The notes under the pieces are model-generated. The model made no database searches. It saw only the letters and a program-made list of their open reading frames with translations, and was not told the origin of the DNA. Positions 1 to 64,000 of a stretch of 64,000 nucleotides of DNA are shown in pieces. The position numbers and the translations under genes are program-made. This stretch comes from Actinoplanes sp. TFC3 (GTDB lineage: Bacteria; Actinomycetota; Actinomycetes; Mycobacteriales; Micromonosporaceae), in NCBI RefSeq assembly GCF_001553785.1, contig NZ_LOJP01000001.1, positions 4,513,000-4,576,999 on the forward strand, in the 5' to 3' direction. Position 1 is the first letter of the stretch. Each line of letters opens with the position of its first letter.

Positions 1-513
1 GGCAGGGAAGGGGGCGTCCACCAGGGGTGCGTTGCCGATTTCGTTGCCGGCTGCTTCTTCGATGGCGCCGGGGAGCGGGAGTTCGGGGCCGCTGCCGATG
101 TCGGTGGGGTCGGGGGTTTCTTCGCCGGGGATTTCTTGCGGCGCGTCGACGGTGGCGGGGCCTTCGCTCTCGCCGGGCAGGGGCGGGAGTCCCGGCGGTG
201 CGCTGGTGCCGCCTTCGGCCGGGTTCGCGCCTTCGAAGGCCGGGTCGAAGTCGTCGTCATCCTCGGACAGACCGGATTCCGACACCTGATCGCCGTCACC
301 CCGGGCCACCGGCTCGGAGGCTGCCTGGCTGGTGGCATCGACCGGCGCCGAGGAGTCCGGCAACTCCGGTTCGCCGGGGTCGTCCAGGTCGTCTACTTCG
401 CTGGCGCGGTGAGCGGCCGCGTACTCCGGGTCTGGTCTGCGGGCGGTGCGTTCCCACGGCGGGACCCACGAGGCTGCCTGGGCGGCCAGGGATTCGGGGC
501 GCTCGTCGCTCAT
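1..513 (-). CDS. scpB: ScpB, segregation and condensation protein B (N-terminal part, cut by window edge)
   Basis: The reading frame opens with ATG at 513 and runs off the left edge, giving 171 codons. Its ATG overlaps the scpA stop as ATGA, so the two are translationally coupled. ScpB is the winged-helix partner that joins ScpA to the SMC ATPase in chromosome condensation. The visible part is not the conserved wHTH fold. It is an acidic, Pro/Glu/Asp-rich extension that starts MSDERPESLAAQ and contains an SEDDDDFD run. The name therefore rests on gene order, since scpB follows scpA in most actinobacteria. A long disordered N-terminus would be an addition to the usual ~200-residue protein. The conserved domain should lie to the left of the window. 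Confidence 0.62.
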   Translation of the reverse strand, partial: MSDERPESLAAQAASWVPPWERTARRPDPEYAAAHRASEVDDLDDPGEPELPDSSAPVDATSQAASEPVARGDGDQVSESGLSEDDDDFDPAFEGANPAEGGTSAPPGLPPLPGESEGPATVDAPQEIPGEETPDPTDIGSGPELPLPGAIEEAAGNEIGNAPLVDAPFPA

Positions 514-1559
514 CGCTCGTCCTCTTCGTCGTCGTGCTCGTCGATCTCTTCCAGCGTCTCGATACCCACGTCCGGCCCGAGGAAAGCAGCGGCGTCCGGG
601 TCGGAGAAAGGCTCAAGGGAAGCGGAGCCCGGGTCGCCGGGGAGGTCGCTGGCGGCGGTGTCCGGTTCGGGCGGCGTTCCTTCGTAGTCGTCGATGTCCA
701 GCTCGCCGCCGACCTTTTCGCCGCCGATCCAGCGGATGGTCAGTTCGTCCAGGGCCACCGGCTGGTCGAAGTCGACCAGGCCTTCGCGGTACAGCTCCAG
801 CAGGGCCAGGAACCGCGCCACCACCTCGAGGGTGTTCTCGCAGTCGGCGACCAGCAGGCTGAACGTGGCCGTCCCGGCTCGGCGGAGGCGGTCGCGGATC
901 AGCGTGGCGTGTTCGCGGACGCTGACGCGTACCTGGTGGATATGTGCGATTGAGACCTGGGGCGGGCCTGGTTTGGGGGTGAATTGTTTGATCGCCAGTT
1001 TGAGCAGGCGCTCGGGGCCGATGCCCAGGACGAGTTCGGGCAGGGCTTCGGCGTAGCGGGCTTCCAGGGTGACCAGGCGGGGCCAGCGGCGGGCGCCGAG
1101 GCCTTCAAGGTCGGCGATGTGCGAGGCCGCTTCCTTGTAGGCCTTGTACTGCAGAAGCCGGGCGAACAGCAGGTCGCGGGCTTCGAGCAGGGCCAGGTCC
1201 TCTTCGTCCTCGACCTCGGCAGCGGGCAGCAGCCGGTCGGCCTTGAGGTCGAGCAGGGTGGCCGCGACCAGCAGAAACTCGCTGGCCTCGCCCAGGTCCC
1301 AGTCGTCGCCCATGGCGCGGATGTAGGCGATGAAGTCGTCGGTGACCTGGTGCAGCGCCACCTCGGTGACGTCGAGTTTGTGTTTGCCGATCAGCTGCAG
1401 CAGCAGGTCGAAGGGGCCTTCGAAGTTTGACAGGCGCACCTTGAACTTGCCGTCGTCGACCTCATCCACGGGTACGTCCGGGGTGACAGCGGGTGGGGTG
1501 TCAGCAGAAGGCACGTGCTGACCGTAGACCACGGGTTCGACAAGTTGTTCCTGGCTCAT
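510..1559 (-). CDS. scpA: ScpA, segregation and condensation protein A
   Basis: ScpA is the kleisin subunit of the SMC-ScpAB condensin that compacts and separates sister chromosomes. The protein is about 349 residues. After a ~38-residue acidic leader it has the family motif KVRLSNFEGPFDLLLQLI, then the helical segment DFIAYIRAMGDDWDLGEASE and LLVAATLLDLKADRLLP, typical of the N-terminal SMC-neck-binding domain. The C-terminal part contains the expected winged-helix region followed by an acidic tail ending in a DEHDDEED-type run. ATG at 1559 is preferred over a TTG one codon upstream. The stop overlaps the next gene as ATGA. A 130 bp gap with a terminator separates it from the sigma/membrane-protein operon on its 5' side. 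Confidence 0.95.
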   Translation of the reverse strand: MSQEQLVEPVVYGQHVPSADTPPAVTPDVPVDEVDDGKFKVRLSNFEGPFDLLLQLIGKHKLDVTEVALHQVTDDFIAYIRAMGDDWDLGEASEFLLVAATLLDLKADRLLPAAEVEDEEDLALLEARDLLFARLLQYKAYKEAASHIADLEGLGARRWPRLVTLEARYAEALPELVLGIGPERLLKLAIKQFTPKPGPPQVSIAHIHQVRVSVREHATLIRDRLRRAGTATFSLLVADCENTLEVVARFLALLELYREGLVDFDQPVALDELTIRWIGGEKVGGELDIDDYEGTPPEPDTAASDLPGDPGSASLEPFSDPDAAAFLGPDVGIETLEEIDEHDDEEDER

Positions 1560-1636
1560 CAACTCGTCCCCGTCCGCTGAAGATGCTGATCATCAAGGTC
1601 AACGGGCGAATGTGACAACCGGTAACTGTGGCCGTA

Positions 1637-1673
1637 CGGAAAATAAGGGCCGGACCCCCGAAGGCCCGGCCCT
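1637..1673 (-). terminator. Rho-independent terminator after the sigma/anti-sigma-like operon
   Basis: On the minus strand an AGGGCCGG arm (1666-1673) pairs with CCGGCCCT (1646-1653). The loop carries a TTCG tetraloop, and the stem is followed by TTATTTT. It lies 17 bp beyond the stop of the gene ending at 1690. It would stop transcription from that operon before scpA. Confidence 0.8.
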
Positions 1674-1689
1674 GGCACGCGATGAAGCG

Positions 1690-2457
1690 TCAGCCGGCGG
1701 ACTGCGTGGCGTCCTTGAGCACGTGCGCGGCGGCGGTGAATTCGATCATCTGCTCCTGGGTGAGGCCGATACCGTTCCAGAACTGGACCTGCAGGTAGCG
1801 GCCGTCGGGCTGCTCGACCGAGATCGTGCTGGCGACATCACCGGTGTCCTTGCTCAGCGACAGCACGCCGTCGTGGTCACCGACCTTGATCTTCGTGCCT
1901 TGCGGCGCTTCGGTGGCGTCCTTGGAGTTCAGCGCCACCCCGATCTTGCCGACGAAGCTGTACGGGTCGCCCATGGAGTTGGCCTCGGCCGACGACGCGG
2001 GGCGGGGCCGGGAGCTGGGATCGGTGCTGGGGCCGGCGCTGGAGTCGAGGCGCGTGGAGCCGGGCAGCGGGTGGCGCGGCGCGAGCAGCAGCAGGCTGTC
2101 GTCGTTGGTCTGCACGAACCAGCCGGTCGGGATCTTGTCGATCGAGAAACCCTTACCCGGCTTGCCGGAGTACGGCACCAGGTGGGTCTCCGGGGCGAGA
2201 GACGGCGCGACGGCGGAGGCAGGAGCGGCGGCGGCAACCTCGGTGCTGCGGCCATGCGTAGCCGGGGAACCACCGGCGGTGAAGACGAAGCCGGCGGCCA
2301 CGGCAACGGCGGTGAGCACACCTCCGCCGGCGGCCTGCAGGGTGCGGCGGCGGCGCAGGGCCTTGCGGCCGCGGCTGAGGTCGTCGGAGATCTGGTCGGC
2401 GGTGGGAGCCATGGCGGGTCCGGCAATCTCCTCGAGGTGGCGGCGCAGGTCGTTCAT
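1690..2457 (-). CDS. Single-pass membrane protein coupled to a SigE-family sigma factor (possible anti-sigma or lipoprotein-like partner)
   Basis: This is a 255-residue protein. Its ATG overlaps the TGA of the upstream sigma gene (ATGA), so the two are made together. Residues 1-40 are cytosolic and basic (DLSRGRKALRRRRTLQ). One hydrophobic segment lies at about 42-62, followed by an Ala/Pro-rich linker and an extracytoplasmic domain. This layout is common for proteins encoded after SigE-like ECF factors in Micromonosporaceae. I do not see a classical zinc anti-sigma HxxxCxxC motif, so an anti-sigma role is inferred only from operon position and topology. A longer reading frame exists upstream, but it runs inside the sigma gene and is not the likely start. 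Confidence 0.75.
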   Translation of the reverse strand: MNDLRRHLEEIAGPAMAPTADQISDDLSRGRKALRRRRTLQAAGGGVLTAVAVAAGFVFTAGGSPATHGRSTEVAAAAPASAVAPSLAPETHLVPYSGKPGKGFSIDKIPTGWFVQTNDDSLLLLAPRHPLPGSTRLDSSAGPSTDPSSRPRPASSAEANSMGDPYSFVGKIGVALNSKDATEAPQGTKIKVGDHDGVLSLSKDTGDVASTISVEQPDGRYLQVQFWNGIGLTQEQMIEFTAAAHVLKDATQSAG

Positions 2458-3029
2458 GGGGTTACTCCTTGGGCAAGAAAGGGCTTCGGCTCGAGGACGG
2501 TGCGCAGCCGGTCGAGAGCGCGGGCGGTCTGGCTCTTGACGGTGCCCTGCGAGCAGCCGAGCGCGTCCGCGGTCTCGGCGATGTCCAGGTCGTACAGGTA
2601 GCGGAACACCACGGCGGCGCGCATACGCGGGCCGAGCTTCTGCAGCGCGGCCCGCAGGTCGTCTCCGAGGTGTTCGCTGCCGGGGTCCGCGGCGGTGCGG
2701 TCGGGTAGTTCGGCTACCGGCCGCTCGCGGCGCCACCACAACCGGCGGCGTTCGTCGATCAGGGCGTTGACCAGGGTGCGCCGCACGTACGCGTCCGGAT
2801 TGTCGGCTCTTCTCACCGACGACCAGGACACGTACAGCTTGGTCAGGGTCGACTGCACCAGGTCTTCCGCAAGGTGCGCGTCGCCCGCTGTCAGCAGCGT
2901 CGCGGTGCGCACCAACTCGGCACGACGGGCGAGCACGAACTGATGGAACTGCTCATCTCGCTCGGATCGGCCCGAGCCTTCGTCTCGTCTCACCTCCCCC
3001 CGACGAATGCGATCGCGGGAAGGTTGCAT
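2454..3029 (-). CDS. SigE-family ECF RNA polymerase sigma factor
   Basis: This is a 191-residue group IV sigma factor. Sigma region 2 is at about residues 27-95 (LVRTATLLTAGDAHLAEDLVQSTL, then the -10 recognition helix with NPDAYVRRTLVNALIDERRR). Sigma region 4 is at about 115-180, with the helix-turn-helix DIAETADALGCSQGTVKSQT. The GTVKSQ ending and the RRTLVNALIDERRR signature fit the SigE-like subfamily widespread in actinobacteria. The reading frame extends to 3059, but that start would overlap the preceding gene, whose stop is at 3038. The ATG at 3029 avoids this. The downstream membrane protein is translationally coupled. The stimulus cannot be deduced from sequence. Confidence 0.88.
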   Translation of the reverse strand: MQPSRDRIRRGEVRRDEGSGRSERDEQFHQFVLARRAELVRTATLLTAGDAHLAEDLVQSTLTKLYVSWSSVRRADNPDAYVRRTLVNALIDERRRLWWRRERPVAELPDRTAADPGSEHLGDDLRAALQKLGPRMRAAVVFRYLYDLDIAETADALGCSQGTVKSQTARALDRLRTVLEPKPFLAQGVTP

Positions 3030-3037
3030 GCCGTGGC

Positions 3038-4873
3038 TCACGATTGCGGCCAGATCCACACGTCGAGGTTCTTCTGCCCCGGCCCGAGCAGTTCCTGCAG
3101 CAAGGTGCGGACGTTCGCATTACCCGGTTCGTCCCGTAACACCAGCACTCCGGCGCGATACCGGGTGATGTCACCGCGGACGTCGGTCTTCTGTTTGTCG
3201 CTGACGGTGGGCACCTTGTTGTCCTTGATGGTCTTGTCGACCAGTTTGGTCAGGGTGCTCCATTCCGCACCGGACAGTCCGTGGCCGTCCTTGCCGGGGC
3301 CGAGGAAATAGCCCTCCGGAATCGCAAAGTCCTGTGTCCACGCCGCCCAGCCCAGCGTTTCGCGTCCGCTCCACCGGTTCGGCACCGGCAACGGCATCAG
3401 CGATTGCCCGTCGCCGACATACGGCCGCCACGCCCCGGACGTGATGAACAACGGCGGCCGCGGATCCTCAACCGCCGGCAACGGTTTCGGAATCAACGGC
3501 ACGAGAGCCGCGATCACCAGCAGGCCCGCGGTCACGGACGCGGCTTTTACCAGCAGATTTCTTCTATCCGGTACGGCCGCAGCGGCGTCGAAGATCAGCG
3601 CCACCATCAGCGCGAACACCCCGGCCACGGCAAACGTCAGCCGGCTCGGCGTGAGCAGCCCGAGCACCGGCAGATCATCGGGAATCCAATGCCACGGCCC
3701 GGGAATCGCGGTGTACTCCCCCATCCAGCGCACCTTGGGCCCCATCGCCATGACAGCAAAGACCACACCGACAACCAACGCGACGCGTACGACCACAGAG
3801 CGCCACATCAACGTCAGGAACCCGAGCACCACCACCGTGGTCAACGGCCACCCGAACCAGCTGTTCTGCTCCGGGTGACCCATCGTTTTCTCCACGCCCG
3901 GGTCACCGAAAACGGTGTCGCGTGCGAAGTAGAAATAGGTGCCCAGGTCCTCGCCCCACGAGTGATAGAGCGGCAGAGCCTCGAACGTCTGCGGACCCTT
4001 GAACTGAAACCACACCGGGTACGCCACCAGCGCCCCAGCCACCACCACGCTCACCGCCGAGGCCAGCACGAACGGCTTCACCCGGTGCAGAGCAGCTCGC
4101 GGGCTCAACGCCGCATAAGCGAGCACCCCGATCACGCAGGCGCCCGCGGTGACCACCAGCATTTCCTCGTTGACGAACACCTGATAGGTGATCAGCAATC
4201 CCAGAATGATGCCGTCGCGCAGCCATTTCCCGGTGACCCCGAGCCGGAACACCAGAACCACAAGAAACGGCAACGCGAAGTTACTGGCGAAGTTGGGCTG
4301 GCCGTTCGCGTGGTGCACCACTCCCGGCGCGAACCCGGCGAACGCCCCGCCCAGAAACGCCGCACCCCGCGAACGGACCACCCATTTCCGCAGCACCCAG
4401 TACGCCGAGAACGCCGTACCGGCCAACGCGAGAACCATCCACACCAGGTACGTCACCCGCGCGCCGACCAGCATGGTCACCGGCGCCAGCGGCAGCGTCA
4501 CCCCGAGCACCGAGGTGTTGGCCATCATGTTCACCCCGGCCGGATAGTTCTGCCGCGTCGAGAACAGCGGGTTCTCCCAGTGCCGGATCGAGTACGCACC
4601 GTGATTGAGCAGCCACTGGAACCAGGTGTTGTCGTTGGCGAGGTGCCCGGAGACCCGCTCGTTGGGGTGCCCCAGCCAGTTCGCCATGACCAGCAGACCC
4701 AGCCCGATGAAGACCAGCGCGACCGCGACGTGCCAGGGCCAGCGCCGCGGCTTCGTCTCCGGCGCGGTGCCGGCGGCGTCCACCTGTTCCCCGGTCGCGT
4801 CGCTGGTCAGCGTCGGCTGAGCGGTCACAGTCGGTGGCCTGCCTTTCCGGATCCGGGGGCGATGAGCGTCCAT
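3038..4873 (-). CDS. Large polytopic membrane protein, GT-C glycosyltransferase-like
   Basis: The protein is 611 residues with a ~45-residue cytosolic leader, then roughly ten to twelve hydrophobic segments, and a ~140-residue soluble C-terminal part. After the first membrane span there is a conserved-looking extracytoplasmic loop (ANDNTWFQWLLNHGAYSI, then PLFSTRQNYPAGVNMMANTS). This resembles the first loop of polyprenyl-phosphate-sugar-dependent GT-C and YfhO-type enzymes, where acidic residues catalyse transfer. The exact donor and acceptor cannot be told. It would sit in the cytoplasmic membrane and may glycosylate a lipid or surface polymer. The ATG at 4873 is used; a GTG about 14 codons later is also possible. 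The gene stands alone just upstream of the sigma gene. Confidence 0.7.
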   Translation of the reverse strand: MDAHRPRIRKGRPPTVTAQPTLTSDATGEQVDAAGTAPETKPRRWPWHVAVALVFIGLGLLVMANWLGHPNERVSGHLANDNTWFQWLLNHGAYSIRHWENPLFSTRQNYPAGVNMMANTSVLGVTLPLAPVTMLVGARVTYLVWMVLALAGTAFSAYWVLRKWVVRSRGAAFLGGAFAGFAPGVVHHANGQPNFASNFALPFLVVLVFRLGVTGKWLRDGIILGLLITYQVFVNEEMLVVTAGACVIGVLAYAALSPRAALHRVKPFVLASAVSVVVAGALVAYPVWFQFKGPQTFEALPLYHSWGEDLGTYFYFARDTVFGDPGVEKTMGHPEQNSWFGWPLTTVVVLGFLTLMWRSVVVRVALVVGVVFAVMAMGPKVRWMGEYTAIPGPWHWIPDDLPVLGLLTPSRLTFAVAGVFALMVALIFDAAAAVPDRRNLLVKAASVTAGLLVIAALVPLIPKPLPAVEDPRPPLFITSGAWRPYVGDGQSLMPLPVPNRWSGRETLGWAAWTQDFAIPEGYFLGPGKDGHGLSGAEWSTLTKLVDKTIKDNKVPTVSDKQKTDVRGDITRYRAGVLVLRDEPGNANVRTLLQELLGPGQKNLDVWIWPQS

Positions 4874-5058
4874 GATTTTGGCGCACCCGCACCCGTGTCA
4901 ACCTCAGCCGCTTCAGCCGCGCGACCGGTGTCAGACAGATGAGCAGGCCCGGACGTGGCGGCGTCCGGGTCTGCCTTCCTTGAGACGTCATGGACGCCGC
5001 CGCGGTTGCACCAATCGCCCGGGAAACTGCAAAACGATCGCCCCGGTAGGTTGTGGAC

Positions 5059-5514
5059 ATGACCGACGTGCGGCTGGAGCCGATGACCGAGGGTGAGTAC
5101 CAGCCGTGGCGCGCCGACGCCGAGGCGCACTACGCGCAGAGTGTCGCCGCCTCGGGCCAGTCGGCGCAGGAGGCGGCCCGCAGCGCCGCCGACACCTTCA
5201 CCCGGCTGCTGCCCGACGAGTTCGCCACCGCCGGCAACCATTTCTGGTACGCCTACGACGGTGACCGGCGGGTCGGCTTTCTCTGGATCACCGTGACCCG
5301 CGGCACCGCGTTCGTGTACGACATCGCCGTCGAACCCGACGTCCGCCGCCGGGGCTACGGGCGCGCCATCATGCTGGCCGCCGAACGCTGGTGCCACGAC
5401 ACCGCGCTGACCCGGATCGGCCTGCACGTCTTCGCCCACAACACCGGTGCCCGCGCCCTCTACGAACAACTCGGGTTCGCCGAGACCGGCCGCACCATGG
5501 CCAAGGAGCTGTAG
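5059..5514 (+). CDS. GNAT-family N-acetyltransferase
   Basis: This is a 151-residue protein covering one complete GNAT domain. Motif A, which binds acetyl-CoA, reads YDIAVEPDVRRRGYGRAIM (about residues 89-107, RRxGxG/A type). Motif B lies at the C-terminus with HVFAHNTGARALYEQLGF, the usual N..A..LYE..GF signature. GNAT enzymes transfer acetyl from acetyl-CoA to amines of small molecules or protein N-termini; the substrate here is unknown. ATG at 5059 is preferred to the GTG two codons upstream. It converges on the response-regulator gene with only ~16 bp between stops. Confidence 0.9.
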   Translation: MTDVRLEPMTEGEYQPWRADAEAHYAQSVAASGQSAQEAARSAADTFTRLLPDEFATAGNHFWYAYDGDRRVGFLWITVTRGTAFVYDIAVEPDVRRRGYGRAIMLAAERWCHDTALTRIGLHVFAHNTGARALYEQLGFAETGRTMAKEL

Positions 5515-5530
5515 GCGCGCGACCCGGCGT

Positions 5531-6157
5531 TCAGGCGCCGTGCGCGAACAGCGCCAGCCGTACCCGGTTGGGGCTGCCGGTCTTGGCCATCAGGCTGGTC
5601 ACGTGCGACTTCACCGTGGTCACGCCGATGTGCAGGCGGTCGGCGATCTCGGTGTTGCTCAGGCCCTCCCCCACGAGCTGCAGCACATCGCGTTCGCGGG
5701 CGGTCAGCCCGGTCACCACCCGCGGCGCTCCCGCGCGGGCGTGGACGGCCCGGTTGACCAGCCGGCTCAGCACGGCCTGGCTGAACGGGCTGTCCCCTGC
5801 CGCCGCGCGCCGGATACCGTCGAGCAGGTCCTCGGGTGAGGCGTCCTTGAGCAGGAAGCCGCAGGCCCCCGCAGTTAGCGCCGGGTACAGGTGTTCGTCG
5901 TCGCCGAAGGTGGTGAGGACCAGGACGCGGGCGGCGGGGCGGGCGGCGAGGATGCGGCCGGTGGCGGTGATGCCGTCGAGGCCGGGCATGCGCAGGTCCA
6001 TGACGATGAGGTCGGGAGTGAGGCGTTCGGCCAGGGTCACGGCGTCGCGGCCGTTGCCGGCTTCGCCGACGACTTCCATGTCGCTCTGGGCGTCGCACAA
6101 CATCTTCAGCCCGGCCCGGATCAACGGCTGATCATCCACCAGCAACACCCGGATCAC
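5531..6157 (-). CDS. LuxR/NarL-family response regulator
   Basis: The receiver domain (about residues 1-120) opens IRVLLVDDQPLIRAGL. It has the acidic pair DD, the phospho-acceptor Asp in DLIVMDLRMPGLDG, the conserved Thr in VLVLTTF and the Lys in FLLKDASPEDL. A LuxR-type helix-turn-helix (about 145-205) contains LTARERDVLQLVGEGLSNTEIADRL and TTVKSHV. It pairs with the histidine kinase encoded immediately upstream on the same strand. The GTG at 6157 places the start just before the first beta strand and has a GGGTGG box. A GTG at 6178 is the alternative. It is the last gene of a four-gene unit. Confidence 0.93.
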   Translation of the reverse strand: MIRVLLVDDQPLIRAGLKMLCDAQSDMEVVGEAGNGRDAVTLAERLTPDLIVMDLRMPGLDGITATGRILAARPAARVLVLTTFGDDEHLYPALTAGACGFLLKDASPEDLLDGIRRAAAGDSPFSQAVLSRLVNRAVHARAGAPRVVTGLTARERDVLQLVGEGLSNTEIADRLHIGVTTVKSHVTSLMAKTGSPNRVRLALFAHGA

Positions 6158-6215
6158 GCGACCACCCGCATTCCGCACCCGCGAGACGCCGGCGCCGGCG
6201 CCGGGACAGACTGGA

Positions 6216-7391
6216 TCATGCGGTCACCCGCGGGAGCAGGGTGCGAACCCGCCAGCCGCCGCCGTCGGGCCCGGCTTCAAGGTGACCACCCAGCAGTGAC
6301 ACCCGTTCGCGCATGCCGGTCAGCCCGTGCCCGCCGCCCGGAGGCACCGACGGCGCCGATCCGCGCCCGTCGTCCACCACTTCCCAGGTGACATCGCCGT
6401 CGGTGACGGCCACGGTCAGCCGTACCCGGGTCGCCGCGCCCGCGTGTTTGGCCACGTTCGTCAACGCCTCGTGGGTCAGGCGCAGCACCGCCAGTCCGCG
6501 TACCGCATCCAGGCTGCCCACCGATTCGTCGATGTCGGCGTCCACGATCAGCCCGGCGCCGCGGGCCCGTTCCACCGCACCGTCGAGGGCGGCGGGCAGC
6601 GCGGACGGTTCGATCGCGGTGAGCGAGGCGTCACCCTGGTCGGCGGCGGGGTCGCGCAGCACCGCGACCACGTTGCGCAGTTCCTCCAGGGCGGTGGTGC
6701 CGGTGGCGTGCACGTCGTCGAACACCTCACGGACCCGCGGGTCCACATCGGGTAGAACGTGGCGGGCCACGCCGACGCGCAGCACCATCGAGGCCACGTG
6801 GTGGGCGACCACGTCGTGCAGTTCGCGGGCGATGGCACCGCGTTCGGTGGCGCGGGCGGCCCGGGCTTCCATCTCGCGCCGGTTCGCGGCTTCGGTGGCG
6901 CGCAGCTCGGCCTGCTGGCTGAGCTGGGTGTTGAAGCGAATGACCGTGCCGAGCAGAAGGGGTACGCCAACCGCGAGCACCAGCCCGTACAGCCGGGCCG
7001 GGAGGGTGGTGATCGGTTCACCCACGGTGCGGCTGAGGTAGATGGCGCTGAGCAGGCCGGCTCCCCACCAGCGCAGGGTGGGCGGACCCCAGATGGTGAT
7101 TTCGAGCAGTGCCCACGCGGCGCCGACCTGGTTGATGGTCGGGTCGTCGAGCAGCACGAGCGCGGCGATCAGCAGCCCGGCCTGCACGCCGAGGTTGAGC
7201 AGGGGCCGTTTGTGCAGCAGCAGCGCGGCGATGAAGGCGACCACCGCGAGCGCCCATTGCGCGCCGCTGACGGCGCGGTGGTCGTGCGAGGAGAACACCA
7301 GGTAGCCGATGCCGCTGAGGTTGAGCAGCAAGGTCCGCGCGAGCGCACCCCGCTTCTCGAACAACCGCCCCAGCCAGTCCACGCCCGTCAC
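6216..7391 (-). CDS. NarL-type sensor histidine kinase
   Basis: The protein is 391 residues. The N-terminal half has about five membrane segments with very short loops, so there is no sizeable extracellular sensor domain. A short coiled region (LRATEAANRREMEARAARA) leads to the HisKA_3 phospho-acceptor box ERGAIARELHDVVAHHV at about residue 190. The HATPase_c domain follows, with the N-box HEALTNVAKHAG, DDGRG and GHGLTGMRERV. It would phosphorylate the response regulator encoded downstream. It starts 2 bp after the stop of the ABA4-like gene, so its signal may be perceived with the two co-encoded membrane proteins. That link is inference from coupling. Confidence 0.92.
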   Translation of the reverse strand: MTGVDWLGRLFEKRGALARTLLLNLSGIGYLVFSSHDHRAVSGAQWALAVVAFIAALLLHKRPLLNLGVQAGLLIAALVLLDDPTINQVGAAWALLEITIWGPPTLRWWGAGLLSAIYLSRTVGEPITTLPARLYGLVLAVGVPLLLGTVIRFNTQLSQQAELRATEAANRREMEARAARATERGAIARELHDVVAHHVASMVLRVGVARHVLPDVDPRVREVFDDVHATGTTALEELRNVVAVLRDPAADQGDASLTAIEPSALPAALDGAVERARGAGLIVDADIDESVGSLDAVRGLAVLRLTHEALTNVAKHAGAATRVRLTVAVTDGDVTWEVVDDGRGSAPSVPPGGGHGLTGMRERVSLLGGHLEAGPDGGGWRVRTLLPRVTA

Positions 7392-7392
7392 C

Positions 7393-7836
7393 TTATGCCG
7401 CGCCCTTCTCTTCCGTACGAGAAGACACCAGACGAGAAGACACCAGCAGATAGGCGAGGTAGCCCAGCGGTCCCAGGAGAATGGTCAGCAGCAGCACCGG
7501 GGCCATGACCAGCGCCGGGATCCCCCGCCGGCGGCTGTCCAGATATGCCCACCGTCCCACGAACAGGTCGAACGCGATCATGTGTGCCCACCCGGCCGTG
7601 GCGCCGTCGGCCGAGCCGAGCAGGTCGCGGACCCCGCCCAGGGTGGGTGAGGTGACCGCGGGCAGCACGTCGGTCAGCGACCCGGCCACCACGATCAGGT
7701 AGATCAGCACGGGTGGCACCGCGATCCACGGTGCGGCGATGATGCGGCGGGTCCAGGACCAGTGCGGCAGCACGATCATCAGCGCCCAGAACGGCGCGGC
7801 CACCGCAAACACCAAGCTGAACAGCACCCCGGTCAT
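7393..7836 (-). CDS. ABA4-like (DUF4281) membrane protein
   Basis: This is a 147-residue polytopic protein with four predicted membrane segments. The signature AHMIAFDLFVGRWAYLDSR near residue 88 and the LGPLGYLAYLL ending match the ABA4-like family, named for a plant protein needed for neoxanthin synthesis. Bacterial members have no settled function. Its ATG overlaps the stop of the upstream membrane-protein gene (ATGA), and the histidine-kinase gene follows within 2 bp. The four genes therefore appear to be one transcript. A role as membrane partner of the kinase is possible but not shown by the sequence. Confidence 0.78.
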   Translation of the reverse strand: MTGVLFSLVFAVAAPFWALMIVLPHWSWTRRIIAAPWIAVPPVLIYLIVVAGSLTDVLPAVTSPTLGGVRDLLGSADGATAGWAHMIAFDLFVGRWAYLDSRRRGIPALVMAPVLLLTILLGPLGYLAYLLVSSRLVSSRTEEKGAA

Positions 7837-8783
7837 GCGAGCTGAGCCTTCCGGTCGCGGCGGCCGGAGGCAAGCACCGCGGCGCCGGCGCCGGCGGTGG
7901 CGGTCAGTACCGCGGCAAAGGCGGTCAGTGTCAGCGCGTCCGGGGCCACCACGGATTGCCCGCGCAGGGCCTGCCAGGTGAGCAGCACGGTGACCGCGGC
8001 GTACGCGGCGCCGGCCACCAGCAGCAGCCGCACCTGGGTCCGCTCGCCCAGCCGTGCGGCAAAGCGCAGCAGCAGCAACGCCAGCAGCGGCAACGCCTGC
8101 AACGCGTGCAGCCCGATGAAGTGCCCGACGCGCAGGTCACCGCCGACGGTGCTCCACCCCAGCACCGGCAGGCCGGGGCCGCCGTCGCGCACGCCGACGC
8201 TGTGTGCTCCCGCCACGCCGTCGACGCCGGGCGCCGCCGTGGGCAGGGTCATCGGTACCGCTGCCGCCATACCCAGCAGTGACAGACCCAGCCCCAGCCG
8301 TACGCCCACCGCAGCGACCCGATCGGCGAGGCGCGCCCGCAGCACCACCACAGCGACCACCACCTGGGCCGCGAACAGCACCATGACCGACGCGCCCATC
8401 GCTGACCACAGCGCCGAGTTGAACGCGCTGGTGGTGTTGAAGTGGCTGGTCTGCCCGCGGGCGGCCTGCAGCACGATGATCAGCATTTCGATGACGCTGG
8501 TTGCCACGATGACCAGGGTGGCCCGCTCGGCGAGGCGGCTGCGCTGGGGCAGCAGGCTCAGCATCCAGGCCAGCGTCGCGGCGTAGAGCACGAACGAGGT
8601 GGAGAACTTGAACGGCTTGAGCCACACCGGCGCGCCGGTGACGATGCGGTCGTCGAGGACCAGACCGGCCAGGGTGACGACGGTGAGCAGGGCCATGGCG
8701 GCGGTGAAGCCCAGCAGCGGACGGTTCCAGGTGGTGCTGCGCGGCGGCGTGGCAACCGGTGGCGCGGTGACGGTTGTGGTCAT
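7833..8783 (-). CDS. Polytopic membrane protein of unknown function, first gene of the two-component operon
   Basis: The 316-residue protein has a Pro/Thr-rich leader and about eight hydrophobic segments. Recognisable short stretches include VWLKPFKFSTSFVLYAATL after span 1 and GHFIGLHALQALPLLALL with two histidines inside or beside a span. I do not recognise a named family. The intramembrane HxxxLH pattern hints at cofactor or metal ligands, which is speculation. Translation starts at ATG 8783, and the stop overlaps the ABA4-like start. It heads the unit membrane protein, ABA4-like protein, histidine kinase, response regulator. Confidence 0.72.
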   Translation of the reverse strand: MTTTVTAPPVATPPRSTTWNRPLLGFTAAMALLTVVTLAGLVLDDRIVTGAPVWLKPFKFSTSFVLYAATLAWMLSLLPQRSRLAERATLVIVATSVIEMLIIVLQAARGQTSHFNTTSAFNSALWSAMGASVMVLFAAQVVVAVVVLRARLADRVAAVGVRLGLGLSLLGMAAAVPMTLPTAAPGVDGVAGAHSVGVRDGGPGLPVLGWSTVGGDLRVGHFIGLHALQALPLLALLLLRFAARLGERTQVRLLLVAGAAYAAVTVLLTWQALRGQSVVAPDALTLTAFAAVLTATAGAGAAVLASGRRDRKAQLA

Positions 8784-9130
8784 GGCGCTGATGTTTCCGC
8801 GGCGGACGGGCCGGTTCTCCCGCCTGGCAGCCGTAGTTGCGGCCGCAGGTGGGAGGCCGGTCTCCTCCCCAGGGAGGAGGACCTAACGGTGTTCGCGGAC
8901 CCTGCCGACCGGCCAGCCCCACGAACGCGGCGATGTCCTCGTCGGCGGTCGAGGGCGCGCAGACCCATTCCTCGAGGTTGCGGCTCAGCAACGGTGGGAG
9001 CCCGGGCGCCCCGGTTTCCGGTGACGGAAGCTCGGCATACAGCCCGTCCGCGTGGTAGGCGCCCTGCAGCCGGGATTCGCTCGGCCCGCTCACGTTTTGG
9101 TGGCCCGCTGCCGCACGTGCCGTTTCTGTT
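8784..9130 (-). other. Gap with a possible decayed reading frame (8885-9093)
   Basis: This 347 bp stretch separates the membrane-protein operon from a methyltransferase pseudogene. A GTG-initiated minus-strand frame from 9093 reads with strong GC3 bias through LPPLLSRNLEEWVCAPSTAD and DEDIAAFVGLAG. It appears to need a one-base shift to end in VREHR and a stop near 8885. It looks like the C-terminal remnant of a longer gene. I cannot name the family. The rest should hold the promoter of the gene starting at 8783. Confidence 0.3.
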
Positions 9131-9683
9131 TCAGACGCGGCGGGCCAGATGGGCGATGATGGTGGCGTCGATGGCGATCTCGGCGGGCAGGACCCGCAGC
9201 AATTCCGCGAAAAGCCGCGATCGCGGTACGTCCTCGAGTTGCCGATACGCCGACACGGTCGACAGATGTCCGATGTAGTCCCGGCTGCTCAGGCTCAGCC
9301 GCCGCTCAATGATGCCTTGGCGGATGTCGGTGAACAGCGCCGATCGCTGCAACTCGGTGCCCGGCCATTGCAGATGCGGGCCCGGCGGCGTCCCGTCCGG
9401 CGACGGAATGTCATCGGATGCCAGAAAGGGTGCCCGGACCGCGCGGAGGAAAGTGTCCACGGCCGGGTCGGCCACGGTCACCGGGATCGGTGGCGGTGAC
9501 CGTGATGCCGCGCGCGGCGAACAAGCGGGTCGCCTTGCCGGTGCCGGCCCCGATCTCCAGCGCCGTCGCGATCGGCCGGCCCGCGTAGGCCGCCACCAGG
9601 TCGGCCACCGCCGCGGGATAGCCGGGCCGGAACCGCTCGTAGTCCGCCGCCACCGCTCCGAAACTCGTTGCTCGATCGGGCAT
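9131..9683 (-). pseudogene. Class I SAM-dependent methyltransferase, internally deleted and frameshifted
   Basis: Two out-of-frame halves of one methyltransferase are present. The 5' part (from ATG 9683) carries the N-terminal helix SFGAVAADYERFRPGYP and the SAM-binding motif ALEIGAGTGKATRLFAARG. It then breaks after TVTATDP near 9490. The 3' part (9131-about 9480, another frame) carries the C-terminal half: FLASDDIPSPDGTPP, WPGTELQRSALF, SSRDYIGHLSTVSAY and a DATIIAHLARRV end. The segment between motif I and the C-terminal domain, usually around 70 residues holding motifs II-IV, is missing. The join is both a deletion and a frameshift, so the enzyme cannot be active. It sits directly behind the TetX-like monooxygenase gene and was probably its operon partner. 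Confidence 0.82.
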
Positions 9684-9691
9684 GGCGAGCA

Positions 9692-10816
9692 TTATCCGGC
9701 CTGGGTGAGCATCTCGATGAGGCTGCCGGGCGCCTTCTCTCCGAAGCAGATGTCAAAGACCTGCGCGGCGTCGATGCCCTCGGTCACGGTGCGGGCGAAC
9801 AGCGCCTGCTCGTAGTCGCCGAGCGCCGTCTCGACATCCCCGGGGTGCGCGAGCAGGGCGGCGGCCAGCTCGGCGCCGTCGAACATGGCCAGGTTGGCGC
9901 CCTCACCGTTGGGCGGCGACAGGTGCGCGGCGTCGCCGAGCAGCGTCACGCCGGGCACCCGCGGCCACCGGTGCTCGATGGGCAGGGCGTGCAGCGGGCG
10001 CAGCACCGGCGGGGCTTCACCGTCGGTGGTCAGCGCGGTGAGCTGCGGCGCCCAGCCATCGAACTCCGCGGCGATCCTCGCGCGGGCCATGGCGGCGTCG
10101 GTGAAGTCGATGGCGGCGAACCAGTCCTGCGGCTTGCTCAACGCCACGTAGGTGTGCAGCACGCCGCCGGCTTCGCGGTGCGCCTGGATGGCCTTGCCGG
10201 GCACGGTGGCGATCAGCGCGCCGGCCCCTACCGCAGCGGCGGCGCCCGGGTGGCGCTGGTCGGCGTCGTACAGGTACGTCTCGACGAACGAGGTGCCGAG
10301 GTAGTGCGGTGTCGCCGCCGACAGCAGGGGGCGGACCCGCGACCAGGCGCCGTCCGCGCCGACCAGCAGCCCGGCGCGGGCGGTGGAGCCGTCGGCGAAG
10401 TCCAGCTCGTGCCGGCCGGCGCCGAGCGCGCGGATGGCGGTGACTTTGTGGCCCCAGCGGACCGTACCGGCGGGCAGCGAGTCGATCAGCATCCGGCGCA
10501 GGTCGCCGCGCAGCACCTCGGGGCGAGCGCCGGTGCCGTCGTCGGGTTCGTCGAGCAGGACGGTGGCGTCGGGGGCGAGGATGCGGGTGGCCTCGGCACC
10601 CGCGTGGATCAGCGTGTGGAACTGCTCGATCAGGCCGGCTTGGCGCAGCGCGGCCTGCCCGTTGTGCTCGTGGATGTCGAGCTGACCGCCCTGGGTGCGG
10701 GCGTCGGCGGAGGCGTCGGCTTCGTAGACGGTGGCCGCGATGCCGTGGACGTACAGGATGCGCGCCAGCGTCAGCCCACCCAGGCCCGCGCCGATGATCG
10801 TGACGGGAGTCGTCAT
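9692..10816 (-). CDS. FAD-dependent monooxygenase, TetX-like (class A flavoprotein hydroxylase)
   Basis: The protein is 374 residues from ATG 10816. The N-terminal Rossmann motif is VTIIGAGLGGLTLARIL. The DG motif region is LLVGADGAWSRVRPLL (about residue 160), and the GD motif is GVTLLGDAAHLSPPNGEGAN (about 300). All three bind FAD and NAD(P)H. Early residues GGQLDIHEHNGQAALR match the TetX/tetracycline-destructase-like branch, which hydroxylates aromatic polyketides. Whether this protein accepts tetracyclines cannot be told. It is transcribed divergently from a TetR repressor across a gap with two palindromic operators, so it should be induced by a small ligand. Its own downstream partner, a methyltransferase, is broken. 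Confidence 0.88.
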   Translation of the reverse strand: MTTPVTIIGAGLGGLTLARILYVHGIAATVYEADASADARTQGGQLDIHEHNGQAALRQAGLIEQFHTLIHAGAEATRILAPDATVLLDEPDDGTGARPEVLRGDLRRMLIDSLPAGTVRWGHKVTAIRALGAGRHELDFADGSTARAGLLVGADGAWSRVRPLLSAATPHYLGTSFVETYLYDADQRHPGAAAAVGAGALIATVPGKAIQAHREAGGVLHTYVALSKPQDWFAAIDFTDAAMARARIAAEFDGWAPQLTALTTDGEAPPVLRPLHALPIEHRWPRVPGVTLLGDAAHLSPPNGEGANLAMFDGAELAAALLAHPGDVETALGDYEQALFARTVTEGIDAAQVFDICFGEKAPGSLIEMLTQAG

Positions 10817-10842
10817 GGTTCTGCCCCTTCCCGGACATATCT

Positions 10843-10883
10843 CTGGAACGTTGTTCCAGTACCCAGCATGGAACGCTGTTCCA
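10843..10883. promoter_or_regulatory. Twin palindromic TetR operators between the monooxygenase and its repressor
   Basis: Two near-identical palindromes lie in the 85 bp divergent gap. One is CTGGAACGTTGTTCCAG (10843-10859) and the other is TGGAACGCTGTTCCA (10869-10883). They share TGGAACG-T-GTTCCA and are one repeat period (about 25 bp) apart. Partial outer repeats ACATATCT and AGATATGT flank the pair. This layout would let one TetR protein repress both promoters. Confidence 0.85.
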
Positions 10884-10901
10884 GATATGTCAAGATGGGG
10901 C

Positions 10902-11567
10902 ATGGCCGCCCGGACCGACGCCCTGTCACGTGAGCGCATCGTCAGCGCCGCCATCGCCATGCTCGACGACACCGGCGAAACCGGCCTGACCTTCCGCGCG
11001 CTCGCCGCGCGCCTGACCACCGGCCCCGGCGCCCTCTACTGGCACGTGGCCAACAAGGGCGAACTGCTCGCCGCCGCCACCGACGCCGTGCTCGCCGGCG
11101 CGCTGGCCGCCGACGCCACCGAGCAGACCCCGCAGCACGCCATCCGCACCGCAGCGGTGGGCGTGTTCGACGCCATCACCGCGCACCCCTGGGTCGGCGC
11201 CCAACTGTCCGGTCTGGCCTCCCCGTCCGCGGTACGCGAGGTCTTCGAACGCCTCGGCCGGCAGGTGCAAGCCCTCGGCGTCCCGCCCAGCGCCCTGTTC
11301 CACGCCGCGTCCGCGCTGCTCAACTACGTCCTCGGCGTCGCCGCGCAACACGCCGCGAACGCCCGCGCCGTCGAGCCGGGCACCACCCGCCCGGCCATCC
11401 TCGAGGCCGAATCCGCCGCCTGGACCGGACTCGACCCGGCCGCCTACCCGTTTCTGCACACCGTGGCCGGCGAGCTGCGCGAACACGACGACCGCGAGCA
11501 GTTCCTGGCCGGCATCGACCTGATCCTGACCGGCATCACCGCGCAGAACGGACCATGCGCGTCCTGA
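10902..11567 (+). CDS. TetR-family repressor divergent from the TetX-like gene
   Basis: This is a 221-residue protein. The N-terminal helix-turn-helix spans about residues 8-55: RERIVSAAIAMLDDTGETGL, then FRALAARLTTGPGALYWHVANKGELL, a standard TetR DNA-binding domain. The remainder is a helical ligand-binding and dimerisation domain. The ATG at 10902 is chosen because earlier in-frame starts would lie inside the operator region. The protein most likely binds the two palindromes upstream and controls both itself and the monooxygenase. Its 3' end overlaps a decayed glycosyltransferase start by 13 bp. Confidence 0.9.
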   Translation: MAARTDALSRERIVSAAIAMLDDTGETGLTFRALAARLTTGPGALYWHVANKGELLAAATDAVLAGALAADATEQTPQHAIRTAAVGVFDAITAHPWVGAQLSGLASPSAVREVFERLGRQVQALGVPPSALFHAASALLNYVLGVAAQHAANARAVEPGTTRPAILEAESAAWTGLDPAAYPFLHTVAGELREHDDREQFLAGIDLILTGITAQNGPCAS

Positions 11568-11831
11568 TCGCCCGCCCCGGTGTTCATCGGGTTCGGTGGC
11601 CGTACCGATGCTGGTGGATCAGCCGTTCCGGGCCGCACGCCTGAACGACCTCGGGGTGGCACCACCAGCCCTGCCGATGGCCGAGCTGACCCCGAGAACC
11701 TGGCCGCGGCGCTGCGAACCTGCCTCGACGATCCGTCCTGTCGCGAGCGCGCCACCGCCCCGGCGCGCCGGATCCGCCACGAGGACGGACCCGGCGCGGT
11801 GCTCTCGCAGATTACCGCACGGCGAACGTGA
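11555..11831 (+). pseudogene. Glycosyltransferase (UGT/MGT-type) remnant
   Basis: A start MRVLIARP at 11555 is the typical first strand of a GT-B UDP-glycosyltransferase. It is followed almost at once by C-terminal sequence in other frames: VPMLVDQPFRAARLNDLGV with APPALPMAELTP, then, after a further frame change, DPENLAAALRTCLDDPSCRE and IRHEDGPGAVLSQITAR. Most of the protein (over 250 residues) is absent and at least two frame changes are needed. It is therefore a deletion remnant. It follows the TetR gene and mirrors the broken methyltransferase on the other side of the monooxygenase. Confidence 0.75.
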
Positions 11832-12360
11832 AGTCGTTGGAGACGACCCCGCTCAGCCGGCGCGGCGAGGTGAGGCTGCCCTCGGCGATGCGCCGGCGCA
11901 CCTGCGAACGCGACACCTGCAACCCCACCGCCAGCAAGGTGGTCACCGGCAATGGGATGCGCTGGCGGAAGCGAACCGTCACCACCGCGGCATCAGCCAA
12001 CACTTGAACGCCCCACGCCCCCTGCCAGTCGAGGGTGACGTTGTTGCGCCGCTGCAATCCCGGTTCAGCCAGCAGCTGCACCGCCAGCTCGGGATCGTTG
12101 GCGTGGAAGCGTTCCAGCAGCGGCACCGCGATGCTGCGGACCGGAACGCGTTCCAGGACGCTCAGTTTGGTGGTCTCCCCGCATCCGGCGCACAACGCCA
12201 GCAGCCAGACGTCGAGGAGTTTGTGGTTGGCGTTGACCCGGAACTTGCCGTGCGGGCGGTACCGCGTCGAGCGGCAACCTGCGCACCGGCGGCGGATCAA
12301 CGGAAGGCCGGTGGAACACACCAGCCAGTGGGCATTATCAAGGGTGGTCACTGTGGACAC
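11812..12360 (-). CDS. DUF1062 family protein
   Basis: This is a 182-residue soluble protein. The N-terminal half has four cysteines in two pairs (RRRCAGCRSTRYRPHGKF and ALCAGCGETTKLSVLERV), which look like a zinc ribbon. Between them is the family signature KFRVNANHKLLDVWLLALC. The C-terminal half includes LQVSRSQVRRRIAEGSL, an RNA- or DNA-binding-like helical motif. DUF1062 proteins have no established function. The start is GTG at 12360, with GTG three codons in as an alternative. The 3' end overlaps the end of the glycosyltransferase remnant by 20 bp on the opposite strand. Confidence 0.85.
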   Translation of the reverse strand: MSTVTTLDNAHWLVCSTGLPLIRRRCAGCRSTRYRPHGKFRVNANHKLLDVWLLALCAGCGETTKLSVLERVPVRSIAVPLLERFHANDPELAVQLLAEPGLQRRNNVTLDWQGAWGVQVLADAAVVTVRFRQRIPLPVTTLLAVGLQVSRSQVRRRIAEGSLTSPRRLSGVVSNDFTFAVR

Positions 12361-12738
12361 CGATCTGCTGCGACAGTCCGTGCGGAGACCACGCTCCGCG
12401 GGAGAAGTCCGCGCACGCCGAAGAAGCGAGGGGCGCGCCGTGTGTCACCGCGGCGCGCCGCCCCCGCTTGAGGAGTGCGGAACATCAGTGCTCAAGATGA
12501 GCGGGACCTGCCCCGAGGGCACGCGGCAGCCGCGGTTCACGACCGCTGGCGTGCCTCCCCGGCGCAGTTACTGTCTCAGCTGGTGTACAACGGCCCTGTC
12601 CTCGATCGGCGTCAGATCACGGCTGCGAAGCTAACAGCCCGCCGCCGCACCGGACATCGATATAGGTCGCGGACCTGGTCCGCAGCGCCACGCGCTTCTA
12701 TGGCCGGTCACAGGCTCCCCGGTGACAATGCCGGCCGG
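12361..12738. other. Intergenic gap with palindromes, no supported gene
   Basis: This is about 380 bp between the DUF1062 start and the ECF sigma stop. It contains a GGCGCGCCG inverted pair near 12431-12460, which could act as a terminator-like hairpin. It also holds a perfect 15 bp palindrome GCGGACCTGGTCCGC at 12669-12683. A plus-strand frame across the gap has no recognisable motif. The DUF1062 promoter should lie at its left edge. Confidence 0.4.
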
Positions 12739-13956
12739 TCAATGATCGCCATCGGCGCTCTCCTGCGGTGACGGGAGTTGCGCGGCCCGCGACTGCAGGT
12801 AGCGCTGCTCGGGCCGGCTGAGCGTGAGCCGCGCCGCCAACCGGTACTGCTCGCGCGCCGCGACCCGCTCGCCGGCCAGGTCCAGCAGGTGAGCCCGCAC
12901 CGCGGCGGTGCGGTGATGGCGGGCCAGCAGCGAATCCTGTGCGGCCTGCTCAAGGGCGGCGAGCCCGGCGTGCGGGCCGTCTACCATGGCCAGCGCCACG
13001 ATCCGGTTCAGGGTGACCATCGGACTCGGGTCCAACGCGTACAGCAGGCCGTACAGGGTGGAGATCTGTGGCCAATCGGTGTCCTCGGCGCGCGCCGCCT
13101 CGTCGTGCACCGCCGCGATCGCGGCCTGCAGCTGCAACGCCCCGATCGGCGCCTGCTGCAGGGTGCGGGTGATCAGCGCAACGCCTTCGGCGATCGCGTC
13201 CGCGTCCCAGCGGCGCCGGTCCTGCTCGGCCAGCGGGACTAGGCTGCCGTCCGCAGTGGTACGCGCGGGGCGGCGCGCGTCGGTGAGCAGCATCAACGCG
13301 AGCAGCCCGGCCACCTCACCGTCGCCGGGCAGCAGCCGGTGCAGCTGGCGGGTCAGCCGGATCGCCTCGCGGGTCAGCTCCACCCGGTGCAACGCGTCGC
13401 CGGAGCTGGCCGTGTACCCCTCGTTGAAGATCAGGTAGAGCACGTGGCGGGCCGCGGTGAGCCGTTCGCCGAGCTCGTCCGGCGCGGGCAGTTCGAAGCG
13501 GGTGCCGGTGGCGCGGATGCGCTGCTTCGCCCGGCTGATCCGCTGGCCCACGGTGGCCTCCGGCAGCAGCAAGGCTCGGGCGATCTCGGCGGTGCTGAGC
13601 CCGCCGACCGCCCGCAGGGTGAGGGTGACCTGCGCCGGCACGCTCAGCGCGGGATGGCAGCAGAGCAGCAGCAGCGTCAGCTCATCGTCGCCGCGGACCT
13701 GCGGCGCGGGCTCATGCTGCACCGCTTCCTCACGGCGCCGGCGGGCCGTCTCGCTGCGCAGCACCTCCACCCGCCGCCGTCCCGCGACGGTGATCAGCCA
13801 GTTGCGCGGGTGCTCGGGCACGCCGGTGCGCGGCCACTGGGCGGCGGCCGCTAGCAGCGCCTCCTGCACGGCGTCCTCGCAGGCCTCGAAGTCGCCGTAG
13901 CGGCGCACCACCGCGACCAGAACCTGCGGCGCGCACGCGCGCAGCAGCTCCGGCAT
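12739..13956 (-). CDS. ECF42-type RNA polymerase sigma factor with C-terminal extension
   Basis: The protein is 405 residues, about twice a normal ECF factor. Sigma region 2 is at about 1-75 (VVRRYGDFEACEDAVQEALL, then WPRTGVPEHPRNWLITVAGR). Sigma region 4 is at about 105-160 (GGLSTAEIARALLLPEATVG followed by QRISRAKQRIR). A long helical, TPR-like C-terminal extension (about 180-405) includes LIFNEGYTASSG and LYALDPSPMVTLNRIVALA. These features define the ECF42 group, which is encoded beside DGPF/YCII proteins, exactly as here. The extension regulates activity in place of an anti-sigma factor. ATG at 13956 has a GGAGG box. A GTG overlapping the DGPF stop as GTGA is the alternative. Confidence 0.92.
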   Translation of the reverse strand: MPELLRACAPQVLVAVVRRYGDFEACEDAVQEALLAAAAQWPRTGVPEHPRNWLITVAGRRRVEVLRSETARRRREEAVQHEPAPQVRGDDELTLLLLCCHPALSVPAQVTLTLRAVGGLSTAEIARALLLPEATVGQRISRAKQRIRATGTRFELPAPDELGERLTAARHVLYLIFNEGYTASSGDALHRVELTREAIRLTRQLHRLLPGDGEVAGLLALMLLTDARRPARTTADGSLVPLAEQDRRRWDADAIAEGVALITRTLQQAPIGALQLQAAIAAVHDEAARAEDTDWPQISTLYGLLYALDPSPMVTLNRIVALAMVDGPHAGLAALEQAAQDSLLARHHRTAAVRAHLLDLAGERVAAREQYRLAARLTLSRPEQRYLQSRAAQLPSPQESADGDH

Positions 13957-13961
13957 CGAGG

Positions 13962-14333
13962 TCACTCCTCCCACGTGCTCATGTCCAGCACCGGGCGCAC
14001 CTCGACCCGGGTGTACGCGGCGTCCGGCGCCTTCGCGGCCCAGGCGACCGCCTCCTTCAGGTCGGCCACGTCGATCAGGTAGAAGCCGGCCAGGTGCTCC
14101 TTGACCTCGGCGTACGGGCCGTCGGAGGTGATCGTGCGGCCCTCGCGGACGCTGACCTGGGTGGCCAGGGCCGGGTCGCCGAGGCCCTCGCTGGCCACCA
14201 GCACCCCGGCCTGGCTCATCTCGCCGGACAGCCGCAGATGTCCGCGGCCGAAGTCGATGCGCTGCTGCTCGCTGAGCGTCTCCCACACCGCGAGGGACTG
14301 CGGGTTCGACTGGATCAGGATCAGGTATTTCAT
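13962..14333 (-). CDS. DGPF/YCII-domain protein, ECF42 partner
   Basis: This 123-residue protein is a complete YCII-related domain. It starts MKYLILIQSNPQSLAVW. It has the family's DGPF-type motif as TSDGPYAEVKEHLAGFYLID (about residues 70-89) and ends VEVRPVLDMS. YCII proteins form dimeric ferredoxin-like barrels. In ECF42 loci they are the usual target genes and are co-transcribed with the sigma factor. Its stop is 6 bp before the sigma start. The gene lies downstream of the symmetric promoter element at 14361-14388, consistent with control by its own sigma factor. Confidence 0.9.
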   Translation of the reverse strand: MKYLILIQSNPQSLAVWETLSEQQRIDFGRGHLRLSGEMSQAGVLVASEGLGDPALATQVSVREGRTITSDGPYAEVKEHLAGFYLIDVADLKEAVAWAAKAPDAAYTRVEVRPVLDMSTWEE

Positions 14334-14360
14334 GGTTTCTCCTTCGCTTGTTGCTCACTG

Positions 14361-14388
14361 TGTCGAAGCCAACCCGGCGGCTTCGACA
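14361..14388. promoter_or_regulatory. Symmetric bidirectional ECF42-type promoter
   Basis: A perfect 10 bp inverted repeat TGTCGAAGCC (14361-14370) and GGCTTCGACA (14379-14388) sits between the divergent DGPF and NTF2-like genes. Each arm supplies a TGTCGA box followed 17 bp later by CGAC, the -35 and -10 pattern I recall for ECF42 promoters. Because of the symmetry, the -35 of one direction overlaps the -10 of the other. Predicted transcripts would have leaders of roughly 25-30 nt for both genes. Confidence 0.7.
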
Positions 14389-14417
14389 TGCTGGGTGAGA
14401 GAAAGGCAGGTCCGGTC

Positions 14418-14870
14418 ATGAATGAGATCCGGAATATTGTCGAACGCAAGGCCGCGCTGCTGGAGACCGGTGACACCACCGCGATCATGGCGTACTACGC
14501 GCCCAGCTACGTCGAATACTCCCTCGCCCCGCCGTTGCGCCAGCCCGGCAACGGCGGCGACCCGGCTCCGCTGGAGAAGTGGATGGCCACCTTCGAGGCG
14601 CCGCCGCGCCGCGAGGTCACCCGGCTGGAGATCACCCAGGACGGCGACGTGGCCTTCGCGACCAGCCTCGACTGCCTGTCCGCGGTGCCGCGCGGCGCGG
14701 CCGAGGGCTTCCGGCTGTGCCGGGTGACGCTGGGGTTGCGCCGCATCGACGGGCGCTGGCTGGTGGCCCACGAGCACGAGTCGGTGCCGTTCGAGATGGA
14801 CGGCTCGCTGCGCGCCTCGGTCGGGCTGACCCCGCCCGGTGAGGATCAGGAGCGGAAGGTACGGCGGTAG
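14418..14870 (+). CDS. NTF2/SnoaL-like protein, likely in the ECF42 regulon
   Basis: The protein is 150 residues and forms a single NTF2-like fold. It opens with the N-terminal helices IRNIVERKAALLETGDTTAI and AYYAPSYVEYSLAPPL. The central sheet contains EITQDGDVAFATSLDCLS, and a C-terminal strand reads DGRWLVAHEHESVPFEMDG. This resembles DUF4440 and ketosteroid-isomerase-like proteins, which bind small hydrophobic ligands; the substrate is unknown. ATG 14418 lies 30 bp after the bidirectional ECF element. It may therefore be co-induced with the DGPF-sigma operon. The 3' end overlaps the convergent AraC gene by 25 bp. Confidence 0.82.
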   Translation: MNEIRNIVERKAALLETGDTTAIMAYYAPSYVEYSLAPPLRQPGNGGDPAPLEKWMATFEAPPRREVTRLEITQDGDVAFATSLDCLSAVPRGAAEGFRLCRVTLGLRRIDGRWLVAHEHESVPFEMDGSLRASVGLTPPGEDQERKVRR

Positions 14871-15790
14871 GTGTCGGGCGGCACGCCCACCGTGCGCTGA
14901 AAATGGCGGCGCAGCGTGGTGGCCGTGCCCATGCCGCACGCCGCGGCGATGGTGTCGATGCTGTCGCCCGTGGTTTCCAGCAGTTCCTGCGCACGGCGGA
15001 TCCGCTGGGTGAGCAGCCACTGCAGCGGGGTGGTGCCGGTGACCGCGGTGAAGTGGCGGGTCAGGTGGCGTGAACTCAGGCTGGCCCGGCGGGCGAGGTT
15101 CTCCACGGTGAGCGGCTGGTCCAGCCGTTGCAGGATCCAGGGCAGCAGCTCGCCCAGGCGGTGACCGTCGTCGGCCGGCACCGGGGTGGTGACGTACTGG
15201 GCCTGCCCGCCGGCGCGGTGCGGCGGCACGACCAGCCGGCGGGCGACGAGGTTGGCGATCGCCGAGCCGTGGTCGCGGCGCACCAGATGCAGGCACAAGT
15301 CCAGCGCCGCGGCCTTTCCCGCCGAGGTGAGCACCGTGGCGTTGTCGACGTAGAGCACGTCCGGGTCGACCTGCACGCGCGGGTGGCGGGCGGCGAGCTG
15401 CCCGGTGTGGGCCCAGTGGGTGGTGGCGCGCAGCCCGTCGAGCAGTCCGGCGGCGGCGAGCACGAACGCGCCGGTGCACAGCGACACGACCCGCGCCCCG
15501 CCATGGTGGGCTGCGCGCACCGCCTCGACCAGGTCGGCGGGGACGTCGTCGATGTCGGCCAGGGCGGGCACGATCACGGTGCCGGCGTGCGCGAGCCGGT
15601 CCAGCCCCTGGTCGGGGTCCAGCCGGAAACGCCCCACCTGTACGGCCCGGGTGCCGCAGATCGCCATGTCGTACCAGGGCACCTGGACGGCGTCCGGGGC
15701 GCTGCCGAAGACCTCGCAGGCCAGGGCCAGCTCGAAGGCCAGCATCCCGTCGGTGGCAGCGATGGCCACGGTACGCACGGAGGCACCCAT
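14846..15790 (-). CDS. GlxA-type AraC regulator with DJ-1/PfpI-like domain
   Basis: This is a 314-residue protein. Residues 1-185 form a class I glutamine-amidotransferase-like (DJ-1/PfpI) domain: VRTVAIAATDGMLAFELALA, the nucleophile-elbow-like GARVVSLCTGAFVLAAAGLL with a cysteine, and RATTHWAHTGQLAARHP. Residues 210-310 form a double AraC helix-turn-helix, with TVENLARRASLSSRHLTRHF and SIDTIAAACGMGTATTLRRH. Such regulators activate neighbouring catabolic or detoxification genes. The ATG at 15790 is chosen. A TTG at 15868 would add 26 poorly conserved residues. A divergent saccharopine-dehydrogenase-like gene starts 98 bp away and is the obvious target. Confidence 0.9.
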   Translation of the reverse strand: MGASVRTVAIAATDGMLAFELALACEVFGSAPDAVQVPWYDMAICGTRAVQVGRFRLDPDQGLDRLAHAGTVIVPALADIDDVPADLVEAVRAAHHGGARVVSLCTGAFVLAAAGLLDGLRATTHWAHTGQLAARHPRVQVDPDVLYVDNATVLTSAGKAAALDLCLHLVRRDHGSAIANLVARRLVVPPHRAGGQAQYVTTPVPADDGHRLGELLPWILQRLDQPLTVENLARRASLSSRHLTRHFTAVTGTTPLQWLLTQRIRRAQELLETTGDSIDTIAAACGMGTATTLRRHFQRTVGVPPDTYRRTFRS

Positions 15791-15887
15791 GTCGGAAAGT
15801 GTATGGGTCTTGTCGTTTCCGCCACTGGCCCGCCGCCGACCGGATCGGCCAGGGTTGATCGTGTCCAACAGCAGAGAGGTGGCGGCG

Positions 15888-16928
15888 ATGCCGGACAGCA
15901 GCGTGGCGGTGTACGGGGCCTACGGGCACACCGGAAGGTTCGTGGTCGCGGAGTTGCTCGCCCGGGGCTACGCACCGCTGCTGGCCGGGCGCGACCGGGA
16001 CAAGCTGCTCAGCCTGGCGCATCACCACCCCGGCCTGGAGACACGGACCGCGGCGGTCGAGGACCCGGCCGCCCTGGACCGGGTCCTACGCGACACCGCC
16101 GCGGTGATCAACTGCGCGGGCCCGTTCGCCACGACCGCCGCTCCGCTGATCGAGGCGGCTCTGCGCGCCGGGCTGCCCTATGTCGACGTGGCGGCCGAGA
16201 TCGAGGCGAATCACGACACCTTCACCGCCTTCGCACAGCCGGCCCTGGCGGCGGGCACTCTCGTGGTCCCGGCGATGGCGTTCTACGGCGGCCTCGGCGA
16301 CCTGCTGGTCACCGCCGCGCTGGGCGACAGCACGGCGGCGGATGCGGCGCACATCGCCTACGGCTTGAGCAGCTGGCATCCCACGCCCGGCACCCTGGCC
16401 GCCGGGGCGGTGTCGGCGCAGCGGCGCGGGGGCCGCCGGGTCCGCTACACCGGCGGGCGGCTGCAGATGCACGACGAGACGCTGCCGACCGTACGGTGGC
16501 CCTTTCCCCCGCCGAGCGGCGACCAGGACGTCCTCGCGGGTTTCACCATGGCCGACGTCGTCACCGTGCCCAGTCACCTGACCATCCCGGAGGTGTGCAC
16601 CTATATGACGGTTTCCGCAGCGGCCGGCCTCGCCGCCCCGCACACCCCGGCACCGGCCGCCGTCGACGAGCACGGCCGATCCGCGCAAACCTTCGTTGTC
16701 GACGCCCGCGTGCACGTCGGCCGTGAGCAGAGCCGCATGGCCGTTTCCGGTCAGGACATCTACGCCGTCAGCGCTCCCCTGGCCGTGGAGGCCGTCGATC
16801 GCATCCTGACCGGGCGCACCAAGACGGTGGGCGTCGCCTCCGCGGGCGCCGCCTTCGACGCCCCCTCTTTCCTGCGCGCCCTGTCCCCGCATCTGAAACC
16901 CATCGATGCTCGCGGCGGCGTCAGGTGA
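15888..16928 (+). CDS. Saccharopine dehydrogenase-like NAD(P)-binding protein
   Basis: The 346-residue protein starts SVAVYGAYGHTGRFVVAELL, a GxxGxxG Rossmann motif. The strand AAVINCAGPFATTAAPLIEA and the downstream PYVDVAAEIEAN match the saccharopine dehydrogenase-like/trans-acting enoyl reductase family, many of which lack true saccharopine activity. The substrate is unknown. ATG 15888 has a GAGAGGTGG box upstream. It is divergent from the AraC/DJ-1 regulator, which probably controls it. It overlaps the convergent DUF1877 gene by 8 bp at the 3' end. Confidence 0.85.
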   Translation: MPDSSVAVYGAYGHTGRFVVAELLARGYAPLLAGRDRDKLLSLAHHHPGLETRTAAVEDPAALDRVLRDTAAVINCAGPFATTAAPLIEAALRAGLPYVDVAAEIEANHDTFTAFAQPALAAGTLVVPAMAFYGGLGDLLVTAALGDSTAADAAHIAYGLSSWHPTPGTLAAGAVSAQRRGGRRVRYTGGRLQMHDETLPTVRWPFPPPSGDQDVLAGFTMADVVTVPSHLTIPEVCTYMTVSAAAGLAAPHTPAPAAVDEHGRSAQTFVVDARVHVGREQSRMAVSGQDIYAVSAPLAVEAVDRILTGRTKTVGVASAGAAFDAPSFLRALSPHLKPIDARGGVR

Positions 16929-17430
16929 TGACCACCAGCACCCCGTGCCCCTGCTCGGCCGCCGTGCGGTAGAAGCGCCGCAGCGCCTCGAAATGCGGCC
17001 ACAGGTAGCTGTCGAACTCCTCCATCCCCCCGTCCCACACGTTCGGGTAGACGCCCGCCGCGGTCATCGCGGCCGGGTCGAACCGGCTGCGCAGCGCCTC
17101 GATGTCCCACGCGTCCAGCCCGGCGGCGATCGTCCGCACCGTGGCGGGCTCGACCAGGCGGGCCGGGCCGTAGCCGCCGTCCGCGCCGATCGGCTGGCCG
17201 CCGAGGACCGCTTCGCCGGCCCCGGAGGTGGTGTCCCACTCGCTGCCGGTCAGCAGGAAGTGGATGCCGTGCCAGGCCTTGTCGAGGTCCAGCTCGGGTT
17301 CGGGCAGGTTGTCCAGGTCGGCGTCGTCCGCGAGGTCACCGAAGAGCAGGTCGTCGGCGATTTTCGGGTCGTCGATCAGGTCCTGCTGTTCGTCGGCGGT
17401 CAGGCGGCGCCCGATGAAGGTCATCCCCAT
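16921..17430 (-). CDS. DUF1877 (YfbM-like) protein
   Basis: The protein is 169 residues. Family landmarks are LDLDKAWHGIHFLLTGSEW (about residues 48-66), EAVLGGQPIGADGGYGPARL and FDPAAMTAAGVYPNVWD, followed by LRRFYRTAAEQGHGVLVVIT at the C-terminus. DUF1877 proteins are small cytosolic proteins of unknown biochemical role. There is a short gap (12 bp) to the isochorismatase-like gene upstream on the same strand, so the two may be co-transcribed. A second ATG two codons in is an equally good start. Confidence 0.85.
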   Translation of the reverse strand: MGMTFIGRRLTADEQQDLIDDPKIADDLLFGDLADDADLDNLPEPELDLDKAWHGIHFLLTGSEWDTTSGAGEAVLGGQPIGADGGYGPARLVEPATVRTIAAGLDAWDIEALRSRFDPAAMTAAGVYPNVWDGGMEEFDSYLWPHFEALRRFYRTAAEQGHGVLVVIT

Positions 17431-17442
17431 GGCGGCGCTCGC

Positions 17443-17994
17443 CTACGCGAACGTGAGATCGGCGGTGGTGACGGTGCCCGCCGTGCGCCCCGGGGCGCTC
17501 TGGTGACCCCAGTACAGGTTGGTGTGTGCGATGACCAGATCTGGGGCGGGCGCACCGTACGAACTCAAGTCCTCGGTCGTATGCGCATCCGACACCAGCG
17601 TCGCATCGTAGCCGCGCGCGAACGCACCGTGCAGCGTGGACCGGATGCACGCGTCAATCTGCGCCCCCGACACGACCAGGCTGCCGACACCCCGCTCGGC
17701 CAGCACGGCCTCCAGGTCGGTGTCCTCGAACGAGTCGCCGTACCGCTTGTGCACGACCACCTCACCGTCGGCGCGTGCCAGCTCCGGCACGTACTCCCAC
17801 TGCTGACTGCCGTGCACCAGTCCATCATCGCTGTGCTGCACCCAGATGACCGGCACCCCGGCGTCGCGCGCCTTGGCGACCGCGGCGGCGATGTTGCCCA
17901 CCACAGCGTCGCGCTGGTGCGCCTGCGCTACGACACCGTTCTGCACATCGATCACAAGCAAGGCCGTGTTGGGCCGGTCGTCGAGCGTTGTCAT
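17443..17994 (-). CDS. Isochorismatase-like cysteine hydrolase
   Basis: This is a 183-residue alpha/beta hydrolase of the isochorismatase superfamily. The catalytic triad is visible: Asp in TALLVIDVQNGVV, Lys in EVVVHKRYGDSF, and Cys in VSGAQIDACIRSTLHGAF, followed by the typical TLVSDAHTTED. Members hydrolyse amides or enol ethers such as nicotinamide or N-carbamoyl compounds; the exact substrate is not predictable. ATG 17994 is preferred, since the longer frame to 18027 adds a charged leader without motif. The gene precedes the DUF1877 gene. Confidence 0.9.
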   Translation of the reverse strand: MTTLDDRPNTALLVIDVQNGVVAQAHQRDAVVGNIAAAVAKARDAGVPVIWVQHSDDGLVHGSQQWEYVPELARADGEVVVHKRYGDSFEDTDLEAVLAERGVGSLVVSGAQIDACIRSTLHGAFARGYDATLVSDAHTTEDLSSYGAPAPDLVIAHTNLYWGHQSAPGRTAGTVTTADLTFA

Positions 17995-18106
17995 CCGTGC
18001 CTCCCGTAACTCCGGATCTTCAAGCACCGATGACCCTAGACCCCGGGTGCGACAAAAAGCACCGATAATCCGGCTATGGAGAACAAGTTCCGGATCGGCC
18101 GCGGGC

Positions 18107-18775
18107 TTATCCCCACAGGCGGACGAACAGCACCCCGAGCACGTCCAGGATCACCAGCAGGATCGGCCGGCTGAGCGGGAAGAAGCAGCAGATCAGCAGG
18201 ATCAGCACGCCGAGGTTCTTGTCCTCGAACCACAGCCGCATCCACTGCATGCCCGCGCCCGGTTTGCGCATCGCCGACCACAGCACCCCGAAGCCGTCGA
18301 GCGGTGGGATGGGGATCAGCGCGAGCAGCCCGAAGGTCAGCAGGCCCACACCCAGCGACAGCAGGATCTGATCGCCGTACGGCAGGCTGATGCCGTGCAG
18401 CAGGTCCGACGGGTTCAGGTAGGCCAGGATGTTCGAGGTCGTGGTCAGCGCGTAGGCCAGGAAGAACAGCTGCCCCGTCAGGATGCACACGACCGGCCCA
18501 GCCAGGAACACCGCGGCGGCCCGGCCGCGGCCGCGCCAGCGGGGGATCTCGTCAACCGAGATGGTTTTGCCCCAGCCCTGCCCGCCGATGGCGGCGGCCA
18601 CCGCGCCGAACGGGTCGATGTCCTCACGCAGGCGCGGGCTGACCGATTCCCTTCGATCAACCAATCCGAGGGTACGGGCACTGAGCCGGATGGCCACCGC
18701 ACGCAGCACGAGTCCGAGCAGGAACGCGGCCACCAGCGCGGCGAACGCGACCGGCTCGCCGAGGGCGAACAGCAA
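18107..18775 (-). CDS. Site-2-protease-like membrane protein lacking HExxH
   Basis: This 222-residue protein has about five membrane spans. The layout and the LLALIPIPPLDGFGVLW segment (about residue 160) match the C-terminal PxPPLDG motif of M50 site-2 proteases, including its metal-ligand Asp. The N-terminal zinc motif HExxH is absent. In its place stands IDPFGAVAAAIGGQGWGK. It is therefore likely an inactive relative. It begins with TTG 4 bp after the parA stop, so it is in the parA operon. A link to ScpAB or segregation is only positional. The region up to the isochorismatase gene holds no further gene. Confidence 0.75.
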   Translation of the reverse strand: MLFALGEPVAFAALVAAFLLGLVLRAVAIRLSARTLGLVDRRESVSPRLREDIDPFGAVAAAIGGQGWGKTISVDEIPRWRGRGRAAAVFLAGPVVCILTGQLFFLAYALTTTSNILAYLNPSDLLHGISLPYGDQILLSLGVGLLTFGLLALIPIPPLDGFGVLWSAMRKPGAGMQWMRLWFEDKNLGVLILLICCFFPLSRPILLVILDVLGVLFVRLWG

Positions 18776-18778
18776 CGC

Positions 18779-19711
18779 CTAGCCTCGTTCAGCCTTGGCA
18801 GCGATCACTTCGCGGGCCAACTGGCGGTAGTTGCGGGCACCGGAGGACGCCGGGTCGAGCGAGGTGATCGGCGCGCCGGCCACCGTGGACTCCGGGAACT
18901 TGACCGTCTTGGTGATGACCGTCTGGTAGACCTTGTCGCCGAACGCCTCGACCACGCGCTGCAGGACCTGCCGGCAGTGGGTGGTGCGGCTGTCGTACAT
19001 GGTCGCCAGGATGCCTTCGAGTTCGAGGTCGAAGTTGAGCCGCTCGCGGACCTTGTCGATGGTGTCGAGCAGCAGTGCCACGCCACGCAGGCTGAAGAAC
19101 TCGCATTCCAGCGGGATGAGCACGCCGTGCGCGATGGTCAGCGCGTTGATGGCGAGCAGGCCCAGCGACGGCTGGCAGTCGATGAGGATGAAGTCGTATT
19201 CCTTGCGCACCGTGCGCAGCACCCGTGCCAGGGCCATCTCCCGGGCGACCTCGTTGACCAGCTGAATCTCGGCCGCGGACAGGTCGATGTTGGCCGGCAG
19301 CAGGTGCAGCCCGGCCACGTCGGTCTTGATGATGACGTCCTCGGCGGTGACGTCGTCCTGCATGAGCAGGTTGTAGACGCTCAGGTCGAGGTTGTGCGGG
19401 TTGACGCCCAGGCCCACCGAACAGGCGCCCTGCGGGTCGAAGTCGACGAGCAGCACCTTGCGGCCGTATTCGGCGAGCGCCGCACCCAGGTTGATGGTGG
19501 TGGTGGTCTTGCCCACGCCACCTTTCTGGTTGGCCAGCGCGATGATGCGCGCGGGGCCGTGCCGGTCGGTAGGCATGGGCTCGGGGATGGGCCGGCGCAT
19601 GGTGTACGCGCTCGGGTCCGCCGGTCCCAGGTCAGCACCCAGATCCAGGGAGGTCTGCTGGTCCCTCAGGGCCGAGGTCCACGCCTCCGCGCGCTCGTCG
19701 TGTCCCGCCAT
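18779..19711 (-). CDS. ParA-family ATPase
   Basis: The protein is 310 residues. After a ~50-residue leader the deviant Walker A motif reads ALANQKGGVGKTTTTINLGA (about residues 58-77). Walker A' is KVLLVDFDPQGACSVGLG and Walker B is FILIDCQPSLGLLAINAL. Such ParA/Soj proteins form ATP-dependent dimers that bind DNA and position chromosomes or other cargo. This copy lies beside xerD and, at a distance, scpAB. It is therefore the SMC-associated actinobacterial ParA rather than the origin-linked parA of parAB. No parB is present in the window. Confidence 0.93.
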   Translation of the reverse strand: MAGHDERAEAWTSALRDQQTSLDLGADLGPADPSAYTMRRPIPEPMPTDRHGPARIIALANQKGGVGKTTTTINLGAALAEYGRKVLLVDFDPQGACSVGLGVNPHNLDLSVYNLLMQDDVTAEDVIIKTDVAGLHLLPANIDLSAAEIQLVNEVAREMALARVLRTVRKEYDFILIDCQPSLGLLAINALTIAHGVLIPLECEFFSLRGVALLLDTIDKVRERLNFDLELEGILATMYDSRTTHCRQVLQRVVEAFGDKVYQTVITKTVKFPESTVAGAPITSLDPASSGARNYRQLAREVIAAKAERG

Positions 19712-19823
19712 GTCCTCGAAGCCCCCTCTCGACCCGCAGCCGGAGCCGATGCCCGACTGTACGCCACCGTGACCGCCCTTCCGGGGTCACCCGTTCGGCG
19801 TGTCGTGCACTCGTGCCCACCGG

Positions 19824-20708
19824 TTAACGAGCGCGCGGGTGTGCGGTGGCGTATACCTCTCGCAGCCGGTCCACAGTCACCAGCGTGTAGACCTGTGTGG
19901 TCGTGACCGAGGCGTGCCCCAGCAGCTCCTGCACCACGCGCACGTCGGCGCCGCCGTCGAGCAGGTGCGTGGCGTAGGAGTGGCGCAGGGTGTGCGGCGA
20001 CACGGCGTGCGGACCGTCCACCGGCAGGCCCGCCGCCTGCGCCGCGCGGTGCAGGATCGTCCAGGCGCTCTGCCGCGACAACACTCCCCCGCGCGCGTTC
20101 AGGAACACCGCCGGCGTCCCCCTGCCCTTGATGATCAGAACCGGACGGGCCCTGACCAGGTACGCATCCAGCGCCGCCCGCGCGTAGGAGCCCAGCGGCA
20201 CCAGCCGGGTCCGGCCGCCCTTGCCGTGCAGGGTCACCAGGGACGGCTCGAGATCGTCGACGGCCAGCCCTACCGCCTCGGAGATCCGCGCGCCCGTGCC
20301 GTACAGGAACTCCAGCAGTGCTCTGTCTCTGAGCGCGAGCGGCTCATCGCCGGTGACCGTGGCCAGCAGCCGCGACACCTGATCCACGTCCAGGGCCTTG
20401 GGCAGGCGTTTCGGCGGGGCGGGCGGCTTGACCTCGCGGCTGACGTCGTCGGGGGCGAGCCCCTCACGCGCGGCGAAACGGTGCCATCCTCGTACCGCGG
20501 AAACCGCCCTTGCCGCCGAGGCCGCCGCCAGATCCTCGCGCAGCCGCAGCAGATGCCTGGTCACATCGGCGGCCGTGACCGCGGCAAGCTGGGTGACGCC
20601 CGCCGCGGTCAGCGACTGCACATACCGATCCAGATCCCGGCGGTACGAACTCAGCGTGTTCTTGGACAGCCCGCGCTCGACCGTGAGGTGATCGAGATAG
20701 GTCTGCAC
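19824..20708 (-). CDS. xerD: XerD tyrosine recombinase
   Basis: The protein is about 294 residues. The SAM-like N-terminal domain is at about 1-85 ([20 protein letters not shown]). The catalytic domain has all core residues: Arg in [12 protein letters not shown], Lys in [11 protein letters not shown], His and Arg in [14 protein letters not shown], His in [13 protein letters not shown] and the nucleophile Tyr at the end of that segment. XerD with XerC resolves chromosome dimers at dif. No ATG is available. The GTG at 20708 is used, but a CTG at 20735 overlaps the ald stop as CTGA and would restore nine conserved residues. It lies directly after ald in the same operon. Confidence 0.92.
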
Positions 20709-20731
20709 CGCCCGTTGCAGATCCGGTGTGC

Positions 20732-21847
20732 TCAGTTCAGCACCTCGGCCAGCGGCACCGCCCGCATGCCGTGCGCCTCGGCGACCGGCCCGTAGGTGAC
20801 CTGACCGGCGTGGGTGTTCAAGCCCAGGGCCAGCGCCGGGTCGGCCTTGATCGCCTCGCGCCAGCCGAGGTTGGCCAGCTCCAGGGCATACGGCAGGGTC
20901 ACGTTGGTCAGCGCGTACGTGCTGGTGTGCGGCACCGCGCCGGGCATGTTGGCCACGCAGTAGAACATCGACCGGTGCACCGGGTAGACCGGGTCGGCGT
21001 GCGTGGTGGGCCGCGAGTCCTCGAAACAGCCCCCCTGGTCGATGGCGATGTCGACGAGCACGCTGCCCGGCTTCATCCGCGACACCAGCTCGTTGGAGAT
21101 CAGGTTCGGGGCCTTCGCGCCGGGCACCAGCACCGCACCGATCACCAGGTCGGCGTCGATCACGGCCTTCTCGATCTCGTACGCGTTGGACGCGATGGTC
21201 TGCAGGTGCCCCCGGTAGTCGGCGTCGGCGGCGCGCAGCCGGGCGATGTTCTTGTCCAGCACCAGCACCTCGGCCTGCATGCCCAGCGCGATCGCTGCCG
21301 CGTTCATGCCCGACACCCCGGCGCCGATCACCACGACTTTCGCCTGGTAGACCCCGGGGACGCCGCCCATGAGTACGCCGCGGCCACCGCCGGAGCGCAT
21401 CAGGTGGTACGCCCCGACCTGCGGCGCCAGCCGCCCGGCGACCTCGGACATCGGCGCCAGCAGCGGCAGCGAGCGGTCCGGCAACTCCACGGTCTCGTAG
21501 GCGATGCCGGTGACCTTGCGGTCCAGCAGCGCGTCGGTGCACTCCTTGGACGCCGCGAGGTGCAGATAGGTGAAGAGCACCTGGCCCTCGCGCATCCGGG
21601 AGTATTCCTCGGCGACGGGCTCCTTGACCTTGAGCACGAGCTCGGCTGCGCCCCACACCTCATCGGCGCCGGCCGCGATGGTGGCGCCAGCGGCCGCGTA
21701 ATCCTCGTCGCTGATCGAGGACCCGGCACCGGCGCCGGCTTGCACGTACACGTCATGACCGGCGCGGGTGAACTCGTAGACCCCGGCGGGCGTGATCGCC
21801 ACCCGGAACTCGTTGTTCTTGACTTCGCTCGGAATGCCGACCTGCAC
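20732..21847 (-). CDS. ald: Alanine dehydrogenase
   Basis: The protein is 371 residues, the usual length. The N-terminal signature [20 protein letters not shown] is present. Catalytic Lys sits in [15 protein letters not shown] and His in [11 protein letters not shown]. The NAD-binding motif is [20 protein letters not shown], and [18 protein letters not shown] follows. Ald catalyses reversible NAD-dependent deamination of L-alanine to pyruvate and ammonia. The GTG at 21847 with an AAAGGA box fits this start; the longer frame to 21940 runs through the promoter. It sits immediately upstream of xerD, an order also seen in Streptomyces. Confidence 0.96.
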
Positions 21848-21972
21848 AGCCGACACCGTCCTTTCCAGGGAGAGACGTCGATGGCTCCTACCCGATGTGG
21901 GGCTGCCCCGCACACTACCGTCCCACTGCTTGGACGGCACAGGTCCTTGATCACCGCGCCTACGATGAGCCG

Positions 21973-22407
21973 GTGAGTTACCACCAGCCCGCGTTGAACA
22001 CCCGCGTGACCGGCCGGCGCGTCGTCGCCACGATCATCGACGGCGTCGTGCTCAGTCTGCTGCTCGGTGCGGTCGGCAAAATTTTCCACATCGACGTGCC
22101 CACCGACGGCAGCGCCTTGACCGAGCTGTCCTTCGACGGCAGCCTGGTGACCGCCGTCATCGTGCTGCTCTACTACATCGTTCTCGAAGGCTTCTTCGGC
22201 CGCACGGCCGGCAAGTTGGCGACCGGCATCCGGGTGATCGGCGAGGACGGCGGCCGTCCGGGGTTCGTCTCCGGCCTGGTGCGCACCCTGCTGCGCCTCA
22301 TCGACGGATTTTTCGGCTACCTGCTGGCGCTGATCATCGTGGTGAACTCGGACCGCCGGCGCCGCCTGGGCGACATGGCTGCCAAGACCCTGGTCGTACG
22401 CGCCTAA
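21973..22407 (+). CDS. RDD-family membrane protein
   Basis: This is a 144-residue protein with three membrane spans. The first contains VTGRRVVATIIDGVVLSLLL, where R and D are the family namesakes. The second is LVTAVIVLLYYIVLEGFFGR followed by TAGKLATGIRVI. The third is LRLIDGFFGYLLALIIVV, ending RRRRLGDMAAKTLVV. RDD proteins are small membrane proteins; some transport or adjust ion balance. The GTG at 21973 lies 126 bp from the divergent ald start. It may be the boundary of the conserved backbone. Confidence 0.88.
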   Translation: MSYHQPALNTRVTGRRVVATIIDGVVLSLLLGAVGKIFHIDVPTDGSALTELSFDGSLVTAVIVLLYYIVLEGFFGRTAGKLATGIRVIGEDGGRPGFVSGLVRTLLRLIDGFFGYLLALIIVVNSDRRRRLGDMAAKTLVVRA

Positions 22408-22437
22408 GCCGGCGGGTTCGGGTCGCCTTCGAGCCAG

Positions 22438-22674
22438 GTGTTTTTCAGCGACCTCAAGCGCGCCATCCCCGGCATCAGCGACCGGATCCTCAACGAACGC
22501 CTCGTCGAACTGGCCGACCTCAAGCTGGTCACCCGCACGGTGCTCGACGGCCGCCCGATACGGGTACGTTACGAGCTCACCGACCACGGCGCCGCGCTGC
22601 GACCGGCGCTGACCGAGCTGGCGCGCTGGGCCGAGGACCACCTGACGGTTGGCGGTCAGGACCCTGACGGTTAG
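22438..22674 (+). pseudogene. HxlR-family regulator, N-terminally truncated
   Basis: The frame encodes the second half of a HxlR winged helix: FFSDLKRAIPGISDRILNER, then LKLVTRTVLDGRPIRVRYEL and TDHGAALRPALTELARWAED. The usual N-terminal 25-30 residues with the redox-sensing Cys and the GGKWT..IL helix are missing. The open frame begins directly after the RDD stop, with only a GTG at 22438. Without the N-terminal helix a stable dimer is doubtful, so I treat it as a remnant. Its 3' end runs into the marR promoter. Confidence 0.7.
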
Positions 22675-22682
22675 CGTTCTCA
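22664..22682 (+). promoter_or_regulatory. Candidate operator upstream of the MarR gene
   Basis: Direct repeats CTGACGGTT occur at 22642-22650 and 22664-22672. The second runs into GTTAGCGTT (22670-22678), just before the ATG at 22685. The same nonamer GTTAGCGTT recurs at 23817-23825, upstream of the MFS gene. A common regulator binding both sites is possible but unproven. Confidence 0.4.
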
Positions 22683-22684
22683 CC

Positions 22685-23125
22685 ATGGACGCACCGAGGC
22701 TGACCGGCACGCTGGACCTGATGCGCTGGGTCGGCTGGGCGCAGCGCAAGGCCGGCGAGGATTGGGTACGCGAACGCGAACTGAGCTTCGAGCAGGCGTT
22801 CGCCCTGGGTTATCTGGTGCAGAACCCCGGTGCCATCCAGCGCGACCTCGCCGACGTCACCCGCACCAGCGCAGCCAGCGTCTCCAGCTTGCTTCAGGGC
22901 CTCGACCGCCGTGGCCTGGTCGAACGCCGCATCGAGCCGGGCAACGAGCGCAGCAAACGCGTCTTCGCCACCCCGGCGGGCGCCGAGCTCATCGCCGGTT
23001 TCGAGGCCGCCATAGCCGCCACCGACGAGAAGCTGCTCACGCCACTCACCGAGGACGAGCGCGCGACCTTGCACGCGCTGCTGCAGAAGATGACCGCTTC
23101 GCTCCCGCAGCCCACCCGGTCGTAA
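22685..23125 (+). CDS. MarR-family transcriptional regulator
   Basis: The protein is 146 residues. A winged helix-turn-helix spans about 40-105: LGYLVQNPGAIQRDLADVTR, then TSAASVSSLLQGLDRRGLVE and the wing RRIEPGNERSKRVFATPAG. The flanking N- and C-terminal helices (LMRWVGWAQRKAGEDW and LTEDERATLHALLQKM) form the dimer interface of MarR proteins. These regulators typically sense phenolic compounds or oxidants and repress efflux genes. The closest candidates are the neighbouring MFS gene or itself. ATG 22685 follows the candidate operator directly, so its leader is very short. Confidence 0.9.
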   Translation: MDAPRLTGTLDLMRWVGWAQRKAGEDWVRERELSFEQAFALGYLVQNPGAIQRDLADVTRTSAASVSSLLQGLDRRGLVERRIEPGNERSKRVFATPAGAELIAGFEAAIAATDEKLLTPLTEDERATLHALLQKMTASLPQPTRS

Positions 23126-23208
23126 CCCCGCCACCGCTTCGATCCGCTATGGGCCAACCTGCGGGTGCCGCTGCCGCCGGTCTCGTCATCGGGCTCTGAG
23201 CACGCGAG

Positions 23209-23784
23209 TCAGCCGGCCACTTCCCAGGCGGCCGCGATCAGGTTCATGATCTCGTCGACCGCGGCCTGCGGGTCGGCGGAATCGCGGGCCAGTGGAAACA
23301 CTCCCAAGACGAAGCGAGCCAGCGCCTGATCCGCCGGACTCACCGCGGGCCGGCCCCGATCGGCCGCGACGGCTACGGCCAGGGCGTCGGCGTGCCGCAG
23401 CCACATCTTGGATTCGTACTCCTGCAGATCGGGTGAACTGGCCACCAACCGCCAGAACGGCGTGGCGTTGGAAACGATGAAGTCGCGCACGATCGCGTGC
23501 AGTTCCTCGCGCAGCGCCTCTGGAGCCGTCGTGCCCGCATCACGGTCGGTTACCGCGCGGACCACCCGATCCTGAAACCCCTGATCCCGGTCGAAGACCA
23601 ATGCCTCCTTCGACGCGAAGTGCGCGAACACCGTGGTCACCGCCACGTCGGCGGCCTGCGCCACCTCACGGATGCCCACCGCGTCATAGCCACGCTCCAG
23701 AAAGAGGCCCAGCGCCGTGTTGGCGATGGCCTGCCGCGTCGCCGCCTTCTTGCGTTCCCGGCGCCCCACCTGCTCAGCACTCAC
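23209..23784 (-). CDS. TetR-family regulator divergent from an MFS exporter
   Basis: This is a 191-residue protein. The DNA-binding domain spans about 9-58: RERKKAATRQAIANTALGLF, then GIREVAQAADVAVTTVFAHF and ASKEALVFDRDQGF. The C-terminal domain is helical and probably binds a ligand. It is divergent from the MFS gene with a 50 bp gap containing the palindrome CTAACCGTTAG. It most likely represses both genes until a transported compound binds. No second gene follows it in the same direction. Confidence 0.9.
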   Translation of the reverse strand: MSAEQVGRRERKKAATRQAIANTALGLFLERGYDAVGIREVAQAADVAVTTVFAHFASKEALVFDRDQGFQDRVVRAVTDRDAGTTAPEALREELHAIVRDFIVSNATPFWRLVASSPDLQEYESKMWLRHADALAVAVAADRGRPAVSPADQALARFVLGVFPLARDSADPQAAVDEIMNLIAAAWEVAG

Positions 23785-23810
23785 CCCCGCATCCTACCCG
23801 TTGCAAAACC

Positions 23811-23825
23811 CTAACCGTTAGCGTT
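23811..23825. promoter_or_regulatory. Palindromic operator between TetR and MFS genes
   Basis: CTAACCGTTAG (23811-23821) is a perfect 5-1-5 palindrome in the short divergent gap and continues into GCGTT. It lies less than 20 bp before the MFS start and about 30 bp before the TetR start, so repressor binding would block both promoters. Confidence 0.65.
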
Positions 23826-23836
23826 ACCGTGTGTGC

Positions 23837-25294
23837 ATGGCACCGACCTCCCTTCGCGCCGCCTGGCTGGCCCTGACCGGCCTGTCCGCGGTCTTCCTCG
23901 TCGAGATGCTCGACAACTCGATCCTCAACGTTGCCCTGCCCTCCATCGGCCGCGACCTGCACGCCTCCACCGTCGCGCTGCAGTGGGCCACCGGCGCGTA
24001 CGCCGTCGTCTTCGGCGGCCTGATGCTCGCGTTCGGCGCCATCGCCGACCGCTTCGGCCGCCGCCGGATCATGCTCATCGGCCTGGTCCTGCTGGGCCTG
24101 GCAAGCCTCGCCACCGCCTTCGTCGAGACCGCCGGGCAACTCATCGCCGTACGAGCAGTCATGGGCATCGCCGCCGCCATGACCGCCCCCGGCTCCATGG
24201 CGCTGGCCTTCCGCCTGTTCGACGACGACACCCTGCGCGTACGCGCCACCACCCTGATCTCCACCGTCGGCCTGCTCGGACTCGCCATCGGCCCCACCAC
24301 CGGTGGCTTCGTCCTCGCCATCGCCCCCTGGCAGGTCCTGCTGCTGGTCAACGTCCCGATCGCCGCGCTCGCCTTCCTCGGCATCCGCGCCGGCATAACC
24401 CGCGACGACCCGGCCGGCCTGCACCGCGACCCTCTCGACCTCCCCGGCGCCCTGCTCGGGACCGCCGCGATCGTGCTGGCGCTGGTTGCCCCGACCCTGT
24501 TCGTCAACGAAGGCACCGCTTCCTGGGCGCCCTGGACCGTCACCATCGCCGCGCTGGCCAGCGCTGTCGCATTCGTGCTACGGGAACGAGCGGCCCGCCA
24601 CCCGCTGCTCGACCTCGCGCTCGTCGCCCGCCCGCTGGTTTCCGCGGGCCTGGCCTACAAGTCGGCCGCCGGGCTGGCCACCGCGGGCCTCGGCTACCTG
24701 GTAACCCTGCAACTGCAGCTCGACTGGGGCTGGACCCCCGGCCAGGCCGCGCTCGGCATGCTCCCCCAGGTCATCGTGCTGGTGGCCGGCGGCGTCTTCG
24801 TCCGCCCGTTCATGGAATGGGCCGGCCTGGAGCGGGCCGCATGGCTGAGTGCTTCCGCGGTAGTGGCCGGGCTGGCTGTTTACGGGCTGCTGGGGCGCTT
24901 CGGGTACGTGTGGGTGGCGCTCGCCATGGCGCTGGTGGCGGCCGGGCTGCGCGTCGTCGGGGTGGTGGCCGGGGTCAACGTGCTGCGCGGGCTGCCGGAG
25001 AACCGGACCACGATCGGGGCGGCGCTGGTTGATACGGCTAGCGAGGTGACCTCGGGGGCAGGGATCGCGGTGACAGGCACGATTCTGGCGGCAATGGTTG
25101 CTGGGTCGATCGCGGCGCCTTCGTGGAGTGCGGGGCAGGCGGCGCAGTTCGAGCAGGCGATTACGGTGGCGGGGGTGGTACTGACGGTGGTGGCGGCGGT
25201 GCTGGTGGGATGGGCGATGTTGCGCAGCCGCCGCGCAAGTCAGAGCCTCGCAAGCCCGTCCGATCAGGCTTCCACCGAGGCCGTCATCGTTTAG
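23837..25294 (+). CDS. MFS exporter, DHA2 (EmrB/QacA, 14-span) type
   Basis: The protein is about 485 residues with fourteen hydrophobic segments. The span-1 motif LVEMLDNSILNVALPSIGRD is the DHA2 signature with its membrane Asp. Motif A in loop 2-3 is GAIADRFGRRRIMLIG. Span 5 has the antiporter motif C-like LGLAIGPTTGGFVLA. Such proteins export drugs or metabolites by proton antiport. ATG 23837 is taken; a GTG two codons earlier is also possible. In both cases the leader is minimal. It is controlled in all likelihood by the divergent TetR. Confidence 0.92.
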   Translation: MAPTSLRAAWLALTGLSAVFLVEMLDNSILNVALPSIGRDLHASTVALQWATGAYAVVFGGLMLAFGAIADRFGRRRIMLIGLVLLGLASLATAFVETAGQLIAVRAVMGIAAAMTAPGSMALAFRLFDDDTLRVRATTLISTVGLLGLAIGPTTGGFVLAIAPWQVLLLVNVPIAALAFLGIRAGITRDDPAGLHRDPLDLPGALLGTAAIVLALVAPTLFVNEGTASWAPWTVTIAALASAVAFVLRERAARHPLLDLALVARPLVSAGLAYKSAAGLATAGLGYLVTLQLQLDWGWTPGQAALGMLPQVIVLVAGGVFVRPFMEWAGLERAAWLSASAVVAGLAVYGLLGRFGYVWVALAMALVAAGLRVVGVVAGVNVLRGLPENRTTIGAALVDTASEVTSGAGIAVTGTILAAMVAGSIAAPSWSAGQAAQFEQAITVAGVVLTVVAAVLVGWAMLRSRRASQSLASPSDQASTEAVIV

Positions 25295-26611
25295 CGCTTA
25301 TCAGCAAAATGCTGCCAGTGGTGTATCGAGCCGGTGCTGATCAGATCATTGAAGCCTTCCTGTCGTAGCCGGTGAGCGCTACAGCCCGGGATCGGCTCCA
25401 CAGGATTGTCGCCACCCCCGGATCGTCCTCGCTGGTTGCTTTGTCGAATCCTTCGCTGGCCATGGCGTAGTAGCCGGGAGCGATCTCGAACAGCATCCTC
25501 ACAACCCGCTGCGGGGTATAGCAGATCTGCGATGTGCTGCCATGCCCCGGAGAGAATTAAATTCCATGTATTTTCATGCCGCGGGATAGCGAGCGGGCGT
25601 CCACGTGGCTTATACGGCATGAAGCCGGTCCGCGACCATGAAGGATTTCTGCAGCGCCCCGCAGCGCTGGTCTGGTTGGGTAATTGCCCTCATACGATTG
25701 CGCTCAATCTGATCGGCAAGCCCAACCAGACCTTGCACCATTTATGCACGCATTCGCGGCCGAACGGACAACTAGGGGGGAACGTCCATTCGGGGATAAA
25801 GTATCCTTTAAGATGATTGAGCGAAGCGGCTCTAAAGGCATGCCACGTCAGAGGATGATAGTATTCTGTGGTCGCCTCAACAGGTGCTGCGGAGCACCCG
25901 AGACCCAAGGGTCGAACCGACGGGCGGAAGAGGCGGTGCAGGTGACAGCCGCACGCGAGGTGCGCGATCGGCACCCTGAATAAGACCCCGTCGGATCCGC
26001 CGAATACGGCGATTCCTCGTCTTGCCGTTTGGTATTCCCATCAGCACCGGGACTGTCGGCCACGAGGCTGCCGCGTCGCCACAGCAACTGCCGGTCCGAT
26101 CTCCTATTACGGGAGTTGTCGTTCCGGTGAGCGATTGCCTATAGCTAATTCGAGCACGAACTGGGTCGACAACGTTTGCGGACGTAAGCCGAGGCCAACC
26201 TTTAGTTAGGTGCACTAGATGCAGACGTGAGATTCGGTTGACGACATGCTTGAATGCGACCAACTCGTTAATGCGCGTAGACCGTTCAGCGACTGAAACC
26301 GACGGCGCTCCGCACAACCCACCGCCCCGGACTGGCCCTCGCGAGGCGGTCAGCCGCCGTAGATCACGATTCAACAGTTGAGTATCATACCTGCGCTCAG
26401 ATCCACACCACCTCTTCCTGCAAGTTCAATCGATGATAAATCTCCTGTCAGCCGCGCTTCCACCCCTCCGCTCGACTGAGTTTGAAAATGGCGCGGCGGC
26501 AGCCGTGCAGGCAACCGCCGCTCATAATTGACTGTTACATCTCACTCAGATATAGCCAGAAAGGCATCACTTCCACCACTGGGACCGCAACGCCTTGACA
26601 CTACGCACGAG
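25295..26611. other. AT-richer gene-poor segment downstream of the Rhs toxin
   Basis: These 1.3 kb have visibly lower GC than the rest of the window and no convincing full gene. This is where an Rhs immunity gene would be expected. Several minus-strand frames of 60-165 codons exist but carry no motifs I recognise. A protein-like remnant at 25341-25556 is listed separately. Near 25880-25920 the minus strand reads GGTTCGACCC, like a tRNA T-arm, but no cloverleaf could be completed. The segment probably consists of decayed toxin, immunity or mobile-element pieces. Confidence 0.5.
25341..25556 (-). pseudogene. Unidentified coding remnant
   Basis: A minus-strand frame of 71 codons with good third-position GC and protein-like composition ends at 25341. 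It contains VVRMLFEIAPGYYAMASEGF and DDPGVATILWSRSRAVALTG. There is no start codon near its 5' edge, where a TAA stands at 25557-25559. The only ATG would leave 53 residues. It could be the tail of a lost immunity or accessory protein. I cannot assign a family. Confidence 0.35.
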
Positions 26612-29600
26612 TCAAGCTCCGTTAATGAACTTAACTTCACTAATGAAGTCGCTATGTCCCCAACTTTTAATCAACCCATTAATTCGTTTAAGTGGATCTG
26701 GCCCGAAATCGACTTCCGAAAGTCCCGTGTATCGCAGGTCGACGATGACGCCTCCGCCGTGAACCTGAGTAAACTTTTTTGCCGTTTTGCTTAGAATGGC
26801 TTTAACGTTACGCGAATTCGGCGTATATACGTCCCATCGAACGCCATTTACGATTAAGTCGCTGGTCCCGCCATCTGCCTTCGTTCCAACTGGAGGTCGG
26901 AGTGTTACCTGGTTTCCCTGATCCGCAAGATATTGCGCAGCCTCACGTTCAGAAGCGGATGGATTCTTCGCGGTAACGGTGAGCTTCCCGCCCTGGGGGG
27001 CACAAGCGACGTCGGCTAGATCGGCAGGCTTAGGCCCCGGACTATTCTTGGCTACCCATGCTTTGGCCTTTGCGACTCGGACAGCTATAGCCCGCTTGAT
27101 GACCGGGCTGATAAGCCGTCCGGCTCCAGCGCCGACGACTCCCCATCCGAAATCGTTGGCGGCATCACCCCACCCGTAGCTGTCGCCGTTGAGCGTGGCT
27201 TGGGTGTAACCACCGACCACCCCGGCGGCACCGCCGGCGAAAAATTCAACGGCCGCGCCCTCAACACCGTAGGCAGCTGCGGCTTCGCCAGCCAGGCCGA
27301 AGGTGGCTCCCATGACGCCGCCGACTACGGCGCCGGTGGCGATCTTTTTGCCGCAGTTTCTCCAATGGTCCATCCCGCAGCTGACGAGCCCGACGCCACC
27401 GCCAATTGCTGCGCCGATGAGCGCGGTGCAGATAATCGCGCATTGGCCGCTGGGGTCGTTCAGGACGGTGGGCCGGTTGTAGCCGTAGTGGTAGGTGTCG
27501 GCGAACGCGGTACCCGGTCCAGCGCTGGCGGGGTCGGGGGTGGTGAAGCGGCCGCTGGCCGGGTTGTAGTCGCGTGCTCGCAGGTCGTAAAGGCCGGAAA
27601 CCTGGTCCTGGTACTGGCCGTGGAAACCAACCGGATACTTCGTGTCGCCGGTCAAAGGCTTGCCGAAGGGGTCGAAGGTGACGCTTGCGCTCAGCGTGTT
27701 GCCGGCGGTGATGTCGGTGACGCTGCCCTGGAAGTCGCTGAGCAGCCAGGTTGGTGTGGTGCCGGTGGTGTCGGCTTCCGGTGCGCCGAGGTCGCTGAGC
27801 GGGTCGCTTATCCACTGGTGGGTGGTGGTGCCGGCGCCATTGGTCTCTGTGGTAAGAGAGGGCAGGCTTCCGAGGGTGTTCCAGGTCCAGGCGGCATCGG
27901 TAGCGCCGTTGACGGCGCGGGCGGTGCGGTTGCCGGATTCGTCGTAGGTGTAGGTGAGGGTGCGCCCGTCGGTAAGGGTGGCGCTGTAAAGGTTGGCGTC
28001 AAGGCCGTATTTGTAGGTGCGGGTGCCTTCGGGCCCGGTCTCTTTCGCGAGGGCGCCGTTGGCGTCGTAGGTGTAGCTGGTGGTTTTGCCAGCGGTGGTT
28101 TCGCCGATGGGGCGGTCGTCTTTGTCGTACGTGGAGGTGGTGACGGCCGTGCCGGTGGTGGTTTTGCTGCGGTTGCCGTTGGCGTCGTACTCGTAAAGGG
28201 TCTGCGCGTCGCCGTTGCCGCAGGTGGTGCCGTTGGCAGGTAGGCACATGCCGGTGATCTGCCCGGCGTTGTCGTAGGTGTAGGTGGCGGTGGTCGTGGT
28301 GGCGCCCCGCTGGGTGGCGACCGTGGTGGGGTTGCCGGTGTTGCTGTAGCTGATGGTCTGGGCCATCAGCTTGCTGCCCGCGGCGGCAGTGTGGGTCAGG
28401 GTGGTGAGTTGCCCCGCCTTGTCGTAGCCGCGGGTGGTGGTGGGTCCGCCGGAGCGGCTGGTGCTGGTCAGCTGCCCTGCGGGGTCGTAGCTGTAGCTGA
28501 TGTCGCGGCTGGTGGAGCCACTGGTCGATGTCGTTTTGGTCAGCCGTGAGTCGTCGCCGTACGTGTAGCTCTGGGTGCGGCCGTCCGGCAGGCTGGTCTT
28601 GGCGAGCCGTCCTACGTTGTCCCAGGTGTAGGCGAAGGCTTTGTTGTTGCGGCTGATGCCGGTGACACGGCCGGCCGGATCGTGGGTGTAGGCGGCGGTG
28701 GTGGTGCCGTTGCTGACCCGATCGGGTTGCCCGGTCGCGGTGTAGGAGTAGGTGATGTCGGGCGTGGTGTCGCTGTAGTCGACCTTGGTGGTCCGGCCGA
28801 GGGTGTCGTAGCTGTAGGCGATGCTGCCCGCAGGCAAGGTGACTGTCTGGGGTTTGCCGTCGGGTGTGTAGGTGTAGCTGGTGACGCGGCCTTCCGGCGT
28901 GGTGGCGTTCTTGACCCGGCCGGCGTTGTCGTAGGTGTAGTTGTAGGCGTTGCCGAGCGGGGTGGTGACGGTCTTCAGTTGCCCGGCTTTGTCGTAGGCG
29001 TATTGGGTGACCGCACCGGTGGCGGTGGTGACCTTGTTGACGTGCCCGGACGAGTCGTGTCCGTAGCTGGTGGCCTGGTTGGCCGGGTCCTGAACCTTGG
29101 TGACCTGGTTCGCGGCGTCGTAGAACGTCTTGACGGTGCGCCCGAGCTGGTCGGTCACGCCGGTGACATTCCCGGCCGGGTCGTAGGCCGTGGCGGTGCT
29201 GTTGCCGTTCGGGTCGATCATGCTCGTGGGGTTGCCGTCGGCGTCGTAGCCGTACGTCGTGGTCGCCCCGCCGCCGGTGGTGGTCTTGGTGAGCTGCCCG
29301 GCCGCGTCGTAGGTGTAGCTGGCGGTGATGCCACCGCTGTTGGTGGTTTTCTGCCGGCCCAGTGCGTCGTAGCTGGTGGTGGAGGCGACACCGGTGGGGT
29401 CGGTGGTGATCACCGGTCGACCGGCGACGTCGTAGGTGGAGCGAGTGACGGCACCACCCGGGTTGGTGACGGCGACCGCGTTGCCGCGGGTGTCGTAGGT
29501 CGTCGTCGTGGCCAGGTACCGGTCAGGATGTTGCGGGTCGACAACGCGGACACTGGTCTGCCGACCGGCCGCGTCATAGTCGTAGAGCGCCGTGTTACGG

Positions 29601-30532
29601 CGTACGGTCTCGGCACTCGCGCCGGTGACGTTACCGGCCGGACCCGTCTCGGTGACCAGTTGCCCGAGTTCGTCGTACGTGGACGTGGTCTTGGCGCCGT
29701 CCGGGCCGACGGTGGTGGTTTCGCGTCCGGCGGCGTCGTAGATGTGGGTGGTGACGTGGTTGTACGGGTCCGTCTCGGTGAGGACGTTGCCGTTCGCGTC
29801 GTAGGTGTAGGTGGTGACGCCGCCGCTCGGGTTGGTCGATGACAGCAGGTTGCCGAGCGCGTCGTAGGTGTTGGTGGTGGTGTGCCCGAGCCCGTCGGTG
29901 GCGGTCAGGATGCGGTCGAAGGCGTCGTAGGTCCAGACGCTGGTGTACTTGTCGTGGGTGGCCTGATCCGCTCCCGCGACGTTGCCACGCGGGTCGGTCT
30001 CGGTGAGCTTGTTGTGGGCACCGTCGTAGGTATAGGTCGTGACGGAGCCACCGGGGCTGGTCAGCGTGACCAGGTCGCCGTGACTGTTGTATTCGTAGCG
30101 GGTGATGCGCCCGAGCTGATCGGTGCTGGTCTTGATCTGTCCCAGGTCGGTGTACGTCTGGGTTTCGGTGCTGCCGTCGGGGTAGGTGGTGGTGCTCAGT
30201 TGCCCCTTGGCGTCGTAGGCGTAGCGAGTGGTGTTGCCCAGCTGATCGGTGTGGCTGGTGACCCGGTTGCCGTCGTAGGTCCAGCTTTGCGACGGCGGGT
30301 TGGCATCGTCGATGCCGGCCGGGTCGGTCTGCTTGGTCAGGTTGCCGCGGGCGTCGTACTCCATGCGGCTGAGCTGCTGCCCGGGGCTGTTCGCGGCGAT
30401 GACTTGGTTGTTCGCGTCGTAGTAGACGTCGCTGGAGCGCCCGTCCGCATCAATCTGCGAGACCAGGACGTTGCCCTGATAGACGTCTTGTGACGACTTG
30501 CCGGTGGGATCGGTGATGGTCGCGGTTTTCAT
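26612..30532 (-). CDS. Rhs/YD-repeat polymorphic toxin, C-terminal part (frame 2 of a split gene)
   Basis: These 1306 codons continue the Rhs protein whose first part ends near 30450. Residues about 1-980 are YD repeats (many copies of the YDxxG-N/R-type unit) that build the Rhs shell. The core ends with YDLRARDYNPASGRFTTPDP, then YNRPTVLNDPSG. A Gly/Ala-rich hydrophobic stretch of about 150 residues follows. The last ~115 residues (about 1190-1306) are the toxin tip: ASEREAAQYLADQG, SDLIVNGVRWDVYTPNS, VIVDLRYTG. This pattern resembles the CdiA-CT tRNase/EndoU-type nuclease family (PF18451-like). No immunity gene follows. The frame opens at ATG 30532, immediately after the frameshift, but independent translation without a signal peptide seems unlikely. 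Confidence 0.85.
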   Translation of the reverse strand: MKTATITDPTGKSSQDVYQGNVLVSQIDADGRSSDVYYDANNQVIAANSPGQQLSRMEYDARGNLTKQTDPAGIDDANPPSQSWTYDGNRVTSHTDQLGNTTRYAYDAKGQLSTTTYPDGSTETQTYTDLGQIKTSTDQLGRITRYEYNSHGDLVTLTSPGGSVTTYTYDGAHNKLTETDPRGNVAGADQATHDKYTSVWTYDAFDRILTATDGLGHTTTNTYDALGNLLSSTNPSGGVTTYTYDANGNVLTETDPYNHVTTHIYDAAGRETTTVGPDGAKTTSTYDELGQLVTETGPAGNVTGASAETVRRNTALYDYDAAGRQTSVRVVDPQHPDRYLATTTTYDTRGNAVAVTNPGGAVTRSTYDVAGRPVITTDPTGVASTTSYDALGRQKTTNSGGITASYTYDAAGQLTKTTTGGGATTTYGYDADGNPTSMIDPNGNSTATAYDPAGNVTGVTDQLGRTVKTFYDAANQVTKVQDPANQATSYGHDSSGHVNKVTTATGAVTQYAYDKAGQLKTVTTPLGNAYNYTYDNAGRVKNATTPEGRVTSYTYTPDGKPQTVTLPAGSIAYSYDTLGRTTKVDYSDTTPDITYSYTATGQPDRVSNGTTTAAYTHDPAGRVTGISRNNKAFAYTWDNVGRLAKTSLPDGRTQSYTYGDDSRLTKTTSTSGSTSRDISYSYDPAGQLTSTSRSGGPTTTRGYDKAGQLTTLTHTAAAGSKLMAQTISYSNTGNPTTVATQRGATTTTATYTYDNAGQITGMCLPANGTTCGNGDAQTLYEYDANGNRSKTTTGTAVTTSTYDKDDRPIGETTAGKTTSYTYDANGALAKETGPEGTRTYKYGLDANLYSATLTDGRTLTYTYDESGNRTARAVNGATDAAWTWNTLGSLPSLTTETNGAGTTTHQWISDPLSDLGAPEADTTGTTPTWLLSDFQGSVTDITAGNTLSASVTFDPFGKPLTGDTKYPVGFHGQYQDQVSGLYDLRARDYNPASGRFTTPDPASAGPGTAFADTYHYGYNRPTVLNDPSGQCAIICTALIGAAIGGGVGLVSCGMDHWRNCGKKIATGAVVGGVMGATFGLAGEAAAAYGVEGAAVEFFAGGAAGVVGGYTQATLNGDSYGWGDAANDFGWGVVGAGAGRLISPVIKRAIAVRVAKAKAWVAKNSPGPKPADLADVACAPQGGKLTVTAKNPSASEREAAQYLADQGNQVTLRPPVGTKADGGTSDLIVNGVRWDVYTPNSRNVKAILSKTAKKFTQVHGGGVIVDLRYTGLSEVDFGPDPLKRINGLIKSWGHSDFISEVKFINGA

Positions 30533-33500
30533 TCGCCGAGTCCCAAGCGAATTTCCACACTGCGCCGGTGGCGTCGGTCTGGCTGACGACCCGCTTGCTG
30601 GTGGGGTCGTAGGTGGTGCGGGCCAGGGTGTTGCCGAGCGGGTCGGTGATCCCGTTCAGCATGCCGGTCGCGTTGTCGTAGCTGTAGGTGGTGGTCTTGG
30701 CGTCGATGCCGGTGACCGAGGTCAGTCGGGACTGCCCTGCGGTGCTGGTGTAGCCGTAGCTGACCGAACGCCCATCGGAGCCGGCGACCTTGGTGATGCG
30801 ATCCCCGGACCAGGTCAGCGTGAGGGTTTGACCGAGAGTGTCGGTCAGTGTGGTCAGATGCGCGCCGCTGTAGGTGGCGGTGACGCCGTGACCGAACTGG
30901 TCAACGTCGGTGAGCAGCTTGCCGTCGCTGTCGAAGCTCATCCGGTCGCCGGCCAGGTTGGTCAGCGCCCAGCCGCCGCCGCTGCGATCACTCAAGCGGG
31001 CGGTGACGCCCGGGTCGGCCGCGGTCCAGCTGCCGTCGCTGTTGTGCCGGTACTGGGTGATGCCGCCGGTGGTGTCGCGGGCCAGGACGGTGCCGTCGCT
31101 CTGCTTGGCGATGGAGGCGTTGAACGCGAACGTCCAGCCCGGACCGAACGCGCCGACGGCAGGGTCAAGGCTGTTATAGGTACGGCCGAAGGTGAGCGGA
31201 GTGCCGGGGCCAGCGATGGAGGTGTCGGTGAACTGCTCCATCAGCGCGCCGGTGGCGGTATTGACCGGGTCGGCGGCGAGCCGGGTGTTGACCATGCCGC
31301 GGCCGTCCCAGCAGGAGCAGCCCCAGGTACGTCGCAGCGGCTGCGGGTGCGGGCCGCCGTAGCCGGACAGACTTACCGACTTCAGGAACAGCGATCGGCC
31401 GCTGTTCTTCCCGGCGTCATTGACGCCGTGTCCGCCGGTGAAGTCGCCGGTTTCATTGCCGGCCCAGTCGACAATGGGGCTGCCGTTCTGGTCGAGATGG
31501 TGGAAATCGCCGTTGGCGTCGCTGCCGAAGCGGAAGATGGTGTGCCGCTCAGTGCCGTACGGACCGTAGTCGGTGTACGCGGTGGTGTCGTTGGTCAGCT
31601 GCTTGCGCAGATGGTTGTCGAAGAAGACGTTGTTCGGGCCGGATGAGCCGGACCACTTGACGGCCTTCTTCCCGGCCGCCCACCAGATCGGGTACCAGTC
31701 GGAATCGTCGGGTGCCGATCCGCCCTCGTCGCCGCAGTTGGTCGAACAGTTCGCCGAGCGGTGCGCGTACGGCACCGAGACTTCGTTGAGCTCGAACAGG
31801 TTGTTGCGCTCATACCCGCCGTGCAGGTTCAGGTCGGAGTCGAAGCTGTTGCCGATCGCGACATTGCCGGCGGAGGACCACTGGAACGTGAAGTGCCGCA
31901 AGTTGCGGGTTGTGTTGCCGGCGTAGACAGAGTCCCAGACGCGCGAGCCGCGGAAGTAGCCGTTGCCGCCCTTGCCCTTGTTCCATGACCCGTCGAGGTT
32001 GTTGTCGACGATGGACAGGTTCGAGGCGACCTCGGTGACGATCGGGTGCGAGCCGGTCATCTCGGTGCGCACACCCTTGACCCACGAGTTCGCGGCCCAC
32101 TTGAACACGATGCCGTTCATCGCGCCGGCCGGGTCCATGTTGCCGTAGTTGTTCTTCGCCTCGTTCTTGTCCAGGTCCGGCTCAGCCTGAGTGAATGACA
32201 GGTTCTCGATACCGACGCCGACGACCGCATCAACCAGCGGGGCCACCTTCGAGGGGAACACTTCCCCGTTGATCGGTGCAGAGCCGTCGGACGTCGAGTC
32301 CAGCGGCAAGTCGTACTCGAGCGGCTTGTCCAGCGTGATCGTCGCGTTCAGCGGATCCCCGGAGGTGACCATGAAAACCTGCTGACGCATGTGCAGGTTT
32401 TCCAGGTCGTAGTCGGTCGGCGTCGCCTTCATCGAGTCATAGAACTTTTGCGAGTTCGCGGCCATCACGTTGACCAGGCCGCCGACCTTGAGGTTGTCGA
32501 ACGACGAGGTCGCAGCCAGGTAGACCGTCTTATCACCCTTGTGCGCCGCGTACTTGGCATCGCCCGGCATGCCCCGCAGGGTCAGTCCGTTGGTCCAGTG
32601 GTCGTTGACCGTGCCCTCGAACAAGTCCTTGCGATTCGCCGGTGCCGAGGCATACGCCTCGGCGTACTTCGTCGCCACCGCACGGCTTTGTACCCGGAAC
32701 AGGCCCTGGCCCGGCCATAGCCAGCCACCGGTCGCCTCGCCGGCGGTCATCGCATCTTCGTCCCAGCGAGACCCGTCCTTGGTGATCTTGTCGTAGCGGG
32801 TGTTCGCATCCGGCGCGTACACCAGGTGCGTACCGCTTGCCGGGTCCGAGCCGACGCCCCGCAGGATGAGGTAATCGGCGTCCAGGTGGAGTTCGTGACT
32901 GACGTTCAGCGTGCCGGCCGGCAGTAGGATCCGGCTTTCTTTGGTGTAATCGCCCGTCGGCGAGCACTGCGCCTTGACTTGGTCGACCGCAGCTTGCAAG
33001 CCGCTGGTGTCGTCCGCCCCGTCGTTCGGCTTCACCCCGAACTTCGTACGCAGATCATCGGCACTGATCCGGCACGCCGCCTCTGAGCGGACATTGGCAT
33101 CGGTCGGCAGGATCGTGCCGCCACCGAAGCCCGCCTTCGACCAGTCGTACAAGCCGGACACCGGCACCCGGCGGTTATCAGCAGTCACCCACAGGCTTTT
33201 GAGCGCCGGGCCGGGCTCCTCATACACCTGCTTCGGCGGCGTCCACCCCTGCGGCACAACGGTGAAATCCGACACTACCCAATCAATGTCTGTCCACCGC
33301 GCCTTCAGCTTGTGCGCACCATCGGTCGTGGACACCGACCACGTGTACGGCGCCGCCGCACTCTTCCCCACATAGTGGTCATCCAGCAGCCACGTCACCG
33401 CCCCGGTGATCGCGTCTGCCTTCTGCAGCGTCGCCATGAACGGCGAGTTGACCGTCGCTCCATCCAAGGCCCGCTCATCGACCGACAGATACGGCTGCGT

Positions 33501-33653
33501 CCCGGCTTCCGGGCCTAACGCCGCCGGGGAAGACCATGCGGGCGCCTGCAGCCCGGACATCACGATCACAAACACCAGCACACCGGCCAGCAAAGAAATT
33601 AATCGCCGTGCCCAATGGGTCTTGGAGAGAGTCAAATTCGGTCCAACAGTCAC
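30450..33653 (-). CDS. Rhs polymorphic toxin, N-terminal part: signal peptide, beta-helix and DUF6531 regions (frame 1)
   Basis: The frame has 1067 codons from GTG 33653. Residues about 15-42 are a signal/anchor (RRLISLLAGVLVFVIVMSGL). Residues about 205-700 look like a right-handed beta-helix of the pectate-lyase/tailspike kind (FGVKPNDGADDTSGLQAAVD, and later NNLDGSWNKGKGGNGYFRGS). From about 795 the Rhs entry region begins (DPVNTATGALMEQFTDTSIA, then PLTFGRTYNSLDP, DUF6531-like), followed by the first YD repeats. After WKFAWDSANE the frame turns to nonsense, while the second frame continues with TATITDPTGKSSQDVYQGNV. One nucleotide must be lost or gained near 30510-30540. Joined, the protein would be about 2,350 residues. 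Confidence 0.85.
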   Translation of the reverse strand: MTVGPNLTLSKTHWARRLISLLAGVLVFVIVMSGLQAPAWSSPAALGPEAGTQPYLSVDERALDGATVNSPFMATLQKADAITGAVTWLLDDHYVGKSAAAPYTWSVSTTDGAHKLKARWTDIDWVVSDFTVVPQGWTPPKQVYEEPGPALKSLWVTADNRRVPVSGLYDWSKAGFGGGTILPTDANVRSEAACRISADDLRTKFGVKPNDGADDTSGLQAAVDQVKAQCSPTGDYTKESRILLPAGTLNVSHELHLDADYLILRGVGSDPASGTHLVYAPDANTRYDKITKDGSRWDEDAMTAGEATGGWLWPGQGLFRVQSRAVATKYAEAYASAPANRKDLFEGTVNDHWTNGLTLRGMPGDAKYAAHKGDKTVYLAATSSFDNLKVGGLVNVMAANSQKFYDSMKATPTDYDLENLHMRQQVFMVTSGDPLNATITLDKPLEYDLPLDSTSDGSAPINGEVFPSKVAPLVDAVVGVGIENLSFTQAEPDLDKNEAKNNYGNMDPAGAMNGIVFKWAANSWVKGVRTEMTGSHPIVTEVASNLSIVDNNLDGSWNKGKGGNGYFRGSRVWDSVYAGNTTRNLRHFTFQWSSAGNVAIGNSFDSDLNLHGGYERNNLFELNEVSVPYAHRSANCSTNCGDEGGSAPDDSDWYPIWWAAGKKAVKWSGSSGPNNVFFDNHLRKQLTNDTTAYTDYGPYGTERHTIFRFGSDANGDFHHLDQNGSPIVDWAGNETGDFTGGHGVNDAGKNSGRSLFLKSVSLSGYGGPHPQPLRRTWGCSCWDGRGMVNTRLAADPVNTATGALMEQFTDTSIAGPGTPLTFGRTYNSLDPAVGAFGPGWTFAFNASIAKQSDGTVLARDTTGGITQYRHNSDGSWTAADPGVTARLSDRSGGGWALTNLAGDRMSFDSDGKLLTDVDQFGHGVTATYSGAHLTTLTDTLGQTLTLTWSGDRITKVAGSDGRSVSYGYTSTAGQSRLTSVTGIDAKTTTYSYDNATGMLNGITDPLGNTLARTTYDPTSKRVVSQTDATGAVWKFAWDSANENRDHHRSHRQVVTRRLSGQRPGLAD

Positions 33654-35844
<2,191 letters not shown>

Positions 35845-35850
35845 TAAACA

Positions 35851-35901
35851 GCGAGAACCCGTTGACAGTGGCACCGCGGCCACCGGTCAACGGGTTCTCG
35901 C
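35851..35901. terminator. Bidirectional terminator hairpin between rox and the CAP gene
   Basis: The arm GCGAGAACCCGTTGAC (35851-35866) is perfectly complementary to 35886-35901, with a further inner GTGG/CCAC pairing in the loop. It lies between two convergent stops (35844 and 35911). There is no long T-run. Confidence 0.8.
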
Positions 35902-35910
35902 CGGCAAGAA

Positions 35911-36750
35911 TCAGTTCACGAAGTCCTGGGTCACCCAGATACGGCCGTCGGAGCCGCGGGTCACGGCCAGGCCGATCCGCTTGAAGCCGCTGCTGAGCAG
36001 GTTCTTCTTGTGACCGTCGTTCGGCGCGACCTCGGCCAGCATGAGGTCGGTCAGCCCGTTGGCGTTCGAGATGATCGACGCGTCGTTGTTGGCCGCGTTG
36101 CCCTGCCCGATGTTCTCGCCGGCCGAACTCCACGACACACCCGCTGCGCTGAAGCGATCGCCCAGGTCAGCCTCGCCGGGGCAGCGGTGCGACAGACCGC
36201 AGCCAGCCACCATCAGCCCGTTGTGCGCGGCGGAGGCGTTCGAGAGCTTCGCATCCAACGTGTACGGCTGCAGCCCGTTGCTGACCCGCGCGGCGTTGAT
36301 GTGCGCGAGCACCTGGTCCAGCACGGCGTTGCCCGACGGCGGCGTGGTCACCGGCGGCGTGGTCGGAGCCGTGGTGGCCGGCGGGGGCGGCGCCGTGGTC
36401 GGACGCGTGGCCGGCGGGGTGGTCGCCGTCGGCTGCGTGGCCGGCGGCTTGGTCGGCGTGGTGGCCGGCGGCGTCGTCGTGGGGGCGGCCGTGGTCGGCG
36501 CGGTGGTCGGCTTGGTCGGCTTCGCGGTGGTGGGCTTGGGCCAGGGCCGGTGGCCGCGGTGGTCGGCGAAGCTGGTCGCCGGGCCGAGCGACGGGGTGAC
36601 GTGCTTGACCGCCTGCGGCCGGTGCGGGCGGAAGTGGTTGGTCTGCGCGGAAGCCACGCCCACCCCGGCGCCGAGAACGCCGAGCGTGCAGGTAGCGAGG
36701 ATGATGATCCGGTTCCGCTTGGAGCTCGGCTTGCGGTGACGCGTGGGCAC
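35911..36750 (-). CDS. Secreted CAP/SCP-domain protein
   Basis: The protein is 279 residues. A Sec signal peptide covers residues 1-35, with basic MPTRHRKPSSKRNR, a hydrophobic core and an ASA-Q cleavage site. A Pro/Thr-rich, probably wall-spanning linker follows (about 70-140, with TTAPTTAAPTTTPPATTP-like repeats). The CAP domain (about 143-279) opens VLDQVLAHINAARVSNGL and contains AAHNGLMVAGCGLSHRCPGE, SSAGENIGQG and DGHKKNLLSSGFKRIGLAV. CAP proteins are extracellular, and bacterial members are linked to spore coats, lipids or wall processes. The substrate is unknown. The gene converges with rox. Confidence 0.9.
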   Translation of the reverse strand: MPTRHRKPSSKRNRIIILATCTLGVLGAGVGVASAQTNHFRPHRPQAVKHVTPSLGPATSFADHRGHRPWPKPTTAKPTKPTTAPTTAAPTTTPPATTPTKPPATQPTATTPPATRPTTAPPPPATTAPTTPPVTTPPSGNAVLDQVLAHINAARVSNGLQPYTLDAKLSNASAAHNGLMVAGCGLSHRCPGEADLGDRFSAAGVSWSSAGENIGQGNAANNDASIISNANGLTDLMLAEVAPNDGHKKNLLSSGFKRIGLAVTRGSDGRIWVTQDFVN

Positions 36751-37084
36751 AGGTGGTCCTGTCGATCAGCGGGCGGTGGGGCCCGCGTGGCCGCCCCGGA
36801 GCGGAGACGGACGCCGATTTCCGGCGCGCGTCGACTATGCAGGTTCGGCCGCGTGGACTTCCAATCTCTAAAGAACAATTAAAGGTCGACTAAGACGGGC
36901 TTCCCTTTTGCACCCCCACATGCTTGGTCCTCAATATGTGGCGTGCCCACCCACGACGACGTGAGGGTTGCCGGTTCTCACGTCGGCTGCTGATACGCGC
37001 TGTCGCCAAGGCGTCACCTCGCACACCCTGCCCCGCCGCGCGTCCCATACTGCTTTCTCTGCGCGCTATCAAGGGGTGACTCAC
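36751..37084. other. Divergent promoter region between the CAP and peroxidase genes
   Basis: This 334 bp gap has no gene. A short AT-rich patch at 36865-36895 (CTAAAGAACAATTAAAGG) is a plausible promoter core in otherwise GC-rich DNA. A riboswitch was considered for the CAP leader, as such leaders often carry c-di-AMP switches, but the conserved core was not found. Confidence 0.45.
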
Positions 37085-38881
37085 ATGTCCGAAGTAGAAC
37101 CGCGCAAACCCACCCGGCTGCTGGCCGACATCTTCGTCGCCGTCACCGAGTACGTCGATCGCCGCGTCGGCTGGGATCGGCTGCCGACCGTGCTCGGGCT
37201 GGCCGAGCTGATCGGCCTGCGTACCCGGTTGCGCGAGAGAAATCTGCACGACACCACGCACCTGCCCGCGGTGAACCTGCCCCCGGTCGAGGCGCCTGCC
37301 GAGCACCACCGGATCAACCGTTCCAGCGACGGCACCTACAACGATCTGGCCAACCCGCGGATGGGCATGGCCGGCTCCCGGTTCGGGCGCAACGTGCCGC
37401 TCGACGACGTGGTGCGTCCGGCGCAGGCCGGCGTGCTGACGCCCAACCCGCGCGAGATCAGCCGGGCGCTGCTGACCCGCACCGAGTTCATTCCCGCCAA
37501 CTCGGTGAACTCGCTGGTCGGCGCGTGGCTGCAGTTCATGATCCGGGACTGGTTCAGCCATGGCACCAGCCCGGCCGAAGACCCGTGGGTGGTCCCGCTG
37601 ACCGAGGACGATCCGTGGCCGCAAAAGCCCATGACCATCATGCGTACGCCCACAGATCCCACCCGCGCCCCCGGCCCGGACACCGAGTTGCCGCCGACCA
37701 CCATCAACGTCAACTCCCACTGGTGGGACGCGTCGCAGATCTACGGCACCAGCCCGGCCGGCCAGCAGGCCCTGCGCACCGGCACCGCCGGCAAGCTCAA
37801 CCTCGACCTGCCCCCCGAATCCGACACCACACCCGGCTTCTGGCTCGGCCTGGCCCTGATGCAAAGGCTGTTCGCCGCCGAGCACAACGCCATCTGCGAC
37901 ATGCTGCACCGCCGCTACCCCGCCTGGACCGACGAGGAACTGTTCCAGCGCGCCCGGCTCATCACCGCCGCCCTGATCGCCAAAATCCACACGGTCGAAT
38001 GGACCCCGGCGGTCATCAGCAACCCGACCACCGTCGCCGGCATGCGCGCCAACTGGTTCGGCCTGGCCGGCGAGCGCGTGCACAAACTGTTCGGCCGGGT
38101 CTCGTCCAGCGAGGTCGTCAGCGGCATTCCCGGCAGCAAAACCGATCACTTCGGCGTCCCGTACGCGCTCACCGAGGAGTTCGTCGCCGTCTACCGCATG
38201 CACCCGCTGATCCGCGACGACTGGCACCTGCGCGCGGCCGCCAACAACCAGAGCCTGCGCGAGGCCTCGTTCCGCGATCTGGCCGGCCCGTCCGGCACCA
38301 AGCTGCTCAGCGAGATCAGGACCGAGGATCTGCTGTACAGCTTCGGTACGCTCCCGCCCGGCCTGGTCACCTTGCACAACTTCCCCAAGTTCCTGCAGGA
38401 GTACGAACGCCCCGACGGCAACCTGCAAGACCTGGCCGCCACCGACCTGCTGCGTTCGCGCGAGCTGGGGGTGCCGCGCTACAACGAGTTCCGCCGGCAG
38501 CTTCATCTGGAACCGGCCGCCACGTTTGAGGACCTGACGGACAACAAGGAATGGGCCGAGCAGATCCGCCAGGCCTACGACGGTGACATCGAGAAGGTCG
38601 ACGTCACCGTGGGCATGTTCGCCGAACGGCTACCGGCCGGGTTTGCTTTCAGCGACACCGCGTTCCGCATCTTCATCCTGATGGCCTCCCGCCGCCTCAA
38701 CAGCGACCGCTTCTTCACCGACTACTACCAGCCGGAGATCTACACCAGCGAAGGCCTGAAGTGGATCGACGACAACACGATGGTGTCGGTCCTGCTGCGC
38801 CACCACCCGGAACTGCGGCCGGCCATGGCCAAGGTGACAAACGCCTTCCAGCCGTGGCGAAGCACCGGTGCCCACGGCTGA
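37085..38881 (+). CDS. Animal-type haem peroxidase, alpha-dioxygenase-like
   Basis: This is a 598-residue protein without a signal peptide. It has the family segment SLVGAWLQFMIRDWFSHGTS, whose distal-side His comes after the W-F-S triplet. The substrate-channel motif is NVNSHWWDASQIYGTS, and the proximal haem ligand His lies in AVYRMHPLIRDDWHL. These resemble plant pathogen-induced oxygenases (fatty-acid alpha-dioxygenases) and bacterial relatives that oxygenate long-chain fatty acids. Activity on fatty acids is inferred from family. ATG at 37085 is near the first conserved segment. The gene stands alone, divergent from the CAP gene. Confidence 0.88.
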   Translation: MSEVEPRKPTRLLADIFVAVTEYVDRRVGWDRLPTVLGLAELIGLRTRLRERNLHDTTHLPAVNLPPVEAPAEHHRINRSSDGTYNDLANPRMGMAGSRFGRNVPLDDVVRPAQAGVLTPNPREISRALLTRTEFIPANSVNSLVGAWLQFMIRDWFSHGTSPAEDPWVVPLTEDDPWPQKPMTIMRTPTDPTRAPGPDTELPPTTINVNSHWWDASQIYGTSPAGQQALRTGTAGKLNLDLPPESDTTPGFWLGLALMQRLFAAEHNAICDMLHRRYPAWTDEELFQRARLITAALIAKIHTVEWTPAVISNPTTVAGMRANWFGLAGERVHKLFGRVSSSEVVSGIPGSKTDHFGVPYALTEEFVAVYRMHPLIRDDWHLRAAANNQSLREASFRDLAGPSGTKLLSEIRTEDLLYSFGTLPPGLVTLHNFPKFLQEYERPDGNLQDLAATDLLRSRELGVPRYNEFRRQLHLEPAATFEDLTDNKEWAEQIRQAYDGDIEKVDVTVGMFAERLPAGFAFSDTAFRIFILMASRRLNSDRFFTDYYQPEIYTSEGLKWIDDNTMVSVLLRHHPELRPAMAKVTNAFQPWRSTGAHG

Positions 38882-38915
38882 GCGACCGCATCGTCCCTGA
38901 TGGGCTGCCGGGCGC

Positions 38916-39335
38916 TCAGGGCGTTGGCGCACCTCTGTACGTACCGAATGACCAGAGGTTTCCTTCGGGGTCCTTGGCGGCGAAGTCGTGGGAGCCGTAG
39001 TCCGTGTGGTGCGGTGGTTTGAGGATTTCGGCTCCGGCTTTGACCGCTCGGTCGTGCAGGGCTGCGATGTCGTCGGCCACCACGTAGCAGCCGAAGGAGC
39101 CCGGGCGCAGCGCCCACGCGTCGTCCGGCCCGCGGCTGGCCGAGCCGAGCATGATGCCGCCGCCCAGGGGCCAGTTGAGCTGGGCGTGGTCGACTCGGTC
39201 GCCGGTGGCGTACACGGCGGTTTCGGTGAAGCCGAAGGCGTCGACCAGGAAGCGGATCAGAGCGTGGGCGTCATTGGCGCGCAGCGTGGGCCACACCTGC
39301 GGTGGCGGGGTGTTCGGATCAGTCATACCGCTCAT
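38916..39335 (-). CDS. VOC (glyoxalase/bleomycin-resistance-like) protein
   Basis: The protein is 139 residues and forms one VOC domain pair. It opens PQVWPTLRANDAHALIRFLV, then FGFTETAVYATGDRVDHAQL with a His in the metal-ligand strand. It continues SFGCYVVADDIAALHDRAV and ends FAAKDPEGNLWSFGTY, the typical DPEGNLW closing motif with its Glu ligand. VOC proteins may isomerise, dioxygenate or sequester small molecules. Its start overlaps the end of the upstream AraC gene by 17 bp, so the two are co-transcribed. A second ATG three codons in is equally plausible. Confidence 0.88.
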   Translation of the reverse strand: MSGMTDPNTPPPQVWPTLRANDAHALIRFLVDAFGFTETAVYATGDRVDHAQLNWPLGGGIMLGSASRGPDDAWALRPGSFGCYVVADDIAALHDRAVKAGAEILKPPHHTDYGSHDFAAKDPEGNLWSFGTYRGAPTP

Positions 39336-40151
39336 CGTGCGCCGTCAGGGCGGGGCTGTATTGGACAAAACCGAACTCCTCGGCGAGCCACTGCGACGGC
39401 GTGCACCCCGCCAGGGATCGGAATTCGCGGACCAGGTGGGACTGGTCGGCGAAGTGGAAATCCGCGGCGATGCCGGCCGGCCGGGACGGGGAACTCAGGG
39501 CGCGGCGGGCCCGGTCGAAGCGGGCCACCCGGGCAGCCTGTTTGGGGCGCAACCCGACCTCGGCGCGGAACCGGTCGGTCAGGTAGCGCCCGCTCCAGCC
39601 GATCTCGCCGGCCACGGTCGCCACCGGCACATCCCCGCGCAGCAGCCGCCGGCACGCGTGGGTGATCTGCGGCCCGGCCGGTTCGTGCAGGCGCCGGGAC
39701 AGCACCTCGTCGAGCATCGCGAACCGCTGCGGCCAGTCCGGCGCCGTGGCCAGTCGGTCGCGGACCTCGGCGACCGTGGCCTCCCCGAGCACGTCGGCGG
39801 CCGGTACGTCCAGGGCGTGCAGTTCGGCGGCGGGCAGACCGAACAGGGCGCGGCAGCCGAGCGCGCGGATCGCGACCTGCACGCCGGCTTGGTGGCCGTC
39901 GTGGGTGATCAGCGCGGGGCGCAGGTGCAGGCCGCCGAGCAGCGCCGGGTAGCTGCCGGGCTGCTGGCGCGGGTCGGGGTGCCCGGCCACGGTCAGCGGC
40001 TGGTCGAGGGTGAAGATCAGCGTGAGGTACGGCGAGGGCAGCCCCGATGCGTGGCCGGGGCGACGCCGGCCTGGTGGTAGCCGGAGTAGAACGCCACGTA
40101 CGGGCGCAGCCGCGCGGCGGGGCTGCTCTGCACGTACTCGTTGACGACCAC
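39319..40151 (-). pseudogene. AraC-family regulator, split by a one-base frameshift
   Basis: The N-terminal part (from GTG 40151) reads VVVNEYVQSSPAARLRPYVA and YHQAGVAPATHRG, then leaves frame near 40045. The remainder continues in the neighbouring frame with LPSPYLTLIFTLDQPLTVAG. The C-terminal AraC helix-turn-helix pair is intact: VPVATVAGEIGWSGRYLTDR and GIAADFHFADQSHLVREFRS. A single missing C after CATCGGGG would restore one ~277-residue protein. The coding sense is otherwise preserved, so this is either a recent mutation or a sequencing error. It is coupled to the VOC gene, which it probably regulates. Confidence 0.78.
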
Positions 40152-40215
40152 GTTTTCATAGTCACACCTGCGCGGAGTTCTTCGGTACCGGTGGGAGCCG
40201 GCCAATAGGAAAAGC

Positions 40216-40446
40216 GTGTTCCGCCACGTCCCCGGCCCGCGCCTGGCGCTGGCCGGCGCCCTCGTGGTGGTGCTGGCGGCTGCCCTGTTCCTGATGCCCG
40301 GCGCCCAGGCGACCTTCAATGGGACCGCAGCACCCTGCCAAGCCTCGCCCCGGCGACGCAGCCGCCTCCATCCGGGCCCCGTTCTGAGCAGCGCAGCTCA
40401 GGCGGGCACTGGCACCGTACGGGAGGAGTCCAGGTCGTCGCGGTAG
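40216..40446 (+). CDS. Possible small secreted peptide or remnant
   Basis: A GTG-initiated frame of 76 codons starts with a good signal-peptide profile, PRLALAGALVVVLAAALFLM, with a GAQA cleavage site. Only about 45 Arg/Ser-rich residues follow, and they show no motif. The 3' end overlaps the convergent diguanylate-cyclase gene. It may be the surviving 5' end of a secreted protein. Confidence 0.35.
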   Translation: MFRHVPGPRLALAGALVVVLAAALFLMPGAQATFNGTAAPCQASPRRRSRLHPGPVLSSAAQAGTGTVREESRSSR

Positions 40447-41918
40447 TGCACGTGCGCGCTGCCCGGCAGCTCCTTGGCCGCGTACATCGCGATGTCGGCG
40501 AGGCGCAGCAGCTCACCGGCGTCGATGCCGTTACCGGCCGCGGCGATGCCGATGCTGGCCCCCAGCGGCAGGGTGTGCTCGCCGACCTGCACCGGCTCGG
40601 TCAGCACGTCGATCATCCGGCGCACCACCGCGTCGGCCGTGTCCGCCGTCGCGTCGGCCATGATCACCACGAACTCGTCACCGCCGAGGCGGGCCACCAC
40701 GTCCCCTTCGCGCACCGACTCGGCGAGCCGCCGGGCCACCGCCACCAGCAGCCGGTCGCCGGTGCCGTGACCCAGCGTGTCGTTGACCTGCTTGAAGCCG
40801 TCGAGGTCGAGCAGCGCGATGGCCACCGGCAGCTCACACTGCTCCTGCAGCAGCTCGGTCAGCCGGCGCTGCATCAGGCTGCGGTTGGCCAGCCCGGTCA
40901 GCGGGTCGTGGGAGGCACTGTGGTCCAGCCGGTGCACCAGCCGGCCGTTCTCGATCAGCGCGGTCACCTGCCGCGCCGTGACCAGCACGGTCACCAGCAC
41001 CGCGACCACGACGACCAGCAGGTCATCGGAGAGCCCGGAGTGGAACGCCGACCAGAGCAGCAGGCCCTGCACGGCGACGACCGCCGCGTACGGCAGCACG
41101 CTGAACGGCCGGCGCGGCTCCCCGGCGCGCAGGCCGCTACGCCCGGCCCGGTACTGCTGCTGGGCGGCGAGCGTGGCGACGAAAAAACAGGCCGGGTTGC
41201 CCACCATCGTGGCGAAGACTCCCGGGTGCCCGGTCTGCAGGTAGGGCTGCACCGAGGGCGCGAGCGTGCCGACCAGCACCCCGAAGGCGAGCAGCCGCAA
41301 CGCTTTACGGTCGACGTAGCGGTCGCCGACCACGATCACTTTCATCACGGCGAACACCGCTACCACGCCGGTGGCGGTCAGCAGCAGCGAGCCGATCAGC
41401 CCGGATCCGCCGCCGTCGAGGAGGTGCCGGGTCTGGAAGTGCCACAGGAACACCCCGACCGCGAGCATGACGGTGCCGGCATCCAGCAGCAGCCGCAGCG
41501 TGTCACCGGGGCGCCCGTCGCTGGTTGGCAGCCCGAGCATGGCGAAGACGATGAAGAGCTGAGCGAGACCGGCGCCGACCACCATCAAGGGCGTGACATG
41601 GCTTCCCGGTACGTCCGGATGGCGCCAGACGTCGTATCCCTGCGTCATCAGCCCGAAGGTTGCACCCGCCGCGCCGACACTCAAGCGCAGCCAGAACTGC
41701 CGGGTCGGTTTGGCCAGAGCGCCCGAGCGGGCGGTGTGCACCAGCGCAAGGGTCAGCACCACGCCGCTGGCCGCGGTGGGGAGCCACAGCAGCAGCGACG
41801 GCACCACCGGCGTCACCAGGTTCACCGCGAACCCGATCGCCGCGAACGCCACGATCAGCCCGGCGAGGCGGGCGTGGGTCAGTGCCGAGCGCACCCGGCG
41901 TCTGTCCCCGTTCTCCAT
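40398..41918 (-). CDS. Membrane-bound diguanylate cyclase (GGDEF)
   Basis: The protein is 506 residues. About eight to nine membrane spans fill residues 15-330. A short coiled linker (VTALIENGRLVHRLDHSASH) leads to one GGDEF domain at about 335-500, opening DPLTGLANRSLMQRRL. The active site is intact as ARLGGDEFVV. An I-site RxxD lies five residues before it (REGD), so product inhibition is expected. The enzyme makes cyclic di-GMP from two GTP. The multi-span N-terminus may sense a membrane or lipid cue, but it is not a named sensor that I recognise. There is no EAL domain. Confidence 0.93.
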   Translation of the reverse strand: MENGDRRRVRSALTHARLAGLIVAFAAIGFAVNLVTPVVPSLLLWLPTAASGVVLTLALVHTARSGALAKPTRQFWLRLSVGAAGATFGLMTQGYDVWRHPDVPGSHVTPLMVVGAGLAQLFIVFAMLGLPTSDGRPGDTLRLLLDAGTVMLAVGVFLWHFQTRHLLDGGGSGLIGSLLLTATGVVAVFAVMKVIVVGDRYVDRKALRLLAFGVLVGTLAPSVQPYLQTGHPGVFATMVGNPACFFVATLAAQQQYRAGRSGLRAGEPRRPFSVLPYAAVVAVQGLLLWSAFHSGLSDDLLVVVVAVLVTVLVTARQVTALIENGRLVHRLDHSASHDPLTGLANRSLMQRRLTELLQEQCELPVAIALLDLDGFKQVNDTLGHGTGDRLLVAVARRLAESVREGDVVARLGGDEFVVIMADATADTADAVVRRMIDVLTEPVQVGEHTLPLGASIGIAAAGNGIDAGELLRLADIAMYAAKELPGSAHVHYRDDLDSSRTVPVPA

Positions 41919-41955
41919 AGCCCCGCCGATCAGCAGCGGGACGCCGGATCTGAGG

Positions 41956-42282
41956 TCAATTCATGTTGCTGAGTGCGTAGCCCATCACCACCACAGCGCC
42001 GGTCAGCGCCACCCCCAGAGCGCCCGCCCCGGCCAGCAGCGCCATCCGGCGGCTCGGCAGGACACGGCGGGCAACCAGCCAGACCACCACGGCGCCGAGG
42101 TAGGCCACGACGGCGAGATACACGGTGAACAAGAACCCCAGACCCACCAGCAGCGCGGTGGTGACAGCAACGGCCACCGCAGCGCGGCGGCGCACGTCAC
42201 GCCGGGCGATCACGTACGTCAGCACGCCGCTGCCCAGCGTGAAGAAGGTCGTCAGTCCCACAATGAGATCCATGTCGATCAT
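41956..42282 (-). CDS. Small membrane protein of unknown function
   Basis: This is a 108-residue protein of three or four hydrophobic segments with basic connecting loops (VIARRDVRRRAAVAV and ARRVLPSRRMALL). No family is recognised. It starts at ATG 42282 and ends 37 bp before the diguanylate-cyclase start, on the same strand, so the two could be co-transcribed. It is divergent from the MATE gene, with a 110 bp gap. Confidence 0.6.
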   Translation of the reverse strand: MIDMDLIVGLTTFFTLGSGVLTYVIARRDVRRRAAVAVAVTTALLVGLGFLFTVYLAVVAYLGAVVVWLVARRVLPSRRMALLAGAGALGVALTGAVVVMGYALSNMN

Positions 42283-42357
42283 GGTGACAGCGGCCGGCCC
42301 GGCAGGCCCTCACGCACACCGAACCTCCCCGACTCCTGCACATATTTCGTTCGAGGC

Positions 42358-42377
42358 TTGACAGTTAGAGACCTAAC
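42358..42377 (+). promoter_or_regulatory. -35 box and operator palindrome upstream of the MATE gene
   Basis: TTGACA stands at 42358-42363. It is followed immediately by GTTAGAGACCTAAC (42364-42377), an inverted repeat of GTTAG with a 4 bp spacer. The repeat lies in the promoter spacer. Binding of a MarR- or TetR-type repressor there would block transcription. A clear -10 box is not visible. Confidence 0.5.
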
Positions 42378-42393
42378 GTTCAGGCTTCTAAAC

Positions 42394-43788
42394 ATGAACA
42401 ACCGCTGGTATCTCTCCACCGCGCCCATCGCCCGCGCCCTCGTCCACCTGTGCGTGCCGATGGCCGCCGCGATGGTGGTCAGCGCGATCTACAACGTCAT
42501 CAACGCCGGCTTCATCGGCTCGCTGCACGACACCACCCTGCTGGCCGCCATCACCTTCGGCACTCCCCTGCTCGGCCTGGTCATGGCCTTCGGCGGCGTG
42601 TTCGGCGTCGGCGTCGGAGCCCTGATCTCCCGGCTGCTCGGCGCCGCCGAACACGACCCCGCCCAGGCCCGCGAGATCAAACACGTCTCGGCGTTCGCCC
42701 TCTGGGGCTCGGTCATCGCCGGCGCCATCGCCGGCGGCACCGGCCTGGCCCTGCTGCACCCCCTCGTGGCCCTGCTCGGCGCCGACGCCGCCGCGGCAGG
42801 CGCCACCCGCTCCTACGCCGCCGTCATGCTGGCCTTCGTCCCCGTGCTGGCCGCCGCGTTCTGCCTCGAACAGCTCATCCGCTCCGAGGGCGCCGCCCGC
42901 CAAGCCATGACCGGCCTGATCATCTCCACCATCGCCAACCTGGTCTTCGACGTGCTGTTCATCCTCGGCCTGCACTGGGGCGTCGCCGGCGCAGCCGCCT
43001 CGATCGGACTGGCCAACCTCATCAGCATCGGCTACTGGGCCATCTGGCTGCACCGCACCAGCGAGCACATGAGCCTCGCCCCGCGCTGGTTCACCCTGCG
43101 CGCAGCGGTCGTCAAGCCCGTTCTCGGCGTCGGCGCCGGCCAGCTGTTCCAGGCGGCGTTCCTGATCGTCACCGCCCTGGTGCTCAACAACCTCGCCGCC
43201 CACTACGGCGACGGCCCGCTTGCCGCCATGGGGGTCGCGGTGCGCATCGCCCAGGTGCCCGAGTTCCTCATCATGGGCGTCACGCTCGGCGTTCTACCGC
43301 TCTTGGCTTACGCGTACGGCAAAGGCGACCGCCAGCGCCTCACCTCGGCCCTGCGCGTCTCCGCGATCACCGTTGGCAGCGTCGGCCTGACCTTCGCGGC
43401 CGCGCTGCTGATCTTCCGCGAGCAGGCGCTGACCACGTTCTCCACCGACCCCTCGATCCTGACGATCGGCGTCACCATCCTCGCCGCCCAGCTCACCGCC
43501 ATGCTCGCCAACGGCTTCACCGGCCTGCTCACCTCGCTGTTCCAGGCCACCGGCCGCTCCCTGCCGGCCACCGTGATGTCGACGGCGCAGGGTGTCCTGT
43601 TCATCCCGGTCGTACTGCTGGGCAACCTGTGGTTCGGCCTGCCCGGCATCATCTGGGCGCTGACCGTCACCGAGGTCAGCGTGTTCCTGCTCGGCCTGAT
43701 CCTCTGGTTGACCTCCCGCGGCGCCATCGACCGCGGCCTGGCCGAAGGCAGCCCGCAACGGGCCGAGCAAATCCTCGAGACCGTGTGA
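42394..43788 (+). CDS. MATE-family efflux protein
   Basis: The 464-residue protein has twelve hydrophobic segments in two similar halves. Landmarks are ALVHLCVPMAAAMVVSAIYN with VINAGFIGSL in span 1, FGVGVGALISRLLG near residue 65, and in the second half VGAGQLFQAAFLIVTALVLN. MATE proteins export cationic drugs or metabolites by sodium or proton antiport. The ATG at 42394 is 17 bp beyond the operator-like palindrome. No adjacent regulator gene is present, so its repressor is encoded elsewhere. Confidence 0.92.
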   Translation: MNNRWYLSTAPIARALVHLCVPMAAAMVVSAIYNVINAGFIGSLHDTTLLAAITFGTPLLGLVMAFGGVFGVGVGALISRLLGAAEHDPAQAREIKHVSAFALWGSVIAGAIAGGTGLALLHPLVALLGADAAAAGATRSYAAVMLAFVPVLAAAFCLEQLIRSEGAARQAMTGLIISTIANLVFDVLFILGLHWGVAGAAASIGLANLISIGYWAIWLHRTSEHMSLAPRWFTLRAAVVKPVLGVGAGQLFQAAFLIVTALVLNNLAAHYGDGPLAAMGVAVRIAQVPEFLIMGVTLGVLPLLAYAYGKGDRQRLTSALRVSAITVGSVGLTFAAALLIFREQALTTFSTDPSILTIGVTILAAQLTAMLANGFTGLLTSLFQATGRSLPATVMSTAQGVLFIPVVLLGNLWFGLPGIIWALTVTEVSVFLLGLILWLTSRGAIDRGLAEGSPQRAEQILETV

Positions 43789-44011
43789 CTCTTGGCGAGC
43801 CACCCGCCGGTAGCGCAATGCTGGACCCTGGCAGAACCTGTGACGCCGGTACGAACCAGCGCCGAAACAGGCCGATCCGGCGCCGGCTCGGGAGGGCGGC
43901 TGCTCGGCGCACCGCTCCGATTACCGGCAGGTCGAGCTGCGCAGCCGAAGCGTCCGGGACGACGCAGATTTTCGGCGCGTACACGTTCCTGCTGGTGATC
44001 TTCCTGCCGTA

Positions 44012-44049
44012 GCGAAACGGCGAGAGCACCCCCGCTCCCGCCGTTTCGC
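44012..44049. terminator. Terminator hairpin after the NUDIX gene
   Basis: GCGAAACGGCG (44012-44022) pairs perfectly with CGCCGTTTCGC (44039-44049). It lies 6 bp past the NUDIX stop on the minus strand. The 220 bp between it and the MATE stop holds no supported gene. Confidence 0.75.
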
Positions 44050-44054
44050 GTCAC

Positions 44055-46435
<2,381 letters not shown>

Positions 46436-46516
46436 TCACGCCATCCACGGGATTTCACAGTAACACCCTCGCCGAGCGGTGCACGTCCGGGCTGGTCGTG
46501 GCGTGCGGTTCACCCC

Positions 46517-48682
46517 TCACGACACCGCCGATTCGCTCGTACGGCGCAGCAGCGGCCCGCCCGGACCATCGGTTTCCCCCTCGGGCCGGGTGCGGTCGGC
46601 GGCATGTTCGAGCACCCGCAACGTGGTCAGCACGAGCAGCGGCACCGCCACCGCGGCCGCCGCCCCGGCCACCGCGAACCCGGCGCCCTGCAACACCCCG
46701 GCGGCCAGCACGGCCACCGTGATGCCGCCCAGCCCGGCCCGCAGCGCCGGATGCAACCCGAACACCCGGTTGAGCCCGCCCCACGCCGAGAACTGGCTGA
46801 ACGCCAGCATCAGCGCCCCGCCGACCGCCATGATCGTCAGCGGGCTGTCCAGCGCGTGCCCGCTGGAGGCGGCCGCCCGCTGCATCGCCGGGCCGGCCGT
46901 GCCGTCCAGCAGCTCGGCGAGGAACCGCCCGACGCTGCCCTGCTCCTGCTCCGGGTGCTGCAGGTCGAGCACGGCGAAGCCGATGGTGACGGCCAGCCCG
47001 GCCACGGTGGCCCAGGCGAAGCGGGGGAACGTCAGCCAGCCGCCGGTGCTGATCGCGGCGGCCACGCACACCCCGCCGGTCACCGCGACCGCGCCGATCT
47101 GGTCGGCCCCCAGGTACGGACTGCCCACCATGATCACCGCGAAGCCGCCGGTCAGCACCACGATCACCGGGCGCCACGGCCGGCTGACCAACTGGGCCAG
47201 GCACCCGGCCAGCACCAGCGCCCCGGCCACGAACACGCCCAGCCCCACGCTGCCCAGCCCGGCGTAGCGCGAACCCTCGATCGCCGAGTAACCGGCCACC
47301 CCGTTGAGCTGCAGCTGCGCGCCGGTCAGCAGGTCCACCGCGATCACCACCACGGTCGCCGCGGCCACCGTGCCCAGCGGCCACAGCGTGCGCGCATACC
47401 GCGGAACCAGCCGGATCGCCGCGGTGCCCGCCGCGACCAGCGCAAAGGTCAGCGCCGTGAACAGGATGCCCGGGCGCGGGGCCCGCCACCATGGCACCGC
47501 GTCGGCCAGCAGCGCCGCCGGGATGGTCAGGCTCGCCGCGATCAGCAGCACCTCGGTGACGCGCAGCAGCAGCCGCGAGGGCAACGCCGGACCGGTGGGC
47601 CCGGCATGCCGGCGGGCCCGGATCATCAGCGGCACGCAGAGCACGAACAACGCGACCTGCACCGCGGCCAGGCCGAGGAAGAACTTGCCGGCGATGCCGA
47701 GCTGGGCGCCCGCGCGCTGGTTGGCGTCGTGCGGCCCGAGCACCGAGTCGGCCGGGGAGGTGGGACGGCCCTCGGTGATCGCGGCCGTGCGCCCGCCGAA
47801 CAGCCCGTCGGGAGCGGGCCGCCCGATCGCGGTAAGGATCGTGGGGGCCAGGTCGACCAGCTGCACGTAGCCCTCCCGCCCGGTGCCCGGCGAGGTGAGC
47901 CAGCCGCCGTCCCAGCCGGGTCCCTCGGCGATCGCCACGTGCAGCCGCGAGGTGCGGTCGGTGTCCGCGACCCCGGCGACCACCACCAGCGAGCTGGGCG
48001 GGCGCGCTGCGAGCACCCGGGCCAGCAGCGCGTCGGCCTGGGCCACCTGGGCCTGGCGGGCCGTGCCGGAGCCGGTGACCGTGCCCAGGTCGACGATGTT
48101 GAGCTGGCATTCGGTGAACAGCCCGGCCGGTTTGTCGGGCAGCTCCGCGCGGTAGCGGTCGACGCGTCCGAACGGGCGGGCCGCCGCGACCGCCGCACCG
48201 GTGCCCACCGCCAGGGTGCAGCGCTGGGCTTCGGCGAGCGCGCCGGGCACGGCCCCGTAGGGCTGGTTGGCGTTGGCGCGCACCACCCCGGGCAGTTGCG
48301 GCAGGTTGGCGCCGATGCCGTCGGGCTGCTCCACCGCGGGGGCCAGCGCCGGGCAGGCCCCGGTGACCGTGCGGGTGTTCCACACCGAGAAGTTGCCCGC
48401 CCCCAGCGACAGCCAGCCATCATCGGGGCAGGTGGTGGCGTGCGCGGACCGCACGGACAGCCAGCCGATGGCGCCCGCGGTCGCCTCCTGCCACAGCGTC
48501 GGGGTGCGCTGCGGGTCCAGGTCGTCCCAGCGCAGCCCGGCGGCTCCGGCGACGATGACATAGTCGGCGGTCTTGGCGCTCACCCCGCTGGCCGGGCGCA
48601 CGGTCAGGCCCGCGAGCGCGGCCACCACGGTCAAGGCCATCACCAGGTACGGCAGCCAGCTACGCCGCCAGAACATCCTCAC
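46517..48682 (-). CDS. Large membrane protein with phosphatase-like extracytoplasmic domain
   Basis: This is a 721-residue protein. A signal/anchor at about 10-30 is followed by a ~280-residue extracytoplasmic domain. That domain has an alkaline-phosphatase-superfamily-like layout (DYVIVAGAAGLRWDDLDPQR, then YVQLVDLAPTILTAIG), but I do not see a complete set of metal ligands. About ten membrane spans fill residues 340-690. The ATG overlaps the upstream glycosyltransferase stop (ATGA). Its position in an MraY-MurJ-glycosyltransferase cluster suggests a role in lipid-linked glycan handling at the membrane. The function is unknown. Confidence 0.75.
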   Translation of the reverse strand: MRMFWRRSWLPYLVMALTVVAALAGLTVRPASGVSAKTADYVIVAGAAGLRWDDLDPQRTPTLWQEATAGAIGWLSVRSAHATTCPDDGWLSLGAGNFSVWNTRTVTGACPALAPAVEQPDGIGANLPQLPGVVRANANQPYGAVPGALAEAQRCTLAVGTGAAVAAARPFGRVDRYRAELPDKPAGLFTECQLNIVDLGTVTGSGTARQAQVAQADALLARVLAARPPSSLVVVAGVADTDRTSRLHVAIAEGPGWDGGWLTSPGTGREGYVQLVDLAPTILTAIGRPAPDGLFGGRTAAITEGRPTSPADSVLGPHDANQRAGAQLGIAGKFFLGLAAVQVALFVLCVPLMIRARRHAGPTGPALPSRLLLRVTEVLLIAASLTIPAALLADAVPWWRAPRPGILFTALTFALVAAGTAAIRLVPRYARTLWPLGTVAAATVVVIAVDLLTGAQLQLNGVAGYSAIEGSRYAGLGSVGLGVFVAGALVLAGCLAQLVSRPWRPVIVVLTGGFAVIMVGSPYLGADQIGAVAVTGGVCVAAAISTGGWLTFPRFAWATVAGLAVTIGFAVLDLQHPEQEQGSVGRFLAELLDGTAGPAMQRAAASSGHALDSPLTIMAVGGALMLAFSQFSAWGGLNRVFGLHPALRAGLGGITVAVLAAGVLQGAGFAVAGAAAAVAVPLLVLTTLRVLEHAADRTRPEGETDGPGGPLLRRTSESAVS

Positions 48683-49809
48683 CCCTGACCGGCCCGGGTG
48701 GTAGACGCAACCGAGGCGTACGCGGCCAGCACGTCGGTGATGGTGTCCTGTTCGCTGGGCCAGGTGCTGGCCTGCCGGGGGCCGCGAGCGGCGTACTCGG
48801 CGCGCCGGCCGGCATCACCGAGCAGCTCGCGCACGGCGTTGTCGAGGGCGTCCACGTCGCCGGGCGCGATGAGCACGGCGGCGTCGCCGACCAGACCGGG
48901 CAGCCCGCCGACCGCGGTGGCAATCAGTGGCACCCCGGCGTGCAGGGCCTCCTGGGCGAACAGTTGCCGCGCCTCCCAATCGCTGGTGATGACGGCCACG
49001 TCGGCGCCGGCGAGCAGGTCGGCCACGTCGGTGCGGTGACCCAGCAGGTGCACCGGCGCGCGGGTCTCGGAGATCCGCTGGGCGAGGCCCATGTAGCTGG
49101 GCCCGGAGCCGGCCACCACGGTGACCGGGACGGGATCCAGCGATCGCCAGCGCGCGGCCGCCTCGACCAGCACGTCGTAGCGTTTCTGCGGGTGCAGACG
49201 GCCGACGGACACGATCAGCGGGGTGGTGGGGGAAACACGGAACTCTGCTCGTACCGCCGGGCGGGACCTTTTGGGGGTGCTCAGGGCGGGCGCCGCGACC
49301 GGCGAGAGCCGCGCCTGCCGCGCCCCCAGCGTCTCGGCTCGCGTGACCAGATCCTGCGAGGCGCCCAGGGTGAGCGTCGCCGTGCGCGCCACGATCCGCT
49401 CGACCAGCGCCGACGCGCCGCCCCGCAAACCCTTGGCCAGCACCGCGTTGTGCCAGGTCACCACCAGCGGCGCGACCGGACGCGACAGCGTGGCCACGAA
49501 CGCCGCGCGCAGCCCGTGAGCGTGCACAACGTCCAGGTCGCGGCTGCTCAGCGCGCGGCGCATGGCCCGGATCGCCCCGGAATCCTGCGGGCCCGGGCTG
49601 GCCGGGATCTCCACCGCCACGAACTGCGCGCCCGCGGCGGTGAACCCGAAATGCTGGTCGGTGGCGGCCGACCCGACGACCAGCACCGAGCAGCCCGCGG
49701 CGACCAGCCCTCGCACGAGCGACAGGACGTGCTGGCCCACGCCGCCGGTGCTCGAACTGAGCACCAGCGCCACCGAACCTCGCCACGTCGCCTGCGCGCC
49801 GTCGCTCAC
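48679..49809 (-). CDS. GT4-type glycosyltransferase
   Basis: The protein is 376 residues with a GT-B fold. The N-terminal acceptor domain begins VALVLSSSTGGVGQHVLSLV and includes LDVVHAHGLRAAFVATLSRP. The C-terminal donor domain holds LIVSVGRLHPQKRYDVLVEA and VAVITSDWEARQLFAQEALH followed by AGVPLIATAVGGLP, the EX7E-type motif of GT4 enzymes (here W-E then E). It probably uses a nucleotide sugar to modify a lipid-linked acceptor. The GTG at 49809 has an AGGAGGGG box and overlaps the murJ-like stop (GTGA). Confidence 0.9.
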   Translation of the reverse strand: MSDGAQATWRGSVALVLSSSTGGVGQHVLSLVRGLVAAGCSVLVVGSAATDQHFGFTAAGAQFVAVEIPASPGPQDSGAIRAMRRALSSRDLDVVHAHGLRAAFVATLSRPVAPLVVTWHNAVLAKGLRGGASALVERIVARTATLTLGASQDLVTRAETLGARQARLSPVAAPALSTPKRSRPAVRAEFRVSPTTPLIVSVGRLHPQKRYDVLVEAAARWRSLDPVPVTVVAGSGPSYMGLAQRISETRAPVHLLGHRTDVADLLAGADVAVITSDWEARQLFAQEALHAGVPLIATAVGGLPGLVGDAAVLIAPGDVDALDNAVRELLGDAGRRAEYAARGPRQASTWPSEQDTITDVLAAYASVASTTRAGQG

Positions 49810-51359
49810 GAGCGTCCCCTCCTGAGAAGTCGAGAAAGGTCGCGCCCGGCCAGCGGGTACACCACCGCCAGGTACACCAGCGCGACCACAACTGCGCCCA
49901 GCATGCCCTGCAGCAGGCTCCGCCCGGCCCCCGGGGTGCCGCCGATCAGACCCGCGGCGAACCAGCCCGCGAAGCCCGCCACGACGGCCGCACCCACCGC
50001 GACCAGGCACGACTTGCCCAGCCCGGCCAGCGCGGCGGGGCCTGCGTGTCGGCGCACCGCGGCGACCAGCAAAAGTCCGATCACCGACATACCGATCGCG
50101 TTGGCCGCGCCCAGCCCGGCCAGCTCGCGCTGCTGCGGCAGCACCGCCGCCGACACCAGCGCTGCGAGCGCGGCGACGCCCCAGCCCACCGCCGTGGCCG
50201 ACGCCGCAGCCACGGTCGCGCCGCGGGCGTACAACGCCCGCGACAGCAACGCGAACAGGGCGTAGCCGAGAAGTCCCGGAGCGAACGCGACGATGCCGGA
50301 CGCCGCCCGCTGGGTGCCGACCAGGTAGGCGACGGGCCAGGCCAGCGCCGCGATGCCCGCCGCCCCCAGCCCGGCCAGCAGCACCACAGTGCGTGCGGTG
50401 CCCTGCAACGCGCTGGCGTAGCCCTCGTCGTCGTGGCGCGCCGCGGCGGTGGCCAGGCGCGGGTAGACGGCGGTGGCCAGCGGCACGGCCAGCACCGCCC
50501 ACGGCAGCAGGAAGATGGTCTGCGCGGCGTTGTAGGCGGTCAGCGGCCCGTCGGCGGACAGCAGCAAAACCACCAGCACCATGACCTGCTGCGAGCCCAC
50601 GGTGACCGCCCCGGCCCAGCCCAGCCGCACCGCCTGCCGGCCCTCGTCACCGGGGAAGTGCAGGCTCGGCCGCCACCGCAGTTTCAGCCGCCGCAGCGGG
50701 ATCAGCAGGCACAGCGCGAGCACGGCGACCCCGGCGGTGGTGCCGAGCGACAACAGCATCTCCCCGGTACGGCTGAGCCCGCCCAGATCCGTGCGTGTGC
50801 CGTCGACCACCGCATAGCTCAGGTACGCCCCCATCACCGTCACGCTGGACAACAGCGGCGCGATCACCGGCCACGCGAACCGGTGGTGGGCCTGCAGCAC
50901 CCCGGTGAGCACGATGCTGACCCCGTACAGCGGCAGCTGGGGCGCATAGACCCGCAGCATCCGGGCGGCCACCTCCTGCCCGCCGTCGGGCACGTTGAGC
51001 AGCGCCGCGATCGGGCCGGCCAGCACCGCGACCAGCACGGCCAGCGGCACCATCAGCGTCAGCACCCAGGTGAGCAGAGCCGACGCGACCTTCGACACCC
51101 GCACGCGATCGCCGCTGGCCAGCGGCCCGGCGATGAGCGGCACCACCAGGCTGGCCAGCGCACCCCCGGCGACCAGCTCGAACACGATGTTGGGGATGGT
51201 GTTCGCCGCGTTGTAGACGTTGCCCAGCGCCCCGTCACCGACGGTGTGCAGGAAGACGAAGGTACGGCCGAACCCGGCGATGCGCGACAGGATCGTCAGG
51301 ACGGTGATGACGGCGGCGGCCCCGGCCAGCCCCGCGGCCCGGGTGCGGGTGGCGGTCAC
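49806..51359 (-). CDS. MurJ/MviN-like lipid flippase
   Basis: The 517-residue protein has about fourteen spans in the MOP (MVF/MviN) fold. It opens ITVLTILSRIAGFGRTFVFL and includes YNAANTIPNIVFELVAGGAL, where the AxxIPxxxxxLxxxGAL pattern is diagnostic. IFLLPWAVLAVPLATAVYP appears in the second half. MurJ proteins translocate lipid II or related polyprenyl-linked units. This may be a paralogue dedicated to another polymer, since it sits beside an MraY-like gene and a glycosyltransferase rather than the dcw cluster. The GTG at 51359 overlaps the preceding stop (GTGA). Confidence 0.9.
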   Translation of the reverse strand: MTATRTRAAGLAGAAAVITVLTILSRIAGFGRTFVFLHTVGDGALGNVYNAANTIPNIVFELVAGGALASLVVPLIAGPLASGDRVRVSKVASALLTWVLTLMVPLAVLVAVLAGPIAALLNVPDGGQEVAARMLRVYAPQLPLYGVSIVLTGVLQAHHRFAWPVIAPLLSSVTVMGAYLSYAVVDGTRTDLGGLSRTGEMLLSLGTTAGVAVLALCLLIPLRRLKLRWRPSLHFPGDEGRQAVRLGWAGAVTVGSQQVMVLVVLLLSADGPLTAYNAAQTIFLLPWAVLAVPLATAVYPRLATAAARHDDEGYASALQGTARTVVLLAGLGAAGIAALAWPVAYLVGTQRAASGIVAFAPGLLGYALFALLSRALYARGATVAAASATAVGWGVAALAALVSAAVLPQQRELAGLGAANAIGMSVIGLLLVAAVRRHAGPAALAGLGKSCLVAVGAAVVAGFAGWFAAGLIGGTPGAGRSLLQGMLGAVVVALVYLAVVYPLAGRDLSRLLRRGRS

Positions 51360-52174
51360 GGATTCGGGCGCCGGCCCAGCTCGTCGGCCTTGCGCAGCCA
51401 CGGGGTGTCCTGGATGACCTTGGTGAAGCTGACCTTCTCGCTGGCCGCGGTCAGCGCGCCCAGCACGCCCAGCGCGATCGCCTGTCCGGTCACCCCGGTA
51501 CGGGCCACGAACCCCACCCCGAGCAGCGCCCCCAGCGCGTTGGCCCCGGCGTCACCGAGCATGATCTGCTCGCCCAGGTCGGCCGGCAGCAGCGCCGCAC
51601 CCGCGCCCAGCGTGCCCGCGGTCAGCGCGCCGCCGCGCCCGGCGACCAGCGGCGTGCCGAGCACAGTGGCCGCCTTGATCGCCCGGCCGGGTCGCAGGTC
51701 GAGCAGGTTCAGCAGGTTCGCGGTGCCGGCGATGACCCCGGCGCCGAGCAGCACGCTGCCCCTGCCGGTGTCCTTTTTCAGCAGCGCCGCGGCGGCCAGC
51801 CCGGCCGCCCCCACTCCGGCGATCTTGACCAGGCCGCTGGTGACCCGGCCCTCGAGCAGCGCGGCGAGGTGACCGCGGAAGCCCTTGGCGGTCTTCTGCT
51901 CCGGCCGGTTGCCCACGAGGTCGTCGTAGAAGCCCACCGCGCCGGACGCCGGGCCCGCGATCAGCGCCGCCGCCGCGGTCCGCGCGGTGGGGGCCCCGAG
52001 CGCGGCCCCCAGGGTGGCGCCGGCGGTCAGGGCCGGACCGGCCGCGAGCGTGACCGTGCGGCCGTGGAAGTTGGTGCGCTCCAGCCGCGCGGCGCGCTGG
52101 TCACTGCGGATCCAGGCCAGCGCGGCCCGGGCGGTCAGCGCCCCAAGCCCGGACGAGGTCACCCTGCTGGCCAT
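51356..52174 (-). CDS. MraY/WecA-like polyprenyl-phosphate sugar-1-phosphate transferase homologue
   Basis: This is a 272-residue membrane protein, shorter than most family members (320-360). Three family motifs are visible in order: GAVGFYDDLVGN (the DD motif for Mg2+), GTANLLNLLDLRPGRAIKA (NxxNxxDxxxG-like) and IMLGDAGANALGALLGVGF (the GDxGS/A motif). The last usual catalytic H-x-H loop is not evident before the C-terminus, so activity is uncertain. In actinobacteria such proteins are encoded beside MurJ-like flippases. The gene lies between the mctB-type gene (about 45 bp) and the murJ-like gene (4 bp overlap). Confidence 0.78.
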   Translation of the reverse strand: MASRVTSSGLGALTARAALAWIRSDQRAARLERTNFHGRTVTLAAGPALTAGATLGAALGAPTARTAAAALIAGPASGAVGFYDDLVGNRPEQKTAKGFRGHLAALLEGRVTSGLVKIAGVGAAGLAAAALLKKDTGRGSVLLGAGVIAGTANLLNLLDLRPGRAIKAATVLGTPLVAGRGGALTAGTLGAGAALLPADLGEQIMLGDAGANALGALLGVGFVARTGVTGQAIALGVLGALTAASEKVSFTKVIQDTPWLRKADELGRRPNP

Positions 52175-52218
52175 GTGTCTCCCCTCAACGACCGGTGGCC
52201 GTTGAGTCTAGAGCCCGG

Positions 52219-53145
52219 TCAGCTCGTGGCTTTCGGCACCTTGGAGGAGGCACCGGCTTCCAGGCCGTACTGGCCGACCTTGTTCTGCACGAGCCGCTCG
52301 ATCATCGTCAGGGCGGTGCTGAGCTGGCCCTGCGCGGTGCTCGCGTTGTCCACGGTGGAGACCTCCTTGCTCAGCGAGGGGTCGCCGCGCACCGCCGAGA
52401 CCAGGTTGCCGTCGCCGATGCCGTTGCCGGCCACCACGACCGGGTGAGTTTTGAACTGCGTGGTGAGCATGACGGCGTTCTGGTTCTTCTTCGGCGCGTC
52501 CGAGTCGGTCGGCGGCAGCCCGGACACCACCACGGTGGCCTCGGCCCCGGAAACGATCTTGTCGCTGACCTTGAGGTAGCCCGGCTGGGTGTACGCGGTC
52601 AGCACCGCCGTCAGGTCCTGCGGTGCCACCGCCGCGCACTTCTGCAGCAGCGCCACCGCCAGCAGCGCGCTGGAGGTCTCCACGCCGTCGCTGTTGAGCG
52701 GCAGTCCTTCGGTCGACGCGGTCGGGCGCGAGGCCCGCTCGGCCAGCTCCAGCAGCTCCAGGCTGTTGGCCGAGTCGAAGAACTTGTCCTGCACCGACAC
52801 CTGACCGGTGATGGTGGCCCCGGCCATCTTCAGCATCGAGGTGACCCCGCCGGCGTTGTCCTCGGCGTTGGGCAGCACCACGACCAGGATGCGCCGCCCG
52901 GTGAGCTTGCCGGTGAGCAGCGCCGGGGCCAGCTCGGTGGCGAAGTCCTGGCTGCTGTTGAGCTCCTCGCGGTATTGGTTGGCCTGGTCGCGGTAGCTGC
53001 TGTTGTCCTTGCTCAGCGCGTCGACGCGGCTCTTGAGTGCGTCCGACACCGGGCCGTTGAGCGCGGTCGTGCCGACCACCAACCCGATCGCCAGGGCGAG
53101 GAACACCGCGGTGAGCGACACCACGTGGTACCGAAAGTTGATCAC
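52219..53145 (-). CDS. mctB: MctB-family outer-envelope (copper-transport-annotated) protein
   Basis: The protein is 308 residues. It starts MINFRYHVVSLTAVFLALAI with a single N-terminal span. A coiled-coil follows (DALSKDNSSYRDQANQYREE), then an alpha/beta domain (GRRILVVVLPNAEDNAGGVT). This fits the MctB/Rv1698 family, reported as a mycobacterial outer-membrane copper exporter. In organisms without a mycolate outer membrane the role is uncertain. GTG 53145 serves as start. It lies between steA and the MraY-like gene, the conserved actinobacterial position. Confidence 0.9.
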   Translation of the reverse strand: MINFRYHVVSLTAVFLALAIGLVVGTTALNGPVSDALKSRVDALSKDNSSYRDQANQYREELNSSQDFATELAPALLTGKLTGRRILVVVLPNAEDNAGGVTSMLKMAGATITGQVSVQDKFFDSANSLELLELAERASRPTASTEGLPLNSDGVETSSALLAVALLQKCAAVAPQDLTAVLTAYTQPGYLKVSDKIVSGAEATVVVSGLPPTDSDAPKKNQNAVMLTTQFKTHPVVVAGNGIGDGNLVSAVRGDPSLSKEVSTVDNASTAQGQLSTALTMIERLVQNKVGQYGLEAGASSKVPKATS

Positions 53146-53173
53146 AGCGAGGCCTCTTGGTCCGATTCGCGGT

Positions 53174-54352
53174 TCAGAACAGCTGTCCTAACTGGAAGAC
53201 CAGATTGTCCCACCACTCGGATACCACGGAGAGATAGGCCTTGCCGACGGTGGACACGGCGACCGCCGAGGCCATCGCGGCGATCGCGGACAGCACCAGC
53301 AGCAGCAGCGACGACCCGGAGATGTTCTGCTTGTAGAGCCGGCTCACGCCCTTGGCGTCGACCAGCTTGCCACCGACCTTCAACCGGGTCAGGAAGGTCG
53401 AGGCCATGCCGCCGCGGCCCTTGTCGAGGAACTCAACCAGGTTGGCGTGCGTGCCCACCGCCACGATCAGCGACGCGCCCTTGTCGTCGGCCAGCAGCAT
53501 CGCCAGGTCCTCGCTGGTGGCAGCGGCCGGGAAGGTGGTGGCCTCCACGCCCAGGCTCTGCACCCGGCTCAGCCCGGGTGCCCGCCCGTCCTGATAGGCG
53601 TGCACGATCACCTCGGCGCCGCAGCGCAGCACGTCGTCGGTGACCGAGTCCATGTCCCCGATGATCATGTCGGGGGTGTAGCCGGACTCCACCAGCGCGT
53701 CGGCGCCGCCGTCCACGCCGATCAGCACCGGCTTGAACTCGCGGATGTAGGGCCGCAGCACGTCCAGGTCGGCCTTGTAGTCATAGCCGCGCACCACGAT
53801 CAGCACGTGGCGCCCGGCGATGCGGGTCTCGATGTCGGGCACGCCGACCCCGTCGAGCAGCAGGTCGCGTTCCTGCTTGAGGTAGTCCATGGTGTTGGCA
53901 GCGAACGCTTCGAGCTGCACCGACAGGCCCTCGCGGGCATCGGCCATGGACTTCGCGACGCTCTCGGCGTCCTGACGGATGCCGCTGGCCACCGATTCGC
54001 CGTTGAGCAGCACCGTGTCATTGTCGATGCTGACCAGGTCACCCTCGTTGAGCGCGTCGAACACCTCGTCGCCGAGGTTGTCCACCAGCACGATGCCGGC
54101 CTGCACGAGCACCTCGGGACCCAGGTTGGGATAGCGCCCGGAGATCGACGGCTTGACGTTGAGCACCGCCGACACCCCGACCGCGACCAGGGAGTCGGCG
54201 GCTACCCGGTCGATGTCCACATGGTCGATGACCGCGATGTCACCCGGGCGCAACCGCCCGACCAGGCGCTTGGTCCGGCGGTCGAGTCTCGCGGTGCCGG
54301 ACAGGGCCCCGGCTTCGACACTCCGGGTCCGGCGCAAGGTGGGAAGTCGCAT
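53174..54352 (-). CDS. steA: SteA-like membrane-anchored protein
   Basis: The protein is about 392 residues. The N-terminal part has the family segment RPGDIAVIDHVDIDRVAADS and VKPSISGRYPNLGPEVLVQ. A thiamine-pyrophosphokinase-like domain follows, with VLIGVDGGADALVESGYTPD and MIIGDMDSVTDD. One membrane span lies near the C-terminus (about 335-360: SLLLLVLSAIAAMASAVAVS). SteA works with SteB in corynebacterial cell division and wall maintenance. The ATG at 54352 begins the conserved MRLPTLRRTR; upstream ATGs would add Arg-rich residues. It is followed by mctB at 29 bp. Confidence 0.92.
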   Translation of the reverse strand: MRLPTLRRTRSVEAGALSGTARLDRRTKRLVGRLRPGDIAVIDHVDIDRVAADSLVAVGVSAVLNVKPSISGRYPNLGPEVLVQAGIVLVDNLGDEVFDALNEGDLVSIDNDTVLLNGESVASGIRQDAESVAKSMADAREGLSVQLEAFAANTMDYLKQERDLLLDGVGVPDIETRIAGRHVLIVVRGYDYKADLDVLRPYIREFKPVLIGVDGGADALVESGYTPDMIIGDMDSVTDDVLRCGAEVIVHAYQDGRAPGLSRVQSLGVEATTFPAAATSEDLAMLLADDKGASLIVAVGTHANLVEFLDKGRGGMASTFLTRLKVGGKLVDAKGVSRLYKQNISGSSLLLLVLSAIAAMASAVAVSTVGKAYLSVVSEWWDNLVFQLGQLF

Positions 54353-54460
54353 CCCGGCCATCCTGACACGCCGCATCGAGCCCCTCGCACGCGACATGCA
54401 CAACGTCACCCCCAAAAGGGGCAAAAGCCAGTTACGCCCCCGCTATCTCACAGTACGTGG

Positions 54461-56206
54461 TCAGCCGCGCTTTTCTCGGTCAGCGACGGCCAGTAACTCC
54501 TCGGCGTGCGCAATGCCGAGATCCGAATCCGGCAGCCCGGCCAGCATGCGTGCCAGCTCCCGCGCCCGATCCGTCTCCTCCACGATCTTCACCCCGCTGG
54601 TGGTGATCGCCCCGCCGGTGTCCTTCGCGACCACCAGGTGCCGATCGGCGAAGGCCGCGACCTGCGGCAGGTGCGTCACCACCAGAACTTGATGGGTACG
54701 AGCAAGGCGCGCCAGCCGCCGCCCGATCTCCACCGCAGCCTGGCCCCCCACCCCCGCGTCAACCTCGTCGAACACCAGCGTCGGCGGCCCGCCGGCACCG
54801 GCGAACACCACCTCGATGGCCAGCATCACCCGCGACAGCTCACCACCGGATGCGCCCTTCTGCAACGGCAACGCCGGCGCCCCCGGATGCGCGATCAGCC
54901 GGATCTCGATGTCGTCCGCGCCATCCGGTCCCACCGCCAGCGCGTCGATGACCGGCTCGTCGCGTCCGGCCGAGCGTGCCAGCACCACAATTTCCACCCG
55001 CGCGTGCGGCATCGCCAGCCCGGCCAGCTCCACACTGACCTGCTCGGAGAACCGCCCCGCCGCCTCGGCCCGCGCCGCGCTCAGCCGCCCGGCGAACTCA
55101 GCGACCTGAGCGGCCAGCCGCAGCCGCTCCTTGTCCAGCTCCTCAAGCAGCTCGTCGGAGGTGTCCAGCGCGGCCAGCCGGGTGCGCGCGTGCTCGGCCC
55201 ACGCGATCACCCCGTCGACGTCGTCGGCGTACTTACGGGTCAACGCCCGCAGCGCCGCCCGCCGCTCGTAGATGGCCTCCAGCCGCGCCGGGTCAGCATC
55301 CAGCTGGCTCAGGTACGACGACAGCTCCGAGGACACGTCGGATACCAGGGTGGCCGCCTCCTCGACCCGCGCGGCCAGCTCCCCCAGCGCCGGGTCGGTC
55401 GGGGCCTGCGCCTCCAGCGTGCGCCGGGCCGTGCTCAGCAGTTGCGCGGCATCCGGGGTGTCGTCGGCGGCCTCCACGCCACCGGCGAGCGCCTGCGCCG
55501 CCAGAGCCGCCGCCGTGCGCAGCCCCTCGGCGTGCTCCAGGCGCTGCACCTCGGCGCGCAGCTCATCCTCCTCACCCGGCTGCGGATCCACCCGGGTGAT
55601 CTCGTCAAGGCCCAGCGTGAGCAGATCGGCTTCCTGGCTGCGCTCGCGGGCGTTGCGCCGCCGGTCGGCCAGGTCGTCCACCACCGCGCGCCACTGCGTG
55701 TAGCTCTCGCGGTAGGTCTCCAGCAGCTTCTCGTGCTCCGGGCCGGCATAGCGATCCAGCGACGCGCGCTGCTCGGCCGGGCGAAGGATCCGCAACTGAT
55801 CCTGCTGACCGTGCACGGCGACGACCTGCTCGCCGACCTCGCTGAGCATGGCCACCGGCATGCTGCGCCCGCCCACATGCGCCCGCGAGCGGCCCTCGAT
55901 GGTGACCGTGCGGCTCAGCAGCACCGAGCCGTCGTCGTCGACCTCACCGCCGGCGTCGCTGATGCGCGTCTGCACCGAGTCACCCAGCCGGCCCTCCAGG
56001 CGCAACCGGCCCTCGACCACCGCGCGGCCCGGGTCGGCCCGCACCCGCCCGGCGTCGGCGCGGCCGCCGAACAGCAGCCCCAGACCGGTCACCACCATCG
56101 TCTTGCCCGCGCCGGTCTCGCCGGTGATCGCGTTCATGCCCGTGGTCAGCCGCAGCGTCGTGTCGTCAATGACGCCGAGCCCGGTGATCCTCAGTTCCTC
56201 CAGCAC
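54461..56206 (-). CDS. recN: DNA repair protein RecN
   Basis: This is a 581-residue SMC-like ATPase. The N-terminal head starts MLEELRITGLGVID and has the Walker A motif AITGETGAGKTMVVTGLGLL at about residue 28. A central coiled-coil spans about 160-370. The C-terminal head has the ABC signature LPLQKGASGGELSRVMLAIE and Walker B PTLVFDEVDAGVGG, followed by QVLVVTHLPQVAAFADRH. RecN holds DNA ends during double-strand-break repair. The GTG at 56206 immediately precedes the conserved first residues. It lies 52 bp after nadK. No LexA box was evident before it, so it is expressed from the upstream operon. Confidence 0.95.
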   Translation of the reverse strand: MLEELRITGLGVIDDTTLRLTTGMNAITGETGAGKTMVVTGLGLLFGGRADAGRVRADPGRAVVEGRLRLEGRLGDSVQTRISDAGGEVDDDGSVLLSRTVTIEGRSRAHVGGRSMPVAMLSEVGEQVVAVHGQQDQLRILRPAEQRASLDRYAGPEHEKLLETYRESYTQWRAVVDDLADRRRNARERSQEADLLTLGLDEITRVDPQPGEEDELRAEVQRLEHAEGLRTAAALAAQALAGGVEAADDTPDAAQLLSTARRTLEAQAPTDPALGELAARVEEAATLVSDVSSELSSYLSQLDADPARLEAIYERRAALRALTRKYADDVDGVIAWAEHARTRLAALDTSDELLEELDKERLRLAAQVAEFAGRLSAARAEAAGRFSEQVSVELAGLAMPHARVEIVVLARSAGRDEPVIDALAVGPDGADDIEIRLIAHPGAPALPLQKGASGGELSRVMLAIEVVFAGAGGPPTLVFDEVDAGVGGQAAVEIGRRLARLARTHQVLVVTHLPQVAAFADRHLVVAKDTGGAITTSGVKIVEETDRARELARMLAGLPDSDLGIAHAEELLAVADREKRG

Positions 56207-56258
56207 ACGGCAGACAGTATCGGGGCCCGCCGGCAATTGCCCACCGGGCCGTGCGTGA

Positions 56259-57146
56259 TCAGCGTCGATTACCGCGCCAGCCCTGCACCGGCAGGTGGAA
56301 CTTGGCCACCAGGGTGTCGGTGAAGGGACGCGGCTGCAGCCGTACCAGCCGCACCGGAAGGTCTCCCCGCTGCACCGTGACCTGCGCACCAGGCGGCAAA
56401 TCCCAGGTCCGGCGCCCGTCGCAGCACAACGTGGCGAACGAGGTGTACGGATCCACGGTCAGCACGAACGTGGAGGTCGGCCCGGTCACGATCGGCTTGC
56501 TGAACAACGCGTGCGCGCTGATCGGCACCAGCAGCAACGCCTCAACCTCGGGCCACACCACCGGCCCGCCCGCCGAGAACGCGTACGCCGTGGAACCCGT
56601 CGGTGTGGCGCACACAACACCATCGCAGCCATAGCGCGACAGCGGGCGGCCGTCCACGTCGACGAGCAGCTCGAGCATCTGCGCCCGCTGCCCCTTCTCG
56701 ACGCTGACCTCGTTGAGCGCCCACGACTCGGCGATCAGCCGGCCGTCGTACTCGGCGCGCACGTCCAGGGTCAGCCGCTCGTCCACCGTGTAGTCCCCGG
56801 CCACGATGTCGCGCACGGTCCGGTCGATGTTCTGCAGCTCGGCCTCGGCCAGGAAGCCGACCTTGCCCAGGTTGATGCCCAGCAGCGGCGCCTTCACCGG
56901 GCGGTCCAGCTCGGCCGCGCGCAGGAACGTGCCGTCCCCGCCGAGTGCGAACACGATCTCCACGCCCTCGGCCGCCGCCGGATCGTCCACCGGGGTCACC
57001 CCGGGCGGCAGCTCCAGGTCGTCGACCTCCTCGGCCACCACGCGGACCTCGAAGCCGTTGTCGACCAGGTCCTGCGCGACCGTCTGGGCGTGCTGGGTGC
57101 TCTGCCGGCGACCGGTGTGGGTGACCAGCAACGCGGAACGGCTCAC
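56259..57146 (-). CDS. nadK: NAD kinase
   Basis: The protein is 295 residues. The ATP-NAD kinase signature VFALGGDGTFLRAAEL (GGDGT, about residue 70) is present, with the catalytic Asp. The second motif LLGINLGKVGFLAE, LNEVSVEKG and the C-terminal GCDGVVCATPTGSTAYAFSA with GGPVVWPE complete the active site. It phosphorylates NAD to NADP. GTG 57146 has GGAGG before it. It sits between tlyA (25 bp gap) and recN, the conserved tlyA-nadK-recN order of actinobacteria. Confidence 0.97.
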   Translation of the reverse strand: MSRSALLVTHTGRRQSTQHAQTVAQDLVDNGFEVRVVAEEVDDLELPPGVTPVDDPAAAEGVEIVFALGGDGTFLRAAELDRPVKAPLLGINLGKVGFLAEAELQNIDRTVRDIVAGDYTVDERLTLDVRAEYDGRLIAESWALNEVSVEKGQRAQMLELLVDVDGRPLSRYGCDGVVCATPTGSTAYAFSAGGPVVWPEVEALLLVPISAHALFSKPIVTGPTSTFVLTVDPYTSFATLCCDGRRTWDLPPGAQVTVQRGDLPVRLVRLQPRPFTDTLVAKFHLPVQGWRGNRR

Positions 57147-57171
57147 GCGGCTCCTCCACTCGTCGTAAGCG

Positions 57172-58032
57172 TCACACGTCCTCCAAGGGGGGCGAAACCG
57201 TCGTCAATGCCGGTGCGGCGGAATCTACCTCGCCCGAGGGCCCGGCAGCGACCACAGCGCGTACCCGTTCCGCGTCAGCCGGTGGTGCATCCCTGCGGAA
57301 CCACACGAAGAACTCGACGTTGCCGCTGGGACCGGGCAAGGGGCTCGCCGCCACCGAGGCCACCCCGAGCCCCAGCCCGGCCGCCGCCGCCGCGACGTCG
57401 AGCACGGCTTCGGCCCGCAACCGCCAGTCCCGCACGACCCCGCCGGAACCCACGCGCTCCTTGCCCACCTCGAACTGCGGTTTCACCATCAGCGCCAAGT
57501 CACCGTCGGGCGCCGTGCACGCGGCCAGCGCGGGCAGCACCAGCCGCAAGGAGATGAACGACAGGTCGGCCACGGTCAGCCCCACCGGCCCCTCGATCAG
57601 GTCGGGCGTCAGGGTGCGCACGTTCGTACGCTCCATCACCATGACCCGATCGTTGGTACGCAACGGCCACGCCAGCTGGCCGTAGCCCACGTCCACGGCG
57701 TACACCGTGGCCGCCCCGGCGCGCAGCAGCACATCGGTGAAGCCACCGGTCGACGCCCCGGCATCCAGGCACCGCCGGCCTTGCACCGCCAGACCGGTGA
57801 ACGCCTGCAGCGCACCGGCCAGCTTGTGACTGCCCCGCGACACGTAATCGTCGGCGGGGTCCTCGCCGGTCACCACCACCGGATCGGCCGGGTCGATCAT
57901 CGTGGCGACCTTCTGCGCCACGGAGCCCCGGACCTGCACCCGGCCGGCCGCCACCAGCGCGGCGGCCTGCTCCCGGGACCGGGCGAGCTTGCGGCGGACA
58001 AGCTCGGCGTCCAGACGTGCGCGACGAGCCAT
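57172..58032 (-). CDS. tlyA: TlyA, 16S/23S rRNA 2'-O-methyltransferase
   Basis: The protein is 286 residues. An N-terminal S4 RNA-binding domain (1-60) reads LDAELVRRKLARSREQAAAL and VAAGRVQVRG. The FtsJ-like methyltransferase domain has CLDAGASTGGFTDVLLRAGA for SAM binding, DVGYGQLAWPLR, and LTVADLSFISLRLVLPAL with the catalytic Asp. LMVKPQFEVGKERVGSGGVV supplies the Lys. In mycobacteria TlyA methylates rRNA at two sites, and its loss gives capreomycin resistance. The ATG overlaps the upstream stop (TGATG), so the genes are coupled. Confidence 0.96.
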   Translation of the reverse strand: MARRARLDAELVRRKLARSREQAAALVAAGRVQVRGSVAQKVATMIDPADPVVVTGEDPADDYVSRGSHKLAGALQAFTGLAVQGRRCLDAGASTGGFTDVLLRAGAATVYAVDVGYGQLAWPLRTNDRVMVMERTNVRTLTPDLIEGPVGLTVADLSFISLRLVLPALAACTAPDGDLALMVKPQFEVGKERVGSGGVVRDWRLRAEAVLDVAAAAAGLGLGVASVAASPLPGPSGNVEFFVWFRRDAPPADAERVRAVVAAGPSGEVDSAAPALTTVSPPLEDV

Positions 58033-58358
58033 CAGCCGTCGATGCTCGCCAGCGTCTCCTGCAGCACCTGGTGCGCGGCCTCGAACTCGGCGAGCTGGTC
58101 GGCGGGTGCGAGGCCGGCAGCGTTGGCCAGCGACTGCAGAACGGCGTCGACGGCGGGATGACCGGTCGACTCGGAACCGTCGAGAATGCCCGGTGTCACC
58201 TCGGCCCGCTGCGGCGCGGCGGACGGGACGGGCTGATGCTGGGGGCGCGGCGCTCCGGCCGGCGGCGGGCCCGGGCGGAAGCCTCCGGGCGGCGGGCCCG
58301 GACGGAACCCGCCGGGCGGCGGGCCGGGACGAGGCGGCTGCTGATCCGGGTATGTCAC
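58032..58358 (-). CDS. Small Pro/Gly-rich conserved hypothetical protein
   Basis: The protein is 108 residues. The first third is disordered, with tandem PPGGFRPGP units. The remainder is an acidic helical segment (HPAVDAVLQSLANAAGLAPA, then ADQLAEFEAAHQVLQETLAS) that looks like a small helical-hairpin interaction domain. No function is known. The conserved helical part occurs just upstream of tlyA in many actinobacteria. Both ends overlap neighbours: ATGA with the upstream phasin-like gene and TGATG with tlyA. Confidence 0.8.
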   Translation of the reverse strand: MTYPDQQPPRPGPPPGGFRPGPPPGGFRPGPPPAGAPRPQHQPVPSAAPQRAEVTPGILDGSESTGHPAVDAVLQSLANAAGLAPADQLAEFEAAHQVLQETLASIDG

Positions 58359-59161
58359 GCCGTCGCCTCCGGCTTGTTCTTCGCGGACGCCTTCTTGGCC
58401 GCGGTCTTCTTGGCCGGGATGTCCGGCGACACGGCCGGCAGCGTGGTTTCCGCAGCCGCCGCCTTCACCGGCGCGGTGGGTGCGGCAGCCGTGCCGGCCG
58501 GCTCGATCGCCGTCGCCTTGGCAGCTTTACGCGCGGCCTTGGTCGCCTTGGCCGGCACCGCCTTCTCCGGCGCATCCTTGCCCGGCCCGGTCGTCGCCGG
58601 CGTCACCTTCGCCGGCCCGGTCGCCTTGGCCGGCCCGGTCTTGGCTGGGGGCACCTTGGCCGGTGGCACCTTGGCGGGGGCTGCCTTGGCGAGCGGGGTG
58701 CCCGCCGCGGGCATCGCATTGGGGGCCGCCTTCTTCGCGACGGCCTTCTTGGCCACCTTCTTCACCGGCGGGATCACGGCCTGCCCGGGCGGCACCGCAC
58801 CTTCCGGTCCCGGCTCAGCGAGGGTCACCGTGCCGGCCCCGGCCGTCGCGAGTCGCGCCTGCGCCTCGCGTAGCTGCTTCTCCAGGTCCTTGACCCGCGA
58901 AGTGAGGTCGGTGACCTCCTCGTTGGTGGCCAGCCCGACCAGACCCAGAGCCCGGTCCACCTCGTAGCGCACGATGTTGGTCAGCGCCTCACGGTTGGCC
59001 ATGCCTGTCGACATCAGATCCTCGACCAGGCCCTGCAACTGCCCGGCGGTCGCGCCGCCCTTGGTCAGCAGCTCGCCGGCCGCCCGCTGCGCCTTCTTGC
59101 GCGGCGCCTCCGTCAAGCCGAGTGCCATTTCCAGATACGCCCGCCATGCGTCCTGCGGCAT
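58355..59161 (-). CDS. Phasin-like protein with histone-H1-like Lys/Ala/Pro tail
   Basis: This is a 268-residue protein. Residues 1-100 are helical and phasin-like: WRAYLEMALGLTEAPRKKAQ and LTKGGATAGQLQGLVEDLMS, then a coiled-coil EEVTDLTSRVKDLEKQLREA. Residues about 125-268 form a low-complexity tail of repeated PAKxPPAK, KKAVAKKA and AKKxxAKK, reminiscent of histone H1-type bacterial DNA-binding tails. The pairing suggests a granule- or nucleoid-associated role, but that is inference. The ATG at 59161 has GGAAGG eight bases upstream. The frame to 59221 is less likely. Confidence 0.78.
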   Translation of the reverse strand: MPQDAWRAYLEMALGLTEAPRKKAQRAAGELLTKGGATAGQLQGLVEDLMSTGMANREALTNIVRYEVDRALGLVGLATNEEVTDLTSRVKDLEKQLREAQARLATAGAGTVTLAEPGPEGAVPPGQAVIPPVKKVAKKAVAKKAAPNAMPAAGTPLAKAAPAKVPPAKVPPAKTGPAKATGPAKVTPATTGPGKDAPEKAVPAKATKAARKAAKATAIEPAGTAAAPTAPVKAAAAETTLPAVSPDIPAKKTAAKKASAKNKPEATA

Positions 59162-59283
59162 CGTCCACACCTTCCTTCGCGCTCGCGGCTGCGCTTTCGC
59201 TGGTGCCACGCTACCGGGCATACCCGCCGCGGCTTGCGGGTACCGTGCGTTGCGAGATCAGGTGTCGCGAAGGAGAGGTACCC

Positions 59284-59619
59284 ATGGCCACCGTTGAGGA
59301 ATGCCGTACGGCGCTGCAAGCCCTGGCCGCCCGCCTCGACGCGAACGCGCAGACCCGCGGCAAACTGGACCTGGACCGCACCCTGGCCTGCCGGGTGCCG
59401 GACCTGTCCACCGCGTTCCACGGCCGCCTGGAGGGCGGGCGCCTGCTCGACATCACCGATGGCGACGACCCCAAGGCCAAGATCGCCCTCACCGCATCCA
59501 GCGACGACCTGGTCGCGCTGGTCACGGGCCGCCTTGACGTCACCAAAGCCATCGCCTCACGGCAGGTGTCGGTCAAGGCGAACCCGTTCGACCTGTTGAA
59601 GCTGCGCAAGCTCCTCTGA
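59284..59619 (+). CDS. SCP2-type sterol-carrier-like protein
   Basis: The 111-residue protein spans a compact SCP2-like fold: ECRTALQALAARLDANAQTR, RTLACRVPDLSTAFHGRLEG, then DDPKAKIALTASSDDLVALV and the last helix KANPFDLLKLRKLL. The closing pattern resembles SCP2 proteins, which bind lipids in a hydrophobic tunnel; the ligand is unknown. The ATG has an AAGGAGAGG box. It is the only plus-strand gene in the 44-63.5 kb block. Its stop is 15 bp from the convergent HAD stop. Confidence 0.82.
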   Translation: MATVEECRTALQALAARLDANAQTRGKLDLDRTLACRVPDLSTAFHGRLEGGRLLDITDGDDPKAKIALTASSDDLVALVTGRLDVTKAIASRQVSVKANPFDLLKLRKLL

Positions 59620-59633
59620 GCCGCTCTGGCTCT

Positions 59634-60641
59634 TTAAGCGAGCCACTCCTTGAGGAGCTTGGCGGCCTCGTCGGAACCGGCCTGTGGTTCGCCACCGCCC
59701 CACACCACCCCGGCGACCATCCGCAGCGCGTCCACCGGCGCACCCGAACCCTCGAGGCGCCCGTCGACCAGCCGCCAGCCACCGGCCTCGTCGCCGATAA
59801 CCGGAATGCGCGCCGCCTCGGGATCGGCGAACAACCCGGAGAGATCAGCAGCAACGTACGTCGGCCGCCGCGACTCCGGTGAGCGCAGCAGCTCGGCCGG
59901 CCCGCTGACCCCGGTGAGCACCAGCAAACTGTCCATGCCAGCGCTGACCGCACCCTCGATATCGGTGTCCAGCCGGTCGCCCACCGTCAGCGGACGCTGC
60001 GCCTTCGACAGCGACGCGGCCGTCTCGAACAGCGCGGGCTGCGGCTTGCCGACGACCAGATCGGGTTCGCGGTCCAGGGCCGTGCGCAGCACCCCGACCA
60101 GCGAACCGTTGCCGGGCAGCGGACCGCGCGGGCTGGGCAGCGTACGGTCGGTGTTTGTCGCCACCCACAGCGCCCCGGCCCGGACCGCCAGCGCCGCCTC
60201 GGCCAGGATCTTCCAGCCCACCTCGGGACCGAAGCCCTGAACGACCGCCGCCGGTTCGTCCTCGAGCCGCTCCACCGGGGTCAGCCCGGCATCGCGCACC
60301 TCGGCCCGCAACGCCTCGGCCCCGACCACCAGCACCGGAGCCCCGGCAGGCAACTGCTCGGCCAGCCGGGCCGCCGCCGCACCGGCCGAGGTCAGCACCT
60401 CGTCCGGCTCGGCGGAGACCCCCATGCCGTTGAGCAACCCGGCCACGTCGGCCGCTCGCCGCGACGCATTGTTCGTCGCGTAGGCCAGCGCGGTGCCGTC
60501 CTCCCGTAGCTGGGAGACGGCCTCGGCCGCGCCGTCGATCGGCTTGTCGATCAGGTACACAACCCCGTCAAGGTCAAAGATGACCAGGTCATACCCGTCG
60601 ACCAGCCGAACGCCGGCGTTGTGGTCCGGGCCGGCGGTCAC
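59634..60641 (-). CDS. HAD-IIA family phosphatase
   Basis: The protein is 335 residues. Motif I is [20 protein letters not shown] (nucleophile Asp in DLDG), and motif II is [13 protein letters not shown] type IIA cap domain covers about 90-215, then the C-terminal Lys in [12 protein letters not shown] and motif IV in [20 protein letters not shown]. This family includes NagD-like and p-nitrophenyl phosphatases that act on sugar or nucleotide phosphates. The GTG overlaps the stop of the TPR gene (GTGA), so they form an operon. The C-terminal ~70 residues extend beyond the core domain. Confidence 0.93.
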
Positions 60642-63535
60642 GCTTTGGTTCCCTTGGCGCCGGTGCCACGGGTGGCCGGGTCGGTGGCCGCAAGGTCGGC
60701 GTCGGTGCCGCCCACTCCGCTACCGGTCAGCTCGTCGTCGTCAGCGTCGTCGCCCTTGACAGCGCGGTCGTCGTCCTCGTCGATGCCGGCGTCGACGTCC
60801 TGGTCAAGATCGTCCAAGTCGTCATCGTCGTCGGAGTCGTCGTCAGACTCGTCGTCGTCGAGGAACGCGTTTCCCGGCACGCCGTCGGCGTCGGCCCGGT
60901 CATCGCCGTCCTCATCCCGGCCACGCGCATCGTCCTCGTCACGCGCGTCATCGTCGCGTGCGTCCGCGTTGCGCGCGTTGTTTTCGTCGCGCTCGTCGTC
61001 GAAGTCGTCGTCGCGCTCATCGTCGAAGTCGTCACGGTCGTCGTCGGCTTCGGCGCGCGCGTCCGCGTCGGTCGGCGCTTCGGACGTACCCTCATCGTCG
61101 TCTTCGTCGTCGTCGCCCTCGATGGAGATCCCGTCGAGTTCGAGCAGCCGCTCGGCCGCATCGGTCAGGCCGTCCTCATCGGCGGCAGCGGCCCGCGAGA
61201 ACCACTCCCGCGCCTCCTCGCGACGACCGGCGGCCAGCAGCGCATCGGCGTAGGCGTAACGAAGCCGCGCCGCCCAGTCCGCGTCGGCATCCGTGGTCAG
61301 CTCCTTGACCTGCAGCATCGCCACTGCGGCGTCATGCTGCCCCAGGTCACCACGAGCCCCGGCCGCCACGATCAACAGCTCGATCGCCCCGGCCTTGTCC
61401 AGCGTGTCCTTGTCGGCACCCCGGAAGAGATCAATCGCCCGTTCCGGCCGCCCCAGGGCGCGCTCACAATCGGCAAGTTCCGCCAGGTGGGTCTGCCGCC
61501 CCGTCATGCGATGGTACGTCCGCAGCTCGGCGATAGCGGTAGTCCAGTCCCCCGCGGCATACGCGGCGAGCCCGACAGCCTCCCGAACCACAGCAATCCG
61601 CGAAGCCAACCGCCGCGCCGCGATCGCATGCTGCAACGCCAGCTCGGAATCCTCGTCGATAACCTGCCCGGCCGCCACGAGATGCCGCGAAACCCGGTCA
61701 GCGGTGTCCCGCGACAGGCTCAGCAGCTCGGAACGAACCTCCTTGTCGAGGTCCGAAGCCGCGATGTCCTCGGGAATGTCCGGCGCCTGGAACACGGGCT
61801 GCTCATCGGTACCCCGCTGGTCGCGGTCCCGGTCTCCGCGCTCGAAGCCGCCGCGCTCGCCTCGGTTGTCGCGATCGCGGTTGTCACGGTCACGGCTGTC
61901 GCGGTTGTCGCGCTGGAAGCTGCCGCGGTCCTGGTTGTAGCTGCCGCGGTCCTGGTTGTAGCCGCCGCGATCCTGGCCGTAGCCGCCGGCGCGCGGGCCA
62001 CGATCCTGGCCGTAGCCGCCAGTGCGCGGACCACGGTCGCCTCCGTCGCGGAAGCCGCCCGCACGGGGCGCACGGTCGCCGCCCTCGCGGGACGCACGGT
62101 CGCTGCGGAAGCCACCGTCACGGGTGCCACCGTCACGGAAGCCGCCCTCACGCGGGCCACGGTCACTGCGGAAGCCACCTTCGCGGGGTCCACGGTCGCC
62201 GCCGAAGCCTCCCTCACGGGGAGCGCCGCCGTCGCGCGGGCCACGATCACCCCGGTAGCCGCCGCGGTCCTGGCCGGCGCCGCCACGGAAACCGCCGCGG
62301 TCACCGCCCGGCCGGTCGCCGCCACGGAAGCCACCCCGGTCGCCACCGCTCTGGAAACCACCACGGTCCCGATCTCCGCCACGGAACCCGCCCCGGTCGC
62401 CACCCGGCCGGTCGCCACCACGGAACCCGCCGCGGTCGCCGCTCGGCCGGTCGCCGCTGCGGAACCCTCCCCGGTCGCCACCGCCCTGGTAACCACCACG
62501 GTCCCGGTCACCGCCACGGAACCCGCCCCGGTCGCCGCCGCCCTGGAAGCCACCACGGTCACCACCACGGAACCCACCGCGGTCACCACCGCCCTGGAAA
62601 CCACCACGGTCACGATCTCCACCACGGAACCCGCCCCGGTCGCCACCCGGCCGGTCGCCACCGCGGAACCCTCCCCGGTCACCACCGCCCTGGAAACCAC
62701 CACGGTCCCGGTCACCGCCACGGAACCCGCCCCGGTCGCCACCCGGCCGGTCGCCACCGCGGAACCCTCCCCGGTCACCGCCACCCTGGAAACCACCACG
62801 GTCACCGCCGCGGAAGTTGCCGTCGCGGGGACCACGGTCGCCCTGCGGACGGTCTCCCTGCGGGCGGTCGCCAAACGGCCGGTCCCGGTCACCACGGAAG
62901 CCGCCACCGGTCCGGTTACCCGGCCTGTCACCGCCACGGAAACCGCCCCGGTCGCCGCCACCCTGGTAGCCGCCCCGGTCGCCGCCGCCTTGGTAGCCAC
63001 CACGGTCGCCGCCGCCCTGGAAACCACCACGGTCGCGGTCGCCGCCACGGAACCCGCCGCGGTCGCCGCCCTGCCGATCGCGGTCACCGCCGCGGAAACC
63101 ACCGCGGTCGCCGCCACCCTGGAAGCCACCGCGATCACGGTCGCCGCCACGGAAACCACCGCCGGAGGGGCGGTCACCACCACGGAAGCCACCACGGTCG
63201 CCACCACCCTGGTAACCACCACGGTCGCGGTCGCCGCCACTGAAACCACCGCGGTCGCCGCCACCCTGGTAACCACCACGGTCACGGTCGCCGCCACGGA
63301 AACCACCGCCGGAGGGGCGGTCACCACCACGGAAGCCACCACGGTCACCGCCGCCTTGGTAGCCACCTCGGTCACCGCCGCGGAAGCCGCCGCCGGAGGG
63401 GCGGTCGCCGCCGCGGAAGTTGCCGCGGTCGTTGGTCCGGTCGCCCCGCGAGGTGCCCTCGGATCCGCCGTCGCGGCCGCGGTCCTGGCGGCCTTCGTCG
63501 TCGCGGTTGCCGCCATCCTGCGGTCCTGGGTTCAC
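60638..63535 (-). CDS. Tetratricopeptide protein with a ~550-residue RGG-repeat N-terminus and acidic tail
   Basis: This is a 965-residue protein. Residues about 25-560 are tandem arrays of [18 protein letters not shown] and related units, ending in [18 protein letters not shown]: an RGG/RG-rich, disordered, strongly basic region. A helical TPR-like domain covers about 580-790 ([55 protein letters not shown]). The last ~175 residues are extremely acidic ([11 protein letters not shown] and later [12 protein letters not shown]). The core TPR protein is conserved beside this HAD phosphatase in actinobacteria. The length of the RGG part is unusual. GTG 63535 has an AAGGAA box. RNA binding is inferred from RGG content. 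Confidence 0.88.
60950..61150 (-). repeat. Asp/Glu-coding low-complexity repeats in the TPR gene tail
   Basis: On the plus strand these are runs of CGTCGTCGTC- and CGTCATC-type triplets coding for poly-Asp/Glu and RDDD units. The repeats look like products of strand slippage. Confidence 0.6.
61850..63460 (-). repeat. Tandem GGDRGGF-type coding repeats
   Basis: Over 1.5 kb of imperfect tandem repeats of about 21-48 bp code for [19 protein letters not shown]-like units within the TPR gene. The repetitive DNA is prone to slippage and misassembly, so the exact copy number should be treated with caution. Confidence 0.85.
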
Positions 63536-63745
63536 GGGTCAATTCCTTCCGAGGTTCGGCAGCGCCGGCGCGGGGGCGCGGCTGCCGGAGCACATCTGTT
63601 GACGTATCACGGGGTGTGACATGACGCTGGGTACTGCGGGTGGAGCTGGGTCGTGCACGTTCGAGCTTCACGAGCTTGGTGCTTACGAGCGCTGCGTCTG
63701 CAGTCTGGCTGGCAGACGTCCGTACAACGCTACTCCGGGGCCGGA
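63536..63745. other. Gap between the TPR gene and the rRNA terminator
   Basis: About 210 bp contain the ribosome-binding site (AAGGAA) and presumably the promoter of the RGG/TPR operon, which reads away from the rRNA operon. No gene or tRNA is visible. Confidence 0.5.
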
Positions 63746-63795
63746 CACACAAAAGCAGTCGAGGGCCAACCCCATCCGGGGAAGGCCCTCGACTG
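63746..63795 (-). terminator. rRNA operon terminator
   Basis: On the minus strand the arm CAGTCGAGGGCC (complement of 63784-63795) pairs with 63756-63767 and is followed by TTTTGTGTG. The stem of 12 perfect pairs plus T-run is a strong rho-independent terminator, placed just after the 5S gene. Confidence 0.88.
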
Positions 63796-63804
63796 TACGT
63801 TGAG

Positions 63805-63921
63805 TCCGGCGGCGTCCTACTCTCCCACACCCTCCCGAGTGCAGTACCATCGGCGCTGGAGGGCTTAGCTTCCGGGTTCGGAATGAGACCGGGCGTTTCC
63901 CCTCCGCTATGACCACCGAAA
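63805..63921 (-). rRNA. rrf: 5S ribosomal RNA
   Basis: On the minus strand the sequence begins TTTCGGTGGTCATAGCGG. It contains the universal CCGAACCCGGAAGCTAAGC segment and AGAGTAGGACGCCGCCGGA near its 3' end. The two ends (about 63921 and 63805) are complementary, forming helix I, and the length of about 117 nt is typical. The 23S and 16S genes must lie to the right, beyond the window. End positions are accurate to one or two bases. Confidence 0.96.
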
Positions 63922-64000
63922 CAGCTGTCAGCGAAACCATCACCAGCACCCCCGTCACACCAACATCCCTTACGGGACGTGGTTGGTGGGGGTGGGTGGG

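What the first reader, a model, noticed from the sequence alone, without database searches (positions are those of the whole stretch)
26612..33653. A secreted beta-helix/Rhs polymorphic toxin of about 2,350 residues
The locus codes, in order, for a signal/anchor, a ~500-residue pectate-lyase-like beta-helix, a DUF6531-like entry region, a long YD-repeat shell, a hydrophobic linker and a nuclease-like tip. Fusing a tailspike-like beta-helix to an Rhs cage is not the usual Gram-positive Rhs/WapA layout. It might add a glycan- or surface-binding module to toxin delivery. The domain order is read from sequence; the delivery idea is inference.
Basis: partly seen in the sequence, partly recalled or inferred. 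Interest (0 to 1): 0.72.

Follow-up and report, generated by a model that had tools for sequence, protein, structure and literature searches.

The report
Broken Rhs toxin with tailspike-like helix
A soil actinobacterium carries a toxin gene in which a helix of the kind that cuts or binds sugar polymers is fused to a toxin cage; the same design recurs in other actinobacteria with changing toxin tips, but in this genome the gene is split by a frame break and probably does not work.

Summary
The domain order is real, but it is not one 2,350-residue protein. It lies in two overlapping frames on the - strand: ORF1 30450-33653 (signal peptide, Ig-like domain, ~608-residue beta-helix, DUF6531, first YD repeats) and ORF2 26612-30532 (YD shell, Rhs core, hydrophobic linker, nuclease tip).

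The beta-helix matches no Pfam family. Its AlphaFold2 model (pLDDT 82) has phage tailspikes and a capsule depolymerase as nearest PDB folds. Of 208 relatives found, 80 were examined; 6 (Kribbella, Streptomyces, Acrocarpospora, Actinomadura) share the helix/DUF6531/Rhs layout, four of them open from Ig part to tip. They form one clade with the window copy (SH-aLRT 99) and carry varied tips. About 33 of the 80 have a cellulose-binding-type tail instead.

The window tip is a CdiA_C PD-(D/E)XK nuclease with E, D, D and K conserved. Six of six genomes with near tips have a small, probably immunity, gene directly downstream; it was not found in this genome.

Verdict: a new variant of the exported, WapA-like Rhs polymorphic toxin with a tailspike-like polysaccharide-enzyme module, here as a broken, probably decaying copy. 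The literature searches made listed no description of this fusion.

The parts
30450..33653 (-). ORF1, 1067 aa, GTG start: signal peptide, Ig-like domain, beta-helix, DUF6531, first YD repeats
33525..33653 (-). signal-peptide-like N-terminus (ORF1 residues 1-43)
   Evidence: read from the sequence; no signal-peptide program was run
33249..33506 (-). Ig-like domain (ORF1 about 50-135)
   Evidence: Big_7 E 0.015, below its cut-off; strands in the model and FN3-like PDB matches; similar segments repeated in relatives
31374..33197 (-). beta-helix domain (ORF1 153-760)
   Evidence: 0 Pfam families; model pLDDT 82, pTM 0.80; Foldseek tailspike matches; relatives
31239..31400 (-). helix/Rhs junction shared with six relatives (ORF1 752-805)
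31056..31271 (-). DUF6531 (ORF1 795-866)
   Evidence: PF20148 E 4.9e-18
30453..30655 (-). overlap of the two open frames, within which the frame break lies
26612..30532 (-). ORF2, 1306 aa from its first ATG: YD shell, Rhs core, linker, tip
27443..27676 (-). Rhs-associated core (ORF2 953-1030)
   Evidence: TIGR03696 E 1.5e-15; Asp-Pro pair at spacing 26 in 6 of 6 proteins compared
26993..27442 (-). hydrophobic, glycine-rich linker before the tip (ORF2 about 1031-1180)
   Evidence: sequence; alignment with five relatives
26615..26950 (-). nuclease tip, CdiA_C type (ORF2 1195-1306)
   Evidence: PF18451; invariant E1, D31, D40, K59 in 8 aligned tips; model pLDDT 87.8; Foldseek 4g6v E 9.1e-5
25300..26611 (-). 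place where relatives carry an immunity-type ORF; none of that type here

Best explanation
The locus is a frame-broken member of a small clade of exported Rhs polymorphic toxins of actinobacteria. In members with an open frame, a signal peptide would export one long protein: Ig-like spacers, a tailspike-like beta-helix, the DUF6531 plug, the YD-repeat cage and an exchangeable toxin tip. The beta-helix most likely acts on a polysaccharide (capsule, matrix or wall polymer) of the neighbour, as lyase or binder, and so brings the cage to the target surface. The cage holds the tip, the Rhs core cuts it free and the hydrophobic linker helps it across the membrane. In this copy the tip would be a metal-dependent nuclease, probably a tRNase, of the CdiA-CT PD-(D/E)XK type. 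Because of the frame break and the missing immunity gene this copy is probably not a working toxin; at most a secreted Ig/beta-helix/partial-Rhs protein is made. Shown by computation: domain order, helix fold class, common clade, differing tips, tip fold and conserved residues, the break in the held sequence, absence of the known immunity type. Inferred: export, action on a glycan, caging, cleavage, delivery, RNA as target, present inactivity.
For: Two frames with a codon-bias switch. Domains. Helix model and tailspike/depolymerase matches. 6 of 80 examined relatives with the same fusion, one clade with the window copy, SH-aLRT 99. Relatives elsewhere look like secreted polysaccharide enzymes: about 33 of 80 with CBM2-like tails (CBM2 confirmed by Pfam in the one scanned), and a Vibrio relative beside alginate-lyase, KdgM-porin and glucuronate-isomerase genes. 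Tips differ after a shared linker. Tip: invariant E/D/D/K, with the D-9-D-19-K spacing of 4G6V. Immunity-type ORF found in 6 of 6 genomes with near tips and not in the window genome. dN/dS 0.12 to 0.19 in the helix comparisons (4 pairs).
Against: Foldseek TM-scores for the helix are low (query-normalised 0.22-0.27 for the top five, identity 8-11%), so the fold class is supported, not an activity; other good matches are hydrolases, epimerases and inulin lyases. No substrate is known. The frame break could be a sequencing error in a 24-contig draft, in which case the gene is alive. The window genome could have an unlike immunity protein: two weaker tip relatives have a different downstream ORF. 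Only 80 of 208 relatives were examined. Third-position GC gives no clear frame in the tip, and in the linker bin another frame scores slightly higher, 0.72 against 0.68.
Confidence: 0.6

Rival explanations
1. The beta-helix is only an anchor or adhesin: it holds the toxin on the producer's own wall or on a surface glycan, as the N-terminal wall-binding region of WapA does, and has no enzymatic part in delivery.
For: WapA has a wall-binding N-terminal region in the same position (PMC12704120 passages); polymorphic toxins often carry glycan-binding domains there (PMC3482391 section 42).
Against: 105 invariant columns over 19 relatives, with His, Lys, Arg, Glu, Asn and Trp blocks, and enzyme-like relatives with CBM2-type tails look more like an active site than a mere binder.
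Confidence: 0.3
2. The gene is intact and working; the frame break is a sequencing or assembly error and the immunity protein is of another type or lies elsewhere.
For: Draft genome; both frames keep codon bias up to the break; two of the six relatives are also interrupted, at other places, as errors in repetitive GC-rich genes would be.
Against: No immunity gene of the type that 6 of 6 genomes with near tips have; the second helix copy in the same genome is plainly a remnant.
Confidence: 0.3
3. The fusion is a local accident or misjoin of a helix gene and an Rhs gene in this genome.
For: The junction peptide was found in no other of the 397 genomes sampled in the order or the 394 in the class.
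Against: Six loci from named genomes of four other families share the junction and one clade; the two helix copies in this genome differ at dS 0.70.
Confidence: 0.03

Closest known systems
WapA-type Rhs polymorphic toxins of Gram-positive bacteria (Bacillus subtilis, Streptococcus suis)
   Same: Signal peptide, N-terminal surface region, DUF6531, YD/Rhs barrel, core, exchangeable toxin tip (PMC12704120 passages)
   Different: No DNRLRE or LysM hit; a tailspike-like beta-helix and Ig-like domain stand in their place; broken in the window
T6SS Rhs effectors such as Tse5
   Same: DUF6531 plug, YD cage, core with a conserved Asp pair (PMC10684867 passages)
   Different: Signal peptide and beta-helix instead of a T6SS module; Asp-Pro spacing 26 instead of DPxG-x18-DPxG
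Bacterial teneurin-like proteins
   Same: YD shell that hides a polymorphic toxin tip (PMC13018210 passages); TEN_YD-shell hit in ORF2, E 9.2e-13 but below its cut-off
   Different: No FN-plug or NHL domain found; DUF6531 plug instead
CdiA-CT PD-(D/E)XK toxins, solved as 4G6V
   Same: Fold (Foldseek E 9.1e-5) and the D-9-D-19-K spacing
   Different: Carried by an Rhs cage, not a two-partner-secreted CdiA; the usual neighbour immunity gene not found
Phage tailspikes and capsule depolymerases (4ru4, 8bke, 4ru5)
   Same: Nearest PDB folds of the helix model
   Different: 8-11% identity; no sequence match in phage records or viral contigs

Membership tests
Rhs polymorphic toxin | DUF6531 plug, YD repeats and Rhs core | tested here: met
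   (over two frames)
Rhs polymorphic toxin | Exchangeable tip after a conserved region | tested here: met
   Window and five relatives with open core and tip differ after the linker
Rhs polymorphic toxin | Immunity gene directly downstream | tested here: not met
   No ORF of the immunity type of near tips at the place or in the genome; 6 of 6 control genomes match. An unlike immunity protein is not excluded
Rhs polymorphic toxin | One continuous reading frame | tested here: not met
   (window copy); 4 of 6 relatives open from Ig part to tip
WapA | Signal peptide and export | tested here: inconclusive
   Signal-peptide-like N-terminus by eye only
WapA | DNRLRE / wall-binding N-terminal region | tested here: not met
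   No such Pfam hit in ORF1; beta-helix in its place
CdiA_C (PF18451) nuclease | Profile match over the curated cut-off | tested here: met
   30.6 bits, cut-off 26.6
CdiA_C (PF18451) nuclease | E, D, D, K active-site residues as in 4G6V | tested here: met
   Invariant in 8 aligned tips; D-9-D-19-K spacing identical, the E-to-D distance is 30 instead of 27
CdiA_C (PF18451) nuclease | RNA cleavage | not testable with these tools
   needs an assay
Polysaccharide lyase / tailspike depolymerase | Right-handed beta-helix fold | tested here: met
   Model and Foldseek, fold class only, low TM-scores
Polysaccharide lyase / tailspike depolymerase | Match to a catalogued family | tested here: not met
   0 Pfam families for the window helix; a relative, L010, hits Pect-lyase_RHGA_epim below its cut-off (E 0.0011)
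Polysaccharide lyase / tailspike depolymerase | Activity on a polysaccharide | not testable with these tools
   needs an assay

The most novel reading that the evidence does not exclude
The helix is an active depolymerase recruited from secreted polymer-degrading enzymes, so this clade of Rhs toxins works like a phage tailspike: it digests the coat of a neighbouring cell and sets the Rhs cage on the exposed surface. The same helix family also stands next to a NucA/NucB nuclease, PI-PLC and GDSL-lipase domains and a nuclease-like domain in other actinobacteria, and so may be a general coat-cutting carrier for secreted effectors.
Probability: 0.3. Interest if true: 0.75.

Novelty: new variant of a known kind. 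Interest (0 to 1): 0.5.

Why it matters
How Gram-positive Rhs toxins pass the wall and enter the target is unsolved (said of WapA in PMC12704120, passages). A clade that carries its own tailspike-like module suggests a concrete, testable answer for one group and gives a compact domain to assay. It also points to a beta-helix family, absent from Pfam, that is shared between likely biomass enzymes and secreted toxins.

Tried and rejected
Single long protein: rejected, two frames. Phage origin of the helix by sequence: no match in phage records or viral contigs. Programmed frameshift as a family trait: unlikely, five relatives are open across that place and L052 is interrupted elsewhere. Local misjoin: rejected by named relatives and tree. 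Insertion at a conserved site: each flank gene was searched in 30 genomes; in the listed places only G365, of another family, has the two near each other (paralogues at 42% and 62%, within 2 kb, opposite order), so no empty site could be read. tRNA-linked island: no tRNA in the window. Defence-system protein: 0 PADLOC families for ORF1 and ORF2. Immunity elsewhere in the genome: none of the tested type. The treekit table gave two changes for the label 'fusion', because the second own copy, a remnant without that label, sits inside the clade. The CBM2 motif script gave 40 of 80; on reading the tails printed, ten of these (L095, L097, L100, L103, L104, L105, L107, L108, L116, L118) are a second beta-helix-like tail and three under 'other' (L110, L115, L122) look CBM2-like, hence 'about 33'. 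From the ten tip-bearing genomes, two (G285, broken; G055, weak) were left out of the tip alignment. Papers: section 42 of PMC3482391 was read whole; otherwise passages only or listings.
Full report
1. Observation. The region 26612-33653 on the - strand holds two long overlapping frames, not one: ORF1 30450-33653 (1067 aa) and ORF2 26612-30532 (1306 aa; open frame 26615-30655). GC at third codon positions is 0.75-0.95 in the ORF1 frame from the start down to about 30.65 kb and 0.82-0.93 in the ORF2 frame from about 30.35 to 27.35 kb, so both parts look coding and the break lies between. In the linker bin another frame scores slightly higher (0.72 against 0.68) and the tip bins show no frame. 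The two tip bins have GC 0.52-0.55, the rest of the gene 0.60-0.70.

2. The beta-helix. Residues 153-760 of ORF1 match no Pfam family at E 0.01; ORF1 has no PHROGs or PADLOC hit, only a sub-threshold YD hit in NCBIfam, and one PDB sequence hit at E 0.78 outside the helix. An AlphaFold2 model of residues 41-805 with 31 aligned sequences has mean pLDDT 82.0 and pTM 0.80; stretches under 50 are residues 1-11, 519-523, 592-608 and 723-765 of the model. Foldseek's first four matches are two chains of the LKA1 tailspike, the KP34p57 capsule depolymerase and the phi297 tailspike (E 3.5e-8 to 3.2e-7); later ones include exopolygalacturonase, mannuronan epimerases, inulin lyase and the lyase RbmB; the Ig-like domain matches FN3-like modules. 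Query-normalised TM-scores of the top five are 0.22-0.27 at 8-11% identity, so only the fold class is supported. Nineteen relatives, one from Vibrio, share 105 invariant columns, with GSHP, WNKGxGGNGYxRGS, RHxxxQW and HGGxERxN blocks; that these form an active or binding site is inference.

3. Relatives of the helix. Plasmid records gave Streptomyces proteins at 50-57% and Vibrio proteins at about 35% identity; the Vibrio gene looked at lies beside alginate-lyase, KdgM-porin, symporter and glucuronate-isomerase genes. In the window's family 31 of 354 genomes have the helix, and among these the window genome is the only one of its genus. The family is Micromonosporaceae, inferred because contigs of two 'same family' genomes have the lengths of Micromonospora sp. 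C31 and Phytohabitans flavus contigs; the genus has no name here. A scan of 84,980 species genomes found 208 relatives; the best 80 were kept and examined, 128 were not. Of the 80: 6 Rhs fusions; about 33 with a CBM2-like tail; 24 without C-terminal extension; about 17 with a second beta-helix-like or other tail. CBM2 was confirmed by Pfam in the one such protein scanned (P0006, E 4.2e-27). Other pairings: ricin-B and PI-PLC before the helix (L009, E 0.0015, below the cut-off; L129, E 1.7e-5, over it), a GDSL lipase in L010 (E 6.9e-8), NucA/NucB before it in L082 (E 3e-11). Eight loci of two Micromonosporaceae genera (L035-L042) have a C-terminal part of about 500 residues with motifs that I read as an endonuclease/exonuclease/phosphatase-type nuclease; Pfam gave only ricin-B in the one scanned, so that label is recalled, not tested.

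4. The fusion clade. L050 Kribbella catacumbae (2587 aa), L053 Actinomadura spongiicola (2718), L054 Streptomyces odonnellii (2582; helix 79% identical) and L079 Actinomadura terrae (2557) are open from the Ig part to the tip; L056 Acrocarpospora macrocephala is open from helix to tip (2287) but has a stop between Ig part and helix; L052 Actinomadura sp. CNU-125 is interrupted in the YD region, at a place other than the window's (lengths are stop to stop). The junction motif is shared by the six and the window. In a 90-row tree the seven fusion helices and the second helix copy of the window genome form one group (SH-aLRT 99; quick method, no bootstrap; root at the midpoint). One origin of the fusion, then spread over five actinobacterial families, is the simplest reading. 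The junction peptide was found in no other of 397 genomes of the order and 394 of the class; apart from the window genome there was no known positive in these samples, so this says only that it is rare. Relatives with a full Ig part give three or four Ig-like matches; in the window I see one.

5. Tips. After a shared hydrophobic linker the C-termini differ: CdiA_C in the window, CDI_toxin_EC869_like in L056 (E 7e-22), a pretoxin HINT before the tip in L053 (E 2.6e-8), and tips without a Pfam family over the cut-off in L050, L053, L054 and L079. Small ORFs follow directly: 112 aa after L050, 71 aa after L053, 163 aa after L054, 176 aa after L079, and after L056 a longer ORF (239 aa frame, 342 bases on) with a similar sequence to that of L079. 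None of these was tested as immunity. The Asp-Pro pair of the Rhs core is kept at spacing 26 in 6 of 6 proteins compared, not the published DPxG-x18-DPxG.

6. The window tip. Relatives occur in 10 of 354 genomes of the family, itself included, and in no plasmid record. In eight aligned tips E1, D31, D40 and K59 are invariant, with ten other columns; D31, D40 and K59 have the spacing of D214, D223 and K242 of the tRNase 4G6V, listed in PMC9086364 (passages), while the E-to-D distance is 30 instead of 27. The tip model (pLDDT 87.8) has 4g6v as its only Foldseek match below E 0.001 (E 9.1e-5, TM 0.59 and 0.51). Six genomes with near tips have an ORF of about 80 residues with CxC and CxxC motifs directly downstream (in one of them, G285, the tip itself is broken); as a query it was found in 6 of 6 of them, weakest in G303 (E 2.4e-9), and not in the window genome. 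It has no Pfam family, and that it is an immunity protein is inferred from its place. Two weaker tip relatives (L138, L139) have a different ORF of about 160 residues there, so an unlike immunity protein in the window genome is not excluded.

7. Second copy. The same genome has a helix copy at C1:1365992-1367335 (86% identical over 448 residues), whose start is replaced by a DDE_5 transposase piece (E 2.5e-22) and whose end is lost, next to Rhs and pretoxin-HINT remnants. dN/dS between the two copies is 0.12 with dS 0.70 over 439 codons; three other helix pairs give 0.17-0.19. So the copies separated long ago and were mostly under purifying selection. With the missing immunity gene this fits a genome that is losing such toxins; that is inference.

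8. How it most likely works. In open members: export by the signal peptide, contact through Ig-like spacers and helix, action of the helix on a polysaccharide, an Rhs cage that holds the tip behind the DUF6531 plug (by analogy with Tse5, PMC10684867 passages), core cleavage, entry of the toxin. All of these steps are inferred from anatomy. In this genome the break separates signal and helix from most of the cage and the tip, so no secreted tip is expected if the break is real.

9. Known or new. Zhang et al. 2012 (PMC3482391, section 42 read whole) list LysM, discoidin, laminin-G, ricin-B, lectin, peptidoglycan-binding, wall-binding and SH3 domains on polymorphic toxins; the held part of the main text has no 'pectate' or 'beta-helix'. 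Six literature searches with Rhs, YD-repeat, beta-helix, lyase or actinobacterial terms listed no paper whose title or printed abstract start describes this fusion; most listed papers were not opened, and subscription journals are largely not held. I rate it a new variant of a known kind.

Noticed in passing
L035-L042 (two Micromonosporaceae genera): The same helix family is followed by a ~500-residue C-terminal part with nuclease-like motifs (by eye) and a ricin-B domain (Pfam, in the one scanned).
   Followed up: partly
L082:2-1552: Streptomyces xylophagus: a NucA/NucB DNase domain stands before the helix (E 3e-11).
   Followed up: partly
L009, L129, L010: Streptomyces: ricin-B and PI-PLC-X, or a GDSL lipase, stand before the helix.
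   Followed up: partly
L044:3686-10678 (G000:C1:1360685-1367677): Second locus in the same genome with Rhs and pretoxin-HINT remnants and a helix fragment joined to a DDE_5 transposase piece; a run of N lies in the Rhs remnant.
   Followed up: partly
L132-L137, directly downstream of the tips: A small ORF family (~80 aa, CxC and CxxC) without Pfam hit follows six CdiA_C-type tips: a candidate immunity family.
   Followed up: partly
L132 (G336:C12:695641-695964): A near tip sits in an open frame of 8,061 residues.
   Followed up: no
L079:15672-17400: Two similar immunity-like ORFs follow the Actinomadura terrae fusion; a YD-repeat piece follows the L053 fusion.
   Followed up: no
G000:C1 near 222474, 2083687, 5203981, 5230006: Other RHS-repeat frames in the same genome (665 to 2,399 aa); regions were fetched (L046-L049) but not studied.
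   Followed up: no
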